Part shown: positions 1 through 64,000 of the stretch, in pieces | How the letters are laid out: every line of letters begins with the position of its first letter | Numbering within the stretch: position 1 is the stretch's first letter | Assembly: GCF_027627575.1 (NCBI RefSeq) | Contig: NZ_CP114065.1 | Location: forward strand, 310,001 to 374,000 | Reading direction: 5' to 3' | Source: Kribbella sp. CA-293567 | GTDB taxonomy: Bacteria; Actinomycetota; Actinomycetes; Propionibacteriales; Kribbellaceae | Length of the DNA: 64,000 bases | Translations under genes and position numbers: made by a program | The notes under the pieces: model-generated | What the model was told of the DNA's origin: nothing | The model's database searches: none | The model's input: only the letters and a program-made list of their open reading frames with translations

Positions 1-534
1 GAACAGGGTGCTCGGCGGTGAGCCCGGACCGGTGATGTTGAAGGAGCGCAGCACGACCGCGTCGGCGCCGTTGCGCTGCGCGCGCAGTACGAGCTCGGAG
101 CCGGCCAGCTTGGTGTACCCGTACGCCGCCCCCGGGCGAAGCTCGGCCTGCTCGTCCTGGCTCGTCCCGCGCGGCGCTCCGCCGTACTCGGCTGCCGACC
201 CGATCTGGACGAAGCGCGCGTTGCTGGCGTGCCCGTTCATCGCGGACAGCAACGCCTGCACCGCGACGACGTTTCCCCTGGTCAGCTCGAGCACGTCGCC
301 CTGCGTCGCGGCGGCCGCGTTGACGATCACCGTCGGCTTGTAGAGGGCCAGCTGGGTGTCGAGCGCGAAGCAGTGCGCGCTCGCCAGGTCGAACCGCCGA
401 TGCGGATCACCCGTACTTCGGGTGAAGCCGCGGTGCTCGATCCCCCGCTCCGCGAGCAACTCGCAGATCGCGCCGCCGAGGAAGCCGCCGGCGCCGAACA
501 CCATCACTCGCTCTGATCCGCTCACATCTGTCAT
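1..534 (-). CDS. NAD-dependent epimerase/dehydratase, C-terminus outside window
   Basis: Short-chain dehydrogenase-type sugar-nucleotide epimerase/dehydratase, cut by the left window edge; about 178 residues are visible. A glycine-rich nucleotide-binding loop (FGAGGFLGG) lies about 12 residues from the start, and a YGYTK stretch supplies the YxxxK catalytic pair, preceded by SAAEYGG; these are family hallmarks. The substrate cannot be told from the sequence. The ATG at 532-534 directly abuts a GGGAGG Shine-Dalgarno, which is unusually close, so an in-frame ATG at 502-504 (MVFGAGG) may be the real start. It diverges from the pentapeptide-repeat gene at 600, leaving about 65 bases for both promoters. 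Confidence 0.85.
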   Translation of the reverse strand, partial: MTDVSGSERVMVFGAGGFLGGAICELLAERGIEHRGFTRSTGDPHRRFDLASAHCFALDTQLALYKPTVIVNAAAATQGDVLELTRGNVVAVQALLSAMNGHASNARFVQIGSAAEYGGAPRGTSQDEQAELRPGAAYGYTKLAGSELVLRAQRNGADAVVLRSFNITGPGSPPSTLF

Positions 535-599
535 CCTCCCGGTCGGGCTGAACATTGTCGGTGGCTGAGGGCAAACTGCTGGCTAACCAAGGGAGCGGC

Positions 600-1211
600 A
601 TGGCAGATCGTGTGGGTGGCAGGGCGGCAGCGAAGACCGAGTCGACGATCCGGGACTGGGACGACGCCGACCCGTCCGGGCAGACGTACACCCGGGTGCT
701 CTTCGTCGACTCGGACCTGACCGAGGTCGCCAACCAGCGGGGCGTGTTCGAGGAGTGTGTGTTCCGCGGCGTCCGGTTCAACGCGTCGACGCACACCGAG
801 GCGGCTTTCGTGAACTGCACCTTCGTCCGGTGCTCGTTCTTCGACAGCACCTTCACCCGGTGCAAGCTGATGGGCAGCATGTTCGACGACTGCACCTACA
901 ACCTGATGAAGGTCGTGGGCGGCGACTGGTCGTTCGTCGGACTACCGGGGGCCGACCTGCGCGGCGTCGAGCTGACCGGCACGAAACTGCGGGAGGCCGA
1001 TCTCACCGGCCTGCGCGCGAGCAAGGCCGTACTACGTGACGTGGACCTGTCCGGAGCCTCGCTGCAGCGGGCCGACTTCACCGGCGCCGACCTGCGGGGA
1101 TCCGACCTGTCGACCGTCGATCCACTCACCGTCGGGCTCAGGGACGCCATCGTCGACCTGACCCAGGCCGTCGTCATCACCACCTCGCTCGGGCTCGACG
1201 TCCGGCCCTGA
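600..1211 (+). CDS. Pentapeptide-repeat protein
   Basis: A 203-residue protein whose middle and C-terminal parts are built of pentapeptide repeats (A/C-D/x-L/F-x-x). Examples are CTFVRCSFFDSTF around residues 75-90 and ADLRGVELTG, LREADLTG, ADFTGADLRGSDLS around 118-180. Such repeats fold into a right-handed quadrilateral beta-helix. Relatives include the gyrase-protecting MfpA/Qnr/McbG proteins, but most family members have no known function. ATG 600 is preferred over the in-frame GTG at 555 because AAGGGAG lies just upstream. The nearby gyrBA genes make a gyrase link tempting but unproven. No signal peptide or membrane segment is seen. Confidence 0.85.
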   Translation: MADRVGGRAAAKTESTIRDWDDADPSGQTYTRVLFVDSDLTEVANQRGVFEECVFRGVRFNASTHTEAAFVNCTFVRCSFFDSTFTRCKLMGSMFDDCTYNLMKVVGGDWSFVGLPGADLRGVELTGTKLREADLTGLRASKAVLRDVDLSGASLQRADFTGADLRGSDLSTVDPLTVGLRDAIVDLTQAVVITTSLGLDVRP

Positions 1212-1224
1212 TACGAGCCTTGCC

Positions 1225-1284
1225 TGTGGATATCTCCGGGGTGATGACCCTTCATCCCCCGGTTTACCCACAACCTGTGGATAA
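1225..1284. promoter_or_regulatory. DnaA-box cluster in a convergent intergenic gap
   Basis: Three DnaA-box-like 9-mers sit between the pentapeptide gene and the vanZ-like gene: TGTGGATAT at 1225-1233, TTACCCACA at 1263-1271 and a perfect TGTGGATAA (reverse of TTATCCACA) at 1276-1284. They flank the terminator hairpin. The site is about 22 kb from oriC. DnaA binding is inferred from motif match only. Confidence 0.5.
1236..1262. terminator. Bidirectional terminator hairpin
   Basis: CCGGGG, one bulged T and GATGA pair with TCATC and CCCCGG across a CCCT loop, giving an 11-bp stem, followed by TTTACCC. It lies between two convergent genes and can serve both, although neither side has a long U-tract. 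Confidence 0.5.
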
Positions 1285-1298
1285 CCATCCGACAATCC

Positions 1299-1931
1299 TC
1301 ACCGAGTCCTGACGACGGGTCGCGCCTTGACCAGCACCGGCGCCAGCTCGCCCCGCCGGTGTCTCGCGGCCGGACGCCTGATCAGCATCGCGCTGTGCTC
1401 CACGACGTACTCCGGAGGGGTCCGCAGCAGCACCGGGCTGGACGCCACTCGCACGGCGATCAGCAGTCCCGCGGCGAGGCCGACGCCCGCGAAGGCGCCG
1501 AGCGTGTTCGTCATCAGGTCGTGCAACTGACACGAGCGGCCGAGCGACGGGATCAGCGCCTGGATCGCCTCGACGGTGGCCGACATCCCGATCCCGGCGG
1601 CGATCCCGTCCGCGGGCCGGCCGCTCGCCAGCGTCAACAGGGCCGCTGCCGGGATGAACAACAAGACGTTGAGCAGCCCCTGCAGCGAGGTGAGACCGCC
1701 GGTGGTGGTCAGCTGGGTGCCACAGGTGCCGATCCCGGGTATTCGGTGCGCCGTCGGGCTGAGCGTGGCCGCGAAGATCAGTGCGATGGCGGCCGGCATC
1801 AGCAAGGAGGCGATCCGGGGGACCGCGTCCCCTCGCCGGCGGACCGACGAGATGGCGATCGGCACCGCCATCCCGGTCAGCACGATCCAGGTGTCCAGCA
1901 GATGCGGAATCCCGCGATAGGTCTCGAGCAC
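1299..1931 (-). CDS. VanZ-like membrane protein
   Basis: About 210 residues with four or five hydrophobic segments and the loop-plus-helix pattern CQLHDLMTNTLGAFAG that is typical of VanZ-like proteins. VanZ of enterococci gives low-level teicoplanin resistance; the role of most homologues is unknown, probably at the cell envelope. The GTG at 1929-1931 is chosen because GGAGG lies ten bases upstream; an in-frame GTG at 1980-1982 would add 17 residues but lacks a ribosome-binding site. The C-terminus is basic and cytoplasmic-looking. The 300 bases upstream (1932-2230) hold no recognisable gene. Confidence 0.75.
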   Translation of the reverse strand: MLETYRGIPHLLDTWIVLTGMAVPIAISSVRRRGDAVPRIASLLMPAAIALIFAATLSPTAHRIPGIGTCGTQLTTTGGLTSLQGLLNVLLFIPAAALLTLASGRPADGIAAGIGMSATVEAIQALIPSLGRSCQLHDLMTNTLGAFAGVGLAAGLLIAVRVASSPVLLRTPPEYVVEHSAMLIRRPAARHRRGELAPVLVKARPVVRTR

Positions 1932-2230
1932 GCGTCCGGAACCTCCGTAGTCGCCGGCTCGCGCAGTCCGGTCGGTGTCCACGCGATCACGTCGTCAGTG
2001 GTTAGCCCGTTGTCCCTTCCTCAACAGAGACTCCGGTGTCCGCACCGACGGCCGCTAGGCCGCTCCGGACATCTGCACGCACCCGCAAACAAACAGTGAG
2101 ACCGCCGTGACAATCCGTACACGAACTGTCACGGCCGGCAGCGTTTGAATCGATGCGCAAGGCAATCAACTGGTAGCCGGAGGCAACTTGTCCTGCCGCC
2201 GGCCCTGGTGAACCCCGGCCCTGCGGAGGC

Positions 2231-2896
2231 TCAGCCGTCCTCGCAACCGAGACCGTCGTTGTCGCGGTCCAGGTCGTAGACATCCGAGCCGATCACCTGG
2301 ACCGGACCGGTGACATAGGCCGGTCCGTTGCCACTGCCGCTCGAACAGTCGACATCGCTGGCGATCGGGACGCAGCCCCCGCCGTAGTTCGGATCGCAGC
2401 CGCCGGCCGGCTCGGACTCCTCCTCCAGGGTCCCGATCGACGTGACCTGGGTGACGGCCCGCACGGTGATCTGCTGGCGCACCAAGCGGCGCCTGGTCTC
2501 CCTGCCGTCGGTGTAGGTGACCGCGTAGGTCAGCTTCTTGGTGCCCTTGACCCCAACCGTGGTGACGACAACCTCACCTTGTGGCAACTCCGGGTCCTTC
2601 ACGTTCTTCTTCTTGAACGGGATCGCCCGGGTCACCACCAGATTCTTCGTCACCACCCGCGGAACGCGCTTCGGCGGCGGCGTCACCGGTGGCACCGGCT
2701 CGGTCGGCGGCGTGCTCGGTGCCGTGCGCGGTGTCGTGCTCGGTTGTTCGCTTCCCGGACTGCTCGATGCCTTGACCGACTCCGTAGAACCGACGCCGGC
2801 CAACGGCGTGACTCCTTCGCCACCGCATCCGGTCAGCAGCAGTCCCGTGGCGATCAGCAGTCCCCCCGCCGATCGCCTCTCCCTTACCCCCCACAT
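2231..2896 (-). CDS. Lipoprotein with G5 and Excalibur calcium-binding domains
   Basis: A 221-residue secreted lipoprotein. The signal peptide ends in the lipobox LLTGC at about residues 20-24. A Pro/Thr/Ser-rich linker (about 45-75) follows, then a G5-type domain (about 85-150, with VGVKGTKKLTYAVTYTDG) and a C-terminal Excalibur-like domain with a cysteine pair and the acidic DLDRDNDGLGCED loop. G5 domains are linked to N-acetylglucosamine polymers or cell-wall attachment, and Excalibur to extracellular calcium; both assignments come from family knowledge. The ATG has only a weak upstream ribosome-binding site. It follows the aldo/keto reductase by 76 bases on the same strand but is probably independent. 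Confidence 0.85.
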   Translation of the reverse strand: MWGVRERRSAGGLLIATGLLLTGCGGEGVTPLAGVGSTESVKASSSPGSEQPSTTPRTAPSTPPTEPVPPVTPPPKRVPRVVTKNLVVTRAIPFKKKNVKDPELPQGEVVVTTVGVKGTKKLTYAVTYTDGRETRRRLVRQQITVRAVTQVTSIGTLEEESEPAGGCDPNYGGGCVPIASDVDCSSGSGNGPAYVTGPVQVIGSDVYDLDRDNDGLGCEDG

Positions 2897-2972
2897 ACTT
2901 CACACCCGCTTTCTGGTTTTCATCTCCACACCCTCCACCCGGAGGCCGTCGACGACCAGAGCTCAGCGACTC

Positions 2973-4055
2973 TCAGTAGCGGACGTCGCTCTGCAGCAGC
3001 GGGGGATAGACCGTCGACTCCCGGCCGTCGACGGTGGCGCCGGCGAACTGGAGCATGGCGTTCTGGTCGCCGTGCATCGGGGCGGGGTAGCCGAGGGTCG
3101 GGCTCGACACCTCGTCCAGGCGCCGCAGCTGGTCGGGGGTGAGGGTTACCGCGAGGCCGGCGATGTTCTTCTCGAGGTGTTCCACCCGGCGTGCGCCGAT
3201 GATCGGTACGACGGTTGCCTGGCGGGCGCGGAGCCAGGCGAGGGAGACTGCGGCGGAGTTGGTGCCGAGTTCTTCGGCGATGCCGGCGACGGTCTCGATG
3301 ACGACGTACTCGTGGTCGCTCGGTTCGCCGACGTACGCGGCACGGGCCGAGTCGGTGACTTCGCTGCCGCGGCGGTACTTGCCGGAGAGGAAGCCGTTCT
3401 TGAGCGGGCTCCACGGGACCAGCGCCATGCCCTGGTCCTGGGCGAACGGGGCCAGTTCGCCTTCGACCGTGCGGGCGAGCAGGGAGTACTCGACCTGCAG
3501 CGCGATGAGCGGGGTCCAGCCCTTCAGCTGGGCCGTCGTCTGCGCCTGGGCGGTGAACCAGGCGGGGGTGTTGGAGAAGCCGAGGTAGCGGATCTTGCCG
3601 GCCTGGACGAGGTCGTCGAGCGTCCGCAGCGTCTCCTCGACCGGGGTGTGCCGGTCCCAGTTGTGCAGCCAGTAGAGGTCGAGGTAGTCGGTCTGCAGCC
3701 GGCGAAGCGTCTGGTCGAGTTGCGCGCGGATCGACGTACGGCCCGCGCCGCCGCCGTTCGGGTCGCCGGGGAACATGTTGCCGAAGAACTTCGACGCCAG
3801 TACGACGTGCTCGCGGCGGCCGGGCCGGGCGGCGAAGTAGTCGCCGAGGATCTTCTCCGAGTGGCCGTTGGTGTAGAAGTTCGCGGTGTCGATGAAGTTG
3901 CCGCCGCGGTCCAGGTAGGTGGCCAGGATCTGCTCGGACTCCTCGACGCTGGTGCCGGCCGCGCCCGAGTCCTCGCCGAACGTCATCGCGCCGAGCGCGA
4001 ACGGGCTGACGCGGAGGCCGGAACGGCCGAGGGTGAGGTAGTGATCGAGTTGCAT
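2973..4055 (-). CDS. Aldo/keto reductase
   Basis: A cytosolic NADPH-dependent oxidoreductase of 360 residues with a TIM-barrel fold. The catalytic tetrad can be read directly: Asp56 and Tyr61 in DTANFY, Lys89 in LASKF, and His131 in YWLHNWD. The C-terminal NADP-binding stretch VPIIGARRVEHLEKN is also typical. The protein resembles the YajO/Tas-like and potassium-channel beta-subunit-like branch acting on aldehydes and ketones; the natural substrate is unknown. It is transcribed divergently from an AraC-type regulator 140 bases away, a common arrangement in which the regulator controls the reductase. Confidence 0.92.
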   Translation of the reverse strand: MQLDHYLTLGRSGLRVSPFALGAMTFGEDSGAAGTSVEESEQILATYLDRGGNFIDTANFYTNGHSEKILGDYFAARPGRREHVVLASKFFGNMFPGDPNGGGAGRTSIRAQLDQTLRRLQTDYLDLYWLHNWDRHTPVEETLRTLDDLVQAGKIRYLGFSNTPAWFTAQAQTTAQLKGWTPLIALQVEYSLLARTVEGELAPFAQDQGMALVPWSPLKNGFLSGKYRRGSEVTDSARAAYVGEPSDHEYVVIETVAGIAEELGTNSAAVSLAWLRARQATVVPIIGARRVEHLEKNIAGLAVTLTPDQLRRLDEVSSPTLGYPAPMHGDQNAMLQFAGATVDGRESTVYPPLLQSDVRY

Positions 4056-4195
4056 GATCGTGCTCCTATCGCTGGTTTGCTGGCTTCCTCCATCTCACTG
4101 GCTGTCGGCCACCGACGGTAGATCGTTCCGCGCCGGTTCTTGCCTATTCCGATCTTCTGGGTCCGGATCGCACTGTCGTGTGCTGTGCTGTGACC

Positions 4196-5101
4196 ATGCC
4201 CGACAGCCGAGCGTTGATGACCGAGTTGCGCGATCTGATCGCCGCTCATGCCCGACCGGACCTGCGAACCTCGATCGACGGCCTCTTCGTCTCCCGGATG
4301 GAGAGTTCAGCGCAGGAGCATTCGCTGACCGAGCCGCTGCTGGTCGTGATGGCCCAGGGCGGCAAACAACTCCTGCTCGGCGACCAGATCTTCGAGTACC
4401 GAGCCGGCCAGCTCCTGCTGGTCACCGCCGATCTGCCCATCACCGGCCACTTCATCGAAGCCACTCCCCAGACACCGGCACTCGGCCTAGGCCTTGTACT
4501 ACGTCCCGCCACGATCGCCCCGCTGCTGCTGGAGTCCGCAGCCGGCCAGCGGGGCCGGGCAACCCCCAACGGCCCTGCAATGGCCACCGGGGATGCCAGT
4601 CCGGAGCTGCTCGACGCATCGGTCCGGCTGCTTCGCCTGCTCGACTCACCGGCCGATGCGCCCGTGCTCGGCCCGATGATCGAGCGGGAGATCCTCTGGC
4701 GCCTGCTCACCGGTCCGCACGCCGAAGTGATCCGGCAGATCGGCCTTGCCGACAGCAGCCTGACCCACATCAGCCGAGCGATCCGCTGGATCCGCGACAA
4801 CTACGCCGAGCCCATGCGCGTCGCCGACCTCGCCCGCTTGGCCGGCATGAGCCCGGCCGCCTTCCATCGCCACTTCCGCGCCATCACCGCGCTGAGTCCG
4901 CTGCAGTTCCAGAAGCGCATCCGTCTCCAGGAGGCCCGGTCACTCCTCGCTGCCCAACCTGGCGACGTGGCCGGAGTCGGGCATCTGGTCGGCTACGACA
5001 GCCCGTCCCAGTTCAACCGCGAGTACCGCCGCCTTTTCGGCTCCCCGCCCGGTGCGGACGCCGCCCAGCTCCGTCTCGCCGCTCAACCCCAGCTTCCTTG
5101 A
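4196..5101 (+). CDS. AraC-family transcriptional regulator
   Basis: A 301-residue activator/repressor. The N-terminal cupin-like AraC_N domain covers about residues 25-170. The C-terminal pair of helix-turn-helix motifs (about 200-295) includes LARLAGMSPAAFHRHFRAITALSPLQFQKRIRL, described here as two adjoining segments, and the second-helix signature GYDSPSQFNREYRRLFG. The ATG at 4196 is preferred over a GTG at 4178, which adds only MCCAVT; no clear Shine-Dalgarno is seen for either. It diverges from the aldo/keto reductase and probably regulates it; the inducer is unknown. Confidence 0.92.
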   Translation: MPDSRALMTELRDLIAAHARPDLRTSIDGLFVSRMESSAQEHSLTEPLLVVMAQGGKQLLLGDQIFEYRAGQLLLVTADLPITGHFIEATPQTPALGLGLVLRPATIAPLLLESAAGQRGRATPNGPAMATGDASPELLDASVRLLRLLDSPADAPVLGPMIEREILWRLLTGPHAEVIRQIGLADSSLTHISRAIRWIRDNYAEPMRVADLARLAGMSPAAFHRHFRAITALSPLQFQKRIRLQEARSLLAAQPGDVAGVGHLVGYDSPSQFNREYRRLFGSPPGADAAQLRLAAQPQLP

Positions 5102-5143
5102 CAGTTTGTCTGACTCCTGGACGAATGATCTAGACTGGCAGGT

Positions 5144-5812
5144 ATGGAGACTCCCGCGTTGCCTACCGAAGACGAACCGGACGCGGTGCTCGCGGCACTG
5201 GCTCAGGTGGTCGACGGCATCGCGGCGACGTTCGGCCGCTCTTGTGAGGTGGTGCTGCACGACTACCGCAAGGCAGACGCCTCAGTTGTCGCGGTCGCCG
5301 GGCAGTTGACCGCGCGGGAGGTCGGCAGCCCGATGAGCAAGATCGGCTTGTCGGTGCTGGCTAAGGGCGACGACGCCACCGCCGAACTGAACTACCTCAC
5401 CCGCACTGCCGACGGCCAGGTGCTGAAGTCCTCCACCTTGCCGTTGAAAGACCGCACAGGCCGGCTTTTCGGGGCCCTCTGCCTCAACGTCGACGTCACC
5501 TCGCTCTGGCAGGCCCGGGACCTGCTGGGCGAACTCGCCGGTGACGAACCCGCCGAGCTGCCCACCACCACCTTCAGTTCCGACTTCGACGACGTGGTCG
5601 ACGCAGTACTGCGCAAGCAGGCTCACGAACTGGGCAAGCCGGCCACCACGCTGAGCCGCTCCGAGCGGATCGACGTACTGCGTGCTCTCGACCAGCGCGG
5701 CGCCTTCGCCGTACGCCGGGCCGCGCCCCGCATCGCGGATGCGCTGGGCATCTCCCGCGCCTCCCTCTACGCCGACCTGGCCGAGTGCCGCCGCACAGGA
5801 GCGACCTCATGA
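5144..5812 (+). CDS. YheO-like PAS regulator (DauR type)
   Basis: A 222-residue regulator with an N-terminal YheO-like PAS sensor domain (about residues 20-130, with SCEVVLHDYR and GRLFGALCLNVDVT) and a C-terminal YheO-type helix-turn-helix (about 165-220, ending IADALGISRASLYADLAE). DauR in Pseudomonas, a member of this family, represses D-arginine catabolism. The stop overlaps the next start as ATGA, so regulator and D-amino-acid enzyme are translationally coupled. A TAGACT -10 element at 5131-5136 ends seven bases before the ATG, suggesting a leaderless transcript. Confidence 0.9.
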   Translation: METPALPTEDEPDAVLAALAQVVDGIAATFGRSCEVVLHDYRKADASVVAVAGQLTAREVGSPMSKIGLSVLAKGDDATAELNYLTRTADGQVLKSSTLPLKDRTGRLFGALCLNVDVTSLWQARDLLGELAGDEPAELPTTTFSSDFDDVVDAVLRKQAHELGKPATTLSRSERIDVLRALDQRGAFAVRRAAPRIADALGISRASLYADLAECRRTGATS

Positions 5813-6882
5813 CGACAACGCCCTTCCTGCTGCTCGACCGCTCTCGCGTCGAGGCCAACATCGCGCGGCTCTCGACCCGCCTGCGTGCGCTCGGCGTACC
5901 GCTGCGGCCGCATCTGAAGACGGCGAAATCCATCGACGTCGCCCACTTGCTCTTCGACGGCGGCACGGGCCCGGTCACCGTCTCGACGCTGCGCGAAGCC
6001 GAGGTCTTCGGCGCTGCCGGCTTCACCGACATCCTGTACGCCGTCGGCATCGCGCCCGGCAAACTCGACCGGGTCCGCGACCTGCACGACCGGGGGATCC
6101 GTGTGACGGTGTTGCTGGACAGCGTCGAGCAGGCTTCGGCCGTGGCGTCTGCTGGAATCCCGGCCCTGCTGGAGATCGACTGCGACGGCCACCGAGGCGG
6201 CCTTCTCCGCGGCGACCCCACGATCCACCGCATCGCCGAGACCCTCGGTGCGAACTTCGCCGGAATCCTCACACACGCAGGGGAGTCGTACCACGCCAGC
6301 TCGCCGGCCGAACTGATCGCAGCCGCCGAACACGAGCGGTTCACCGCAGTCGCGGTGGCTCAGGACCTCCGCGATGCCGGCCTCGCCTGCCCGGTGGTCA
6401 GCGTCGGCGCCACTCCGACCGCGCATTTCGCCCAAGACCTGACCGGCGTCACAGAAGTCCGGGCAGGCAACTTCGTCTTCTTCGACCTCTTCATGGCCGG
6501 CCTGGGCGTCTGCAGCCAGGACGACCTCGCTCTCTCGGTCGTCACCACCGTCATCGGGCATCGCCCGGACAGGGGCTGGATCCTCACCGACGCAGGCTGG
6601 ATGGCGACCTCTCGAGACCGGTCGACCGCCAAACAGTCCATCGACCAGTGCTACGGCGTCGTCACCACGCTCGACGGCCGCCCACTTCCTGATCTGCTGA
6701 TGACGGCTGCCAGCCAGGAACACGGCATCCTCTCTCTCCGCCCCGGAAGCTCTGCCGCGCTCCCCAACCTCCCCATCGGCACCCGCCTGCGCATCCTCCC
6801 GAACCATGCCTGCGCCACTGCCGCCCAACACGAGGGCTACCAGGTCGGCGAAGCGTTCTGGCCGCGAATCCACGGCTGGTAA
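5809..6882 (+). CDS. D-serine dehydratase / D-threonine aldolase-like PLP enzyme
   Basis: A 357-residue fold-type III PLP enzyme: an alanine-racemase-like N-terminal barrel followed by a D-serine-dehydratase-like C-terminal domain. Lys37 in RPHLKTAK is the expected PLP Schiff-base lysine. The C-terminal HAC (about residues 333-335) matches the His-X-Cys metal site of eukaryotic-type D-serine dehydratases, whereas D-threonine aldolases usually have His-X-Asp; this favours D-serine deamination to pyruvate and ammonia, though substrate is not certain. CAGGAG at 5796-5801 precedes the ATG. The coupled YheO-family regulator supports a role in D-amino-acid catabolism. It converges with the esterase gene seven bases downstream. 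Confidence 0.87.
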   Translation: MTTTPFLLLDRSRVEANIARLSTRLRALGVPLRPHLKTAKSIDVAHLLFDGGTGPVTVSTLREAEVFGAAGFTDILYAVGIAPGKLDRVRDLHDRGIRVTVLLDSVEQASAVASAGIPALLEIDCDGHRGGLLRGDPTIHRIAETLGANFAGILTHAGESYHASSPAELIAAAEHERFTAVAVAQDLRDAGLACPVVSVGATPTAHFAQDLTGVTEVRAGNFVFFDLFMAGLGVCSQDDLALSVVTTVIGHRPDRGWILTDAGWMATSRDRSTAKQSIDQCYGVVTTLDGRPLPDLLMTAASQEHGILSLRPGSSAALPNLPIGTRLRILPNHACATAAQHEGYQVGEAFWPRIHGW

Positions 6883-6888
6883 GGGTTT

Positions 6889-7548
6889 TCAGCTGCCGAA
6901 AGCCCAGGCGACCATCAGCGGGAACTCTGCTTGCCAGAACGGGTCCCCGTGGTCGCCGGCCCGCTCCGTCAGCACAACGTCCGCGTCGGCGTCCCGGAGA
7001 GCATCCGCCCAGCGCGTCGCGTTCTCCAGGAACCACGGCTCCTGCGTGCCGGCGACGAGGTAAGTGCGTGGGAGCGGACTCGGCATCACGGCGGGCGGCC
7101 GATACCCACCACCGGGCGAGGCACAGAAGATCACGCTGTAAACATCCGGATGCCGAAGCCCCAGGGCGAGAGCGAGCTCTCCACCCGCCGATACGCCGTA
7201 CGCCGCGGTCCGTTCGGGCGGCAGCGCGACACCGAAGCGCGATCGCACCCAGTCGCGGACCTCGCCCACGAAAAATTTCTCGTGCGCCGCAAAGCGTTCC
7301 CGGTCGAACGACGGCGAGTACTCGCGGATGCGCGCCATCTCGTCCTCATCGTCCGTGCCATGAACACCGACAACCATCGTGGGCGGTACGTCGGCCGCCT
7401 CGAGAGACCCACCCCACTGCGAGATCAGCTGACCATCACCGGCGAACACCACCGCCTCAGGCGGATCCGGCGGCACGTACACCGTGACCTGCCGGCCGCC
7501 GTCGTACCCGAACGCCTCCGTGACCAGCTCGCCCGCTGTGGCATCCAT
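6889..7548 (-). CDS. Putative esterase (alpha/beta hydrolase, Fes/IroE type)
   Basis: A 219-residue cytosolic hydrolase of the putative-esterase family that includes enterochelin esterases. The nucleophile elbow AYGVSAGGELAL gives Ser in GxSxGG. GDHGDPFW near the C-terminus contains the likely catalytic His, and FAGDGQLISQWGG the oxyanion region. The start is placed at ATG 7546-7548 because the N-terminus aligns with the family there; the open frame continues upstream without protein-like composition. No ribosome-binding site is seen, so the transcript may be leaderless. Substrate unknown. Confidence 0.8.
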   Translation of the reverse strand: MDATAGELVTEAFGYDGGRQVTVYVPPDPPEAVVFAGDGQLISQWGGSLEAADVPPTMVVGVHGTDDEDEMARIREYSPSFDRERFAAHEKFFVGEVRDWVRSRFGVALPPERTAAYGVSAGGELALALGLRHPDVYSVIFCASPGGGYRPPAVMPSPLPRTYLVAGTQEPWFLENATRWADALRDADADVVLTERAGDHGDPFWQAEFPLMVAWAFGS

Positions 7549-7712
7549 CGGTCGAACGTAACGCAGTACCTGCGCCGTGCCCACGTCGTACTGCCGATCG
7601 TCCTGGTCGCCATCGGCCTGCTGATCCTGATCGAGGGTCACGCGTTCGGCCTGTGAGCCGATATCAGGAGCAGAATGGGAACGGAGTTCACGTTCCCAGG
7701 AGATGAGGCAGC

Positions 7713-7982
7713 ATGATCGAGGGAGCAGCGATCCTGTTGGCAGGCCTGCTGGCCGGCTACCTCGCCGGCCGCCGCAGCCGCCCCACCACGCCACCGAACA
7801 CCACCGGAGCGGTCTGCTCCTGCCAGCACTCCCGCGGCCAGCACATCGACGGCAAAGCCGCCTGCCAGGCCACGAACAAGGTGTCCGCCAACGGCGTCCA
7901 GATGTTCGTCGCCTGCTCGTGCCAGCTGTACGACGGCCCCGAACCGCTGCCGCAGTACTACGCACCAGAAATCCAGCCGTGA
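7713..7982 (+). CDS. Small membrane-anchored cysteine-rich protein
   Basis: An 89-residue protein that I do not recognise as a named family. An N-terminal hydrophobic helix (about residues 4-19, ILLAGLLAGYLAG) is followed by a basic stop-transfer RRSR and a small domain with CSCQH, a later single Cys and ACSCQLYDG, a CxC...C...CxC pattern that could bind metal. A GAGG sequence lies about eight bases before the ATG. The stop overlaps the GTG of the following lipoprotein as GTGA, so the two are probably co-translated. Confidence 0.6.
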   Translation: MIEGAAILLAGLLAGYLAGRRSRPTTPPNTTGAVCSCQHSRGQHIDGKAACQATNKVSANGVQMFVACSCQLYDGPEPLPQYYAPEIQP

Positions 7983-8443
7983 CGGAGAGGCGCCCCGCTC
8001 TGCGCATTGGCTGGCCAACAGCGGTTCTTGGATCGGCCGCGGTACTGGTCGCAGCCGGGTGCTCATCTTCAACGCCGGCCACGCCGTCCCCCTCGATCCA
8101 GACGGCACCGCTCCGCATCATCGAGTCCGACCATCCGAATACGTCAGGAATGGAAGCTGCACTGCGAGGCACGCTGACCGCGGACGAAAGCGGCTGTGTC
8201 CGAGTGAGATCCGGGACTTCCGGACAGTACTCGTCGACGCCCGTATGGCCGCTCGGCTATACCGTCCAAGGCGGCGCGAAGTCCTTCGAAGTCCTCGACG
8301 CCGGCAAGAACGTCATCGCCCGCTCAGGAGCCGCCTTCATCATGGGCGGAGGCGGCATCGACCGATTCAACGAAAACTGGACCCACCGCGCTTGCCTCAA
8401 CGGAACGAAACTCTGGGCAGTCGGCACCATCCTGCCTGGCTGA
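7979..8443 (+). CDS. Small putative lipoprotein
   Basis: A 154-residue secreted protein. The signal peptide (about residues 8-28) ends in the lipobox VAAGC, followed by a Ser/Thr/Pro linker. The mature domain (about 45-150) contains GCVRV, a WPLGY motif and a closing WAVGTILPG; it looks like a small beta-rich extracellular domain of the kind found in uncharacterised actinobacterial lipoproteins. The GTG start overlaps the upstream stop by four bases (GTGA). Function unknown. Confidence 0.65.
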   Translation: MTERRPALRIGWPTAVLGSAAVLVAAGCSSSTPATPSPSIQTAPLRIIESDHPNTSGMEAALRGTLTADESGCVRVRSGTSGQYSSTPVWPLGYTVQGGAKSFEVLDAGKNVIARSGAAFIMGGGGIDRFNENWTHRACLNGTKLWAVGTILPG

Positions 8444-8755
8444 GTCAGCCAGCTAGTTGGACACCACGAGTGACCGGCGGCAACTGCCACGCGGACGGCA
8501 GCCGGTCGGCTCTCACGTTCACTGGATCGAACCTCGCGTTCCGGATCGCCGATCGAACATCGGGACAGATCGCGCAGGGTTGCACTTGACGGCTCTCACC
8601 AGGCAGGCGACACCTGCACGTGATTGATGAAGGAAGCGTCGCCTACCCTCCGGCAGCGATTAGGCAGCCGCACCCAGCGCCCACCGCGACGCAGGAGCGG
8701 CAGCTCCGCGCGACGCAGGAGCGGAGCGGGCGCGTGGGCGCACTTCCGGAGTACG
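8444..8755. other. Gene-free interval with a 15-bp direct repeat
   Basis: No convincing coding sequence. GCGACGCAGGAGCGG occurs at 8686-8700 and again at 8710-8724, 24 bases apart. The rest is unremarkable up to the tRNA-Ala terminator. Confidence 0.5.
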
Positions 8756-8782
8756 AAAAAAACCGGCTCCCGAAGGAACCGG
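8756..8782 (-). terminator. Intrinsic terminator with UUCG tetraloop
   Basis: Read on the minus strand, CCGGTTCC, TTCG and GGAGCCGG form an eight-pair stem with one G-U, a UUCG tetraloop closed by C-G, and a run of seven T residues. It ends the tRNA-Ile/DLW-39/tRNA-Ala transcription unit. Confidence 0.9.
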
Positions 8783-8794
8783 CTTACTACGGGG

Positions 8795-8867
8795 TGGAGA
8801 CGAGGGGACTCGAACCCCTAACCCCTGCCTTGCAAAGGCAGTGCTCTGCCAGTTGAGCTACGCCCCC
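8795..8867 (-). tRNA. tRNA-Ala(TGC)
   Basis: The 73-nt cloverleaf reads from GGGGGCG at 8867 to the discriminator A at 8795; the seven-base acceptor stem pairs with CGTCTCC with two G-U pairs. The anticodon loop TTTGCAA between CTGCC and GGCAG gives anticodon TGC, and the T-arm contains GTTCGAGTC. The 3' CCA is not encoded. The terminator begins 12 bases downstream. Position behind gyrA with tRNA-Ile is conserved in actinobacteria. Confidence 0.97.
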
Positions 8868-8879
8868 GTGGGGGTGAGA

Positions 8880-9011
8880 TCAGCGGCCCGGGGTGACCGG
8901 GTCGACGGCCTCGGCCCAGAGGTCCTGCTCGGCGCGGGACTGCTGGGACTTCTTGAAGACGAAGTATCCCCCGAGGCTGGCCAGCAGGACCAGCAGGATT
9001 TTCTTCAGCAT
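8880..9011 (-). CDS. DLW-39 family mini-protein
   Basis: A 43-residue protein encoded between the two tRNAs. The N-terminus MLKKILLVLLASLGGYFVFKK is a single membrane-spanning or signal-anchor helix. The short hydrophilic tail carries the signature QDLWAEA and the end DPVTPGR. This matches the actinobacterial DLW-39 family found next to gyrA; its function is unknown. The ATG at 9009-9011 has a GGGAG Shine-Dalgarno about seven bases upstream. Confidence 0.88.
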   Translation of the reverse strand: MLKKILLVLLASLGGYFVFKKSQQSRAEQDLWAEAVDPVTPGR

Positions 9012-9046
9012 CGGGGATCTCCCTCGGATCTGGGACGAACAGGGGG

Positions 9047-9120
9047 TGGGCCTAACAGGATTTGAACCTGTGACCTCTGCCTTATCAGGGCAGCGCTCTA
9101 ACCAACTGAGCTATAGGCCC
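9047..9120 (-). tRNA. tRNA-Ile(GAT)
   Basis: A 74-nt cloverleaf running from GGGCCTA (9120) to discriminator A (9047). Acceptor GGGCCTA pairs perfectly with TAGGCCC. The anticodon loop CTGATAA between CTGCC and GGCAG reads GAT, and GGTTCAAATCC is the T-arm. CCA is not encoded. Standard partner of the tRNA-Ala gene downstream of gyrA. Confidence 0.97.
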
Positions 9121-9228
9121 GCAACTGCGGGGGACGAACCTCGGGAAGATTACCGCACCCGGTGCCCGGCTCCCAAATTGGATTCGATCGGGCCGCGGAA
9201 CGACCCGATCGAAGCCACCGTTCAGGCC

Positions 9229-10356
9229 TCAGTCCTCCGAGGCCAGCGTCACTTCGAGGCCGCCCAGCAGGGTCGCCGCGATGTTGTAGAGGAACGATCC
9301 GAGCGTCGCCAGCGCCGTGATGATCAGCACATCGGCACAGGCCAGCAGGGTGGTGAAACCCATCACCTTGCCGGTGTTGATGTACGTCTCGATCTGGAAC
9401 GGGTCGGTGCCCTCCTGGTTGCCCAGGACCTCGCGCACCGTGTTGTTGATGTTGTCGAAGACGCCGGCCGCGCCGATCGCCGACCAGACGATGAAGACGG
9501 CCACCCAGATCACGATGCCGAACGCGATCGAGAGCAGGAACGCGGTCTTCATCACCGACCACGGGTCGATCCGCGACAATCGCAGCCGCGCCTTGCGGGT
9601 CTGCGGCCGGGTCGAGGTCTTCGGTGCCGTCTCGACCGCGGGCGCCGGGCTCTCGCGCTGGTCGAGCTTGGCCTTCGGCTCCGCGCTCTGCGCCCCGGAC
9701 GTCGCCGAGGTCGCGGACTCCTTCAGCGCGCTGGCGCGGCCGAGCACGGCCTGCTTGGCCGCGTTCAGCTTGTCGCCGAAGGACTCGGTCGTGGTGTGCG
9801 TCGGTGTCGACGGCTTCCCCGTCTGCCCGTACGCCGCTGCGCCGGGCTGGCCACCGCCCGAAGGCAGCCGCGGCTCGGGGCGACCCGGAGTACTCGGGTT
9901 GCCGACCGGAGCCGGGTTGCCCGGCCGGGTGGAGCCGGGCGCCGAGGAACCAGCCGACGACCCCACACCGGAGCCGGCCCCGCCCGAGAACGGGCTCCCA
10001 GCAGCAGGAGCCTGCTGGCCGGACGACGAGGGCCGCACCGGCGGCTGCTGTGGCGGCCGTGACTGCTTACCGGCGTTGCCTGCGGCCCCTGCGCTCCCCG
10101 CAGGCCCCGACGTCGAGGTCTGGGTGGAAGTCGGGCTCGCCGACGGCCCGCCAGGGCGAGGCTGCTGACGCGCATCGCCGGGCCGCTGGCCGTTCGCCGT
10201 ACCGGATCTCGGGGCGTTGCTGGTCGAAGTGGTACGACCGTTGGAGGCCTGGGTGGCCGGTGGGGTGGACTGTCCCTTGCCCGAGCTGCCCTGCGGCCGC
10301 TGAGACTTGGGGCTGTCCGCTCCATCAGGCCATGTCGGCCTCGCGCGGTTGGTCAT
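9229..10356 (-). CDS. DUF3566 transmembrane protein (Rv0007-like)
   Basis: A 375-residue protein with a long, low-complexity Ser/Pro/Gly/Gln N-terminus (residues 1 to about 240) and a C-terminal DUF3566 domain (about 255-375) starting RLSRIDPWSVMK, with two membrane helices and the closing NIAATLLGGLEVTL. The ATG overlaps the gyrA stop by one base (TGATG), indicating translational coupling. The mycobacterial homologue next to gyrA (Rv0007) is implicated in cell-division-associated functions, but its biochemical role is not settled. The N-terminal disorder is unusually long compared with the conserved domain. Confidence 0.92.
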   Translation of the reverse strand: MTNRARPTWPDGADSPKSQRPQGSSGKGQSTPPATQASNGRTTSTSNAPRSGTANGQRPGDARQQPRPGGPSASPTSTQTSTSGPAGSAGAAGNAGKQSRPPQQPPVRPSSSGQQAPAAGSPFSGGAGSGVGSSAGSSAPGSTRPGNPAPVGNPSTPGRPEPRLPSGGGQPGAAAYGQTGKPSTPTHTTTESFGDKLNAAKQAVLGRASALKESATSATSGAQSAEPKAKLDQRESPAPAVETAPKTSTRPQTRKARLRLSRIDPWSVMKTAFLLSIAFGIVIWVAVFIVWSAIGAAGVFDNINNTVREVLGNQEGTDPFQIETYINTGKVMGFTTLLACADVLIITALATLGSFLYNIAATLLGGLEVTLASED

Positions 10357-13082
10357 CAGGTGCCCTCCTGGCCGGCTTCGTCATCCTCGACGGTAGCCGC
10401 GCCGTCGACGTCCGTCGAATGCTGGTCATCTGAACTGACGCTCCCAGGGACGGTTTCGGTTGTCTCCGAGTCCACATCCTGGACATCACCGGCGAACTCG
10501 CCGCTGTCGACGACCACACCGTCCAGCGGGCCGCCCTCGTCGACCACCACGCCGTCCACGACCAGGGCATCGGTACCCGCTGCCGCGTCGGACTCGTCGG
10601 CGACCGCGAGGTCGGTGTTGCGGGCGATCGCGACCACCGCGTCCGACTCACCGACACCGGCGAACCTGACGCCCATCGTGTCGCGGCCCTTGACCGGCAC
10701 GCTGTCCACCCGGCTGCGGACCACCTGGCCGCTGTTCTTGATCGCGAGCACCTGGTCGGAGTCGACCACGATCAGCGCGCCGACCAGCGAACCGCGTTCG
10801 TCGTTCAGCTTGACCGCCTTGATGCCCAGCCCGCCACGACCCTGCTGCCGGTACTCCGAGACCCGGCTGCGCTTGGCGTAGCCGGCGTTGGTGACGGTGA
10901 AGACGAACTGCGTGTCCTCCTCCGACCCCGCCCGGATGACCGCCATCGACAGCAGTTCGTCGTCGTTGCGGAACTTCATCCCGGTCACACCCGAGGTGGC
11001 CCGGCCCATCGGCCGCAGCTGCTCGTCGTTCGCGGTGAACCGGATCGACTGACCCTTCCGGGAGACCAGCATCAGGTCGTCCTCGGCCGAGGCCAGCTCG
11101 GCGCCGATCAGCTCGTCGTCCTCGTCGCGGAAATTCACCGCGATGATGCCGCTCTGCCGGGCCGAGTCGTAGTCGGTCAGTGCCGTCTTCTTCACCAGAC
11201 CACGCTTGGTGGCCAGCAACAGGTACGGCTGCTGCTGGTAGTCGCGCAGCGTCAGGACCTGCGCGATCTCCTCGTCGGGCTGGAAGGACAGCAGGCCGGC
11301 CACGTGCGAGCCCTTGGCGTCGCGCGCGGACTCCGGCAGCTGCCACACCTTCGCCCGGTAGACCCGGCCCTTGGTGGTGAAGAACAGCATCCAGTGGTGG
11401 TTCGTGGTGGCGAAGAAGTGGCCGATCTCGTCCTCGGCCCGCATGGTCGCGCCACGGACCCCCTTGCCGCCGCGGTTCTGGGTCCGGTACAGGTCGGTCT
11501 TGGTGCGCTTCGCGTACCCGCCGCGGGTGATCGTGACGACCACCTCCTCGTCCGGGACCAGGTCCTGCACGGACAGGTCGCCGTCGGCCGCGATGATCTC
11601 GGTCCGCCGGTCGTCGCCGAACTTGTCCACGATCTCGGCCAGCTCGTCGCGGATGATGGTGCGCTGCCGGACCGGGTCGGCCAGGATGTCCTCGAGGTCG
11701 GCGATCACGATCTCGAGCTCGTGCAGCCGGTCCATGATCTTCTGCCGCTCCAGGGCGGCCAGCCGGCGCAGCTGCATGTCCAGGATCGCCTGCGCCTGGA
11801 TCTCGTCGATCTCCAGCAGCGACATCAGGCCGGTGCGGGCCTCCTCGACGTCCGGGCTGCGGCGGATCAGCGCGATCACCTCGTCCAGCGCGTCCAGCGC
11901 CTTCACCAGACCGCGGTAGATGTGCGCCTGCTTCTCGGCCTCACGGAGGCGGTAGCGGGTCCGGCGCTGGATGACCTCGATCTGGTGGTCGATCCAGTGC
12001 GTGATGAACAGGTCCAGGCTGAGCGTGCGCGGTACGCCGTCGACCAGCGCGAGCATGTTGCAGCCGAAGGTGTCCTGCAGTTGGGTGTGCTTGTAGAGGT
12101 TGTTCAGTACGACGCGGGGCTGCGCGTCGCGCTTCAGCACGATCACCAGCCGCTGGCCGGTCCGCGACGAGGTGTCGTCGCGGATGTCGGCGATGCCGGT
12201 CATCTTGCCGGTGTTCACCAGTTCGGCGATCTTCTGCGCCAGGTTGTCCGGGTTGACCATGTAGGGCAGCTGGCTGACGACCAGGCTGGTCCGGCCCTTG
12301 GCGTCCTCCTCGATGTCGACCACCGCGCGCATCGTGACCGAGCCACGACCGGTGCGGTAGGCGTCGTCGATGCCCTTGTAGCCGACGATCAGGGCGCCGT
12401 TCGGGAAGTCCGGGCCCTTGATGTTCTCCATGCACGCCGCCAGGACCTCTTCCTGGGTGGCGTCCGGGTGCTCCAGGCACCACTGGGCCGCGGCAGCGAC
12501 CTCGCGCAGGTTGTGCGGCGGGATCATCGTCGCCATCCCGACCGCGATCCCGGCCGAGCCGTTGACCAGCAGGTTCGGGAAACGGCTCGGCAGGATCACC
12601 GGCTCCTGCGAACGGCCGTCGTAGTTCGGGCGGAAGTCGACCGTCTCCTGGTCGATGTCGCGCACCATCTCCATCGCCAGCGGCGCCAGCCGGCACTCCG
12701 TGTACCGCATCGCGGCGGCGGGGTCGTTACCCGGCGAGCCGAAGTTGCCCTGGCCCTGGATCATCGGCGCGCGCATCACCCACGGCTGCGCGAGCCGCAC
12801 CAGGGTGTCGTAGATCGCGGAGTCACCGTGCGGGTGGTACTGACCCATCACGTCACCGACGATGCGGGAGCACTTGGAGAAGCCGCGGTCGGGCCGGTAG
12901 CCACCGTCGTACATCGCGTAGAGGATCCGGCGGTGCACCGGCTTGAGGCCGTCGCGGACCTCGGGCAGCGCGCGGCCGACGATGACGGCCATCGCGTAGT
13001 CGAGGTACGACTGCTGCATCTCCGTCTGCAGATCGAGGGGCTCGATCCGGTCGTGTCCCGGAGAGATAGGGGTCTCGGTCAT
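10356..13082 (-). CDS. gyrA: DNA gyrase subunit A
   Basis: The breakage-reunion subunit of gyrase, which introduces negative supercoils with GyrB. At 908 residues it is longer than usual because of an acidic tail (about 820-908). The catalytic tyrosine is Tyr127 in AMRYTEC. The quinolone-determining region reads [11 protein letters not shown], with Ser88 and Asp92 at the positions of E. coli Ser83 and Asp87, so it looks like a quinolone-susceptible allele. The winged-helix/tower region is followed by six GyrA-box-type beta-pinwheel blades (for example the [10 protein letters not shown] sequence). It lies 81 bases after gyrB and is coupled to DUF3566. Confidence 0.98.
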
Positions 13083-13163
13083 CTGGTGCTCGTCCCGTTC
13101 GTGTCAGTACGTCGGTGAGGTCGGCGCTGCGCGAGGTGCGCCCGGGCAGAACCCGGGCGGCCC

Positions 13164-15206
<2,043 letters not shown>

Positions 15207-15490
15207 CGGCTGTTGTCCTCCTCGGACCCCGCGTGCACGGGGCATCGATGCACAGTGGAAGCCGCCCCTACTGTGTTCATCAGTGGTGCGGCTTTCTCAA
15301 CAGCCCCATCTTACCCGTCGACCGAAGCAGAACCGGTCACCAGGCGCCCCTAGTCGCGGACAGAACGTCTTTTTGGACTCCTTGCCATGTCCCCCCACGC
15401 GGGGAGGGGGCTTCCCAAGCGCTCACGCCGCTCAGTGGCTTCTGACCGGATCGCCCCTGACCGTCTGAGAACCGAGACCGGGACACTCCG
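15207..15490. other. gyrB upstream region
   Basis: No gene is seen in this divergent interval. It must carry the gyrB promoter; a C-rich and G-rich inverted patch (CCCCCCACGCGGGGAGGGGG) lies near 15391-15410. I cannot assign a gyrB promoter with confidence. Confidence 0.4.
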
Positions 15491-15519
15491 GGGACACCGC
15501 CCCCGGAGCCCTCTAGGAT
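15491..15519 (+). promoter_or_regulatory. Leaderless promoter for the 15.5-kb operon
   Basis: GGGACA (15491-15496) and TAGGAT (15514-15519) are spaced by 17 bases. The -10 element ends seven bases before the GTG at 15527, so transcription should begin at or next to the start codon. Confidence 0.6.
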
Positions 15520-15526
15520 CGCTGCC

Positions 15527-16156
15527 GTGGAGAGTCTCGACGACGTCATCGACGCCATGATCGCCGACCGGGTGATCCATCGGCACCGCCGGAAGTGGCT
15601 GATCGCCGTCGGCGTCGTCCTGGTCCTCGCCCTGGTCATCCTGCTGACCGGCGGCTGGAAGGAACGCAAGGGCCGCACGGTCGACACGATGGACGCACCG
15701 GCCACCCTGAAGGCCGGCCGGTTCGAGGTCGGCGTCAGCGGTGCCAAGCTGATCCAGACTCCGAAGACCGACTACAGCCCGGCCAAGGCCCGGCTGGAGG
15801 TTGCCCTGCAGTTGAAGAACATCGACGAGGAAGAGCACAAGAGCGTCAGCTTCGACACCGACCTGCTGCGCTGGGTGGTGCCTGGCAAGGATCCGGTCAA
15901 GCCCGAGAACGTGAGCTGCAAGGACAGGGTGGTCGGCTACGTCCTCGTCTACGGGCTGCCGGCCGAGAACTGCGTGGCGAAGTTCGACGTGTCGCCCAAC
16001 TACAAGGCGGACTCGATCGAGGTCGGCGTACTGGCCGAGAGCTACACGTCGGCGAACGGCCTGCTGGGCGCGACCGAGGATCCGTACTGGCAGGGCGAGA
16101 ACGCGGTCGCGGTGGTCCGGATGAAGACCGAGACGACGACGGAGACCGAAGGATGA
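15527..16156 (+). CDS. Membrane-anchored extracellular protein, first of three
   Basis: A 209-residue protein with a cytoplasmic N-terminus, one transmembrane helix (about residues 24-41, WLIAVGVVLVLALVILL) and an extracytoplasmic domain of about 165 residues. That domain looks beta-rich and Ig/DUF4352-like (RLEVALQLKNIDEEE, then DPVKPENVSCKD), with one Cys pair. I do not recognise a named family. Its GTG follows a leaderless promoter. The stop overlaps the next ATG as ATGA, so the three genes form a tightly coupled operon. All three encode a single helix plus an outside domain, suggesting a membrane complex. Confidence 0.7.
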   Translation: MESLDDVIDAMIADRVIHRHRRKWLIAVGVVLVLALVILLTGGWKERKGRTVDTMDAPATLKAGRFEVGVSGAKLIQTPKTDYSPAKARLEVALQLKNIDEEEHKSVSFDTDLLRWVVPGKDPVKPENVSCKDRVVGYVLVYGLPAENCVAKFDVSPNYKADSIEVGVLAESYTSANGLLGATEDPYWQGENAVAVVRMKTETTTETEG

Positions 16157-16749
16157 AGCTCTATCGGCCGGCCACCGTACTGGTCGGCGTCATGTTCGTG
16201 CTGCTCGGCGGCCTGAGCCGGCTGGCCGCGCCGGACCAGGTGTTCGACGAGGCGAACCGGGTCGTCGTCCAGGGCACGATCGGCGAGGCGCTCGACTACA
16301 ACGGTTCGACCGTCACCGTGCAGCGGGTGAAGTTCGCCCGGGCCTACCTGACCGGCGACTCCGACGAGAAGCCCGTGCAGTCCAGCGGGATCTATGTCGC
16401 GGTCGAGTACGACACGGTCCGCGGTACCGCGGAAGTGCCCTACCCGACCACCCGGCTGGTCACCGCCGACGACACCGTCTACGCCCCGATCTCCGAGACC
16501 TGGGGCAACAACATCGACTTCGCCGAGCCGGGATTCGGCATCTCCAGCTCCGTCGTCTTCGAGGTCGACCCCACGAACGTGGAGGGACTCACCCTGCAGG
16601 TCCGCACCGGCCCGCTGTACAACGTGCTGACCCAGGACGTGGCGGTCGACCTCGGCGTACCGGACGAGAAGGTCGCCCAGCAGTTGATCGACGCGGCCGC
16701 CCCGGAGTATCTGATTCCCCGCGGCGGCGTCAAGCGGGTGGCCTCATGA
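16153..16749 (+). CDS. Membrane-anchored extracellular protein, second of three
   Basis: 198 residues: an N-terminal signal-anchor helix (about 6-25, ATVLVGVMFVLLGGLSRLA) and an extracytoplasmic beta-rich domain with VQRVKFARAY, GIYVAVEYDTV and VFEVDPTNVEGLTLQV. This is the layout of DUF4352-like or telokin-like extracellular modules. It shares general architecture but little obvious sequence with the genes before and after. The start overlaps the previous stop (ATGA), and its own stop overlaps the next start in the same way. Function unknown. Confidence 0.7.
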   Translation: MKLYRPATVLVGVMFVLLGGLSRLAAPDQVFDEANRVVVQGTIGEALDYNGSTVTVQRVKFARAYLTGDSDEKPVQSSGIYVAVEYDTVRGTAEVPYPTTRLVTADDTVYAPISETWGNNIDFAEPGFGISSSVVFEVDPTNVEGLTLQVRTGPLYNVLTQDVAVDLGVPDEKVAQQLIDAAAPEYLIPRGGVKRVAS

Positions 16750-17303
16750 CGAAGTCACAGCGCGCGCTCCGGCTCACCGCCCAGATCTCCTTGCTGCTCG
16801 CGCTCGCCGCGACCAGCGCGTTCCTGCTGCTGCGCACCTATCTCACCGACAACGACAAGGTCTTCCGGCAGGGTGAGATCACCGAGGTCGTCCAGCAGGG
16901 GCCGGTGACGATCGGCGAGGTGCAGTGGAAGCTGGAGTCGCTGGAGGTCTACACCCAACTGGTGAACGCCGAGAAGAAGAAGGTCGACCTCGAGCAGCCG
17001 GCCGGCTCGGTGGTGATCGTCGCCAAGGCCTCGGTCACGCCGCTCGACGGAGTGAAGATGAGTGACAGCGGCTTCACCTGCGCGGCCAAGCTCCGTGACG
17101 ACCGCGGCAACGTGTGGAAGCCCGAAAGCCCTTATGGGCTTGGGATGCCGACCAACTGCAGCGACTCGGACTTCCCGTTCACCCGCAACAAGCCGGGTCA
17201 GGTCGCGCAGATCTTCGTCGTACCGGAGTCCGCGGTGAAGCATCTGAGCGGTATCCAGGTCGAGGATCTGACGGAGTTCCGCCGGGTCCTGATGACGCGC
17301 TGA
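16746..17303 (+). CDS. Membrane-anchored extracellular protein, third of three
   Basis: 185 residues: an N-terminal helix (about 10-30, AQISLLLALAATSAFLLL), then an outside domain with VTIGEVQWKLESLEVY, SVVIVAKASVTP, a Cys pair (FTCAAKL and TNCSDSD) and VPESAVKHLSGI. The fold again looks like a secreted immunoglobulin-like domain. It is coupled to the second gene by ATGA. The convergent membrane-protein gene ends 26 bases downstream, and no strong terminator is seen between them. Confidence 0.7.
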   Translation: MTKSQRALRLTAQISLLLALAATSAFLLLRTYLTDNDKVFRQGEITEVVQQGPVTIGEVQWKLESLEVYTQLVNAEKKKVDLEQPAGSVVIVAKASVTPLDGVKMSDSGFTCAAKLRDDRGNVWKPESPYGLGMPTNCSDSDFPFTRNKPGQVAQIFVVPESAVKHLSGIQVEDLTEFRRVLMTR

Positions 17304-17328
17304 CCCGAATTCGCGGTACGGCCGGCGA

Positions 17329-18666
17329 TCACGCCTGGACGGACTCCGCTGTTTCCTGCTTCTCGGCCGCGGCAGCCTCGGCCCGGCGCTCGGCCCCGAC
17401 GGAGATACAGAGGTCGAAAGCCGCCGCCAGCAAGGCGATTCGCAGCGTCGCGAAGATCGAGTCACGGATCAGCGTGGCGATCTCGTGGTTCATCAGGTTC
17501 CAGTCGGAGCCGGTGCCGTGGACGCCGATCAGCCGGGTCAGCCCGACCAGCGCCCACTGGTCGGCGAGGATCCAGAACGTGTAGACCATGCAGACCACAC
17601 CGAGGAAGACCGGACCCACCCGGACCAGCAACCGGAACGCGGTCAGGGTCGGGTAGAACTTCTCTCGCAGACCGCCGAGCAGCAGGTTCGGGGCCTGGTT
17701 CGTCAACGTCACCAGGCGATTCGGCTTGGCGGCCTCGGCCTCGGCGGCAGGCTGGTTACCGAGTCGCCGCTCGATCCGGGTGCCCTTGAAGACCCCGCTG
17801 CTGGTCAGCACCCGGTGCCCGAAGACGACCGTGGTGATCGCCAGCCAGGTCAGCGGCTCGGCGACGCCGGACTTGAACAACGGCCACAGGCTCTCCCAGA
17901 AGAAGCCCCAGAGGAACTCGATCCCGGCCGGGATCGGGATGTTGATCCCGGCGAAGAACTCCTTCAGCCCGTCCCACCAGCCGACCGTGACGTACCAGAA
18001 GTCGCGGGTCTCGATCCAGCCCGTCAGGTCGCCGACGGCGTACGGCGTCACCACGACGGTGATCAGCAGGAAGAACGCTTCGGCCCAGACCTGGGCGAAC
18101 CTGACCGGCCGGCTCGGCCAGCGATCGTCGATCGCCTCCAGCACCCGGCGCAGGACGAGCAGGATGACGATCGCGGGGAGATAGGCCCGCCAGGCGCCGT
18201 TGGTCACCTCGAGGAAGGTGGCGCCGGGCCCCATCCCGCGCTGGACGATGTTGCTGATCGACAGCTCGGAGATCCGGTCGTCCAGGAATCCCCAGGCCGA
18301 CCAGACCGCGATCATCGGCAGCAGGGTGACGGCCAGCAGCTCCATCAGGCCCTGCTGGGTCGGGTCGGAGGTCTCCTCGGCCTGGTTGCCGGCCGCGTCG
18401 CGCCAGCGGTAGAGCGAGGTGGCACAGGTGCGGATCATCCCGATGGTGGCGGCGATCTGGATCAGTACGCCGGTCGAGAACACCCCGACGCCCAGACTCG
18501 AGTGCTGGTGCTCGTCCAGCCAGATGGCGCCGTTGATCGCGGCCCGGAAGCCGACGTACCCGGCCAGGAACCAGGTGAGCAACGGCAGCAGGTTGCGCCA
18601 CCACAGCCGGAAGGTGTCTCCGACCAGGTGGACCATCTCGCGAAAACCATCAACGATCGTGCGCAT
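17329..18666 (-). CDS. Polytopic membrane protein of unknown function
   Basis: A 445-residue integral membrane protein with about nine hydrophobic segments, starting MRTIVDGFREMVHLVGDTF. It is rich in Trp (FLWGFFWESLWPLF, GWWDGLKEFF) and has a conserved-looking cytoplasmic loop GTRIERRLGNQPAAE before the last helices. The C-terminus is Ala/Glu-rich and probably coiled. No transporter motif is recognised. It is convergent with the three-gene operon and sits next to dciA on the same strand, 67 bases away. It may act with the adjacent extracellular proteins, but that is only positional inference. Confidence 0.75.
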   Translation of the reverse strand: MRTIVDGFREMVHLVGDTFRLWWRNLLPLLTWFLAGYVGFRAAINGAIWLDEHQHSSLGVGVFSTGVLIQIAATIGMIRTCATSLYRWRDAAGNQAEETSDPTQQGLMELLAVTLLPMIAVWSAWGFLDDRISELSISNIVQRGMGPGATFLEVTNGAWRAYLPAIVILLVLRRVLEAIDDRWPSRPVRFAQVWAEAFFLLITVVVTPYAVGDLTGWIETRDFWYVTVGWWDGLKEFFAGINIPIPAGIEFLWGFFWESLWPLFKSGVAEPLTWLAITTVVFGHRVLTSSGVFKGTRIERRLGNQPAAEAEAAKPNRLVTLTNQAPNLLLGGLREKFYPTLTAFRLLVRVGPVFLGVVCMVYTFWILADQWALVGLTRLIGVHGTGSDWNLMNHEIATLIRDSIFATLRIALLAAAFDLCISVGAERRAEAAAAEKQETAESVQA

Positions 18667-18733
18667 CGCGCCCGATCCTAGGCGACCGCCGGGGTCGGCC
18701 GGAACGTCCCCGCGCGACGTACGCCGGATGGGC

Positions 18734-19309
18734 TCAGCCGTAGGTGTCGCGGGGGCCTCGGCCGCCGCGGACCGTGCGGGGTCCCTTGCGCCAGCTGGGG
18801 GCGTTGGGGCCCTCGACCTTCACCCGGGTGACGGTGCCGTCGCCGAGCTCGGCGTTGAGGCGGCGTACGAGGTCGGGGGCGAGCAGGCGCACCTGAGTGG
18901 CCCAGGCGGTCGAGTCGGTGCGGACGGTCAGCTCGGTGTCCTGGTAGGTCTCCGGCTGACAGTGGGACGCCATCTCCGGACCGACGATGGAGGGCCAGCG
19001 CGCCATCACGCCGTGGACGGCGACGTCGACCTCCCAGCCCTGTTCGCGCATCAGCCGGCCGAGGGTGTTGGTGAGCAGCTGGGGATCGCGGTCGTCGGCG
19101 CGGGCGCTGCTGACCTGGTTCCCGGTCGGGCGGCGGCGGCGCGCCTTCTTGACAGGCTGGATGGGACCGGCGCCCTTGAGCCGGCTGGCCAGCGTCTTGG
19201 CCAGCTCGAGGCCTCGTTTGTCGTGCTCAGGCGCTTCGACGGACTCGCTCTCGACGCCGCTCTCAGAGGAATTCTGGCCTTTCGGGTCGGGCAGCAGCTG
19301 GTCAGGCAC
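18734..19309 (-). CDS. dciA: DciA-like replicative helicase loader (DUF721)
   Basis: About 191 residues. The C-terminal DUF721 domain (about 95-165) contains [30 protein letters not shown] and [17 protein letters not shown]. DciA proteins act with the DnaB helicase at replication in most bacteria that lack DnaC. The start is uncertain: the GTG at 19307-19309 overlaps the recF stop by eight bases (GTGCCTGA) and is preferred, but in-frame GTGs at 19325-19327 and 19346-19348 are possible. The basic RRRRPTGNQ segment precedes the domain. Position between recF and gyrB is conserved in actinobacteria. Confidence 0.9.
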
Positions 19310-20435
19310 GGCGTACCGAGCCCTCACCGACGTCGAAACGGGCCCCACTGAGCTCCGCCGGTACGTCGGCGCCGACCGCCGCGGTGACCAGGACCTGCTC
19401 GGCGGGTGCGACCAGTTCGGCCAGCCGGTCGCGGCGACTCGTGTCGAGCTCGGCGAACACGTCGTCCAGAATCAGCACCGGCTCACCCCCGTCCGTCCTG
19501 AGCAGTTCGTACGACGCCAGCCGCAGCGCGAGCGCGTACGACCAGGACTCACCGTGACTCGCATACCCCTTCGCGGGCAAGTCCCCGAGGCCGAGGAGCA
19601 GGTCGTCACGGTGCGGCCCGACCAGGGAAACGCCTCGGTCCAGCTCGTCCGAACGACGCTCGAACACGGTGGTCTTGATGACCTCGGCGAGCTGCTCGCG
19701 GCTCGAGACCCCAGGCTCCAGCGGAACCGACGACTTGTACTCCAGCCGGGCATCGCCTTTTCCTCTGGCAACGGCATCGTAAGAGCCGGAGACCAGCGGA
19801 CGCAGGGATTCCAGCAGGTCGAGCCGCGCTGCGAGCAGCTCCGAGCCGGTCCGGACGAGGTGGTCGTCCCACACTTCGAGGGTGCGCAACTGCGCCTCCC
19901 CCGAACGGCCCTGCCGGCGCGCGATCGACGCACTCTTCAGCAGCGAGTTACGTTGTTTCAGCACCCGGTCGTAGTCGGCCCGGACGCCGGCCAGCCGCGG
20001 CGTCCGCAGAGTGAGCAGGTCGTCCAGGAAGCGGCGCCGCTCGGACGGATCGCCCTTCACCAGCGCGAGGTCTTCCGGCGCAAAAAGCACCGTACGGAGC
20101 AATCCGAGCACTTCGCGCGGCCGCGGGACCGGCGAACGGTTCAGCCGGGCCCGGTTTGCCCTCCCAGGATTGATTTCCAGCTCGACCACCAGCGCCCGGT
20201 CCTGGTCGGACCGGAACTCGGTCCGGACGATCGCGCGCGGAGCGCCGGCCCGGACCAGCGGCGCGTCGTTCGCGACCCGGTGCGAACCGAGGGTCGCGGT
20301 GTAGTGGATCGCCTCGACCAGGTTGGTCTTGCCCTGGCCGTTCGGGCCGACGAAGGCGGTCACTCCCGGCTGGAGCTGGACCTCCGCCTGGTGGTACGAC
20401 CGGAAGTCGATCAGGCCGAGTGCGGTGACAAACAC
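19302..20435 (-). CDS. recF: DNA replication and repair protein RecF
   Basis: An SMC-like ATPase that loads RecA with RecO/RecR at single-strand gaps and stalled forks; 377 residues from the GTG at 20433-20435. AGAGGA lies eight bases upstream, and the protein begins [14 protein letters not shown] as in the family, so the longer open frame is rejected. Walker A is GPNGQGKTN (about residues 31-39), the signature region is in the C-terminal half, and the Walker B-like [11 protein letters not shown] (about 328-338) precedes the D-loop. It overlaps dciA by eight bases and follows gnd. Confidence 0.97.
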
Positions 20436-20508
20436 CTGATATTCCTCTGCTGGGCGGATCCTGAGCCGGAAGTCCGGGCCGCCGAACTCGGCGGCCCGGA
20501 CTACGAGC

Positions 20509-21429
20509 TCAGTGCTTGGCCGGGGGAGTCGCGTACGACGGGTCCGCGGACGCGCCCTTGACGGCGTGACCACCGAACTGGTTGCGCATCGCCGCGATCG
20601 CCTTCATCGCGGGGGAGTCTTCCTGGCGGGAGGCGAACCGCGCGAACAGCGACGCGGCGATGGCCGGCACCGGGACGGCGTGGTCGATCGCGGCCTCGAC
20701 GGTCCAGCGACCTTCACCCGAGTCGTCGGCGTACCCGCGGATCTTGTCCAGGTGGGTGTCTTCCTTGAGCGCGTTGACCATCAGGTCGAGCAGCCAGGAC
20801 CGGATCACCGTGCCCTCGCGCCAGGAGTCGAACGCCTCCGGCACGTTCTCGACGATCTCCGCGGCCTCGAGCAGCTCGAAGCCCTCGGCGTACGCCTGCA
20901 TGATCGCGTACTCGATGCCGTTGTGGACCATCTTGGCGAAGTGACCGGCGCCGACCTGGCCGGCGTGCACGAAACCGAACTCACCCTCGGGCTTGAGCGC
21001 CGTGAAGATGGGCATCACCGCGGCGACTGTCTCAGCGTCTCCGCCACACATCAGGGCGTAGCCATTCTCGAGACCCCAGACGCCACCGGAGACACCGCAG
21101 TCGACGAACTTGATGCCCTTGTGGGAAAGCAGTTCGGCCCGGCGGATGTCATCGGTCCACCGGCTGTTGCCGCCGTCGATCACGATGTCGCCTTCGGACA
21201 GCAACTCGGCCAGCTCGGTCAGCACCGGGTCGATGGCCTGCACCGGCACCATCACCCAGACCACCTTGGGCTGGCCGGTCGCCGTCAGCTGCCCGACCAT
21301 GTCGGCCAGGTCCGTCGCATCGGAGATGGCTTGGTTGTGATCGAAACCGACGACGGTCAGGCCTGCAGCGCGAATCCGCTCGCGCATGTTGCCGCCCATC
21401 TTGCCGAGACCGACAAGGCCGAGCTCCAT
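20509..21429 (-). CDS. gnd: 6-phosphogluconate dehydrogenase, decarboxylating (short form)
   Basis: A 306-residue oxidoreductase that converts 6-phosphogluconate to ribulose 5-phosphate and CO2 in the pentose-phosphate pathway. The dinucleotide loop is [12 protein letters not shown] (residues 4-15), and [11 protein letters not shown] is the substrate-binding signature. [13 protein letters not shown] contains the catalytic Lys and the conserved His-Asn. It is the short actinobacterial type, often NAD-dependent, about 160 residues shorter than the E. coli enzyme. AAGGGG precedes the ATG. Lying between dnaN and recF is typical of Streptomyces relatives. Confidence 0.95.
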
Positions 21430-21472
21430 CGTGAATCCCCTTGTTCTATTGGCGTTTAGCGGTCAGCTTGCG

Positions 21473-22618
21473 TCAGCTGTTCAGGCGGACCGGCATCAGC
21501 ACGTACCGGAACTCAGCTATCGGGTCGCCGTCGAAATCTTTCACGCCGGTCAGTTCGGCCGGCTTCGTCGCCTGCGTGAAAGCCAGGTGCGCGACCGAGG
21601 TGCCGATCGCGTTCAGGCCGTCCAGCAGGTACGTCGGGTTGAAACCCACCGTAACCGGCTCGCCAACCACGCGCGCCTCGATCGACTCCGACGCCTGAGC
21701 TTCGTCGCCGGAGCCGGCATCCAGCGTCACGGTGTCGTCGGAGAACGTCAGCCGGACCGGCGCGTTCCGCTCGGCGACCAGCGCGACCCGCTTGACGGCC
21801 TCGACCAGGGTCGCGGTCTCGATCCGGACCCGGGTCGCGATCGCCGCGTCGGTCGGGATGATGCCGCGGACCTTCGGGAACTCACCGTCGAGCAACCGGG
21901 TGGTGGCGCGCCGGTTGCCACCGGACACCTCACCCTCGAAGCCGACGATGCCCTCGCCGCTGCCAGGAGCGGCCAGCGAGACCGTGATGGTCGTTCCGGT
22001 CATCGCTTTCGCGGTTTCCGAGAGCACTCTGGCCGGGATAAGGGCTGCAGCAGAGGCATCTGGGCTTTCCGGGCTCCATTCGAGCTCGCGGATCGCCAAT
22101 CGGTACCGGTCGGTGGCCAGCAGCGAGATCGTGGAGCCTTCGATCTCGACCCGGACGCCGGTGAGCACCGGAAGCGTGTCTTCCCGGCCGGCCGCGGTGA
22201 CGACCTGAGCGACCGCCTGAGCGAAAACGTCGCTCCGGACCGTGCCGCTGGCCGCGGGGAGATCCGGCAGAGCCGGATATTCCTCTGTGGGAAGCGTTTG
22301 GAGCGTGAACCGGGAAGTGCCGCAGGTGACCTGCGCCTTGGCGCCGTCCACAGCGAAGTCCACGGGCTGATTCGGGAGACTCTTCGAGATGTCGGCGACC
22401 AGCCGGCCGGAGATCAGGCATTTTCCGGCGTCCGCCACCTGAGCGGGGACGGTCACTCGCACGGAGGTCTCGTAGTCGAAGCCGGACAGAGTGATCTGGC
22501 CTTCTTCGGCTTCGACCAGAAGGCCGGCAAGGATCGGAACACTGGGTCGACTGGGCAAGCTGCGCGCGGCCCAGGCCACCGACTCGGCCAGTACGTCGCG
22601 CTCGACGCGAAACTTCAC
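21473..22618 (-). CDS. dnaN: DNA polymerase III beta sliding clamp
   Basis: A 381-residue clamp subunit that forms a ring dimer of three repeated domains and tethers the replicative polymerase. The GTG at 22616-22618 is chosen because AGGAGG lies nine bases upstream and the protein begins VKFRVERDVLAESVAW. Typical clamp sequences include GLLVEAEEG, NQPVDFAVDG, TDRYRLAIREL (about residues 180-190) and the C-terminal FRYVLMPVRL that ends the subunit-binding cleft. It is separated from dnaA by the origin region. Confidence 0.98.
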   Translation of the reverse strand: MKFRVERDVLAESVAWAARSLPSRPSVPILAGLLVEAEEGQITLSGFDYETSVRVTVPAQVADAGKCLISGRLVADISKSLPNQPVDFAVDGAKAQVTCGTSRFTLQTLPTEEYPALPDLPAASGTVRSDVFAQAVAQVVTAAGREDTLPVLTGVRVEIEGSTISLLATDRYRLAIRELEWSPESPDASAAALIPARVLSETAKAMTGTTITVSLAAPGSGEGIVGFEGEVSGGNRRATTRLLDGEFPKVRGIIPTDAAIATRVRIETATLVEAVKRVALVAERNAPVRLTFSDDTVTLDAGSGDEAQASESIEARVVGEPVTVGFNPTYLLDGLNAIGTSVAHLAFTQATKPAELTGVKDFDGDPIAEFRYVLMPVRLNS

Positions 22619-23129
22619 CGCTGGGTGCCTCCTGTATCGGCTGTGTGCCAGGCGAATCCTGCCACGGACAGATGTGATGTGCGCCAACCGGGCTTGACGT
22701 GGCGGTTCGGGCGGGTCGCGACCCCGTCGCTGTGCGGCTCGGGGGGACAGCCTGACAGGTCGTTCCAGGGGCCGCTCGGGCAGGCCCGAAAACGGAGTTT
22801 TCCCCAGGTTTGGCCGCCACAACCTTTTTCGGACTTGGAACCTCTTGATGTATCCATAGGGTTCTTCGCACTTGTGGATTGTGTGGAAAAGCGACGAGTT
22901 CGCAGGTCAGACCCGGTTTTGCCCTGTGTACGGACTGTGGACGAATTGGGGGCAACCTGGGGTTGCCTGGGTACGACGGTTTCTGTACACACAGGCAATC
23001 CACAGATGACTGGGCTGTATCCACCGAGATACCCACAGTTATCCACAGATGTATCCCCAGCCTGTGAGGTTCGTGTGACCGTGTCGGAGCGCCCGTCGTA
23101 CCGGCTCCCCGACCCCGTCACACGCCGCC
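22619..23129. other. Replication origin region (oriC) between dnaA and dnaN
   Basis: A 511-bp gene-free interval with a cluster of DnaA boxes. One is a perfect TTATCCACA at 23039-23047. Near matches are TGTGGATTG at 22873-22881, TGTGGAAAA at 22882-22890, TGTGGACGA at 22936-22944, CAATCCACA at 22996-23004 and GTATCCACC at 23017-23025. The segment 22850-23060 is clearly richer in A+T than surrounding genes. Position and content match actinobacterial oriC; unwinding element and start site are not identified. Confidence 0.85.
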
Positions 23130-24914
23130 TCATTGCTGCTTGGCCTGGTGCTTGATCCGGTTGGTCAACTCGGTCACCTGGTTGAAGACGCTGCGCCGTT
23201 CCGACATCAGCTGGCGGATCTTTCGCTCGGCGTGCATCACGGTGGTGTGGTCGCGCCCACCGAACTGCTGGCCGATCTTCGGCAGCGACAGGTCGGTGAG
23301 CTCGCGGCACAGGTACATCGCGATCTGGCGAGCGGTCACCAGCACCCGGCTCCGGCTCGGTCCGCAGAGGTCGTCGATCGACAGCCCGAAGTACGAGGCG
23401 GTCTGGCCCATGATCACGGCGGCCGTCACCTCGGGCTTGCTGCCCTCGGGAATCAGGTCCTTCAGCACGATCTCGGCCAGCGACAGGTCGACCGGCTGCC
23501 GGTTCAGGCTGGCGAACGCGGTGACGCGGATCAGCGCGCCCTCGAGCTCACGGATGTTGGTCTGCACCTTGCTCGCGATGAACTCGAGCACCTCCGGCGG
23601 CGCGGTCAGCCGCTCGGTGGCGGCCTTCTTCCGCAGGATCGCGATCCGGGTCTCGAGGTCGGGCGGCTGGATGTCGGTGATCAGGCCCCACTCGAACCGG
23701 TTGCGCAGCCGGTCCTCCAGCGCCTCGAGCCGTTTCGGCGCCCGGTCGGAGCTGATCACGATCTGCTTGTTCGCGTTGTGCAGCGTGTTGAAGGTGTGGA
23801 AGAACTCTTCCTGGGTCTGGATCTTGCCTTCCAGGAACTGGATGTCGTCGATCAGCAGGACGTCGACGTCGCGGTACCGGCGCTGGAACTGGGCGGCCTT
23901 GTCGTCGCGGATCGCGTTGATGAAGTCGTTGGTGAACTCTTCGCTGGAGACATAACGCACGCGGGCGCCGGTGTAGAGACTGCGGACGTAGTGCCCGATC
24001 GCGTGCAACAGGTGGGTCTTGCCCAGACCGGAGTCGCCGTAGATCAACTGCGGGTTGTACGCCTTGCCTGGTGCCTCGGCGACCGCGACGGCCGCGGCGT
24101 GCGCGAAGCGATTCGAGCTACCGATGACGAAGGTCTCGAACGTGTACTTCGGGTTGAGGCGCGCCTCGCCCTGCGAGTCGGTCGGCGGCTGGAACTGGGC
24201 GGAGCCGTTCGGCGGCGGCGCGACCGAGCCGAGCGGCGGCGGCGTGATCTGCGCTACCGGCTCGGGCTGCCGGTGCTGTACCGGCTGCTGGTGCTGAACC
24301 GGTGCGGGCTCCTGCAGTCCCTGGTCTTGCAGTCCCTGGTCTTGGGGCTGATGACTCGGTTGGTGCGAGGGCTGCTGTTCCGGTTGTTGTACCGGCTGGT
24401 GCTGCACGGGTTGCTGCTGTACCGGCTGGTGCTGTACCGGCTGGTGCTGAACAGGTTGGTGCTGCACCGGCTGGTGCTGGGGTTGGTACTGCGGCTGGTA
24501 CTGCTGATGCATCGGCTGACCGAACGGCTGGGTGAGCGGCAGGTTCGGCGGCTGGTTCAGCGGCGACTGGAAGGCCGGCGCCTGTTCCCGTACGACGGGC
24601 TTCGGTGCCGGGGTCGGCTCGCGGAGCTCCGGATCCAGCGTCGGGTCGACGGTGACGGCGATCCGGATGTCGCGGCCGAAGCTCTCGGTCAGGATCCGCT
24701 CGAGGTCGGGACGCAGCCGGGTCTCCAGCTGACCGCGGGTGAAGTCGTCCGGAACGGCGACGATCGCGGTGCTCTCGTGCAGGGTGACCGGCCGTGAGTT
24801 GGTCAGCCAGGCCCGCTGGTTGGGTGGCAGGCCGGCGAGGACCCTGGTCCAGGCAACGTCCAGATCATTCACTTCCGCCTTGCTTTCCGCATTGGCGGAC
24901 TGGTCCTCGACCAC
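23130..24914 (-). CDS. dnaA: Chromosomal replication initiator DnaA
   Basis: 594 residues, longer than the usual 450-520 because of an expanded linker. Domain I covers about 15-90. The Gln/Pro/His-rich domain II (about 120-250) contains tandem five-residue QHQPV-type repeats. The AAA+ domain III has Walker [10 protein letters not shown] (about 293-301), Walker B LLIDDIQF (353-360) and sensor IVISSDR. The domain IV DNA-binding signature is [12 protein letters not shown] (about 555-566). The GTG start has GGGGAG about eight bases upstream. Flanking intergenic regions on both sides carry DnaA boxes, so autoregulation is likely. Confidence 0.98.
24373..24500 (-). repeat. 15-bp tandem repeats in dnaA domain II
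   Basis: Imperfect tandem 15-mers encode repeats of His-Gln-Pro-Val-Gln with variants QQQPV and YQPQ. The array lies wholly in the non-conserved linker between DnaA domains I and III, so copy-number change would stay in frame without touching the ATPase or DNA-binding domains. Confidence 0.85.
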
Positions 24915-25555
24915 GCGTTGCTCCCCGAATCCTTTGCTGCGGTGGCCTGCGCTCCCGGGCTGGCTCCCGGTGCAGTGCGGCCGTTCGACCCGACACTCGG
25001 CTCGTCCGGCCAGGTCGGCCGCACTGAGCAGTTGGCTTTCTCCTCAGCCGGTTTTCCTCATTGTCCACATCCTTGTCCACAGTTGTGAACGAAGCGCGCG
25101 GGCAGTTGGTTACCGGTCTCGGGGTGTGGGACCTCTGGTGTGAGGGGCTGACGCTAACAAGCCCGCCCACCCCTCTTCAAGCCGTCATCCACAGGCTATG
25201 GGGCGTAAATTGGGGGCAACTTGCGGCGTGTCGGGTAGACGCCGGAGCGTAGTCGTGGTGCGAGATCCGGGTTTGCCCGGAGTTCGCGGTGCCGGTCACC
25301 CGGTAGTGACCGGCACCTGACAGGACGTTTCATCCACAGGCCCTGTGGAAAACTATGGGGACAGCTGGTTTGACCTGTCCACAGGCCGCCACGTACCGTG
25401 GATCAGTCGGTGTTGAGCCGGCCGTTTCGTGCTGCGCTCCCAGCGAGACCCTCCTGTTGTGAAGGTTTCTGGACGGTGGGCAGGACCTGCACCAGCGACA
25501 AATCTATCAATGGATTTGTCGACAAACGTGATCTCGAGTAACCGGAGTCATTCCA
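24915..25555. promoter_or_regulatory. dnaA-rpmH intergenic region with DnaA boxes
   Basis: A 641-bp divergent interval with no gene, holding the promoters of dnaA and rpmH. Perfect TTGTCCACA boxes occur at 25061-25069 and 25073-25081. One-mismatch boxes occur at 25185-25193 and 25330-25338 (both TCATCCACA), 25344-25352 (TGTGGAAAA) and 25375-25383 (CTGTCCACA). AATTGGGGGCAAC at 25208-25220 also occurs in the origin region. The boxes suggest dnaA autoregulation or an extended origin. Confidence 0.75.
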
Positions 25556-25693
25556 GTGAGCAAGCGGACGTTCCAGCCGAACAACCGTCGTCGGCACAAG
25601 AAGCACGGCTTCCGTCTTCGGATGCGCACCCGCGCGGGCCGCGCCATCCTCGCAACCCGTCGTGCGAAGGGTCGCCAGCGCCTCGCGGCCTGA
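25556..25693 (+). CDS. rpmH: 50S ribosomal protein L34
   Basis: A 45-residue, very basic ribosomal protein with the full L34 signature: it begins [13 protein letters not shown], continues [16 protein letters not shown] and ends KGRQRLAA. The GTG start at 25556-25558 fits the family N-terminus. It opens the rpmH-rnpA-yidD-yidC-jag-rsmG operon; rnpA starts 31 bases after its stop. Divergent from dnaA across a long regulatory interval, as in most bacteria. Confidence 0.97.
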
Positions 25694-25723
25694 CGCCGTT
25701 GAGCTGGCGACGGTGACCACCTC

Positions 25724-26101
25724 GTGTTACCCGCGTCGAACCGGCTTCGCCGGTCCGACGAATTCCGCCGCGCTGTCCGAACCGGACGGCGGGCTGGTCG
25801 GCGTGCCGTGGTGGTCCATCTGTTGCCGGGGTCCGGCCCGACGGCCGAGCCCGCTCGTGTCGGATTCGTGGTGAACAAGGCGGTGGGCAATGCGGTTCTG
25901 CGGAACCGTGTCCACCGCCGTCTGCGTGCCTTGATGGCAGCGCAGCTCTCCGGCCTGCCGGCCGGCAGTCTGACCGTCGTACGGGCACTGCCGCCGTCGG
26001 CCGCTTCGTCGTACGACGAACTGGCGGACGACCTGGCCGGCGCGCTGCGACGGGTGCTGACGGGCCCGTCGAAACCCGTGCCCGCGAATGACGGTCGATG
26101 A
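25724..26101 (+). CDS. rnpA: Ribonuclease P protein component
   Basis: A 125-residue basic protein that assists the RNase P RNA in removing tRNA 5' leaders. It starts [18 protein letters not shown], and the RNR motif is in [17 protein letters not shown] (about residues 50-66). [12 protein letters not shown] is also typical. The GTG at 25724 is used; a GTG at 25713 is out of frame. The stop overlaps the yidD start as ATGA. C-terminal Pro/Ala-rich tail is variable. Confidence 0.95.
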
Positions 26102-26409
26102 AGATCGCGCCCGTCAAGTACGGGATCATCGGGTTTCTGAAGCTCTACCGGAAGTTCGTGAGCCCGATGTACGGGCAGGTGTGCCGGTTCTACCCCAGTT
26201 GTTCTGCCTATGCCCTGGAGGCGGTCGAACGCCACGGCGCGGTGCGCGGTAGCTGGCTGGCGGCGAGGAGACTCGCCCGCTGCCACCCGTGGAACCCCGG
26301 CGGCTACGACCCCGTTCCACCCACAGATGTCGACCAGCGCGGGGACGTCGTCTCCGCCAATCAGCCCGGGCCGTCAGCGGACCCCGGGCCTGTGCAGCGA
26401 GGTGCTTGA
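26098..26409 (+). CDS. yidD: Membrane protein insertion efficiency factor YidD
   Basis: A 103-residue membrane-associated protein with the conserved core [24 protein letters not shown] and [13 protein letters not shown]. YidD helps YidC-mediated membrane insertion and contains conserved cysteines (here Cys in CRFYPSC and RCHPW). The ATG overlaps the rnpA stop, and yidC begins immediately after its own stop. The tail beyond residue 75 is an extra Pro/Gly-rich extension. Confidence 0.95.
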
Positions 26410-27630
26410 GTGATTGATCTGGCCATCCCCCAGCTCGCTTTGTGGGACGGGATCGTAGACGTTTTCAACGCCGTCATGACGCCGCTGTACTGGGCGGTCT
26501 CGGCGCTGCTGGTGGGGTGGCACTGGCTGTTGTCACAGGTGTTCGACCCGGACAGCGGCTGGGCCTGGGCGCTGTCCATCGCCGGCCTGACGATCGTCAT
26601 CCGGACGCTGCTGATCCCGCTGTTCGTGCGCCAGATCCGCTCCAGCCGGAACATGCAGCTGCTGCAGCCGAAGATGAAGGAACTGCAGAAGAAGTACGGC
26701 CACGACCGGGAGAAGCTCGGTCAGGAAATGATGAAGCTGTACAAGGACACGGGCACCAACCCGTTCTCCTCGTGCCTGCCGCTGCTCCTGCAGTCGCCGA
26801 TCTTCCTGGCCCTCTTCCGGGTGCTGGACTACGCCTCCAAGGGCAAGACGCACAGCGACATCATGGATCCGCACGTCTTCTCGCTGCAGCACGCGAAGAT
26901 CTTCGGTGCGGAGATCTCCCAGACGTTCCTGAAGGCGAACGGCTCCGGCGCGACCAACGTCAAGTTCGTCGCGATCGTGCTGATCATCCTGATGACCGCG
27001 ACGATGTTCATCACCCAGCTGCAGCTGATGCGCAAGAACATGCCGAAGGAGGCCCTCGAGGGCCAGGCAGCGCAGATGCAGAAGATCATGCTCTACGTCT
27101 TCCCGGTGTTCTTCCTGATCGGTGGCTTCAACTTCCCGATCGGTGTGCTGATCTACTGGTTCGTCTCCAACGTGTGGACGATGGGCCAGCAGTTCTACGT
27201 GATCCGCCGCAACCCGGCTCCGGGCACCCCGGCGTTCGACGCGCTGGAAGCCCGCAAGCGCGAGCAGAACCTGCGGGCCGGTCGACCGGCCGAAGAGGGC
27301 CTGGGCGATGAGGAGGAGGGCTCGGTCGCGACCGACCGTCGTCCGGCCAACCGCCAGCAGCCGAAGCGCCAGTCCCGGAGTACGCGCAAGACGGTTGCGC
27401 CGGCGGGCGAGTCTCCGGTGCAGGACACGCCCAGGGTTCAGGACACTCCGAAGGCAGCGAGCAACGGCCAGCAGCCGGCCAAGAAGGCCGCCGCGGCCAA
27501 GCAGACGTCGGGTGCCAAGCGACAGCCGGCCGCGAAGTCGCGGGCCGCTCGTCAGGCCGCTCAGAAGCAGGCCGCCCAGAAGAAGCCGACGCAGAAGAAG
27601 CCCGGTGGCGGCTCGTCCGGTCGCTCCTGA
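26410..27630 (+). CDS. yidC: Membrane protein insertase YidC/Oxa1
   Basis: A 406-residue Gram-positive type insertase. It has an N-terminal helix, the conserved cytoplasmic hairpin MKELQKKYGHDREKLGQEM, then FSSCLPLLLQSPIFLALFRVL and further helices up to NVWTMGQQFYVIRR (about residues 250-265). A Lys/Ala/Gln-rich basic tail (about 300-406) may contact ribosomes. The GTG begins directly after the yidD stop. A weak 5-bp hairpin with a T-run at 27648-27673 lies before jag and could lower downstream expression. Confidence 0.96.
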   Translation: MIDLAIPQLALWDGIVDVFNAVMTPLYWAVSALLVGWHWLLSQVFDPDSGWAWALSIAGLTIVIRTLLIPLFVRQIRSSRNMQLLQPKMKELQKKYGHDREKLGQEMMKLYKDTGTNPFSSCLPLLLQSPIFLALFRVLDYASKGKTHSDIMDPHVFSLQHAKIFGAEISQTFLKANGSGATNVKFVAIVLIILMTATMFITQLQLMRKNMPKEALEGQAAQMQKIMLYVFPVFFLIGGFNFPIGVLIYWFVSNVWTMGQQFYVIRRNPAPGTPAFDALEARKREQNLRAGRPAEEGLGDEEEGSVATDRRPANRQQPKRQSRSTRKTVAPAGESPVQDTPRVQDTPKAASNGQQPAKKAAAAKQTSGAKRQPAAKSRAARQAAQKQAAQKKPTQKKPGGGSSGRS

Positions 27631-27731
27631 CGCCAGGCGTCGGAACGGCCGGCTGAACCGGCACCCGTTTTTCTCTGCTGTGTACGACCTGGTCCCCGTG
27701 GGGCGGATCTCGAAAACGTGAAGGAGTGGCC

Positions 27732-28256
27732 GTGAGCGACGGCATGCAGAACACCGAGGCAGCGGAGAAGTCCGCGCCGGCAGACCAGCCGGGCGACCGG
27801 CTGAAGGCACTGGAGGCCGAGAGCGACATCGCGGCCGACTACCTGGAAGAGCTGCTCGACATCGCCGATCTCGACGGTGACATCGACATGGACATCGACG
27901 GCGATCGGGCCGCGGTGTCGATCGTCGGCGCGGACCTGAGCAACTTGGTCGGTGAAGGCGGCAAGGTGCTCGAGGCACTGCAGGAGCTGACCCGGCTGGC
28001 CGTTTACCGCGAGACCGGCGAGCGGTCGCGGCTGATGCTCGACGTGTCGAACTACCGGGCCAACCGGAAGGCGGAGCTGGAAGAGGTCGGACGCAAGGCG
28101 GTCGACGAGGTCAAGACCTCCGGTGCCGCGGTGAAGCTCGCTCCGATGACGCCGTTCGAGCGCAAGGTCGTGCATGACGTCGTCGCCGCGGCCGGCCTGA
28201 CCAGTGAGTCCGAAGGCGAGGAGCCGCGTCGCCGGGTCGTCGTTCAGCCCGCATGA
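27732..28256 (+). CDS. jag: Jag (KhpB) RNA-binding protein with KH and R3H domains
   Basis: 174 residues with an acidic N-terminus (about 1-60), a KH domain (about 60-110, VGEGGKVLEALQELTRLAV) and a C-terminal R3H domain (about 112-165, PMTPFERKVVHDVVAAAG). KhpB homologues bind RNA and influence cell elongation and division. AAGGAG at 27721-27726 sits five bases before GTG 27732, so that start is preferred over GTG 27726, which overlaps the ribosome-binding site itself. It precedes rsmG by 16 bases. Confidence 0.93.
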   Translation: MSDGMQNTEAAEKSAPADQPGDRLKALEAESDIAADYLEELLDIADLDGDIDMDIDGDRAAVSIVGADLSNLVGEGGKVLEALQELTRLAVYRETGERSRLMLDVSNYRANRKAELEEVGRKAVDEVKTSGAAVKLAPMTPFERKVVHDVVAAAGLTSESEGEEPRRRVVVQPA

Positions 28257-28272
28257 TCGCCCTGGCCCGCTC

Positions 28273-28983
28273 GTGACGGAAGACGTTTCACGTGAAACAC
28301 CGCCGCTCGTGGAGGAGCTTTATCCGCGGGCGGCGGACCGGCTTGTGGCGTTCGCCGAGCTGCTGGCTACCGAAGGAACGCTGCGGGGGCTGATCGGCCC
28401 GCGTGAGGTTCCCCGGCTCTGGGATCGGCACCTGCTGAACTGTGCGGTGCTGGAGCGCTTGATCCCCGAGGAATCGACCGTTGCCGACATCGGTACCGGT
28501 GCGGGACTGCCGGGGATCGTGCTCGCTCTCGTCCGGCCTGATCTTCAGGTCGCACTGGTCGAGCCGCTGCTGCGACGTACGACGTTCCTGCAAGAAGCCG
28601 TCGAGCTCCTCGGCTGCACCAATGCCGTGGTGGTTCGTGCCCGTGCTGAGGACCTCATCCCAGGTCGCCGCTCCGCTGCCGAGGGAGCCGCACTAGGCCA
28701 GGCGCCGTACGACGTGGTGGCTTCGCGCGCCGTCGCGCCACTCGGCAAGCTGGCCGGCTGGTGCCTGCCACTGACCGCCGAGGGCGGGCTGATGCTGGCG
28801 ATGAAGGGTGTCTCCGCGGAGGAGGAACTCGCTGCGTCGGAAGACGAACTCGAGGCCCTCGGCGCCGAGGAATGGCACGTCCACCAACTCGGCGTCGAAG
28901 AACTGGCCCAGCCGACGACAGTCGTGAGTATTGTGGCCGGACGTGCTGCGCGGGGATCCCAGCACAGGAGACGCGGGAGGTGA
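28273..28983 (+). CDS. rsmG: 16S rRNA (guanine527-N7) methyltransferase RsmG
   Basis: 236 residues. The SAM-binding motif I is VADIGTGAGLPGIVLA (about residues 70-85), and YDVVASRAVAPLGKLAGW is the conserved motif near the active site. Loss of RsmG causes low-level streptomycin resistance in several bacteria. The GTG at 28273-28275 is chosen because the family N-terminus is present from there; no clear ribosome-binding site. A perfect parS palindrome lies inside codons 5-9 and encodes VSRET. The stop overlaps the parA GTG as GTGA. Confidence 0.93.
   Translation: MTEDVSRETPPLVEELYPRAADRLVAFAELLATEGTLRGLIGPREVPRLWDRHLLNCAVLERLIPEESTVADIGTGAGLPGIVLALVRPDLQVALVEPLLRRTTFLQEAVELLGCTNAVVVRARAEDLIPGRRSAAEGAALGQAPYDVVASRAVAPLGKLAGWCLPLTAEGGLMLAMKGVSAEEELAASEDELEALGAEEWHVHQLGVEELAQPTTVVSIVAGRAARGSQHRRRGR
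28285..28298. promoter_or_regulatory. parS site inside rsmG
   Basis: GTTTCACGTGAAAC, a perfect 14-bp palindrome and canonical parS core, with C before and A after. It is the ParB-binding and nucleation site for chromosome segregation. It lies in the rsmG reading frame and reads V-S-R-E-T. Confidence 0.95.
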
Positions 28984-30917
28984 TCGGGTTGGTGAGTCGT
29001 GCTCTCGGATGGCCTGAGAAAAGTACTGGTGAGCCTCAGGTGTCACAAGGAATCGGCTGGCCGGTGGAAGAGTCCGTCGGCACCGTCCAAGTAGCTTCCG
29101 ACTCCACCTCCGCGGCCGTTGCGGCCGCTGAACCCGCAAGCCTGGATGATCCGGCTGTTGCTGAAGACCTCCCTCCCGCTGCACCTGAGGGTGGAGTTGT
29201 GGATGATGCGGGCAGGGTCGCGTCCGGTACCTCCGCCGTGTCCGATGCGTTTGCCACGTCCGATGCTCCCGCCTCGTCCGATGCGTTTGCCGGGTCCGAT
29301 GCCTCCACCTCGCCCGATGCGTCCGCCGCTTCCGATGCGTCCGCCACTTCCGATGCTCCCGCCTCGTCCGATGGGTCCGGGTCCGTCGCGTTCTCCGCCT
29401 CCGCTGGTGCGGTGCCTTCGGTCGGTGTGCCCGATGAGATCGTCGGTGTGCTCGATGAAGCCGCCGCGCCCGAGGCCACCGCCGATGAAGCGAGGGGCGT
29501 CGAGGCAAGGGCTGCTGCGTCGACCACGGCGGGCGACGTACAGCGCGATCCTGAAGCTTTCGAGCCGGCTACTGCTCCCGTCTCCACCCCTGCGGCTCGC
29601 CCGGAGTCCCCGACCGAGTCTTCCAATCCGATCACGACTGATGGCCCGTTTGAGTCCGGCTTCACCTCCGCTTCGTCGGGTCACTCAGCCCTTCGTGCAG
29701 CCGCCTCGATCGGATTGGACGCAGAGCCGGCAGTCGCCGCCGCAGCACCTGTTTCACGTGAAACCGAAGAGCTCGAAGCGCCCGAGACGCGCGCTTCCAG
29801 CACCCCTGAGGACGAGTTCCCAGAATCGCCCCCACCTGTGGATGACCACCCCCTGATCAGCCCTTCTCAGGCGGGAATTCATCCACAGAGGCCTGTGGAT
29901 AAAGCTGGGGGTAAGCCGGCCCCGACCCCCACCGACATCCTCTTCGGGCCAAGTACCGCATCTATCGGAATGGGCGCTATGACTGCCGCACAGATCGCCG
30001 CGCGGGCTACCTCGGACGAGCTCCAGCGACGCCTCCTCGAACCTCCGATCGCCGCCGCCACCGAACGGACCCTGCTGGTGAATGAAGGACGCACGATGGG
30101 CCGCGAGTTCCCGCTGCCCAAGGAGACCCGGGTCTTCGTGGTCGCCAACCAGAAGGGCGGTGTCGGCAAGACGACGACCACCGTCAACGTCGCTGCCGGC
30201 CTTGCCCTCTACGGCGCGCGCGTCCTGGTCATCGACCTGGACCCTCAGGGCAACGCCTCGACCGCATTGGGCATCGCCCACTCGGAAGGCACTCCGGGTG
30301 TCTATGAAGCAGTCATCGAGGGGGAGCCGCTGAGCAAGCTGCTCGCTCCTTGCGTCGAGCACCCCGGCATCGTGGTAGTTCCGGCCACCATCGACCTGGC
30401 CGGCGCAGAGATCGAGTTGGTCAGCATCGTGGCGCGGGAGAGCCGGTTGAAGAAGGCTCTGGACGCGCACCTGGCCGAGACCGAGGCCGCCGGTGAGAGG
30501 TACGACTACGTCTTCATCGACTGCCCGCCGTCACTCGGCCTGCTGACCGTCAACGCGCTGACCGCCGCCCGCGAGGTACTCGTACCGATCCAGAGCGAGT
30601 ACTACGCGCTCGAGGGACTATCGCAATTGCTGCGGCATATCGACATGGTCAAGTCGCACCTGAATCCAACTCTCGATGTATCGACAATTCTGCTGACCAT
30701 GTACGACGCCCGCACCAAGCTGGCCGGCGAGGTGGCGACCGAGGTGCGCAACCACTTCCAGGACTCGGTGCTGCGGACCGCGGTACCGCGCTCCGTCCGA
30801 ATCTCGGAAGCGCCCAGCCACGGGCAGACGGTGCTTGCCTACGACCCGGCGTCGGCGGGCGCGTTGTCCTACCTGGAGGCTTCGCGCGAGATCGCGATGC
30901 GCAACAACGCTTCCTGA
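28980..30917 (+). CDS. parA: Chromosome-partitioning ATPase ParA with long N-terminal extension
   Basis: 645 residues from a GTG that overlaps the rsmG stop as GTGA, with AGGAG nine bases upstream; a second GTG at 28992 is possible. The first 375 or so residues are an Ala/Ser/Asp/Glu/Pro-rich extension with an eight-copy hexapeptide array (29241-29384) and a parS-coded VSRET. The Walker ATPase follows, with NQKGGVGKTTTTVNVA (about residues 390-405), LVIDLDPQGNASTALG and FIDCPPSLGLLTVNAL. The ATPase binds DNA nonspecifically and moves ParB-parS complexes. Mycobacterial ParA has a shorter extension that also contains VSRET, so the site is likely conserved. Confidence 0.95.
   Translation: MIGLVSRALGWPEKSTGEPQVSQGIGWPVEESVGTVQVASDSTSAAVAAAEPASLDDPAVAEDLPPAAPEGGVVDDAGRVASGTSAVSDAFATSDAPASSDAFAGSDASTSPDASAASDASATSDAPASSDGSGSVAFSASAGAVPSVGVPDEIVGVLDEAAAPEATADEARGVEARAAASTTAGDVQRDPEAFEPATAPVSTPAARPESPTESSNPITTDGPFESGFTSASSGHSALRAAASIGLDAEPAVAAAAPVSRETEELEAPETRASSTPEDEFPESPPPVDDHPLISPSQAGIHPQRPVDKAGGKPAPTPTDILFGPSTASIGMGAMTAAQIAARATSDELQRRLLEPPIAAATERTLLVNEGRTMGREFPLPKETRVFVVANQKGGVGKTTTTVNVAAGLALYGARVLVIDLDPQGNASTALGIAHSEGTPGVYEAVIEGEPLSKLLAPCVEHPGIVVVPATIDLAGAEIELVSIVARESRLKKALDAHLAETEAAGERYDYVFIDCPPSLGLLTVNALTAAREVLVPIQSEYYALEGLSQLLRHIDMVKSHLNPTLDVSTILLTMYDARTKLAGEVATEVRNHFQDSVLRTAVPRSVRISEAPSHGQTVLAYDPASAGALSYLEASREIAMRNNAS
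29241..29384 (+). repeat. Eight 18-bp tandem repeats in the parA extension
   Basis: Eight consecutive 18-base units, each beginning TCCGATG (one CCCGATG), encode the hexapeptide array SDAFAT, SDAPAS, SDAFAG, SDASTS, PDASAA, SDASAT, SDAPAS, SDGSGS. They are in frame and lie in the disordered N-terminal region. Confidence 0.95.
29751..29764. promoter_or_regulatory. parS site inside parA
   Basis: GTTTCACGTGAAAC, identical to the site in rsmG, again in the frame that reads V-S-R-E-T within the ParA extension. Confidence 0.95.
29837..29902. promoter_or_regulatory. Three DnaA-box-like motifs inside parA
   Basis: TGTGGATGA at 29837-29845, TCATCCACA at 29879-29887 and a perfect TGTGGATAA at 29894-29902 lie within 66 bases, all inside the coding sequence of the ParA linker. 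The last two face each other across six bases. Confidence 0.6.
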
Positions 30918-30931
30918 CCTCGCGCTATCAG

Positions 30932-30970
30932 CAGCTCGCCGACACCTGGGTGTCGGCGAGCTGTTTGCTT
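30932..30970 (+). terminator. Strong terminator after parA
   Basis: A perfect 14-bp stem, CAGCTCGCCGACAC with GTGTCGGCGAGCTG, closes a four-base CTGG loop and is followed by TTTGCTT. It separates parA from parB transcription, so parB needs its own promoter inside the parS cluster. Confidence 0.85.
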
Positions 30971-30979
30971 CCCATAGCT

Positions 30980-31115
30980 GTTCCACGTGAAACCACCTCT
31001 GGCGTTCCACGTGAAACCTCGTGGAGGTGAATCGGATGGTCGCGGGAGCGAGTGCCTTCGAGCTCTCGGTTCCACGTGAACCGCGAGAGAGTGTCGTCCT
31101 CGTTCCACGTGAAAC
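30980..31115. promoter_or_regulatory. Cluster of four parS sites upstream of parB
   Basis: GTTCCACGTGAAAC at 30980-30993, 31004-31017 and 31102-31115, and GTTCCACGTGAACC at 31069-31082. All keep the central CACGTG of parS with one changed arm base (GTTTC to GTTCC). ParB binding here probably both nucleates the segregation complex and controls parB expression. Confidence 0.9.
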
Positions 31116-31134
31116 GAGGACGACGCCGGAGGCG

Positions 31135-31143
31135 TTATCCACA
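31135..31143 (+). promoter_or_regulatory. Perfect DnaA box in the parA-parB gap
   Basis: TTATCCACA, exactly the consensus, 20 bases after the last parS site and about 105 bases before the parB start. DnaA binding could link initiation to parB expression; this is inferred from the motif only. Confidence 0.6.
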
Positions 31144-31247
31144 GAACGGGGGACCGGTACTGCGGTCGCCACTCCCGACCAGCTACCGTGGCGCAGTTGC
31201 TGTCGATGAACCTGATCGATCCGAAGTACTGAACTCAAGGAGCGGCG

Positions 31248-32198
31248 ATGAACACACGACTCGGACGTGGACTCGGTGCGCTGATTCCCAGCACGCCAGC
31301 TCCTGGAGCCAGCAACTCGCTGGGCAGCAAGTCGAACTCGATCCCAGGCGCCCCGCCGGTACCGGCCGGGCCCGAACTGACCGCCGTCCCGGGCGCTGAG
31401 TTCGCGGAGATCGACGTCGACAAGATCACGCCGAACCCGAAGCAGCCCCGCAGCGTCTTCGACGAGGACGCGATGGCGGAGCTCGTCCACTCGGTGAAGG
31501 AGATCGGCCTGCTGCAGCCGATCGTCGTCCGTCGGCTGACCGACACGACGTACGAACTGGTGATGGGTGAGCGCCGCTGGCGCGCGACCCAGCAGGCCGG
31601 CCTCACCACGATCCCCGCGATCGTCCGCGACACCGCCGACGACAACCTGCTTCGGGACGCGCTCCTGGAGAACCTGCACCGAAGCCAGCTGAACCCGCTG
31701 GAAGAGGCTGCGGCGTACCAGCAGATGCTCGACGATTTCGGCTGCACCCAGGAAGTACTGGCGAACCGCATCGGCCGCTCGCGCCCCCAGATCTCCAACA
31801 CCCTCCGCCTCCTGAAGCTCCCAGCCTCGGTCCAGCGCCGCGTAGCCGCCGGCGTCCTCTCAGCCGGCCACGCCCGCGCCCTCCTCGGCCTCCCCAGCGG
31901 AGACGCTATCGAGCGCCTCGCGCAACGCATCGTCGCCGAAGGAATGTCGGTCCGCACCGTCGAAGAGATCGTCTCCATGGGCGACATGGACGGCGACGAC
32001 CCAACCCCCGCGCGCCGCCGCAAGAAGCCCGTGGCCCCCCGCCTGGTCGACCTCGCCGACCGCCTCTCCGACCGCTTCGAAACCCGGGTGAAGGTAGACC
32101 TGGGCAAGTCCAAGGGACGCATCACCGTGGAGTTCGCCACCCTCGACGACCTCGAACGAATCGTCACCCTGATGGACCCGAACAAGCAGCAGCAGTAG
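31248..32198 (+). CDS. parB: Chromosome-partitioning protein ParB
   Basis: A 316-residue CTP-dependent DNA clamp that loads at parS. It begins [13 protein letters not shown], the ParA-interacting N-terminus. The CTPase domain (about 55-150) includes [19 protein letters not shown] and [15 protein letters not shown] helix-turn-helix (about 160-210) contains [19 protein letters not shown], and the C-terminal dimerisation domain (about 265-316) ends in a Gln/Lys tail. AAGGAG lies seven bases before the ATG. Separated from parA by a strong terminator and the parS cluster. Confidence 0.97.
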
Positions 32199-32210
32199 GC
32201 CCGATCCTCC

Positions 32211-32248
32211 AACGCCCTGCCCTCATCTGATGATGAAGGCAGGGCGTT
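32211..32248 (+). terminator. Hairpin after parB
   Basis: AACGCCCTGCC and TCATC pair with GATGA and GGCAGGGCGTT around TGAT, a 16-pair stem with one C-A mismatch, followed by CTTCGTT. It probably ends the parB transcript although the U-tract is poor. Confidence 0.75.
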
Positions 32249-32872
32249 CTTCGTTGCCGGCCGCGACCGCTGACCGCTGACCGCTCGAGTCCAACCGCAT
32301 CCGCCGGTGCGTCGGCAGGTCACTGGGCCGAGCCCATACCCATGGAGTTGCTGAGCTCTACGTCCGGCCACACCACAGCTGCACGCTCTGACCTGACGAC
32401 ACAGAAGCCCATCGGTCATACCGGCGTCGACACACGCTCGCCATCAACAATGCGCTTGGCGCTACGGGCAACGATCACAGCACGCTGGCTCGCAGACCTA
32501 TCGACACGTGTACCTCCGTGTCACCGGACCGACGTTCTTCCCACGTTTCCGAGTGCCTGCCACCAGACTCGTGAATGAGCCGTACCGTCGTGCCGCCGAG
32601 CCGCCGGACTCAGTTCGGGTTCCGTGCTCACAACGGATAGAGAAGACAGTCGGCACATCGGAACACCTCAGCGCCTAACGCTCGAAGGCTGTTCGGATCG
32701 GAGGAGCCCGGCCCAGTTCAGTCGCCCAACTACGCGACTCCAGCGATTCGGGCAGATCACCTTCACGCTTGCCAACTTCGCTGGACTTCGTCCGCTTCGA
32801 CACCGAAGCGAGTCCCGCGTAGCAGCCTCAGGGACAGCCTGCTTCGACTGGTGCGCCAAGGATGATTCACTG

Positions 32873-32969
<97 letters not shown>

Positions 32970-34410
32970 TTCAGATGCAGGGCATGGGAGCCAGTGGGGT
33001 AGGCGGCAATCTCCCGGATCTGTGGATCTTGTGGCAGGCGCAGAGGCTCACGGACCCGGTCGGGACGCGGATGGACATGATGTGGCAACGGCTCGAGGAT
33101 GAACTGACCGAGGGTGCCGCCCCACCGGAGCATCGGATGCGGGGCGGCGCTGATGGACCGCGGTTGCATCGCGGGCTCGATGGCAGATGTCGAGAAGTGA
33201 TTCAGCAAGCTGCGGAGCAGCCCAAGCCGGATGCGGCTCCCACCGCCTGGCAGGGTTCAGTTGATCGCGGTCCAGCTCACCGGCCTCCAAAACTGACTCC
33301 CTCGGGGGCACTCGCCGGCCCTTGTCCGATTGCCTGCAACCAACCACCCCCACTGAGATGGGCTCGGACGACTGGGGCAACCTACTCGAGCCAGGCCCTG
33401 GCAGTTCGAAGCCGATGATGTCTTGGGTTTCGTGTGCAGCTGCGCGGAGGATTCGAGGGCGGCGGCTGAGGCGATGCAGCGATGGATTTACGGCGCGAAT
33501 CGACGAGAGTGTGGAGATCGCGAAAGCGGCAAGGCAGGCGGCTACGACGACAGTTGCGGGCTCGGAGTTCGCCGCCGCGCTGTGGTCGGCGGTGCGGCGC
33601 GCGATCCTGGAGGAGGCAGTCCGTCAAAAGCGATGGTTGATGCCGAGGCGGCGCTCAACAAGGTCGGAAGGCGTCAGTCAAAATCGGCACTGGCAAACGT
33701 GTTGAGGATGTGTCGGCTTCTAGGCCGGGTGCTGACGGCGGCTCACAGCAGTACTCACCGGCTTCGGCGTGACTCTTGAAGTTGGTGACCGAATCTGGGG
33801 AGGCGAAGTCGCGGGATCGCCGGGGTGGTCTAGCACCTGCGTCGCCCGGGACTCGTCAGTGGCAAGAGTCCGCCTGCGTCGCGGTCATGCGGAGACACTT
33901 GCACTCCGGTCAGGGAGGCGGATCGTTGCGCCTGGCGCGGGGATGACGGTTGGGCGCGAATCTCGGCAAATTGCCTGTGGTGCGCGGCCGTTGGATGGCG
34001 CGAGAGGAGTGGATGCAGGCGGGACGGAGCCAATTGAGACGCTAGTGCGTGTGGTGACGACGGCCGCGGTACTGATGTCGAGCTCGGTGGCGGATTTAGG
34101 GATAGGGAAGCCGGTTCGGGTTTGCCGCCTGCCTCGGTCTGGCACCTGAGCACTTCGCAAATGGCGGGGTAGCGTGAAGCCGCCGAGCATGCAATCCGTG
34201 TAAAGACACTCGACCTCCGCACAGAGGCAGACAGTGCGCCGACGGTCGCGGGTGGCAAGCCGTGTCGGGGTCGAAAATCGGTGAAGGCGCTGGCTTGAGG
34301 TGGTGTCGGCGCGGCGTGGTGCCGGTGGGCACGGTGCGACCTACGTTCGGCGATTGATGTGGGGGGCGGCGAGTCGGGTTGATGGCTGTGCCACCCCCGC
34401 GGTTCGCCGA

Positions 34411-34464
34411 CGACTGCCTGCGCGCGGTGTCGATGAACGACTGCCCGCTCGCGGTGTCGATGAA
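34411..34464. repeat. 27-bp imperfect tandem duplication
   Basis: Two adjacent 27-base copies (34411-34437 and 34438-34464) start CGACTGCC and end GCGGTGTCGATGAA and differ at two positions. Confidence 0.9.
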
Positions 34465-35181
34465 CCAGTTCGTCCGCAGAACTTCGCGTTGGATCGTCTG
34501 GGTGAGGTCGTGACCGGTGAGAGGTGTGGTGAGCTCGACCTGTTTGGCTCCAACGGCCCGCGCTGATCGAGGCGATGGAGTGCCGTCGGTGCGAACGAGC
34601 GGGTGAGCAGGAACCGTCGACGGGTCGAGGCGGTCGGCTTGGGCCGAGCGCTGGGGAGCTGTGCTCTTCGTGGCGACGGCTCGGGGCGTTGTGCCGACCA
34701 CGCCGAGGTGGCCAGAAGTTCTGTGTGCGGCATTCTGCGGGAGCTGGCCGGCTCGCCCTTGTCGCGCGATTTGGGGGACTCGGGGGAGATCGATCGGCGA
34801 AGCGGTTGGCGTTCATGAGGTCCATCGCTTGATGCCAGGGAGTGCGACACGTCCCGGGCAAGTCCGCTGAGCTGGCGCCGGGCGGCTCTTACAAGGCATC
34901 GCGGTATGGCCGGTTCACCGACGTTCGGTCGAACGCATGTCGAGGTCTGAGCCAGGGTGAGTGCTCGACGACTCGTTTGGGTTCTGTCAGAGCGATTCTG
35001 CGGGACTTTGGCCTTGGACCGCTGTGGCGTCTTGTCAGCGACGGACTTCTGGTGGCGGCTCGGATTCAGGGGACTTTGAGCGGTTCGGGGCGATTTCACG
35101 CACGAACCCAGTCTGCGGTAGCGCTCAGAACCTACGGTCGCGATTTGTCGATATAACTACTTGGCGACCTATCGGCCGCGA

Positions 35182-35197
35182 TGTTTCATGTGAAACA
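35182..35197. promoter_or_regulatory. parS-like site in the gene-poor interval
   Basis: TGTTTCATGTGAAACA differs from the canonical parS TGTTTCACGTGAAACA by one central base (C to T). Flanking CGA and TCG extend the dyad to 22 bases. It lies about 100 bases before the DUF3817 stop, 4 kb from the parB cluster. Confidence 0.75.
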
Positions 35198-35296
35198 TCG
35201 ACGGGCCAGCTCGAAATGTTCGAGGGCGGGCCGCCTGCGCGGAGGAGTTGGCAGGTCGGCCGTGGCGGGCGACAGGGGTGAAGAGGGGACTACGGG

Positions 35297-35635
35297 TCAG
35301 GAAGGGTTGAGTTCCTGGCTTACCTTGCGCTCGGCGTAGAACGACAGGAACGGGATGGTGCCGGCGATTGCTACCAGGACCAGGCGGGGGAGGCCCCAGC
35401 GGACACGGCGGGCCAGGTCGAAGGCGCCGAGGAGGTAGACGACGTAGAGGAAGCCGTGCATCGGGCCGATGACGTTCATGGCGGCCGGGTTGTCGGCGAG
35501 GTACTTCATCGGCATCGCGACGAACAGCAGCAGGAGCAGCATGACGCCGACGATGTAGGCGATCACGCGGTACCGGGTGAGGGCGCTCTTCACCGCGGGG
35601 GTCAGGGTGCGGGCGGGTTCAACGGGGGAGGTCAC
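35297..35635 (-). CDS. DUF3817 membrane protein
   Basis: A 112-residue integral membrane protein with three hydrophobic helices: RVIAYIVGVMLLLLLFVAMP, GFLYVVYLLGAFDLA and PRLVLVAIAGTIPFLSF, followed by a short AERKVSQEL tail. NVIGPMHGFLYVVY is the conserved DUF3817 sequence. Function unknown. The GTG at 35633-35635 overlaps the SURF1 stop as GTGA, so it is coupled to SURF1 and may belong to the same cytochrome-oxidase-related unit. Confidence 0.9.
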   Translation of the reverse strand: MTSPVEPARTLTPAVKSALTRYRVIAYIVGVMLLLLLFVAMPMKYLADNPAAMNVIGPMHGFLYVVYLLGAFDLARRVRWGLPRLVLVAIAGTIPFLSFYAERKVSQELNPS

Positions 35636-36495
35636 GCTGAAACGGTACCGCTTGGCTCCAGTTCGTCGTCCGGCTGGTCGGCGTCCTCGGAGTCGTTCGA
35701 GCGGTGGGCGTCGAGGACCATTCGGCCCCACATCCAGAGCGTGAAGGCTGCGAAGATCCACCACTGGAAGGCGTAGGCGACATTGCGCAGGCCGGCGTGG
35801 TCGGTCGGGGGAGCCGGCGCCGGCACGATCGCGGGAGCCTGCGACGGCACAGCAGCGGCGGGGATGGATTTGTCGATCGACGACAGTACGACGAAGGCGT
35901 CGTAGACGCGGTAGTCCACCAGGTCCACGATGGTCGGGATCCGTAGCGACTGGAGAGTCCTGCCCTTGGCCGCGTCACCAGAAGCATCCTGTGCCTCGGA
36001 CTGCGCGATCGCTCCGGTCAGCGAGACCTGGCCGGAGGGCGGTGTCGCCGCGGGGTCCGAGACGCTGGGCACCCAGCCGCGGATGATCATCGCAGCGCCG
36101 GGTGTGCCGTCCGCAGTACCGCTTTCGGTGAGGATCAGCGGCATCACCACCCAGAAACCGTCGCGGTCACCGAATCGTCGATCCGTGATGAAGAGCTGAT
36201 CGGCCGCCGGTCCCCAGGTCCCCTCGACGGTCACCCTGCGACCGACAGCCTTCGATGGCAATCCGTCGTTGATCGAGAACAGCGACTGCAGGGCGATCGG
36301 CGCGCCCTCCGCTCGCTTCGCCGTCGCCGCCGCGGTCTTCGACTGATAGACGTCGAGCTGCCAGACACCGAGGACGGACATCACCGTGGCGATCGCCAAA
36401 GCGAGCAGGCCGAGCCCGAGCCAATGCGGCGTCAGCACGGTCCGCCAAAGCGGTCGAGGCGGGGAAGAAGGTGCCGCAGGGGATTCGACAGACAT
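35632..36495 (-). CDS. SURF1-family protein
   Basis: 287 residues with two membrane helices (about 25-45 and 235-255) around a periplasmic-side domain, the SURF1 layout. It shows GVWQLDVYQSKT after the first helix, VEGTWGPAADQLFI, MIIRGWVP and YAFQWWIFAAFTLWMW in the second. SURF1 proteins aid cytochrome c oxidase assembly. It begins seven bases after ddl and is coupled to DUF3817 downstream. Acidic C-terminal tail is variable. Confidence 0.92.
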   Translation of the reverse strand: MSVESPAAPSSPPRPLWRTVLTPHWLGLGLLALAIATVMSVLGVWQLDVYQSKTAAATAKRAEGAPIALQSLFSINDGLPSKAVGRRVTVEGTWGPAADQLFITDRRFGDRDGFWVVMPLILTESGTADGTPGAAMIIRGWVPSVSDPAATPPSGQVSLTGAIAQSEAQDASGDAAKGRTLQSLRIPTIVDLVDYRVYDAFVVLSSIDKSIPAAAVPSQAPAIVPAPAPPTDHAGLRNVAYAFQWWIFAAFTLWMWGRMVLDAHRSNDSEDADQPDDELEPSGTVSA

Positions 36496-36502
36496 CAGGA
36501 CC

Positions 36503-37450
36503 TCAGCGAGCAGCAGCCGCGGCCAGCAGATCGCGGCACAGCACGCCCAGTTCGATTCCGGCGGCCTCAGCAGCCAACGGGACCAGCGACGTCTCGGTCA
36601 TCCCCGGCGCCACGTTCACCTCGAGGAACCACGGGACACCGTCGGGGTCGACGACCAGATCCGACCGCGACAAGTCGCGCAGGCCCAACGCGCGATGCGC
36701 CGTCACAGCAGCCTCCGCGCAGGCAGCGGCGACCGAAACATCCAGCCGAGCCGGTACGACGAACTGCGTCGCGCCCGCCGTGTACCGAGCTTCGTAGTCG
36801 TAGAACCCGGAGTCGGGCCGGATCTCCACGGCCGGCAGCGCCCGAGGACCATCGCCGGTGTCGACCACCGTCACGGCGACCTCGGTGCCTTCGACATACC
36901 GCTCGATCAGCGCGACCGGCCCATAGGCGTAGCAGTTGACCATTGCGGTCGGCAGCTCATCGGCCGACCGCACGATGGAGGCGCCGAGTGCCGAACCGCC
37001 GCGAGCGGGCTTGACCACCAGCGGCAGTCCGATCTGGCCGATGACGGCCTCCATCAGCGCCGCGGCACCCAGCTCGCGAAACGTGTCATGCCCCAGTACG
37101 ACGGAAGGCGGCGTGTGCAGCCCGGCCGAGCCGACCATCGTCGCCGCCACCGGCTTGTCGAAGGCGGTCCGGCAGGCAGCCGCGTCGGCGCCGACGTACG
37201 GAACGCCGTACAGGTCGAGCACCTGGCGGAGCGCGCCGTCCTCACCGGTCACGCCGTGCAGGACCGGGAAGACCGCGTCGGGTGGGTCGTTGCGCAGCCG
37301 CTCGACCAGGCCAGCATCGACGTCGCTTTGCTCCACCTCGACACCGACGCTGCGCAACGCATCGGCGACTCGGCGACCGGAGCGCAGTGAAACGTCCCGC
37401 TCGTGCGACAGTCCGCCGGCCAGTACCAGCACTCGACCCAGATCACTCAT
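36503..37450 (-). CDS. ddl: D-alanine--D-alanine ligase family protein
   Basis: A 315-residue ATP-grasp ligase that makes the D-Ala-D-Ala dipeptide of peptidoglycan. LAGGLSHERDVSLRSG is the N-terminal substrate motif (about residues 9-24), PLVVKPARGGSALGAS the ATP-binding loop and FLEVNVAPGMTETSLVP the metal and substrate motif near the end. The ATG at 37448-37450 has GGAAG just upstream. The genome may carry another ddl elsewhere, so this could be a second copy. It sits upstream of SURF1. Confidence 0.9.
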   Translation of the reverse strand: MSDLGRVLVLAGGLSHERDVSLRSGRRVADALRSVGVEVEQSDVDAGLVERLRNDPPDAVFPVLHGVTGEDGALRQVLDLYGVPYVGADAAACRTAFDKPVAATMVGSAGLHTPPSVVLGHDTFRELGAAALMEAVIGQIGLPLVVKPARGGSALGASIVRSADELPTAMVNCYAYGPVALIERYVEGTEVAVTVVDTGDGPRALPAVEIRPDSGFYDYEARYTAGATQFVVPARLDVSVAAACAEAAVTAHRALGLRDLSRSDLVVDPDGVPWFLEVNVAPGMTETSLVPLAAEAAGIELGVLCRDLLAAAAAR

Positions 37451-37562
37451 CAAGACTTCCCGATCACTCGTGGGCGACTCCGGCAGGGCGCCGGTCCCGA
37501 GGCCCATTTGAACGGTACCGCGATCCACGGGCCGAGTCGTCCAGTGCCCGGTAAAACAAGCG

Positions 37563-38873
37563 CTAACTCAGCTCGGGCCCAGGCGCGTCGTAGTCCCGCC
37601 CGGCACCCGGCTTCAGCGGCCCGAAGGTCTGCCGGAGCTCGAGCTCCTCGTTGATCACCGCGGCGAGCCGGGCGACCCCCTCGGTGATGCGCTCAGGTGT
37701 CGGGTGACAGTAGGACAGCCGCATGCACTGCGAGCCGAAACCGTCGGAGAAGAAGGCAGTGCCGGGCACATAGGCAACCCGGGCGGTCACCGCTCGGGGC
37801 AGCATCGCCTTCGCGTCCAGACCGTCGGGAAGCGTCAGCCAGACGTAGAACCCGCCACCGGGTCTGGTCCACGTCGTTGCCGCCGGCATCTTGTCCGCGA
37901 GGGCGGCCAGCAACGCGTCACGGCGTTCGCGGTACATCTCCTGGAACTGCTTCACCTGACCGAGCCAGTCGTGCCGGCTCAGGTACGACGAGATGGCCAG
38001 CTGGCTGAAGACCGGTGGACACAGGGTCGCCGACTCCTGCGCCAGCACGAGTTTCTCCCGTACTGCGTGCGGTGCCACCGCCCAGCCCACCCGGAAACCG
38101 GGCGCGAACGTCTTCGAGAACGACCCGAGGTAGATGACGCCTTCGCGATCGTCGGCCCGCAGCGCCCGCTGCGGCTCCCCGTCGAACCCGAGCAACCCGT
38201 ACGGGTTGTCCTCCAGGATCAGCAGATCGGCGCGCTGGCAGATCTCCAGCACCCGGCGGCGACGCTCGTCGGACAGCGAGACACCGGCCGGGTTGTGGAA
38301 GTTCGGGATCGTGTAGAAGAACTTGATCTTCTTGCCGGCCGCGCGGACCGACGCGATCGCCTGCTCCAGCGCCTCCGGTACGACGCCGTCGTCGTCCATC
38401 GCGACGTGAACGACCTCACACTGGTACGCGCGGAAAACCCCCAGCGCTCCGACGTACGACGGGGCCTCACAGATCACCACGTCGCCGGGATCGCAGAACA
38501 CCCGGGTGACCAGATCGACCGCCTGCTGGCTACCCACGGTCACCACGACGTCGTCCGGATGGGCGTCGATCCCCTCCAGCCGCATCACGTCGCAGATCTG
38601 GTCGCGCAGGGTCGGATCGCCCTGGCCCGACCCGTACTGCATCGCGACCGCGCCGTGGTCGACCACCAGATCGCGGACCGCGCCGCCGACCACGTCGAGC
38701 GGCAGGCCGGCGATGTTGGGCATTCCGCCCGCCAGCGAGACCACCTCGGGACGGCTGGCCACCGCGAACAGGGCGCGGATCTCCGATGCGGTCATGCCCT
38801 TGGTCCGTGCCGCGTACCGATCGACGTAGTTGTCGAGACGGGTCTGCCGGACATCGGGCAGGTCAGCACTCAC
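37563..38873 (-). CDS. PLP-dependent aminotransferase, class I/II
   Basis: A 436-residue fold-type I aminotransferase resembling LysN/2-aminoadipate and MocR-free valine-pyruvate branches. It contains MQYGSGQGDPTLRDQI, FYTIPNFHNPAGVSLSDERR, LILEDNPYGLLGF with the PLP-binding Asp, and the Schiff-base lysine in SFSKTFAPGFRVGW. The substrate cannot be decided. The GTG at 38871-38873 is preferred because GGAG lies upstream; an ATG further upstream at 38904-38906 is possible. It diverges from the small membrane gene at 39087. Confidence 0.92.
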   Translation of the reverse strand: MSADLPDVRQTRLDNYVDRYAARTKGMTASEIRALFAVASRPEVVSLAGGMPNIAGLPLDVVGGAVRDLVVDHGAVAMQYGSGQGDPTLRDQICDVMRLEGIDAHPDDVVVTVGSQQAVDLVTRVFCDPGDVVICEAPSYVGALGVFRAYQCEVVHVAMDDDGVVPEALEQAIASVRAAGKKIKFFYTIPNFHNPAGVSLSDERRRRVLEICQRADLLILEDNPYGLLGFDGEPQRALRADDREGVIYLGSFSKTFAPGFRVGWAVAPHAVREKLVLAQESATLCPPVFSQLAISSYLSRHDWLGQVKQFQEMYRERRDALLAALADKMPAATTWTRPGGGFYVWLTLPDGLDAKAMLPRAVTARVAYVPGTAFFSDGFGSQCMRLSYCHPTPERITEGVARLAAVINEELELRQTFGPLKPGAGRDYDAPGPELS

Positions 38874-39086
38874 GGAGCGGCTCCAGGAACGGGCGACGAG
38901 GGGCATGCCGGGAAGGCACCAGGCTACGCCGAAGTAGCCGAGCGTGTTCGCGCGCCCGGACTGCCGATCGGAGCAACCTCTCACTACCATGCCTTATAGG
39001 GCCAGGTTCGACCATGGTGCCGACTGGTGGCTGAGATGGCCACCGGCCCTGAGCACGACCTGGTGTGCCGTGGAAGGCAGGATGGG

Positions 39087-39263
39087 ATGAGCGTGGGCAA
39101 GGCGTTCGGATTGATGCTCGGCGGACTACTCCTCGGCGTGCTCGCCGGGTTCGCGGGTGAGCTGTTCAGACGGCAGCCCGCGGCCAAGGTGCAGCAGCGC
39201 TACGTCGCCCCGGAGGCGGCCGAAACCCCTGGCGCCCGGACCCCGGCACCGGCAGCTCGGTAG
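39087..39263 (+). CDS. Small single-pass membrane protein
   Basis: 58 residues: a hydrophobic helix (about residues 6-25, GLMLGGLLLGVLAGFAGEL) followed by RRQP and an Ala/Pro-rich cytoplasmic or extracytoplasmic tail. An AGGCAGGATGGG stretch upstream of the ATG supplies a weak ribosome-binding site. No family recognised. It is followed after 16 bases by a GNAT gene. Confidence 0.5.
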   Translation: MSVGKAFGLMLGGLLLGVLAGFAGELFRRQPAAKVQQRYVAPEAAETPGARTPAPAAR

Positions 39264-39279
39264 ACCAGCGGACGCCCTG

Positions 39280-39936
39280 ATGGCCCGACGGCTGGAACCG
39301 CTCAAGCTCGACAACCTCGGCGAGCTACCGCTTCCCTGCCGTGCCTGTGTCTTCTGGGAGCTAGATCCGGTCGCCTCGCGGCAGGCGAACCGCACCGGCG
39401 ACACCCAACTGGAGAAGGAAGCCTGGCTCTCCCAGTTGCTGCTCGACTGGGGCACCGCCGGAGTCGTCCTGTACGTCGACGACGTCCCGGCCGGCTTCGT
39501 GCTCTACGCGCCCGCGTCGTACCTGCCCCGGACCCAGGCCTTCCCCACGGCACCGGTGAGCCCGGACGCCGTCGTACTGGCCACTGGACGGGTTCTCCCG
39601 CGGTACCTCGGGATGGGGCTCGGCAAGGTCCTCGTCCAGGCGGTCGCCAAGGATGTGCTCAAGCGGGGCTTCCGGGCGGTCGAGGCGTTCGGGGACTCCC
39701 GCTGGGACGGGCCGGGCTGTGTCTGGCCCACCGACTTCCTGCAGGCGGTCGGCTTCGGCGTCGTACGGGAGCATCCTCGGCATCCGCGGCTGCGGCTCGA
39801 CCTCCGCTCCACCGTCACCTGGCGGAGCGAGATGGAGGCCGCGGTCGAACGCCTGATGGGCGCCATCCGGCCCGAACCCGCCCGGCCGGTCCCGGCCGCG
39901 GTCCGCGACACCTCGACCCGCCGGACGGAGCTGTAG
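39280..39936 (+). CDS. GNAT-family N-acetyltransferase
   Basis: A 218-residue protein with an N-terminal CRACVFWELDP motif and a GNAT fold. The acetyl-CoA pyrophosphate loop is seen in RYLGMGLGKVLVQAVAKDVL (about 107-125), then GFRAVEAFGDSRW. It resembles uncharacterised actinobacterial GNAT proteins. The ATG at 39280 is chosen because the protein-like sequence begins there. DUF2784 begins immediately after its stop. Substrate unknown. Confidence 0.85.
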   Translation: MARRLEPLKLDNLGELPLPCRACVFWELDPVASRQANRTGDTQLEKEAWLSQLLLDWGTAGVVLYVDDVPAGFVLYAPASYLPRTQAFPTAPVSPDAVVLATGRVLPRYLGMGLGKVLVQAVAKDVLKRGFRAVEAFGDSRWDGPGCVWPTDFLQAVGFGVVREHPRHPRLRLDLRSTVTWRSEMEAAVERLMGAIRPEPARPVPAAVRDTSTRRTEL

Positions 39937-40317
39937 ATGATCTACCGAGCCCTCGCCGACCTGGTGATGATCGCGCACGGAGCCTTCCTGATCTTCTTCG
40001 TGATCGGCGGCTTCCTGGCCTGGAAGTGGCGGCGGGTGATCTGGGCCCACCTGTTCGTCGCGGTCTGGAACCTGACGATCGTGATCCTCGACTTCGGCTG
40101 CCCGGTGACGGCCCTGGAGAAGCACTGGCGGCGGGAAGGCGGCGAGCAGGTCTACGAGGGCGGCTTCATCCAGCACTACGTCGACGGCACCGTCTACCCC
40201 GAGGGCTACACCTGGCTCGCCGAGCGGATCGGCTTCGCGTTGCTGGTGATCTCCTACCTCGGCCTGTACTTCGTCAGCCGGCGAACCAGGGGACGGTCAG
40301 TGGAGACCCGGACGTGA
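39937..40317 (+). CDS. DUF2784 membrane protein
   Basis: 126 residues with three membrane helices and the family core MIYRALADLVMIAHGAFL, FGCPVTALEKHWR and GFIQHYVDGTVYPEG. It begins at the base after the GNAT stop and is probably translated with it. DUF2784 proteins are of unknown function. Confidence 0.92.
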   Translation: MIYRALADLVMIAHGAFLIFFVIGGFLAWKWRRVIWAHLFVAVWNLTIVILDFGCPVTALEKHWRREGGEQVYEGGFIQHYVDGTVYPEGYTWLAERIGFALLVISYLGLYFVSRRTRGRSVETRT

Positions 40318-40347
40318 TCTCACCGGTTCTTCCCCATACTTGATGAC

Positions 40348-41013
40348 GTGTCCAGCCATCGAACCGTCCTGCCGGACCCGGTCGACGTCTACCTGACCGG
40401 GCTCAGCCGCGCGCTGCGGGGTCCACGCCGCCGCAAGGCGGATCTGCTCGCGGAGGCCCGGGACAGCCTGATCGACGCCACCGAGGCTTTCGAGGCCGGC
40501 GGATTGAGCCCACGGGTGGCGGCGGAACGAGCAGTCGAGGATTTCGGCGACCTGACGGAGGTCGTGCCGGGGTACCGGTCGGAACTGGCGATCGCGCAGG
40601 GACGGCGTACTGCGGTGCTGCTGGTGCTCGTGATGCTCGCTCAACCGATCGTCTGGCTGGAAGGCACCTGGAGCTGGACGCAGCACGCCGACTCGGGCGT
40701 CGCCGTCGTCACCGTGCTCAACGACCTGGTGCAAGCGGTGGGGATGATGTCCATCGCCGGCAGTGTCCTTGCCCTGATCGCGAGCGGTGTAGGCCTGCGC
40801 TTTCCGGCCGTTCGTGAGCGCGCTACCAGAGTGATCGCGCGGTTCGCGCTGACGAGCTGTGTGGCGGTGAGCGGCATCGCCGTGTTGCTGGCGACGGCCA
40901 GCTCGGCCACCGAGGGCACAGGCGCTCAAGCGTTGCTCGTGGTCGGCGCCTTCGTCGTCGTACCGCTCCTGCTGGTCAGCCGCTCAGCTCACCTCTGCCT
41001 GCGCCTGGCTTAG
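40348..41013 (+). CDS. Permease-prefix (HAAS-like) domain membrane protein
   Basis: 221 residues. The N-terminal helical module (about 8-75) has LTGLSRALRGPRRRKADLLAEARDSLIDA and AVEDFGDLTEV, typical of the permease-prefix/HAAS domain often paired with PadR-regulated transporters. Four hydrophobic helices follow (about 92-215). The last 38 bases overlap the end of the convergent PadR gene, so each transcript is antisense to the other's 3' end. Confidence 0.85.
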   Translation: MSSHRTVLPDPVDVYLTGLSRALRGPRRRKADLLAEARDSLIDATEAFEAGGLSPRVAAERAVEDFGDLTEVVPGYRSELAIAQGRRTAVLLVLVMLAQPIVWLEGTWSWTQHADSGVAVVTVLNDLVQAVGMMSIAGSVLALIASGVGLRFPAVRERATRVIARFALTSCVAVSGIAVLLATASSATEGTGAQALLVVGAFVVVPLLLVSRSAHLCLRLA

Positions 41014-41326
41014 GGCGCAGTACGCCTTCGACGACGGCACGGAAGGCGTCCCACTCGGACTTGCTGGTGGCGAGCATCTTCTGCCCGGCTGAAGTCAGTT
41101 GGTACGTACGCCGCTTGCGGCCCCCCACGGTGCTCCACTCACTGGCCAGGTAGCCGGCCCTCTCCAGTCGCCTGAGCGCTGGGTAGAGCGTCCCCGTGGG
41201 TAGGTCCAGCGCGCCACCGCTGCGCTCCAGCAGAGCCTCCATGATCGCGTAGCCGTGCAGCGGCTCGGGCTCGACCACAGCCAGGATCATCGGGTCCAAG
41301 TGCCCCCGGAGCGCATCGGCCTTCAT
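40976..41326 (-). CDS. PadR-family transcriptional regulator
   Basis: 116 residues: an N-terminal winged helix (about 8-75) containing LHGYAIMEALLERSGGALDLPTGTLYPALRRLERAGYL as separate segments, and the wing RKRRTYQLTSAGQ, followed by a short C-terminal helix. PadR proteins repress transporter or detoxification genes and release DNA on binding a small molecule. It diverges from the MMPL gene and converges on the permease-prefix gene, and its start codon lies inside a putative operator. Confidence 0.92.
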   Translation of the reverse strand: MKADALRGHLDPMILAVVEPEPLHGYAIMEALLERSGGALDLPTGTLYPALRRLERAGYLASEWSTVGGRKRRTYQLTSAGQKMLATSKSEWDAFRAVVEGVLRPKPGAGRGELSG

Positions 41327-41386
41327 GTAGGCAGTCTACCCATGAGAGTGCTACCGTCGTGAGGCAACATGTAGAGACGCTACATG
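41324..41386. promoter_or_regulatory. Putative PadR operators between padR and the MMPL gene
   Basis: ATGT, nine bases, ACAT at 41369-41385 (part of CATGTAG...CTACATG) fits the usual PadR operator. A second dyad, GTAG, five bases, CTAC with outer CAT/ATG, covers 41324-41343 and includes the padR start codon. Repression of both divergent genes is inferred. Confidence 0.6.
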
Positions 41387-41401
41387 TAGAGAGGCGACGA
41401 G

Positions 41402-43537
41402 ATGATGCACCGGGTGGTGGGGTGGGCGATGCGGCGGGCCGGGCTGGCCGTGGCGCTGTGGGTGGTGGCGCTGATCGCCGTGACCGCAGGATCGACGCTG
41501 GTGGGCGACGCCTACCGGAACGACAACTCCTTGCCGGGCACGGATTCGCAGCGGGTGGTCGACACCTTCCGCGATCACCAGCCGCAGGGTGCGACCGAGT
41601 CGATCCAGATCGTCCTGTTCGACGACAGCGGCCTGGTGGCCGCCAAAGGCAGGATCAACGCGATGCTGACCGAGGTCGGGGAGCTGCCGCAGGTGGCGGC
41701 CGTAGCCGATCCCTTCGCCGGAAAAGGCTCTTTGTCGACTGACGGCAGGACGGCGTACGCGACGGTGCAGCTGGACGTGGCGGCGCCGGACATGCCCGCC
41801 GAGGATGTCCGGACGATCATCGACAAGGCCCAGGGGATCGCGAAGGACGGGCTTCAGGTGGAGCTCGGTGGCGACCTGGTCCGCAGTGCGCAGGAGAGTG
41901 ACGGCGGCGCTTCGGAAGGCGCTGGAATGCTTGCTGCGTTGGTGATCCTGGTCTTCCTCTTCGGATCACTGCTGGCTGCCAGCCTGCCGCTGCTCACTGC
42001 GGTGTTCGCGGTCGGTGGCACTCTTGGCCTGCTGGTGCTGGCCTCGCACCTGTTCACGATCCCCGACTACACGGCGCCGGTGATGATGCTGGTCGGGCTC
42101 GGAGTCGGCATCGACTATGCGCTGTTGATCTTCTCCCGGTACCGCAGCGAACTGCTCGAAGGAGCGGATCGCCACCAGGCGGCCCGAATCGCGCTCGACA
42201 CCGCTGGACGGTCCGTCCTCTTCGCAGGCTGCACGGTCGTGATCGCGCTGCTCGGCCTGCTGGCGTTGGGACTTGGCTCCCTGCAAGGCCTCGCGCTCGG
42301 GGTGACGGTCACCGTCCTGATGACGATGCTCGCCGCGGTGAGTCTGCTGCCGGCGTTGCTCACCTTGTTCGGCGGGCGGATCGAGCGCAGCGTCCGCAAG
42401 CACGCGGCCAAGGCGCGTCGTCGCCCGGGCGACGGCTGGCGCAAGCTCGCGACGATGGTCCAGCGTCGTCCCTGGGCACCACTCGTGCTCGGAACCCTTG
42501 CCCTGGTTACGCTTTGCCTCCCAGCGCTGGACCTGCGGCTCGGCTTCGCCGATGCCGGCACGGACGACCCGGCCAAGACCAGCCGCAAGGCCTACGATCT
42601 GCTGGCGAGCGGCTTCGGGCCGGGCTTCAACGGTCCGCTGATCGTCGTCTCGGAGGGATCGCCGCAGGCAGCACAGGCGCTGAACGCCAAGCTGGCAACG
42701 GATCCCGGCATCGCGGCGGTGACACCTCCGCAACTGCTCGCCGACGGCAAGGTCGCGACCGTTCTGGTCTTCCCCAAGTCGGCGCCGCAGGACGCGGCGA
42801 CGAGTGAGCTGGTGGAACGCTTGCGGAACGAGACGCTGCCGCAGTTGGCCGAGCAGACGAAGGCGACGTACCTGGTGGGTGGATCGACCGCTGCGGCCGA
42901 CGACTTCGCCAGTGCGGTGAGCAAGCGGCTGCCGATCTTCGTCCTCGTCGTGGTCGGGCTCTCGGCCCTGCTGCTGATGGCGGTCTTCCGGTCGGTGCTG
43001 ATCCCGCTCAAGGCCGCACTGCTCAACCTGCTCAGTATCGGCGCGTCCCTCGGCATCATCACGCTGGTCTTCCAGCAGGGCTGGTTCGGCGTACAGGAAG
43101 GCCCGATCGAGGCGTTCGTGCCGGTGATGATCTTCGCGATCGTCTTCGGCCTGTCGATGGACTACGAGGTGTTCCTGATCTCCCGGATCCACGAGGAGTG
43201 GCGGCGGACCGGTGACGCGCTCGGGGCCGTCCGTGAAGGGCTGGCCAACACCGGCAGCGTCATCACCGCCGCGGCCGCGATCATGATCGTCGTCTTCGGC
43301 GCCTTCCTGCTCAGTCCGGACCGGATGCTGAAGCAGTTCGGCCTCGGCCTGGCTGTCGCCGTACTGCTCGATGCACTGCTGATCCGCTGCGTGATCGTCC
43401 CGGCCGTACTGCGCCTGCTGGGCACCCGGGCCTGGTGGCTACCGGGTTGGCTCGACCGCGTGCTCCCGGCCGTCGCCCTCGAGCGAGAGGACGCGGCGGA
43501 CGACGTACCGGGGGAGTTGGCGGAGGTCAGACGGTGA
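41402..43537 (+). CDS. MMPL-family RND-like transporter
   Basis: A 711-residue inner-membrane exporter with about eleven helices and two extracytoplasmic porter loops. Signature segments are LGVGIDYALLIFSRYRSELLEG (first half) and FGLSMDYEVFLISRIHEEW (second half); the Asp-Tyr pairs carry the proton-relay role in the family. It is probably a drug, lipid or siderophore exporter. GAGAGGCGACGAG supplies the ribosome-binding site. Its end overlaps the cwlM stop by 11 bases. Control by the adjacent PadR is likely. Confidence 0.93.
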   Translation: MMHRVVGWAMRRAGLAVALWVVALIAVTAGSTLVGDAYRNDNSLPGTDSQRVVDTFRDHQPQGATESIQIVLFDDSGLVAAKGRINAMLTEVGELPQVAAVADPFAGKGSLSTDGRTAYATVQLDVAAPDMPAEDVRTIIDKAQGIAKDGLQVELGGDLVRSAQESDGGASEGAGMLAALVILVFLFGSLLAASLPLLTAVFAVGGTLGLLVLASHLFTIPDYTAPVMMLVGLGVGIDYALLIFSRYRSELLEGADRHQAARIALDTAGRSVLFAGCTVVIALLGLLALGLGSLQGLALGVTVTVLMTMLAAVSLLPALLTLFGGRIERSVRKHAAKARRRPGDGWRKLATMVQRRPWAPLVLGTLALVTLCLPALDLRLGFADAGTDDPAKTSRKAYDLLASGFGPGFNGPLIVVSEGSPQAAQALNAKLATDPGIAAVTPPQLLADGKVATVLVFPKSAPQDAATSELVERLRNETLPQLAEQTKATYLVGGSTAAADDFASAVSKRLPIFVLVVVGLSALLLMAVFRSVLIPLKAALLNLLSIGASLGIITLVFQQGWFGVQEGPIEAFVPVMIFAIVFGLSMDYEVFLISRIHEEWRRTGDALGAVREGLANTGSVITAAAAIMIVVFGAFLLSPDRMLKQFGLGLAVAVLLDALLIRCVIVPAVLRLLGTRAWWLPGWLDRVLPAVALEREDAADDVPGELAEVRR

Positions 43538-44654
43538 GCTGGCCGAAGCGCAGCATGCCGGTGGCGGCGTCCTGCTCCGGCGGCAGGTACACGCGCTGGA
43601 TCGCGACCACGATGGCCTCGGCGATCACGTCGCGGAAGGCCGGATCGGCCAGCCGGGACGAGTCGTGCGGGTTCGTCACGTAGCCGATCTCCAGCCGGAC
43701 CGCGGGCATCTTGGTCCGGCGCAGCAGATCCCAGGTCTTCTGGTGGGTGCGGCAGTTCAGCAGGTCGGTGCGCGCGACGATCTCGCGCTGCACCAGGCCG
43801 GCGAACTGCTCACCCACGCTGGAGGAGGCGCCGTGCAGGTCGGAGCCGTAGTAGTACGTCGCGATGCCCTGCGCCTCGGGGTTCATCGACCCGTCGGTGT
43901 GCAGCGAGACGCAGAGGTTCGCGTCGGTGTCGTTGGCGAAGGCGGCCCGAGCCAGCTCGTCCGGCCCCTGGTCGCGACCCCGCGAAAGATAAGCCCGTAC
44001 GCCGGTCGCGCCCAGCCGGCCCTCGATCCGGGAAGCCAGGTCGTAGGCGACGTCGGACTCGCGCAGGCCGAAACCCTGCCAGCCGTGGTCGAAGCCGCCG
44101 TGACCCGGGTCGATCACCACTGTCTTGCCCGACAACCGCGGTCCGGCGGCGCGAACCGCCTCGGACGCACGCAGCGCGTCGGGCCGGCCACCGGTCGCCA
44201 TCGGACGGATCCGGTGCAGGGCCTTGAAGGTCGAAGGGCCACAGGTGCCGTCGGCCGGCAGGCCCATGTTGCGCTGGAACTCGGTCACCGCGCGCTGGGT
44301 GTCCGGCCCGAAGATGCCGTCCACCCGCGCGACCGCGAAGCCCAGCTCCTGCAGCTTCGCCTGCAGCGCCTGGACGTCGTCACCGGTCAGCGGGTGCGAG
44401 ACGACGAACGTCAGCAGCCGGTCACCCAGCCGCCAGCGCGCGTCGTCGATCGCCCGGTAGGTCTGCGGACCGACGATGCCGTCGATCATCAGCCCTCGTT
44501 GCTGCTGGAACCCCCGCACGGCACGAGCGGTCGCTTCGTCGTAGACGAAGTGATCGCCCAGTTCCAGCAGGCCGAGCCGCTGGAGCTTCCCGATGATCTC
44601 GGCCACGGCTTCGCCGCTGTCGCCGATCCGGTAGATGCCCTGGGAGGCTGCCAT
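43527..44654 (-). CDS. cwlM: CwlM-like N-acetylmuramoyl-L-alanine amidase-family protein
   Basis: 375 residues: two peptidoglycan-binding domains (about 10-70 and 90-145) and an amidase_3 domain (about 175-355). The zinc and catalytic positions His185 (DPGHGG), Glu199 (LRESD), His252 (SLHTDG) and Glu322 (LEIGY) are all present. In mycobacteria CwlM is a phosphorylated regulator of MurA and lipid II export rather than a hydrolase; whether this protein is catalytic is open. AAGGAG lies five bases before ATG 44652-44654, so an upstream TTG is rejected. Preceded by trxA on the same strand. Confidence 0.92.
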   Translation of the reverse strand: MAASQGIYRIGDSGEAVAEIIGKLQRLGLLELGDHFVYDEATARAVRGFQQQRGLMIDGIVGPQTYRAIDDARWRLGDRLLTFVVSHPLTGDDVQALQAKLQELGFAVARVDGIFGPDTQRAVTEFQRNMGLPADGTCGPSTFKALHRIRPMATGGRPDALRASEAVRAAGPRLSGKTVVIDPGHGGFDHGWQGFGLRESDVAYDLASRIEGRLGATGVRAYLSRGRDQGPDELARAAFANDTDANLCVSLHTDGSMNPEAQGIATYYYGSDLHGASSSVGEQFAGLVQREIVARTDLLNCRTHQKTWDLLRRTKMPAVRLEIGYVTNPHDSSRLADPAFRDVIAEAIVVAIQRVYLPPEQDAATGMLRFGQLTV

Positions 44655-44682
44655 CAATGCTCCTTGCTGCCGTGCGGCGGAA

Positions 44683-44704
44683 GGCGGTCCCTCGCGGGAC
44701 CGCC
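44683..44704 (-). promoter_or_regulatory. GC-rich hairpin between trxA and cwlM
   Basis: GGCGGTCCC and GGGACCGCC form a perfect nine-bp stem around TCGC, with no U-tract. It could attenuate read-through or be an RNA-processing or stability element. Confidence 0.5.
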
Positions 44705-44733
44705 GGTAAAGCGTGTCTCGGCCGGTACCGAGC

Positions 44734-45063
44734 CTACTGAGTGAAGGCGGCCAGTTCCTTCAGCAGCGCAGCCTTGGGCTTCGCGCCGACGATGGACTTG
44801 GCGAGTTCGCCGTTCACGTAGACGTTGATGGTAGGGATAGAGATCACCCGGTAGTTGCTCGGGGTGACCGGGTTCTCGTCGACGTTCATCTTCAGGAACG
44901 TCAGCTTGTCGCCGTGGTCACCGGCCAGCTCCTCCAGGATCGGCGAGACCTGGCGGCACGGGCCGCACCACTCGGCCCAGAAGTCGACCAGTACGGGCTT
45001 GTCGCTCTTCAGCACGGTCTGCTCGAACTCGGCGTCCGTCACTGCGTTCATCTTGTCGCCCAT
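44734..45063 (-). CDS. trxA: Thioredoxin
   Basis: 109 residues with the active site WCGPC (Cys33 and Cys36) in VDFWAEWCGPCRQVSPI and the conserved cis-Pro in ISIPTINVY. It reduces cytosolic disulfides, receiving electrons from TrxB. The ATG start follows trxB by 62 bases on the same strand, and a SigR-type promoter lies ahead of trxB. Confidence 0.97.
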   Translation of the reverse strand: MGDKMNAVTDAEFEQTVLKSDKPVLVDFWAEWCGPCRQVSPILEELAGDHGDKLTFLKMNVDENPVTPSNYRVISIPTINVYVNGELAKSIVGAKPKAALLKELAAFTQ

Positions 45064-45125
45064 GAGTATCTCCTTCTGAGTGCTGCTCGAGGTGGTGCCG
45101 GAAGTGGCGCGGGGGTGGTTCGGAG

Positions 45126-46112
45126 TCAGACGCCGACGGGCGTGGTGGCCTCGGCTGCCGCCGCGGTCGCCTCGAACTCCAGGGTGGCCAGGAAGCGCTC
45201 GGCGTCCAGGGCCGCGGCACAGCCGGTGCCGGCCGCGGTGATGGCCTGGCGGTAGGTGTGGTCGACCAGGTCGCCGGCGGCGAACACGCCGGGCAGGTTG
45301 GTCCGGGTGCTGTCGGGCTGGACCAGCACGTAGCCGTCCTCGTCGAGGTGCACCTGGCCCTTGACCAGCTCCGAGCGCGGGTCGTGACCGATCGCGATGA
45401 ACAGGCCGGTGACCGCGATCTCGCGGGTCTCACCGGTGACGGTGTCACGCAGCACGATGCCGGACAGCTTCTCGTCGCCCAAGATCGCGGCCACCTCGGA
45501 GTTCCAGGCGAACTCGATCTTCTCGTTGGCGAAGGCGCGCTCGGCCATGATCTTGGAGGCGCGCAGCTCGCCGCGGCGGTGCACGAGGGTGACCTTGTCG
45601 GCGAACCGGGTCAGGAAGGTCGCCTCCTCGATCGCGGTGTCGCCACCGCCGATCACGGCGATCTCGTGCTGGCGGAAGAAGAAGCCGTCACAGGTCGCAC
45701 ACCAGGAGACGCCGTGACCGGACAGCCGGTCCTCGTGCTCCAGGCCGAGCTTGCGGTACCCCGAGCCCATCGCCAGGACGACGCTCTTGGCGCGGTGCAC
45801 GGTGCCGCCGGAGTCGGTGACCGACTTGATCTCACCGGTCAGGTCGACGGCGGTGATGTCGTCGGCGATCAGCTCGGCGCCGAAGCGCTCCGCCTGGGTG
45901 CGCATCTCGTCCATCAGCGCCGGGCCCATGATGCCCGCGGAGAAGCCCGGGTAGTTCTCCACCTCGGTGGTGGTCATCAACGCGCCACCGGCGGTGACGG
46001 AGCCTTCGAAGACGAGCGGCGCCAGCTGGGCGCGGGCGGCGTAGACGGCGGCGGTGTAACCGGCCGGGCCGGAACCGATGATGATGACGTTGCGGACTTC
46101 TGCCTCGCTCAT
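45126..46112 (-). CDS. trxB: Thioredoxin-disulfide reductase
   Basis: A 328-residue flavoenzyme that transfers electrons from NADPH to thioredoxin. It has the FAD-binding [10 protein letters not shown] (about residues 13-22), the redox-active CATC (Cys138 and Cys141) in [10 protein letters not shown], the NADPH-binding [15 protein letters not shown], and [10 protein letters not shown] near the end. It is followed by trxA. A SigR-type promoter (GGGAAT, 18 bases, GTT) lies about 50 bases upstream, suggesting induction by disulfide stress. Confidence 0.98.
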
Positions 46113-46157
46113 TCAGGCGTTCCTCGGGGTCGTCGAGACGGATGGTACGTCGTACTC

Positions 46158-46184
46158 AACGGAACTCGGAGCCCGACCATTCCC
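46158..46184 (-). promoter_or_regulatory. SigR/SigH-type promoter upstream of trxB
   Basis: Read on the minus strand, GGGAAT (46184-46179) is followed after exactly 18 bases by GTT (46160-46158). This matches the consensus of Streptomyces SigR and mycobacterial SigH promoters, which drive trxBA under thiol oxidation. The sigma factor itself is not in this window. Confidence 0.8.
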
Positions 46185-46233
46185 ACGGTACCCATCGGGT
46201 GGATCAGGCACCCAATCGCCTCACCGAACGGGA

Positions 46234-46995
46234 TCAGCGGTTACGCAAAGTCACCTTGGTCTCGGCGAACGGCGCGGCGGTGTCCCCGGAGCCGCTACAC
46301 CCGGTCACCACGGTGATCAGGATGTCGCGCTGAGAGCTACCCTCCAGCCCGATCACCGTCGCCCGCTTGCCGTCGACCTTGGCCTGCTGGACCAGCCGCA
46401 GCTCGGGATTGGAGCGTTCGGCCGCGAACCTCTGGGCGCACTCGACCTCAGCCGGACCGGCCCGCAGCACCGGGCCGTTGGCGTTCTCCAGCCAGCGCTG
46501 CACGTTCGGCCCGACCTGGTCGGTGCTGAGCGTCGGAACCGAGTCCATCGGCACGGTCGGGTTGATCCCGGCGGCACCGTCGTTGCTGTGGTCCGCCGTG
46601 GCGATCACCACGCCGACGCCCACCGCGGCGACCACGATCACGCCGGCCGCGGCCAGGACGAGTTTCGGCAGGTGCCGGCGTGGCTCCTCCCGCAACTGCA
46701 CCAGCGAGTGCACGCCGACCGTGGAGGCGCGGAGTACGGACTCGGAGACGATCACGGCGTCCAGGTGGTCGGCCACGTCGGTCGGCATCGGGATGTCCGC
46801 GCGACCCTCGTCGGCCAGGTCCTCGGTCAGTTGCAGCAGCGCGTCGTAGGTCTGCTGGCAGTCCGGGCAGGCCTTCACGTGCTCACGAGCGCGATGTGCC
46901 TCGGGAGCGGGGAGCAGGTTCTCGATCAGGTCGGCGATGGTGTCCGGGTCCAGATGCTCGAGATGTTCACTGGTCGGCAGACCGGATTCGGTCAT
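46234..46995 (-). CDS. Anti-sigma factor for the adjacent SigM
   Basis: 253 residues. A cytoplasmic zinc-finger anti-sigma domain contains His39-x3-Cys43-x2-Cys46 (HVKACPDC), followed by one transmembrane helix (about 111-134) and an outside domain of about 115 residues with a late Cys pair. This is the usual membrane-tethered anti-sigma layout, sequestering the ECF sigma factor until a signal triggers release. It lies 109 bases after sigM on the same strand. Redox sensitivity of the zinc site is possible but not shown. Confidence 0.9.
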   Translation of the reverse strand: MTESGLPTSEHLEHLDPDTIADLIENLLPAPEAHRAREHVKACPDCQQTYDALLQLTEDLADEGRADIPMPTDVADHLDAVIVSESVLRASTVGVHSLVQLREEPRRHLPKLVLAAAGVIVVAAVGVGVVIATADHSNDGAAGINPTVPMDSVPTLSTDQVGPNVQRWLENANGPVLRAGPAEVECAQRFAAERSNPELRLVQQAKVDGKRATVIGLEGSSQRDILITVVTGCSGSGDTAAPFAETKVTLRNR

Positions 46996-47104
46996 CGGGA
47001 AATCGCCCCCTCACGGGAGGTGCGCAGAGTGGTCATCGGTGAAAAGCTCCGGTCGGCGAGCGTGGGGCCGCAGGATGGCGACTCTGCTACGACGGGGCCG
47101 GCGG

Positions 47105-47815
47105 TCATTCGGTTCCCCTTGATTCTGCCGCGGTTTTCACGGGCAGGTCGGAGCCGCCCCGAGTGGTCTGCCAGTGCCTCAGCAGCGGCAGCAGGCGGGC
47201 CCGTCCGCGGGCACAGCGGCTCTTCACCGTTCCGGGGGCGCAGCCGAGGATCGCCGCCGCCTCCTCGATCGAGTAGCCCTCCATGTCGACCAGAACGAGC
47301 GCGCTGCGCTGGTCGACGTTGATCTGCTTCAGGGCGTTCAGGACGTCGAGCCGGCGCTCGCGCACCTCGGCGGCGTCCTCCTCGACCGGCCCGGCCAGCT
47401 CGGCCGCGCGGTCCTCGTCCTCCGGCAGCGGATCGGCCTGCCGGACCTGCCGGCGGCGGATCCGGTCCAGACAGGCGTTGACCACGATCCGGTGCAGCCA
47501 GGTGGTCACCTTGGCGTCACCGCGGAACGAGTCGGCCCGGCGGAAGGCCGAGATGAAGGCCTCCTGCAGCGCGTCGGCCGCCTCCTCGGGCTCGCCGAGG
47601 GTGCGGATCGCCACGGCCCACATCCGGTCCCGGTGCCGCTTGACCAGGATGCCGAACGTGTCCGGGTTGCCCGAGACGTGCAGCCGGAGCAGCTCGTGAT
47701 CGTCCATCGAGTCGTAGCCGGCGGGCGGCGCGACCAGGGAGCCGTCGGCCGGCGGTCCGATCCGGCTGAGGTCCGATCGGGGCGGTGGGGTGGGGCTCGA
47801 ATCCAGGGAGGTCAT
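47105..47815 (-). CDS. sigM: ECF sigma factor SigM
   Basis: 236 residues. A variable Pro-rich N-terminus (about 1-40) precedes sigma region 2 (about 45-115, with GDAKVTTWLHRIVVNACLDRIRRR) and region 4 (about 165-225, with YSIEEAAAILGCAPGTVKSRCARGRARL). It is the conserved SigM that sits beside trxBA in mycobacteria. The ATG at 47813-47815 overlaps the upstream pseudokinase stop as ATGA. The much longer open frame that continues upstream is a frame artefact. The partner anti-sigma gene follows. Confidence 0.95.
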   Translation of the reverse strand: MTSLDSSPTPPPRSDLSRIGPPADGSLVAPPAGYDSMDDHELLRLHVSGNPDTFGILVKRHRDRMWAVAIRTLGEPEEAADALQEAFISAFRRADSFRGDAKVTTWLHRIVVNACLDRIRRRQVRQADPLPEDEDRAAELAGPVEEDAAEVRERRLDVLNALKQINVDQRSALVLVDMEGYSIEEAAAILGCAPGTVKSRCARGRARLLPLLRHWQTTRGGSDLPVKTAAESRGTE

Positions 47816-49485
47816 TTCTGGACCGTGACCTCCGAGATCTCGCCGCGATAGCCGCTGCCTTCCTTCGGAAGGCTGGTCAGCCAGACCAGAACGTACCGGG
47901 TCTTGACCGGCGCGGTCGGCGTCAGGGCCGCCTGGGCACCTTGCTTCTCCAGCGAGGCGACGGCCTTCCAGCCGCTCACGTCGGGCGCCGAGACGGCCGG
48001 ATCCGCCTTCGGGATCATCAGCGACAGGTCGGTGGGCTCGCCGACCAGATTGACCGTCACCTTGGAGACGTCGGTCAGTGCGCCGAGGTCGTAGACGATG
48101 CCGACGCCGTCCTTGGTGCCGCCGAGATCGGGGCGCCGCTTGTACGACATCGTCGTCCAGGTGGTGCTGGCCTTGCCGTCGTAGGTGTTCCCGACGTCCT
48201 CGGGGTGCTCCTCGCCGTTGCCCTGCGGCTCCGGGTCGAAGTCCTTGGCGCCGGCGATCTTCACCGGCGTACCGGACGCGGCGGGCGGCGGCGTGTTGGC
48301 GGGGGGCGGCGCACTCGTCTTGCCGTCGGTGCCCTGGTCCTTGTTGATCGCGCCCTTCACCAGGAACTGCGCCATCGCGACCACGGACAGCAGTGCCAGT
48401 ACGGCGAGCAGGATCAGGATCCGGCCACCCCAGCTGCCGCGCTGCTTCGGCTCGTCGGACGGCGGTTTGCGCCGGCCGTTGCCGTTCTGCGGCGGGCTGG
48501 GCTGACGGCGTACCGGCTGGGTCTCGGCTGCGGTCGCGTACGACGGTTGCGGCGCGGCGTGGCCGTTGTTCTCGGCGTACGCGCTCTGCTGGTAGTGCGG
48601 GACCGGCGGATCGAGCGCAGGCGGAGGCTGGATCGCCGGCGCGATCTGGGTGGCGTCGTCGACGCTCCCGTTCTGCCGGGCGACCGCGACCGTCTCGTCC
48701 ATCTGGCTCGGCGGCTCGTGCGAGCTGCCGATGACGCCGGACAGCGCGGCGGAGAGGCCGGCCGCACTGGTGATCGGGACCGAGTGGTGCCGCGGCGGGT
48801 CGCCGAGCAGCCGGTCCGAGATGTCGTCGAGTGAGCGCGGTACGCCGGCGCGCACCTGCCGCGGGCTCATCAGCCGGCCGTGTTCGACCGGAGCGGGCTG
48901 CAGACCCCACGCGGGCGCGGGGCCTGGCCAGCGGCCGGTCAGCGAGGCGTAGAGCAGCTCTCCGAGCGCGCGGACGTCCTCCTCCGGCGTGCCGGGGCCG
49001 GTGGAGCGCAGGGCGGCCTCGGTGGCGAGGCCGACGACCTTGATCGCTCCGGCGTCCGTCACGACCACAGTGGAGGGGCTGATCGAGCCGTGCGAGTGGC
49101 CGGTGCGGTGCAGGTTCTCCAGTGCCTCGGAGACCTCGCGAGCGAGCCAGCCGGCCTGCTGGCCGGTCAGTGGGCCGGCGCCGAGCATCCGCTCCAGCGG
49201 GCGGCCTCCCGCCCACTCTCGGACGCAGTACGTGACGCCTTCGTGCATGTCGCAGTCGAGCACTCGCAGGAACCGCGGGTCTGCCGCTGCCGCCGCGCGC
49301 CGAGCAGCGTCGAAGAGCAAATCGGTCCGTGGATCGCCGACTGGCAGGACGTCCACGACGACGGCTCGGCTGAGCACCTCGTCCACTGCTCGCCAGACCC
49401 GCGCACCGTCGATCTCCGCGAGCAACTCGGCGATCCGGTAGCGGCCGGCGAGCAGGGCACCAGGACTGACGGTCTGGTTCGACAC
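47812..49485 (-). CDS. Membrane pseudokinase with C-terminal beta-sandwich domain
   Basis: 557 residues. The kinase-like domain (about 10-250) lacks catalytic residues: the VAIK lysine is replaced by Asp45 (VVVDV), the HRD region reads SHG in HSHGSISPSTV, and DFG reads VGL. A Gln/Pro-rich linker leads to a transmembrane helix (about 354-374) and an extracytoplasmic galactose-binding-like domain (about 395-557). In M. tuberculosis the equivalent domains are fused to MurJ (Rv3910), where the phosphorylated pseudokinase recruits FhaA; here they are a separate gene 159 bases after murJ. GAGGAGGG precedes the GTG. Confidence 0.9.
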   Translation of the reverse strand: MSNQTVSPGALLAGRYRIAELLAEIDGARVWRAVDEVLSRAVVVDVLPVGDPRTDLLFDAARRAAAAADPRFLRVLDCDMHEGVTYCVREWAGGRPLERMLGAGPLTGQQAGWLAREVSEALENLHRTGHSHGSISPSTVVVTDAGAIKVVGLATEAALRSTGPGTPEEDVRALGELLYASLTGRWPGPAPAWGLQPAPVEHGRLMSPRQVRAGVPRSLDDISDRLLGDPPRHHSVPITSAAGLSAALSGVIGSSHEPPSQMDETVAVARQNGSVDDATQIAPAIQPPPALDPPVPHYQQSAYAENNGHAAPQPSYATAAETQPVRRQPSPPQNGNGRRKPPSDEPKQRGSWGGRILILLAVLALLSVVAMAQFLVKGAINKDQGTDGKTSAPPPANTPPPAASGTPVKIAGAKDFDPEPQGNGEEHPEDVGNTYDGKASTTWTTMSYKRRPDLGGTKDGVGIVYDLGALTDVSKVTVNLVGEPTDLSLMIPKADPAVSAPDVSGWKAVASLEKQGAQAALTPTAPVKTRYVLVWLTSLPKEGSGYRGEISEVTVQK

Positions 49486-49644
49486 GGTGTCTCTCGCCCT
49501 CCTCGATGCACTGGTCGTCCTGCGTCTCCGCTCCGGGCCCAGTGGGTTCGGGCCCGGCTGCGAGCGGTTGGCGGTCCGATCGCAGGCCCCATGCTAGTGC
49601 CCCGTTGACGGGACAAGTGGTGCACGAGCGCACAAGGGGGGCGA

Positions 49645-51300
49645 TCAGGACCTGCGGCCCCGCCCCGGAAGCTTGGATGTGACCATGGCCACCACGTCGG
49701 TGACCTCGTGGATACGAAGTACCCGGGCCACCCCGACGTACACCGGGAGCATCACGATTCCGCCGACCGCGAGCTGCAGGATCGAGCCGAGCGGACCCGA
49801 CCAGTCGGTGGCCGACTCGACCAGGGACAGTACCGCGCGGCCGAGACCGGCGCCGATCACGGCAGCGATCACCATCGCGAGCAGCGGCAGGCCGACGCCC
49901 GCGCCGTGTACCCGGGGCACCTTGCGGGCGAGCACCCGGCGCGACATCACCACCGCGACCAGATAGGAGACCGAGTAGGCGCCGCCGAGCACGACACCGG
50001 AGTACCGCAGGTGTTCCTCGTCGAGCAGCACCCGGACGCCGATGGTGGCGGCCGCGATGTTGGTGGCGGCGATCACGCACTGCAGGAAGAACGGGGTGCG
50101 GGTGTCCTCGAAGGCGTAGAAAGTGCGGAGCTGGAAGTACTGGATGGTGAACGGCACGATGCCCAGCGCCAGGGTCATCAACGTGTAGGCCATCAACCGC
50201 GTGTTGCCCGCGCCCGCGCCGTACCCGGCGATGACCGTGGTGATCGGATGCGCGAAGGCCACCATCGCGGCCGCCGACGGTACGACGATCGCCAGCGTCT
50301 GCCGGATCGACCGGGCCGAGAGCCGGGCCACTTCGGTGACGTCGCCCTCCGCGGCCAGCGAGGACATCTGTGGCAGAGCGGCCGTGGCCAGCGAGACAGT
50401 GACGATGCCGTGCGGCACCAGGATGATCAGCATGGCTGTGCTGTAGGCGACCAGACCGGCCTTGGAACCGGTCCCCTCGGACGCGCTACCCGCGATCGCG
50501 AGCTGCGTGACCACGACCAGGGTCACCTGGTTGACCGCGACGAACATCAGCGTCCACAGGCCCTGCTTGGCCGTCCTGCCGAGCCCGGTGCCCCGCAGCC
50601 CGAACTTTGGCGCGTAGGTGTGCCCGCTGGCCTTCAGGTAGGGCACCAGCACCAGCAACTGCACGGCGATGCCGACCGTGTGGCCGAGACCCAGCAGCAG
50701 CTCCTCGCCCTGGGTGAAGGTCGCCGGGGTGTCGCCGGTGCGGTAGACGAGCAGGAAGACCACGATCGACGCGCAGGCGACGATGTTGTTCGCGATCGGC
50801 GCCCACATCATCGGGCCGAACCGGCGGCGCGCGTTCAGCACCTGGCCGACCAGCACGAAGGCGCCGTAGAAGAAGATCTGCGGCAGGCAGAGCCGGACGA
50901 ACATCAGCATCGCCGACCGCTCCGAGGCCCGGGACGGGTCCTGCAGCTCCTTCGGCAGGTAGAGCTCGGCGATCAGCGGCGACAACAGCACGCAGAGCAC
51001 CGTGACCAGGGCCAGGATGATGAAGCCGAAGGTCAGCAGCCGGTTGGTGAAGTCGCGGCCGCCGTCGTCGTGGTTCTTGATCGCCCGCACCAGTTGCGGA
51101 ACGAGCACGGTGTTGAAGATGCCGCCGGCCAGCAGGATGTAGAGGCTGTTCGGGATCGTGTTCGCGGCGGTGAAGATGTCGCCGCGCAGTGCGGTGCCGA
51201 CGGCGGCGGCGAGCAGAGCGATCCGGACGAATCCGAGCAGGCGGGACAGCACAGTTCCGGCTGCCATCACCGCCGCGGAGCGCAGGGTGCGGTCAGCCAT
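49645..51300 (-). CDS. murJ: Lipid II flippase MurJ
   Basis: A 551-residue integral membrane protein with about 14 helices that exports lipid II for peptidoglycan synthesis. Family sequences include AGTVLSRLLGFVR near the start, FTAANTIPNSLYILLAGGIFNTVLVPQL, and LQLRTFYAFEDTRTPF in the second half. Its ATG overlaps the stop of DUF6049 by eight bases (ATGGCTGA). It ends before the separate pseudokinase gene. Confidence 0.96.
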   Translation of the reverse strand: MADRTLRSAAVMAAGTVLSRLLGFVRIALLAAAVGTALRGDIFTAANTIPNSLYILLAGGIFNTVLVPQLVRAIKNHDDGGRDFTNRLLTFGFIILALVTVLCVLLSPLIAELYLPKELQDPSRASERSAMLMFVRLCLPQIFFYGAFVLVGQVLNARRRFGPMMWAPIANNIVACASIVVFLLVYRTGDTPATFTQGEELLLGLGHTVGIAVQLLVLVPYLKASGHTYAPKFGLRGTGLGRTAKQGLWTLMFVAVNQVTLVVVTQLAIAGSASEGTGSKAGLVAYSTAMLIILVPHGIVTVSLATAALPQMSSLAAEGDVTEVARLSARSIRQTLAIVVPSAAAMVAFAHPITTVIAGYGAGAGNTRLMAYTLMTLALGIVPFTIQYFQLRTFYAFEDTRTPFFLQCVIAATNIAAATIGVRVLLDEEHLRYSGVVLGGAYSVSYLVAVVMSRRVLARKVPRVHGAGVGLPLLAMVIAAVIGAGLGRAVLSLVESATDWSGPLGSILQLAVGGIVMLPVYVGVARVLRIHEVTDVVAMVTSKLPGRGRRS

Positions 51301-53623
51301 CCTTCGTTCCGACTCCTTCTTTCAGGCTCTCGCGATCGCTCACGTCGTGGTTCGACGTCGCTGGTGGCTCAGGAGTTGCCGGGCTGCCGGCCGAGTCGTC
51401 CGGCGCCGGGGCGAGGTCCTCGGGGGACAGCGGCGCCGGGTGCAGCGCGTCGCCCTCGGGCTTGGCCGGGTTGCGCCGCTCGGAGCGCACCCGCCGGTAG
51501 ATCCGGACGATCGACGTACCGAACAGCAGCGCGACGGCGGCACCGACCAGGATCCAGCCGACACTGCCGTACTGCGCCGCCTGGATCACCAGCTGCTGCG
51601 ATTCGCCGACCGGCCGCTTGTCCAGCGTGACCAGCTGGGCGGTGGCGTTGATGAGACCGTTCTGCTCGGCGCTGGCCTGCACCTGGAAGGTGCCCTTCTG
51701 GCCCGCCGGCAGGGTCAGGATGCGCTCGACGGAGATCCGCAGGTCGTTCCGGTTGCCGGTCGCGGTGACCTGGAGGCCGACCCTGATGCTCACGTCGAGC
51801 CCGTTCTCGACGGTCAACGGGAAGCTGCCCTTGCTGCCGGACAGGTTGACCTTGATGCCCTGCTGCTGGCCCTTCTTGGTGGTGTTGGTGACCAGGTGGA
51901 CGAGCTTGAGCTGAGCCTCGACGGCGGCACGCTGGTAGGCGACGTACCGCTGGCCTTCCTCCGGGAACGCAGTCCACTCCGTGGAGGAGGCCCGCATCAT
52001 CGCCTCGGACATCATGTTGCGGGTGTCGGAGCTGGTGGCCTGACTGAGCAGCTGGTCGTACGTCGCGGTGGCCGCCGTGAGCCCCTGGATCCCGTTCAGC
52101 TGGCTGTCGTCGAGCCCGCCGGCGGCCGGCGGCGAAGTGGGCAGCCTGGTGGTCACCTTCGGCTCGCCCGCGGTCACCCGGTCGATGCCGACCGGGGTGA
52201 TCCAGGGACTGGCCATCGCGTCGAGTACGGCGGAGATGGGCGCGGTGTCGCCGGTCTCCCAGCCGCGAGGCGGGACGACCGCCACCGTGGCCTGACCGGT
52301 GCCGGTGCCGGCCAGCAAGGAGGTCTCGGCCGCGAACCGTTGCCGCAGCTGGAGCGGCTGCTTGGCGGTGGCGGGATCGGGCCCGCCCGCGAGCAGGGTG
52401 GAGTCTGCGATCACCGCGTTGACCTGCCCGGGTGACGGACTCTCCGGGGTCAGGATCCTGGCGAACGGGCCGGACTGCAGGTTCGGCCGCTCGGTGGCCG
52501 GCCAGGAGGAGCTCTGGACGATGTTGAGCTCGTCGCCGCGCAGGCCGGCGAACCCGAAGGCTCCGGCGCTCAGCGTCTTGGCGGTCAGTTCCCCACCGTC
52601 GAGCCACAGACCGGTCGGATTGCTCGGGGCCGGGAGGCGCAGGTCGAAGCCCGCGCTCCGGGTCCGCGCGACGGTGACGATCTGCTTCACCGGGGGACCC
52701 GCGGAGGCGAGGGTCGCGACGTCCGGATCGCCGTACGGGAGCAGGACGACGGGGTTGACCTTGCGGCTCTCGTCGAAGGCGCTCAGCCAGGCCTTGACCA
52801 CCGAGCGGCCGGTCCCGGCCTTGCTCCGGCCTGGGCCGGCCTCGACCTGGTACGACTCGGAGTTCGCGATCACGCGGGCTTCGTCGATCATCGCCGGGTC
52901 GACCAGCCAGCTGACGACCCGCTTCCGGCCGAGCGTGAGCAGTCGCCCGAGATCACCGTTGGGGGCCATTGACTCGGCCAGTGACTCGTTCGCAAAGAGG
53001 CGGTTGGCCAGCAGGGTGGGGCGGTGCGTCAGCGGCACCACCAGGGCGGCGTTCACCTTGCGTGGCGGCGTCTTGGCGACCACCGGCATCAGGATCCGGC
53101 TCAACCCGGCGGTGGTACGGAAGGTCCTGGTCAGGTCACCGCGGAATCGCACTCCGACCGAGTAGACGCCGGGCTGGCTCGAGATCTTCCACTCGTTCCA
53201 GGGCACCACCAGCTTGAACGTGACCGAGGACTTGGGGGCCAGTGGAGCGTCGTACCGCTGGAGGGTGGTGCCCTCGGGATTGGTCAGCCCGACGCACTGG
53301 TTGCGGTCCTTCATCGGCACGTCGAGTTCGGTCGGAACGGCCGCGACCGCCGCCGCCGTCGCGAGTCGCTCACGGTGGATACAGGCGGTCGCCTGCGAGT
53401 TCTGGAAGGTGCTCTGGCTGGTGTTCGTGATCCGGCCGGTGATGGTGACGGCCTGACCGGGAACGGGCGCCAGCGGACTGAACGAGTCGATGGCGACATC
53501 CACCACCGGGTTGTCCTCCACCGGGGCCGCGACCGCCTGCGTCGAGGCCAGCCCAGCCGACGACGCGGCAATCAGCAGGCTCGCGCCCGCCGCCACGGGG
53601 AGCCTCAGTCGCCGTCTCAACAC
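51293..53623 (-). CDS. DUF6049-family secreted membrane-anchored protein
   Basis: 776 residues, the homologue of mycobacterial Rv3909 upstream of MurJ. A signal peptide (about 1-33, ending TQAVAAPVED) is followed by a large extracytoplasmic region of beta-sandwich and glycosyl-hydrolase-like folds, with VVPLTHRPTLLANRLF and VLLPYGDPDVATLA. A C-terminal transmembrane helix (about 695-718, GSVGWILVGAAVALLFGTS) and a basic cytoplasmic tail follow. Function unknown, probably in cell-wall export with MurJ, to which it is coupled by an eight-base overlap. The GTG lies only 24 bases from the divergent pcnB start. Confidence 0.92.
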   Translation of the reverse strand: MLRRRLRLPVAAGASLLIAASSAGLASTQAVAAPVEDNPVVDVAIDSFSPLAPVPGQAVTITGRITNTSQSTFQNSQATACIHRERLATAAAVAAVPTELDVPMKDRNQCVGLTNPEGTTLQRYDAPLAPKSSVTFKLVVPWNEWKISSQPGVYSVGVRFRGDLTRTFRTTAGLSRILMPVVAKTPPRKVNAALVVPLTHRPTLLANRLFANESLAESMAPNGDLGRLLTLGRKRVVSWLVDPAMIDEARVIANSESYQVEAGPGRSKAGTGRSVVKAWLSAFDESRKVNPVVLLPYGDPDVATLASAGPPVKQIVTVARTRSAGFDLRLPAPSNPTGLWLDGGELTAKTLSAGAFGFAGLRGDELNIVQSSSWPATERPNLQSGPFARILTPESPSPGQVNAVIADSTLLAGGPDPATAKQPLQLRQRFAAETSLLAGTGTGQATVAVVPPRGWETGDTAPISAVLDAMASPWITPVGIDRVTAGEPKVTTRLPTSPPAAGGLDDSQLNGIQGLTAATATYDQLLSQATSSDTRNMMSEAMMRASSTEWTAFPEEGQRYVAYQRAAVEAQLKLVHLVTNTTKKGQQQGIKVNLSGSKGSFPLTVENGLDVSIRVGLQVTATGNRNDLRISVERILTLPAGQKGTFQVQASAEQNGLINATAQLVTLDKRPVGESQQLVIQAAQYGSVGWILVGAAVALLFGTSIVRIYRRVRSERRNPAKPEGDALHPAPLSPEDLAPAPDDSAGSPATPEPPATSNHDVSDRESLKEGVGTKDG

Positions 53624-53633
53624 GCCGTCACCG

Positions 53634-53640
53634 TAACCTA
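53634..53640. promoter_or_regulatory. Symmetric -10 element of a divergent promoter pair
   Basis: TAACCTA reads as -10 TAACCT on the plus strand, ending eight bases before the pcnB GTG, and as TAGGTT on the minus strand, ending 11 bases before the DUF6049 GTG. Both transcripts would have almost no leader. Confidence 0.6.
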
Positions 53641-53647
53641 GTTCCTC

Positions 53648-55108
53648 GTGTCTCCTACTGCCGACCGCTCAGCCTCTGCCGGATCGTTGTCCGCCGTCCA
53701 GCGGCAAGGTGTCCAGTCACTGCTGAAGATCGCCCCGGTGGTCGACGAACTGGGCGCCCGGTTCGCCGCGGCCGGGCACGAGCTCGCCCTGGTGGGTGGT
53801 CCGGTCCGGGACATTCTGCTCGGCCGGGGGAGCAAGGATCTCGACTTCGCCACCTCCGCCCGTCCCGACGCGGTGGAGCGGTTGCTGGCCGGCTGGGCCG
53901 ACCACGTGTGGGACATCGGCAAGGCGTTCGGCACCATCGGCTGCCGCAAGGGCGACTGGGTGCTGGAGATCACGACGTACCGGTCGGAGTCCTACGATCC
54001 GGCCTCGCGGAAGCCGGAGGTCGCCTACGGCGACAACCTGCAGGGCGATCTGGCCCGCCGCGACTTCGCCATGAACGCGATGGCGGTGCTGCTCCCGTCG
54101 CACCAGTTCGTCGATCCGTTCGGCGGCATCGAGGACGTCGCCAACAAGCTGATCCGCACCCCCGGCTCGCCTGAGGACTCGTTCTCCGACGACCCGCTGC
54201 GGATGATGCGCGCCGCCCGGTTCGCCGCGCAGCTCGGCTTCACCCCTGACCCCGGCGTGGTGGCCGCGATGACGGCGATGGCCGAGCGGATCACGATCGT
54301 GTCGGCCGAGCGGGTCCGCGACGAGCTGATCAAGCTGGTCTGCGCGCCGTACCCGCGGATCGGTCTCGACCTGCTGGTCTCCACCGGGCTGGCCGACCAC
54401 GTGCTGCCCGAACTGCCGGCCCTGCGACTGGAGCTGGACGAGCACCACCGGCACAAGGACGTCTACGAGCACTCGCTGATCGTGCTGGAGCAGGCCATCG
54501 ACCTGGAGTCGCGGATCGGGGTCGAGGTGCCGGACTTCGTGGTCCGGTTCGCCGCGCTGATCCACGACATCGGCAAGCCGAAGACCCGGCGCTTCGAGGG
54601 CGCGGGCAAGGTCACCTTCCACCATCACGACGTGGTCGGGGCGAAGCTGGCCAAGAAGCGGATGAAGGCGCTGCGGTTCAGCAACGAGCAGATCGACCAG
54701 GTCGGCACGCTGGTCGAGCTGCACCTGCGCTTCCACGGGTACGGCACCGGCGAGTGGACCGACTCCGCCGTACGCCGCTACGTGCGGGACGCCGGCGATC
54801 TGCTCGGCCGCCTGCACGTCCTGACCCGGGCCGACTGCACGACCCGCAACAAGCGCAAGGCGGACGCGCTGCGGTCGGCGTACGACGATCTGGAGAAGCG
54901 GATCGAGCGGCTCCAGGAGCAGGAGGAGCTCGACTCGCTCCGCCCGGACCTCGACGGCAACCAGATCATGCAGATCCTGGCGATCGGCCCGGGGCGCGAG
55001 GTCGGCGACGCCTACAAGTACCTGATGGAACTCCGGATGGACGAGGGCCCACTGGGCGAAGAGGCCGCTCGCGAGAAGCTGCTGGAGTGGTGGAGCGCCC
55101 GCTCCTGA
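53648..55108 (+). CDS. pcnB: CCA tRNA nucleotidyltransferase / poly(A) polymerase family
   Basis: 486 residues. The nucleotidyltransferase head (about 35-170) has GGPVRDILLGRGSKDLDFAT with the catalytic DxD (DLD), and LARRDFAMNAMA. An HD phosphohydrolase domain (about 275-390) carries HDIGKPKT, and a C-terminal coiled region follows. In actinobacteria this gene adds or repairs the 3' CCA needed by tRNAs such as the two in this window, which do not encode CCA. The GTG lies behind a TAACCT -10 and appears leaderless. Confidence 0.96.
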   Translation: MSPTADRSASAGSLSAVQRQGVQSLLKIAPVVDELGARFAAAGHELALVGGPVRDILLGRGSKDLDFATSARPDAVERLLAGWADHVWDIGKAFGTIGCRKGDWVLEITTYRSESYDPASRKPEVAYGDNLQGDLARRDFAMNAMAVLLPSHQFVDPFGGIEDVANKLIRTPGSPEDSFSDDPLRMMRAARFAAQLGFTPDPGVVAAMTAMAERITIVSAERVRDELIKLVCAPYPRIGLDLLVSTGLADHVLPELPALRLELDEHHRHKDVYEHSLIVLEQAIDLESRIGVEVPDFVVRFAALIHDIGKPKTRRFEGAGKVTFHHHDVVGAKLAKKRMKALRFSNEQIDQVGTLVELHLRFHGYGTGEWTDSAVRRYVRDAGDLLGRLHVLTRADCTTRNKRKADALRSAYDDLEKRIERLQEQEELDSLRPDLDGNQIMQILAIGPGREVGDAYKYLMELRMDEGPLGEEAAREKLLEWWSARS

Positions 55109-55118
55109 AATGTCGACT

Positions 55119-55132
55119 GTTTCACGTGCAAC
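55119..55132. promoter_or_regulatory. Degenerate parS site after pcnB
   Basis: GTTTCACGTGCAAC matches parS (GTTTCACGTGAAAC) except for one base in the right arm. It lies 24 kb from parB in a short intergenic gap, where a weak ParB site is plausible. Confidence 0.55.
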
Positions 55133-55190
55133 GGTGACGGTAGCGGTGACGGGGAACAGTCCACCCTCCCTGCTGGTCTAGTCTCGCCGC

Positions 55191-55820
55191 GTGGACCTCT
55201 TGAGCATCATCGGGTGGGGCGGATCGGCGCTCGTTGTCGTGTCGTTGCTGCAGACCCGGATCCTGCGGCTGCGGGTACTGAACCTGATCGGCTGCGTGAT
55301 CCTGGTCGGCTTCAACCTGGCCATTCCGGTCTGGCCGATGGTCGGAATGAACGCCGTCCTCGCGGTGATCAACGTCGTCCACCTGTGGCGACTGCTCCGG
55401 CACCGCCACGACGACCTCGAGTACGCCGTCCTGGAAGTCGACAGCTCCGACGCGTACCTCGGTCACGTGCTGACCGCGCACCGCAGCGACATCGCCAAGT
55501 TCAACCCCGGCTTCACCACCGCCACCAGCCCGTACGCGTTCCTGGTCCAGCGCGGAGAGCGCACCGTCGGCGTGGTCCTGGCCCACGACGCCGGCTCCGG
55601 CCGAGCCCAGATCGACCTCGACTACGTGCTGCCGAAGTACCGCGACTTCACCCCCGGCGAGTTCGTCTACCGCCGCAGCGACGTCTTCACCGGCCACGGC
55701 TTCCACCAGGTGCTGGCCCCGCCGCGGATGCGCGACTCGGCCAACTACCTGAAGAAGCTCGGCTTCCACCGCGAGGGCGACAGCCTGGTGATGGACCTCC
55801 CGAATGACCCAAAGTTGTAG
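55191..55820 (+). CDS. Membrane protein with GNAT-like C-terminus
   Basis: 209 residues. The N-terminus carries about three helices (residues 2-70, IIGWGGSALVVVSLL, LNLIGCVILVGFNLAI and VGMNAVLAVINVVHLW), a YgjV-like arrangement. The C-terminus (about 95-205) is soluble and ends like a GNAT fold (DSANYLKKLGFHREGD). I cannot assign a function. A TAGTCT -10 element at 55179-55184 ends six bases before the GTG, suggesting a leaderless transcript. Its stop lies in the inverted repeat ahead of the ATPase gene. Confidence 0.75.
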   Translation: MDLLSIIGWGGSALVVVSLLQTRILRLRVLNLIGCVILVGFNLAIPVWPMVGMNAVLAVINVVHLWRLLRHRHDDLEYAVLEVDSSDAYLGHVLTAHRSDIAKFNPGFTTATSPYAFLVQRGERTVGVVLAHDAGSGRAQIDLDYVLPKYRDFTPGEFVYRRSDVFTGHGFHQVLAPPRMRDSANYLKKLGFHREGDSLVMDLPNDPKL

Positions 55821-55850
55821 AACTATATTTATTATAAGTATAGTTCTACA
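55815..55850. promoter_or_regulatory. AT-rich palindromic promoter-operator
   Basis: TGTAGAACTATA (55816-55827) and its exact reverse complement TATAGTTCTACA (55839-55850) are separated by 11 A/T-rich bases. TTGTAG (55815-55820) and TATAGT (55839-55844), spaced by 18, form a promoter within it, and the ATG follows at 55853. A DNA-binding dimer would cover the whole promoter. Confidence 0.75.
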
Positions 55851-55852
55851 TC

Positions 55853-57286
55853 ATGAGAAAGCCTGAGCGGATCTTCGCCCGCGACCAGGAATGGGCCCAC
55901 CTGACCAGATTCGCCGACGTGAAGGCGGACCGCCCTCAGCTCGGTGTGATCAGTGGCAGGCGAAGGCAGGGAAAGACGTACCTCGTGGAGGGGCTCGCCG
56001 AGCAAACCGGCGGTCTGTACTTCGGCGCGACCCAGGCGACCGAGACCGAGTCGCTGGCGCAGTTCGCCGCGGCGATCGCCGCTCACCTCGACTCACCGGT
56101 GCCGCCCCGCTTCGACAGCTGGGACGACGCCGTCCGCTTCTTCTTCTCGATCGATGCCCCCGGACCGTTCGTCATCGACGAGTTTCCCTACCTGAGTCAG
56201 GTCTCCCCGGTACTGCCATCGATTCTGCAGCGGGAGATCGACCGGGCAACGTCCGCCGGCCGGCGGACCAAGGTCCTGTTGTGTGGCTCGGCCATGTCGG
56301 TGATGGGCGGCCTACTGTCCGGCACCGCTCCTTTGCGGGGGCGGGCGACACTCGAACTGGTGGTCCGGCCCTTCGACTACCTGCTGGCGGCCCAGTACTG
56401 GGGAGTTGAGGATCCGGGGCTCGCCGCCCTGCTGCACTCCGTGGTCGGAGGCACACCGGCGTACCGGCGGTTCGTCAATGACGACGCTCCGGAGTCGCTC
56501 GAGGACTTCGACGACTGGGTACTGCGTACCGTGCTCAGCCCGGCAAGCCCGCTGTTTCGGGAGGCTCGCTATCTCCTCGAGGAGGAGATGGATGTCCGGG
56601 ACAGCGCGCTGTACCACTCGGTGCTCGCGGCGGTGGCTTCCGGCAACCGGACGAGAGGCGGGATCGCCAACTACGTCGGCCGCAAGGCGACCGACATCGG
56701 TCACCAACTGAACGTCCTGGAAGACAGCGGTCTGTTGAGACGCCGGCCGGACCTCTTCAGGTCAGGACGCTCCGGTTACGAGGTCGCCGAGCCGCTGATC
56801 GTGTTCTACCAAGTGGTGATGCGCCCGCAGTGGGGCCTGCTCGAAAGCGGCCGGTCCGCCACCGTGTGGGAGGCGGCGCGTCCGCGCTTCTCGTCGCAGG
56901 TCGTGGGCCCGCACTTCGAGCAGCTCTGTCGGGAGTACGCGATGTCCGCGCCGGCCGAGCGGTTCGGTGAACTGCCGGGGGAGATCGGCTCGGGGGTAGT
57001 GCCGGATCACTACAACCGAAGCCAGATCGAGGTGGATGTCGCCGTTCTGGCGCCCGCGGTCAGTGGCCACAAGCGCAAGGTCTTGTCGCTGGGCGAGGCG
57101 AAGTGGGGTGAGGTGATGGGTCGGCGGCATGTCAGCCGGCTGGAGCGAGCGCGGCATCTGCTGTCTCGCGACTACGACACCTCGGAGACTGTGCTCGCCT
57201 GCTACAGCGGAGCCGGCTTCGAGCCTGGGCTTGACTCCAGTGTTCTGACAGTGGGGCTCGATGACCTCTATCGGCGGGCGAACTAG
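55853..57286 (+). CDS. AAA ATPase with DUF234 / PD-(D/E)XK-like C-terminus
   Basis: 477 residues. The N-terminal archaeal-type ATPase_2 domain has Walker A GRRRQGKT (about 35-42) and Walker B FVIDEFPY (about 104-111), followed by a helical lid (PLRGRATLELVVRPF) and a winged-helix region (about 285-320, ATDIGHQLNVLEDSGLL). The C-terminal DUF234-like domain (about 370-470) carries IEVDVAV and LGEAKWG, the D...ExK spacing of PD-(D/E)XK nucleases. Related proteins occur mainly in archaea and some bacteria, without a settled role. The ATG seems leaderless, and its stop overlaps the convergent GNAT gene by four bases. Confidence 0.88.
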   Translation: MRKPERIFARDQEWAHLTRFADVKADRPQLGVISGRRRQGKTYLVEGLAEQTGGLYFGATQATETESLAQFAAAIAAHLDSPVPPRFDSWDDAVRFFFSIDAPGPFVIDEFPYLSQVSPVLPSILQREIDRATSAGRRTKVLLCGSAMSVMGGLLSGTAPLRGRATLELVVRPFDYLLAAQYWGVEDPGLAALLHSVVGGTPAYRRFVNDDAPESLEDFDDWVLRTVLSPASPLFREARYLLEEEMDVRDSALYHSVLAAVASGNRTRGGIANYVGRKATDIGHQLNVLEDSGLLRRRPDLFRSGRSGYEVAEPLIVFYQVVMRPQWGLLESGRSATVWEAARPRFSSQVVGPHFEQLCREYAMSAPAERFGELPGEIGSGVVPDHYNRSQIEVDVAVLAPAVSGHKRKVLSLGEAKWGEVMGRRHVSRLERARHLLSRDYDTSETVLACYSGAGFEPGLDSSVLTVGLDDLYRRAN

Positions 57287-57741
57287 TCCAGTTGCTTCGC
57301 GAAGCAGAGGGAGGCTGGTTCGTTCTCGAACGGTGGGTACGGCGGGGTCGGGGTGTAGCCGTGGTGCGTGTAGAGGGCGCTGGCTTCTTGTTGCCGGGTG
57401 CCGGTCTCGAGGCGCAGCGTGGTGATGCCGCGGGCGCGGGCCTGCGACTCGATCTCGGCGAGGAGCAGGCGGGACAGGCCCCAGCCGCGGGAGGTTGGTT
57501 CGACGTACATGCGTTTCACCTCGCCGAGGCCGGGGCTGATCGGTTGCAGGCCGACGCAGCCGACCGGGGTGTCGTCGACGGTCAGCAGGATGAACTCGAT
57601 GGCAGGGTGCAGCGGCCCGGCCTGGGGCTGGTCGTCGGCGTAGATGGCGGCCAGTTCGGCCTGTTGTGCGGTCGTCAGCGCGAGCACGGCAGGGTCGGCC
57701 CGGGCTGCTCGGCGTAGTTGGACGCCCTCCATCAGTTCCAT
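57283..57741 (-). CDS. GNAT-family N-acetyltransferase
   Basis: 152 residues with a complete GNAT fold. GEVKRMYVEPTSRGWGLSRLLLAEIESQARARG contains the acetyl-CoA loop, RGWGLSRLL, followed by LRLETGTRQQEASALYTHHGY. It resembles the family of small GNAT proteins acting on amino acids or small amines. The ATG at 57739-57741 is used, although an ATG three codons inside is possible. Convergent with the ATPase gene. Substrate unknown. Confidence 0.85.
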   Translation of the reverse strand: MELMEGVQLRRAARADPAVLALTTAQQAELAAIYADDQPQAGPLHPAIEFILLTVDDTPVGCVGLQPISPGLGEVKRMYVEPTSRGWGLSRLLLAEIESQARARGITTLRLETGTRQQEASALYTHHGYTPTPPYPPFENEPASLCFAKQLD

Positions 57742-57812
57742 GGTCGGACGCTAGCAATCAGGCGTGACGTGGCTGTTTCGCTTTCCTCACTCAGTCGTCG
57801 ACCAGCAGTGAG

Positions 57813-57856
57813 GTCTACCGACCGTCACCGATCGGTCGCGCTGAGGTCTTCCCAGA
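57813..57856 (+). promoter_or_regulatory. Candidate PHO box upstream of phoD
   Basis: Four 11-base units in tandem start GTCTACC, GTCACCG, GTCGCGC and GTCTTCC, each beginning GTC. This resembles the 11-bp direct repeats bound by PhoP in actinomycetes. A CAGTAT -10-like element at 57872-57877 ends seven bases before the phoD ATG. Confidence 0.5.
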
Positions 57857-57884
57857 TTCATCATTACCTCTCAGTATTTTCTCC

Positions 57885-59447
57885 ATGGCTGACCTCACCC
57901 GCAGAACCGTCCTCGGCGCCCTGACCGTCGCTGGTGCCACCGCAGCAGCGACGGCCGTCGCCTGGAGTGCCGGTACGCCGATGCTCCGCACCTCCGCCGA
58001 TGCCTCGCCGACGCTCGTCCGTGGCGCCACCTTCCCGGAGGGGATCATGGCCGGCGTCCCGCGCACCGACGGCGCGACCCTGTGGACCAGAGTTCCGCGC
58101 GGACTGTTCGACGGTGACGCCGAACTGGCCGTCGTGGTGTCGAACCAGCGCGACCTGAGCCGGCCGGAGCTCGTCCGGACGGTGATCGCGGAGAAGCGGT
58201 GGGACGGCTGCGTGCACTTCCAGGCGACCGGTCTCGCCGCCGGAGCGGAGTACTTCTACCAGTTCCGCGGCAAGGACGCCGTCAGCCCGGTCGGCCGGTT
58301 CCAGACCCTGCGGCCGGCCGACTCGAACCAGCCGGTCCGGATCGGCTTCTTCACCTGCCAGGGCTTCACCGAGGGGTACTACGCCACCCACCGCCACCTC
58401 GCCGCCGAAGACCTCGACCTGGTGGTCTGCCTCGGCGACTACGTCTACGAAGCCACCGTGCCCGGCGTCCGGGGGATCGACCTCAACCTCTATCCCCAGA
58501 TCCTGCCGACCATGCGGGCGAAGTACACGCTCTACCGCAGTGACCCCGACCTCCGCGCGATGCACGCGCAGCACGCGTTCCTGCCGCTGTGGGACGACCA
58601 CGAGTTCCGCAACAACTACAGCGTCGACAACTGGACGCTGCCGGAACTGTTCTTCCAGGAGAAGAAGAGTGCCGCCTGGCACGCGTGGTTCGAGCGGATG
58701 CCGGTACCGCGGTTCAGCGGCGACATGACGCGCACCTACCGATCGCTCAAGCTCGGCCGGACCGTCGAGCTGTTCGCCATCGACAACCGGCAGTACAAGG
58801 AGGACCAGCCGTGTGACGACGGCGGCAGCGTCATCTGCGAGGCGGCGGACGCCCCAGGTCGCAGCATGCTCGGCGCCGCGCAGAAGAGCTGGCTCGCGGA
58901 CGGGCTGCGCTCGTCGGGCGCCCGCTGGAAGGTGCTGGCCAATCCGAACATGATGATGGGCATGGTCACCGGAGCGGCCGGTGAGCGTGCCTTCATGGAC
59001 ACCTGGGACGGGTACGGCGCCGAGCGCACCGAGCTGCTGTCGCTGGCGGCCGAGCGGGTGTCCGACCTGGTGGTGGTGACCGGCGACGACCACGACACCT
59101 TCTCCGGCGAGCTGTGGGACACCGGCTTCGCACCGGGCGCACCCGGGAACCCTGGTGGGACCAGGCGGGCCGGCGTGGAGTTCGTCGTACCGTCCGTGTC
59201 GTCCACCAACACCGGCGACACCAATGGCGTCGCCGGTGCGAAGGCGGAGGAGCAGAAGCGGCTGCAGTACAACCCGCATCTCAAGCAGGTCGACATGCGC
59301 CAGCACGGGTACGGCGTACTCGAGGTGACTCAGGACGACGCCACCCTCGCCTACCGAGCTGTGGATAAGCTGCAGGCCAACGCTGGAGTCGACACCAGCT
59401 ATCAGGTCCGCACTGCCCGTGGCAGCTCGACAGTCGAGGTGATCTGA
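57885..59447 (+). CDS. phoD: Alkaline phosphatase PhoD
   Basis: A 520-residue secreted phosphodiesterase/alkaline phosphatase. The N-terminus has a twin-arginine motif (LTRRTVLGAL) and hydrophobic signal core, so it is exported by Tat. Metal-binding motifs are CLGDYVYE (about residues 185-192), WDDHEFRNN (about 244-252) and TGDDHDTFSG (about 389-398). PhoD binds calcium and iron and releases phosphate from phosphodiesters and monoesters. A candidate PHO box upstream suggests induction by phosphate starvation. It ends directly against the GH30 stop. Confidence 0.96.
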   Translation: MADLTRRTVLGALTVAGATAAATAVAWSAGTPMLRTSADASPTLVRGATFPEGIMAGVPRTDGATLWTRVPRGLFDGDAELAVVVSNQRDLSRPELVRTVIAEKRWDGCVHFQATGLAAGAEYFYQFRGKDAVSPVGRFQTLRPADSNQPVRIGFFTCQGFTEGYYATHRHLAAEDLDLVVCLGDYVYEATVPGVRGIDLNLYPQILPTMRAKYTLYRSDPDLRAMHAQHAFLPLWDDHEFRNNYSVDNWTLPELFFQEKKSAAWHAWFERMPVPRFSGDMTRTYRSLKLGRTVELFAIDNRQYKEDQPCDDGGSVICEAADAPGRSMLGAAQKSWLADGLRSSGARWKVLANPNMMMGMVTGAAGERAFMDTWDGYGAERTELLSLAAERVSDLVVVTGDDHDTFSGELWDTGFAPGAPGNPGGTRRAGVEFVVPSVSSTNTGDTNGVAGAKAEEQKRLQYNPHLKQVDMRQHGYGVLEVTQDDATLAYRAVDKLQANAGVDTSYQVRTARGSSTVEVI

Positions 59448-61382
59448 CTAGTTGTAGAGCCGCACGTCCGCAAGGGTCCACCAGTTGCCGGCTCTGCCGG
59501 TAGAGGAGATCCGCACGTAGCGGGCGCGAGTCGGCTTCACATCGACGTTGGTGAGCTGGCCAGTGCCTGCCCCCGATGCCAGCGGTCGCCAGGTGGTGCC
59601 GTCAAAGCTGGTCGAGACCTGCCAGCCGCGGGCGTAGTCGCCGAGGTTGCCGCCGCTGTCGATCGCGACCCGGCGGAACTGCTTCGCCGTACCGAGGTCG
59701 AGCTGCACGTACTGGTCGGCCGCCTGTGCTGTCTTCGACTGCCAGATCGTCGAGCCGTCGGCATCGAAAGCCAGCGCCGCGTCAGCAGCCGGTACTGCGC
59801 TGGCCGTCGCGCCGTCGAGCGACACGGGAGTCAGCGACGACCTGGGCGAGCGGTCCCAGGTGAAGGTCCCGATCGAGCCGCCAGGCAGCGTGTACTCGAA
59901 GGACTGGTCGCCGACGGCCACCGCGAAGGTCCGCGGCTCGTCGTTCTCGTTGTGCACCAGCAGAGCGGTCGAGCCGTCGGGGTTGCGGAAGGCCGAGGAC
60001 ATGAGCTGCCCGTTCCACCCGGTCGTCCCGTACGACGTACTGGCGATCCGCTGCGCGCCGGTGCGCACGAACTTCGACAGGTGCCCGATCGTGTAGTACT
60101 CCGCGTCGGTGGTGACGCTGCCGTCGGGCTGCACGGTGACCAGCCCGGTGCAGGTGGTGCAGCCGCCGTTGTAGGGGCCGCCCTTGTCGTCGAGCGCGAT
60201 GTTCCAGTTGACGACCGACTTGCCCCAGTTGCGCGTCGTACCGAGCATCAGCGTGCGGGCGTGCCAGGTCAGCGTGCCGCGGAAGATCTGCGGCGGCGTG
60301 TCGTCGGGGCCGTGCGAGCCGGAGCACTCGGTGAACCAGATTCCCTTGCTGGGGAAGGCCTTGTGCAGGTCGGTCTGGTTGCTCGGGTTGCCGGAGTAGC
60401 AGTGGTACGCCGTACCGGCCAGCCACTTGCCTGCCGGGCTGTCGAGCAGTTGGTACGGGTAGTCGGTCTCCGGGTCCTCACCGGGCGGGGTGTTGTTGAC
60501 GTCGCCCGGGTGAGTGGTCCAGTTGTGGTCGTAGCCGAGGATCTTGGTGCGGGGACTGACCGCGCGCAGCATCGGGCCGAGCTGCTCGATCACCGCGGCC
60601 GCCTGACGCACCGGCAGATCGGTGCCGGGGTAGCCACTGGGCGTCCGGTTCTGCGGTTCGTTCTGGATCGAGAGGAAGTCCACCGGTACGCCGGCCGCTT
60701 CGTACGCCTTCACGAACTTCACCAGGTAGCGCGCGTAGGCGTTGTAGATCTTCGGATCGTCCTTGAGCCGTCCGCCGACCAGGGAGTCGCCGGTCTTCAT
60801 CCAGGCGGGCGGGCTCCACGGGGTCGCCATCACCTTGAGGGACGGGTTCAGCTGCTTGGCCCGGCGCATCAGCGGCAGGATCTGCGCCTGGTCGTGCGCG
60901 ATGCTGAAGTGCCGCAGCGGGAAGTCGGTCTGTCCGGCCGGTACGTCGTCGTACGTGTAGTGCTGCGGCGCCGCGGTGAAGTCGGACGAACCGACGACCT
61001 GGCGGAGGAAACTCACCCCGATGCCCTGCCTGCGGTCGAACAGCGAGCGCATCGTCCGGTCCCGCACCGCAGGCGTCAGCTGGTAGAGCACCGCGGCCGA
61101 CGAGTCGGTGATGGAGGCGCCGAAGCCGTCCATGGTCTGGTACTTCGTGCCGGGGTCGACCGTGATGGTCGTCTGCGCGCTCTGCCGCTTCTGGAAAGCG
61201 ACCGGAGCACGTTGGTGGAGCAGCTCGGCGCGGTCCGGGGTCGTCACCCAGACGTCCGCCTTGGTGGTGCCGGCGGTGGTGGTCACGACAGCAGGCAGTT
61301 CGACTGCCTGGGCGCCGCTGGACAGGCCGCTGATCAGCAGGGCGGAGCCGGCCAGAACGGCACCGATCGCAGGTCTCTTCAT
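59448..61382 (-). CDS. Secreted GH30-family glycosidase with C-terminal carbohydrate-binding domain
   Basis: 644 residues from the ATG at 61380-61382, with GGAGA just upstream. A signal peptide (about 1-28, ALLISGLSSGAQA) is followed by the GH30 barrel: FGASITDSSAAVL, the acid/base Glu in SIQNEPQN, and the nucleophile Glu in WFTECSG. A C-terminal F5/8-type-C module (about 505-644) has FRRVAIDSGGNLGDYARGWQVSTSFDG. GH30 enzymes include beta-glucosylceramidases, xylanases and beta-1,6-glucanases; this looks like the glucocerebrosidase-type branch acting on beta-glucans. It diverges from a LacI regulator. Confidence 0.93.
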   Translation of the reverse strand: MKRPAIGAVLAGSALLISGLSSGAQAVELPAVVTTTAGTTKADVWVTTPDRAELLHQRAPVAFQKRQSAQTTITVDPGTKYQTMDGFGASITDSSAAVLYQLTPAVRDRTMRSLFDRRQGIGVSFLRQVVGSSDFTAAPQHYTYDDVPAGQTDFPLRHFSIAHDQAQILPLMRRAKQLNPSLKVMATPWSPPAWMKTGDSLVGGRLKDDPKIYNAYARYLVKFVKAYEAAGVPVDFLSIQNEPQNRTPSGYPGTDLPVRQAAAVIEQLGPMLRAVSPRTKILGYDHNWTTHPGDVNNTPPGEDPETDYPYQLLDSPAGKWLAGTAYHCYSGNPSNQTDLHKAFPSKGIWFTECSGSHGPDDTPPQIFRGTLTWHARTLMLGTTRNWGKSVVNWNIALDDKGGPYNGGCTTCTGLVTVQPDGSVTTDAEYYTIGHLSKFVRTGAQRIASTSYGTTGWNGQLMSSAFRNPDGSTALLVHNENDEPRTFAVAVGDQSFEYTLPGGSIGTFTWDRSPRSSLTPVSLDGATASAVPAADAALAFDADGSTIWQSKTAQAADQYVQLDLGTAKQFRRVAIDSGGNLGDYARGWQVSTSFDGTTWRPLASGAGTGQLTNVDVKPTRARYVRISSTGRAGNWWTLADVRLYN

Positions 61383-61402
61383 CGTTCTCCTCAGGTCAAC
61401 CC

Positions 61403-61516
61403 CGATGTAACAAATGAAACACGAACGCAACATCTGTGGCTCAGGAAACGCGCCTAGGCGAAGCCTGTCAAGATCCTCTATCGTGCGGAGTGTGAAACAG
61501 AGCGATGTAACAAATG
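61403..61516. promoter_or_regulatory. Paired 14-bp repeats between GH30 and LacI genes
   Basis: CGATGTAACAAATG occurs at 61403-61416 and again at 61503-61516, exactly 100 bases apart. The second copy ends in the LacI ATG. They may be LacI-family operators or a divergent control pair. Confidence 0.6.
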
Positions 61517-62527
61517 CCTAGCCGAGCCACTGTGCGCGATATCGCGGCGGAGACCGGTGTCTCGATCGCGACCGTCTCGCGGGTCCTCAACCAGCAGGGC
61601 AACGTGGCGCCGCGGACCCGTGAGTTGGTGGAGCAGGCGGTCGAGCGGCTGGGGGTACGGGCGCCGAGCCCGCGGGGCGGATCACCCAAGCCGGTCGGCG
61701 GGGCGGTCTATCTGCGCTGCCCCTACGTGCTGACCGACTACTTCGGGGTGATCGTCTCGTCGATCGCGGAGACGCTCGACCGTCACGGCCGGCAACTGGT
61801 GCTGAACGCGGGCGAGGCGACCCAGCACGAACAGGTCCTCACCAGACTTCCCGCGCAGCGCGAACTGGCCGGAGCGATCCTGATCCTGCCGCCGGAGACC
61901 AGCGACGAGCTCATCCAGTTGCGGGCCCGGCGCTTCCCGTTCGTCGTCGTCGATCCCCGTACGCCGCTGCCGCGTGACATCGCCGCTGTCTCTGCCGCGC
62001 ACTTCAACGGCGCCCGTCAGGTGACCGCACATCTGGTTCGCCTCGGTCACACCAGGATCGGCGTCATCGGCGGCCCCAGCGAGTGGCTGGCCTCGGACGC
62101 CCGCCTCAGCGGCCACGCCGCAGCCCTCGCCGACGCCGGCATCCTCCCCGACCCCGCCCTGGTTCGCCCGATCCAGCCCACCACCGACCACGGCCACCAA
62201 GCCGCCACCCAGCTACTCGATCTCCCCAACCGCCCCACGGCTCTGGTCTGCTTCAACGACAAAGCCGCAGTGGGCGCCCTCCAAGCCGCCACCTCCCGAG
62301 GACTCTCCGTCCCTGGTGACTTGTCGATAGCCGGCTTCGACGATCTGGACGTGAGCCGAGCCACCACCCCAGCCCTCACCACGGTCCGCCAACCCCTCCA
62401 GGAAATGGGCCGCATGGCAGTAAGCCTCCTGATCCGCCTGCTCGACCGCCACGAACTGGAAGCACTCCACGTCGAGCTGGCCACCGAGCTGGTCGTCCGC
62501 GACTCCACCGCCCCACCCGCGAGCTGA
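61514..62527 (+). CDS. LacI-family transcriptional regulator
   Basis: 337 residues: an N-terminal helix-turn-helix (about 5-27, ATVRDIAAETGVSIATVSRVLN) with the hinge, then a periplasmic-binding-protein-like sugar domain (about 60-330) with HLVRLGHTRIGVIGG, ALVCFNDKAAVGAL and LSIAGFDDLDVSRATTPALTTVRQP. It probably represses the divergent GH30 gene and responds to a released sugar. Its ATG is part of the 14-base repeat, consistent with autoregulation. Confidence 0.93.
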   Translation: MPSRATVRDIAAETGVSIATVSRVLNQQGNVAPRTRELVEQAVERLGVRAPSPRGGSPKPVGGAVYLRCPYVLTDYFGVIVSSIAETLDRHGRQLVLNAGEATQHEQVLTRLPAQRELAGAILILPPETSDELIQLRARRFPFVVVDPRTPLPRDIAAVSAAHFNGARQVTAHLVRLGHTRIGVIGGPSEWLASDARLSGHAAALADAGILPDPALVRPIQPTTDHGHQAATQLLDLPNRPTALVCFNDKAAVGALQAATSRGLSVPGDLSIAGFDDLDVSRATTPALTTVRQPLQEMGRMAVSLLIRLLDRHELEALHVELATELVVRDSTAPPAS

Positions 62528-62545
62528 CCGCCCGGCGGATTCCTG

Positions 62546-63154
62546 CTAGAGCGCGCGGAGTGCCTGCAGCGCAGCAATGAAGTGGGTGACCAGGTCCTCC
62601 GGCGTGCTCGGCCGATCCGCCTCCGGAAGCCCTGACCACTCGATGGCCAGGTCCTCCACGTACGCCAGCCAGGCATGCACCGCCATCCGGGTCTGCGAGG
62701 CCGGCGCCTGTTCCGGCTCGTCCAGGAGGTCGAGGACCCGAGCGGTGAGGCCGGCGCGAGTAGCGGCGTACACCTCGACGACGAAGTTGTCGCCGCCGGC
62801 GGCGCCACGGACGAAAGAAATGTAGGAGTCGCGCCGGCGGGTGACGAAGGCTACGAAGGAGAGCAGCATCTGCCGAAGCTGCTCGTCCCGCGGCAGCGAC
62901 GGATCCGGCTTGGTGACGCGCAACAGCCGGCGGCCGGCGGCGCTCATCACCTCGACGTAGAAGTCCCGCTTGGTCGGGAAGTAGTGGAACAGCAGCCCGC
63001 GGGAGATCCCCGCCTCGGCCGCGACGGCGTCGATTGACAGCTCGTGGATCGGCTGGGTGCGCAACATCATCAGCCCGATGCCGACCAGCTGCTTGCGGCG
63101 GTCCTCCGCGGTCAGCCGCTTGCGTGTCTCGCCCGCCTTCACGCTATTGAGCAT
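62546..63154 (-). CDS. TetR-family transcriptional regulator
   Basis: 202 residues: an N-terminal TetR helix-turn-helix (about 18-65, with LSIDAVAAEAGISRGLLFHYFPTKRDFYVEVM) and a C-terminal ligand domain (about 75-200). The divergent acyl-CoA dehydrogenase suggests a fatty-acid or acyl-CoA ligand. The ATG at 63152-63154 lies in the centre of a 21-base palindrome; an in-frame GTG at 63140-63142 could also serve. Ligand unknown. Confidence 0.9.
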   Translation of the reverse strand: MLNSVKAGETRKRLTAEDRRKQLVGIGLMMLRTQPIHELSIDAVAAEAGISRGLLFHYFPTKRDFYVEVMSAAGRRLLRVTKPDPSLPRDEQLRQMLLSFVAFVTRRRDSYISFVRGAAGGDNFVVEVYAATRAGLTARVLDLLDEPEQAPASQTRMAVHAWLAYVEDLAIEWSGLPEADRPSTPEDLVTHFIAALQALRAL

Positions 63155-63164
63155 TGCTCAGTAG
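63144..63164. promoter_or_regulatory. TetR-type palindromic operator
   Basis: TGAGCA, T, TGCTCA (63148-63160) is a perfect dyad. CTA and TAG extend it to 21 bases with one mismatched pair. It covers the proposed tetR start codon and lies 50 bases before the acyl-CoA dehydrogenase start. Confidence 0.7.
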
Positions 63165-63213
63165 GTGCGCTACCGTCAAGGAAGCCGCCGGAAGAAGCGA
63201 TTGGGGAGCCGTG

Positions 63214-64000
63214 ATGGGGTTCGAACCGTCCGCGAGGGCGCAGCAGCTGATCGAGCAGGTCGCCGAGTTCGTCCGGACCGAGATCGAGCCGGTCGAGGCC
63301 GAGCTGCACGCCGCGACCAAGGCCGCCGAGGATCCGTGGCTGCCGCAGCCCGTCTTCAAGGAGCTGCAGGCGAAGGCCCGTAAGCAGGGTTTGTGGAACC
63401 TCTTCCTCCCGCCCGCCGAGCACGGCAACGCGCAGTACGGCGCCAGCTCGGAGGAGGGGCTCAGCAACCTCGACTACGCCCCCATCGCGGAGCTGACCGG
63501 CCGGTCGTTCATCGCGCCGTACGTGTTCAACTGCAACGCCCCCGACACCGGCAACATGGAAGTCCTGCTCCGCTACGGCACCGACGAGCAGAAGCAACAG
63601 TGGCTGGAGCCCTTGCTGGACGGCGCGATCCGGTCCGCCTTCTGCATGACCGAGCCCGACGTCGCCTCCTCCGACGCGACCAACATGGCCGCCACCGCGA
63701 TCGTCGACGGCGACGAGGTCGTCATCAACGGCCGCAAGTGGTGGAGCACCGGCGTCGGCCACCCGGACTGCGAGCTGCTCATCTTCATGGGCCTCACCGA
63801 TCCCGACGCCCACCGGTACGCGCGCCACACGATGGTGCTCGTCCCGCGCGCCACCCCTGGCGTGAAGGTCGAGCGCCTGCTCCCCGCCATGAGCCGGTAC
63901 GACGAACCGCACGGCCACGGCGAGGTGTCCTTCACCGACGTTCGGGTGCCTGCCGCCAACATCCTGGTCGGCCCCGGTCGCGCTTTCGAGATCGCCCAGG
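63214..64000 (+). CDS. Acyl-CoA dehydrogenase, partial
   Basis: The first 262 residues of an FAD-dependent acyl-CoA dehydrogenase of the ACAD10/11-like type; the gene runs off the right edge. It has FCMTEPDVASSDATNM (the substrate and flavin motif), INGRKWWSTGVGHPDC and VSFTDVRVPAANIL. ATG 63214 has GGGGAG five bases upstream; GTG 63211 is in frame but too close. The family oxidises acyl-CoA to enoyl-CoA. Adjacent TetR and shared palindrome suggest control of lipid catabolism. Confidence 0.95.
   Translation, partial: MGFEPSARAQQLIEQVAEFVRTEIEPVEAELHAATKAAEDPWLPQPVFKELQAKARKQGLWNLFLPPAEHGNAQYGASSEEGLSNLDYAPIAELTGRSFIAPYVFNCNAPDTGNMEVLLRYGTDEQKQQWLEPLLDGAIRSAFCMTEPDVASSDATNMAATAIVDGDEVVINGRKWWSTGVGHPDCELLIFMGLTDPDAHRYARHTMVLVPRATPGVKVERLLPAMSRYDEPHGHGEVSFTDVRVPAANILVGPGRAFEIAQ

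What the first reader, a model, noticed from the sequence alone, without database searches (positions are those of the whole stretch)
55815..57286. AT-rich palindrome controlling an ATPase with nuclease-like C-terminus
A 12-bp perfect inverted repeat, over 75% A+T in a high-GC genome, contains both -35 and -10 and ends two bases before the start codon. The gene encodes an archaeal-type AAA ATPase with a helix-turn-helix and a D...ExK-type DUF234 domain. A solitary, tightly repressible, possibly transferred ATPase/nuclease is a candidate defence or mobile-element-like system.
Basis: partly seen in the sequence, partly recalled or inferred. Interest (0 to 1): 0.6.

Follow-up and report, generated by a model that had tools for sequence, protein, structure and literature searches.

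The report
Defence-candidate nuclease with private operator
A stand-alone ATPase–nuclease gene of a family suspected, but not yet proven, to defend bacteria against viruses carries its own unique DNA control site at its start, and relatives across bacteria do much the same, which suggests the protein switches off its own gene until it is needed.

Summary
A 35-bp A+T-rich dyad (55816-55850) ends two bases before the ATG of a 477-aa ATPase gene and occurs once in the 7.6-Mb genome. The protein has a Walker ATPase, a winged helix and a PD-(D/E)XK-like C-terminus (E356, D395, E415-x-K417), predicted at pLDDT 96. It belongs to PADLOC candidate family PDC-S27. The genome is Kribbella.

The dyad is not a local curiosity. 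In this subfamily it is two quasi-palindromic 14-bp units (AGAAGTATAGTTCT) set 15 bp apart. In 38 Kribbella genomes it lies upstream of all 15 subfamily genes, with no off-target site except three orphan copies where the gene is absent. A second subfamily has its own dyad (GATAGTATC-N6-GATACTATC), in 5 of 5 cases beside its genes. Dyads also sit at the starts of many bacterial homologues on plasmids of other phyla, but not in six haloarchaeal ones.

Most likely: a one-gene, autorepressed ATPase-nuclease that binds its own operator through its winged helix (inferred). The 'recent transfer' reading is not supported: G+C is ordinary, and the gene is mostly inherited vertically at one locus with repeated loss. 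Defence function and nuclease activity are untested.

The parts
55816..55850 (.). Operator dyad, 35 bp, 80% A+T, 17-nt arms around one central base
55819..55832 (.). Operator unit 1 (AGAACTATATTTAT), 14-bp quasi-palindrome
   Evidence: unit/PWM analysis
55834..55847 (.). Operator unit 2 (ATAAGTATAGTTCT), 15 bp from unit 1
55853..57286 (+). PDC-S27-type ATPase / winged-helix / PD-(D/E)XK protein, 477 aa plus stop
55953..56371 (+). ATPase core: Walker A G35-K41, Walker B D109-E110, G145-S146, R164 (residues about 34-173)
   Evidence: alignment and model
56600..56788 (+). Winged helix-turn-helix (residues about 250-312), proposed operator-binding domain
   Evidence: model secondary structure, MarR/ArsR-type matches
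56789..57283 (+). PD-(D/E)XK-like C-terminal domain (residues 313-477; E356, D395, E415, K417)

Best explanation
A solitary, autoregulated ATPase-nuclease of the PDC-S27 family. The protein has a STAND/ORC-like layout (nucleotide-binding domain, helical domain, winged helix) fused to a PD-(D/E)XK domain. As a dimer or higher oligomer it binds, through its winged helix, the two-unit 29-bp operator that covers its own core promoter and reaches the start codon, and so keeps its own expression low. Activation, perhaps by an invading nucleic acid or phage product acting on the ATPase, would release the operator, raise expression and license DNA cleavage. Shown here: the dyad, its conservation and its one-gene specificity; the domain architecture; conservation of catalytic residues in this subfamily; vertical descent with losses. 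Inferred: that the protein itself binds the operator, that binding represses, that the nuclease is active, and that the role is antiviral.
For: Dyads of high symmetry sit at the starts of about 97 homologue genes far more often than at control genes (score >=8: 58% vs 19%; A+T-rich and >=8: 54% vs 5%; Mann-Whitney p=1e-8). A fixed-spacing 29-bp PWM, leave-one-out, scores 16-43 bits in 28 subfamily-A genes; the 99.9th percentile of 2,613 control windows is 8.5 bits. In 57 further genes not used to build it, 47% have PWM >10 bits and 65% have either a PWM hit or a significant palindrome. In 38 genomes the motif finds all 15 subfamily-A genes and nothing else but orphan sites at the same locus, although the reversed control pattern hits 10 times by chance. 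A second subfamily has a different dyad in 5 of 5 cases beside its own genes. The aligned proteins share a winged-helix segment, and the family profile matches MarR/ArsR DNA binders; no regulator gene was seen to be shared by the loci inspected. The dyad is complementary right up to the central base (24 of 26 pairs at offset 1), which an RNA hairpin loop could not use. 59 of 60 homologues match PDC-S27.
Against: No binding data. Within subfamily A, operator divergence tracks winged-helix divergence only weakly once the rest of the protein is accounted for (partial r 0.16). Winged helices of STAND proteins often do not bind DNA. The transcribed dyad would also fold as RNA (-18 kcal/mol, z -4.2), and sense-strand G-T mismatches exceed A-C ones (27 vs 11), so an RNA role is not excluded. 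Six haloarchaeal homologues and about a third of the test set show no detectable dyad. The catalytic Glu is Ser in about 20% of the family. Orphan operators persist in three genomes without the gene.
Confidence: 0.68

Rival explanations
1. The dyad is an operator, but for a separate host-encoded regulator, as BrxR, CapW and RptR control other defence systems.
For: Separate regulators with palindromic or repeated operators are the known pattern for defence genes (PMC9122601, PMC9122588, PMC12255303).
Against: The motif occurs only beside these genes in 38 genomes, each subfamily has its own motif, and no regulator gene was seen next to the window's copy, whereas the protein has its own winged helix.
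Confidence: 0.15
2. The dyad acts as RNA: a hairpin in the 5' end of the mRNA that limits translation or is the protein's RNA target.
For: Strong hairpin in silico; modest excess of G-U-compatible mismatches on the sense strand (27 vs 11).
Against: Symmetry runs through the central bases, half-unit spacing is fixed, and the centre is sequence-conserved. In Kribbella the site ends 2 nt before the ATG and seems to contain the promoter, so much of it may not be transcribed. G-T over A-C bias may only reflect strand-biased deamination.
Confidence: 0.1
3. Gene and palindrome form a mobile element or replication/partition module: the dyad is a target or origin-like site, and the ORC/TnsC-like ATPase acts in mobility.
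For: Profile and fold relatives include ORC/Cdc6, TnsC and MuB. Homologues are common on plasmids, some near integrases or recombinases, ParA/ParB or ParM. Orphan dyads occur at the locus.
Against: No second copy of the dyad downstream of the gene and no repeats bounding a unit. Kribbella copies share one locus with near-congruent trees. One site per gene, exactly two units, no iteron arrays.
Confidence: 0.05
4. Chance or ordinary palindrome, such as a terminator between convergent genes.
For: Orphan dyads lie between two convergent genes in three genomes.
Against: Statistics and specificity above; many gene-less sites have no dyad and the neighbours abut; the same motif lies upstream of homologues at unrelated loci.
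Confidence: 0.02

Closest known systems
PDC-S27 (PADLOC putative/phage defence candidate)
   Same: Profile match 3e-19 for this protein and 59 of 60 homologues; ATPase fused to PD-(D/E)XK; single gene (PMC12988326).
   Different: PDC-S27 has no experimental validation that I could find. The survey passages read do not mention a dedicated operator; this copy lies among housekeeping genes, not in a defence island.
Archaeal ATPases PABY2304 (2qen) and SSO1545 (2fna), ATPase_2 clan
   Same: Best profile and fold matches for the ATPase/winged-helix part.
   Different: About 15% identity; these chains are about 350 residues and align to the ATPase/winged-helix part.
STAND / ORC-Cdc6 ATPases (NLRs, Apaf-1, Orc1/Cdc6)
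   Same: Nucleotide-binding domain, helical domain and winged helix in the same order.
   Different: No repeat sensor domain; C-terminal nuclease-like domain instead.
BrxR / CapW / RptR regulators of defence operons
   Same: Palindromic or repeated operator over the promoter of a defence gene (PMC9122601, PMC9122588, PMC12255303).
   Different: Those are separate small regulators; here the putative regulator and the effector are one polypeptide.

Membership tests
PDC-S27 | Match to PADLOC PDC-S27 profiles | tested here: met
   E 3.4e-19 and 5.1e-16; 59/60 homologues
PDC-S27 | ATPase fused to a PD-(D/E)XK domain | tested here: met
   Conserved Walker A/B, E356, D395, E415-x-K417; C-terminal model resembles BbvCI, MspJI, AF1548, NucS/EndoMS, Can2 (best E 1e-3, so moderate)
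PDC-S27 | Single-gene system | tested here: met
   Solitary here; neighbours are a core gene present in 38/38 genomes and a GNAT gene
PDC-S27 | Location in or near defence loci (a common trait, not stated as a requirement) | tested here: inconclusive
   The Kribbella locus lies by pcnA/murJ-type housekeeping genes; one relative lies beside csm5; neighbours of other relatives were not surveyed for defence genes
PDC-S27 | Antiphage activity | not testable with these tools
   needs infection assays
Pfam DUF234 (PF03008) | Score above the curated cut-off | tested here: not met
   16.1 bits vs 22.5 for this protein; 28 of 60 homologues match at E<=1e-3
Pfam ATPase_2 (PF01637) | Score above the curated cut-off | tested here: not met
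   23.1 bits vs 33.2; 52 of 60 homologues match at E<=1e-3
STAND NTPases | NBD-helical-winged-helix core | tested here: met
   Foldseek to Apaf-1 and NLR resistosomes, E about 1e-6
STAND NTPases | C-terminal superstructure-forming repeats as sensor | tested here: not met
   C-terminus is a PD-(D/E)XK-like domain
Self-repressed genes (operator bound by own product) | Direct binding of own operator | not tested
   inferred from specificity only

The most novel reading that the evidence does not exclude
PDC-S27 proteins are one-polypeptide immune switches: the winged helix holds the protein on its own gene's operator as both repressor and inactive nuclease, and a trigger sensed by the ATPase frees it, so that derepression and nuclease activation happen together. 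Each subfamily has co-evolved a private operator, making the operator a generic marker for this defence family across bacteria.
Probability: 0.3. Interest if true: 0.75.

Novelty: new variant of a known kind. Interest (0 to 1): 0.6.

Why it matters
PDC-S27 is one of the most frequent unvalidated defence candidates: thousands of copies in archaea and bacteria, counted in PMC12988326. How single-gene nucleases are kept silent is an open question. A dedicated, family-wide operator at the gene start gives an immediate, cheap test (gel shift and reporter) of whether the effector is its own repressor, and a handle for finding the inducing signal.

Tried and rejected
Phage decoys: the subfamily-A core motif has no match in 2.9 million viral contigs; four contigs with the subfamily-B pattern carry no homologue and look like chance matches in A+T-rich phages. 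Phage-borne relatives of this protein: none in viral contigs; five weak matches in unannotated faecal contigs. Mobile-element ends: no matching dyad downstream of the genes. Larger regulon: no other sites in the genus. Fine-scale operator/winged-helix co-evolution: inconclusive. Literature: no paper found linking this family to palindromes.

Full report
WHAT IS THERE. At 55816-55850 lies TGTAGAACTATATTTAT-T-ATAAGTATAGTTCTACA, an inverted repeat with 17-nt arms (one mismatch) around one base. It is the most A+T-rich 35-mer of the window, it ends two bases before the ATG of the gene at 55853-57286, and it is unique in the 7.6-Mb genome. Close homologues in named records belong to Kribbella.

THE PROTEIN. 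Single-sequence Pfam scores are below the curated cut-offs. PADLOC names it PDC-S27 (3e-19), as it does 59 of 60 homologues. An alignment-guided AlphaFold2 model has mean pLDDT 96. Its N-terminal part resembles archaeal ATPases 2qen and 2fna, ORC/Cdc6, and the core of NLRs and Apaf-1; the middle contains a winged helix with weak MarR/ArsR-type similarity. The C-terminal domain, modelled apart (pLDDT 96), resembles PD-(D/E)XK enzymes (BbvCI, MspJI, AF1548, EndoMS, Can2), best E 1e-3. Walker A G35-K41, D109-E110, R164, E356, D395 and K417 are nearly invariant; E415 is Glu in 78% and Ser in about 20% of the family. In the window's protein all are present.

THE DYAD IS A FAMILY FEATURE. Reading upstream of the relatives showed palindromes beside many of them, even at 25-30% identity. 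In about 97 homologue starts, dyads of score >=8 are present in 58% against 19% of 136 other genes in the same loci; A+T-rich ones in 54% against 5% (p=1e-8). Among 14 bacterial homologues outside Actinomycetota (12 on plasmids of Rhodothermus, Mesorhizobium, Protochlamydia, Cetobacterium, Pseudoalteromonas, Bacteroides and others, two on faecal contigs filed as phage), 57% are significant by shuffling against 16% of control genes in those plasmids; six haloarchaeal ones show nothing.

ANATOMY OF THE OPERATOR. In subfamily A the dyad is two 14-bp quasi-palindromic units, consensus AGAAGTATAGTTCT, 15 bp apart. A fixed-spacing 29-bp PWM scored leave-one-out gives 16-43 bits in 28 genes against a control 99.9th percentile of 8.5 bits; close relatives stay in the training set there. 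In 0.92 Mb of loci, high scores fall almost only at gene starts and three orphan sites. In 57 further genes from other Actinomycetes, not used to build the PWM, 47% exceed 10 bits and 65% have a PWM hit or a significant palindrome. In 55 genes with a pair of units, no third unit was seen (the 15-bp spacing is imposed by that search, and its support comes from the PWM hits in genes not used to build it). Paired positions vary in a symmetric way (T-A, G-C, C-G, A-T at offsets 13-17; rows were chosen partly for symmetry, so this is supportive only). Some Kribbella copies keep the two units but have poor overall symmetry.

SPECIFICITY. Across 38 Kribbella genomes the motif with up to three mismatches hits all 15 subfamily-A genes and two orphan sites, and nothing else, while the reversed control pattern gives 10 hits. 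A third orphan is seen with another pattern. Subfamily B has GATAGTATC-N6-GATACTATC: five sites in 38 genomes, each directly upstream of a subfamily-B gene (gene places). One gene, one private operator: this argues against a global regulator or a regulon.

INHERITANCE. The left neighbour is present in 38 of 38 genomes. The ATPase sits beside it in 11; most of the others that were read have an empty site where the left gene abuts the next one. Trees of the ATPase and of the neighbour agree in their main clades, with some local conflict, and occupied sites are scattered over the neighbour tree. The simplest reading is an old acquisition or ancestral presence with repeated loss. G+C is that of the surroundings. 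Three genomes (loci L128, L130, L149) keep an orphan dyad with symmetric arms at the same spot; I cannot fully explain this.

MECHANISM. The most economical model is autorepression by the protein's own winged helix. Shown: conserved, gene-specific dyads and a shared winged-helix segment. Inferred: binding, repression, nuclease activity, antiviral role. Against an RNA hairpin: symmetry continues through the central bases and the centre is conserved; for it: a stable predicted hairpin and 27 G-T against 11 A-C mismatches, which strand-biased mutation could also give. Fine-scale co-variation of operator and winged helix is inconclusive.

KNOWN CONTEXT. PDC-S27 is described as an ATPase fused to PD-(D/E)XK, abundant in archaea and bacteria and not validated (PMC12988326). 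Regulators of other defence systems (BrxR, CapW, RptR) bind palindromic or repeated sites but are separate proteins. No paper in the held library links this family to a palindromic operator; subscription papers and preprints were not searchable.

VERDICT. The gene is a member of a known candidate family; the private two-unit operator and the one-polypeptide repressor-effector model are the new part.

Noticed in passing
L128, L130, L149 (Kribbella relatives), same intergenic site as the window's 55816-55850: Orphan dyads of the same motif without the ATPase gene, with good or even longer symmetric arms (e.g. CAAAGTTGTAGAAGTACA...TGTACTTCTACAACTTTG); relic of gene loss or independent function.
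   Followed up: partly
window 28284-35197 and 55118-55133: Seven parS-like sites (TGTTTCACGTGAAACA, up to 3 mismatches; chance 0.02), so the window probably lies near the replication origin.
   Followed up: partly
L099 (Rhodothermus marinus pRMAR01): A homologue with its own dyad lies beside the type III-A CRISPR gene csm5.
   Followed up: no
L052 (Acrocarpospora corrugata): Two PDC-S27-type genes in one 11-kb locus, each with its own dyad.
   Followed up: no
G814, G733, G787, G946: Some Actinomycetes carry about four PDC-S27 paralogues with differing upstream motifs, useful for testing cross-talk.
   Followed up: partly
L132 (Kribbella relative), same intergenic site: A different, G+C-richer repeat-rich palindrome (TTTGGTGGGTTCACCCACC...) fills the empty site.
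   Followed up: no
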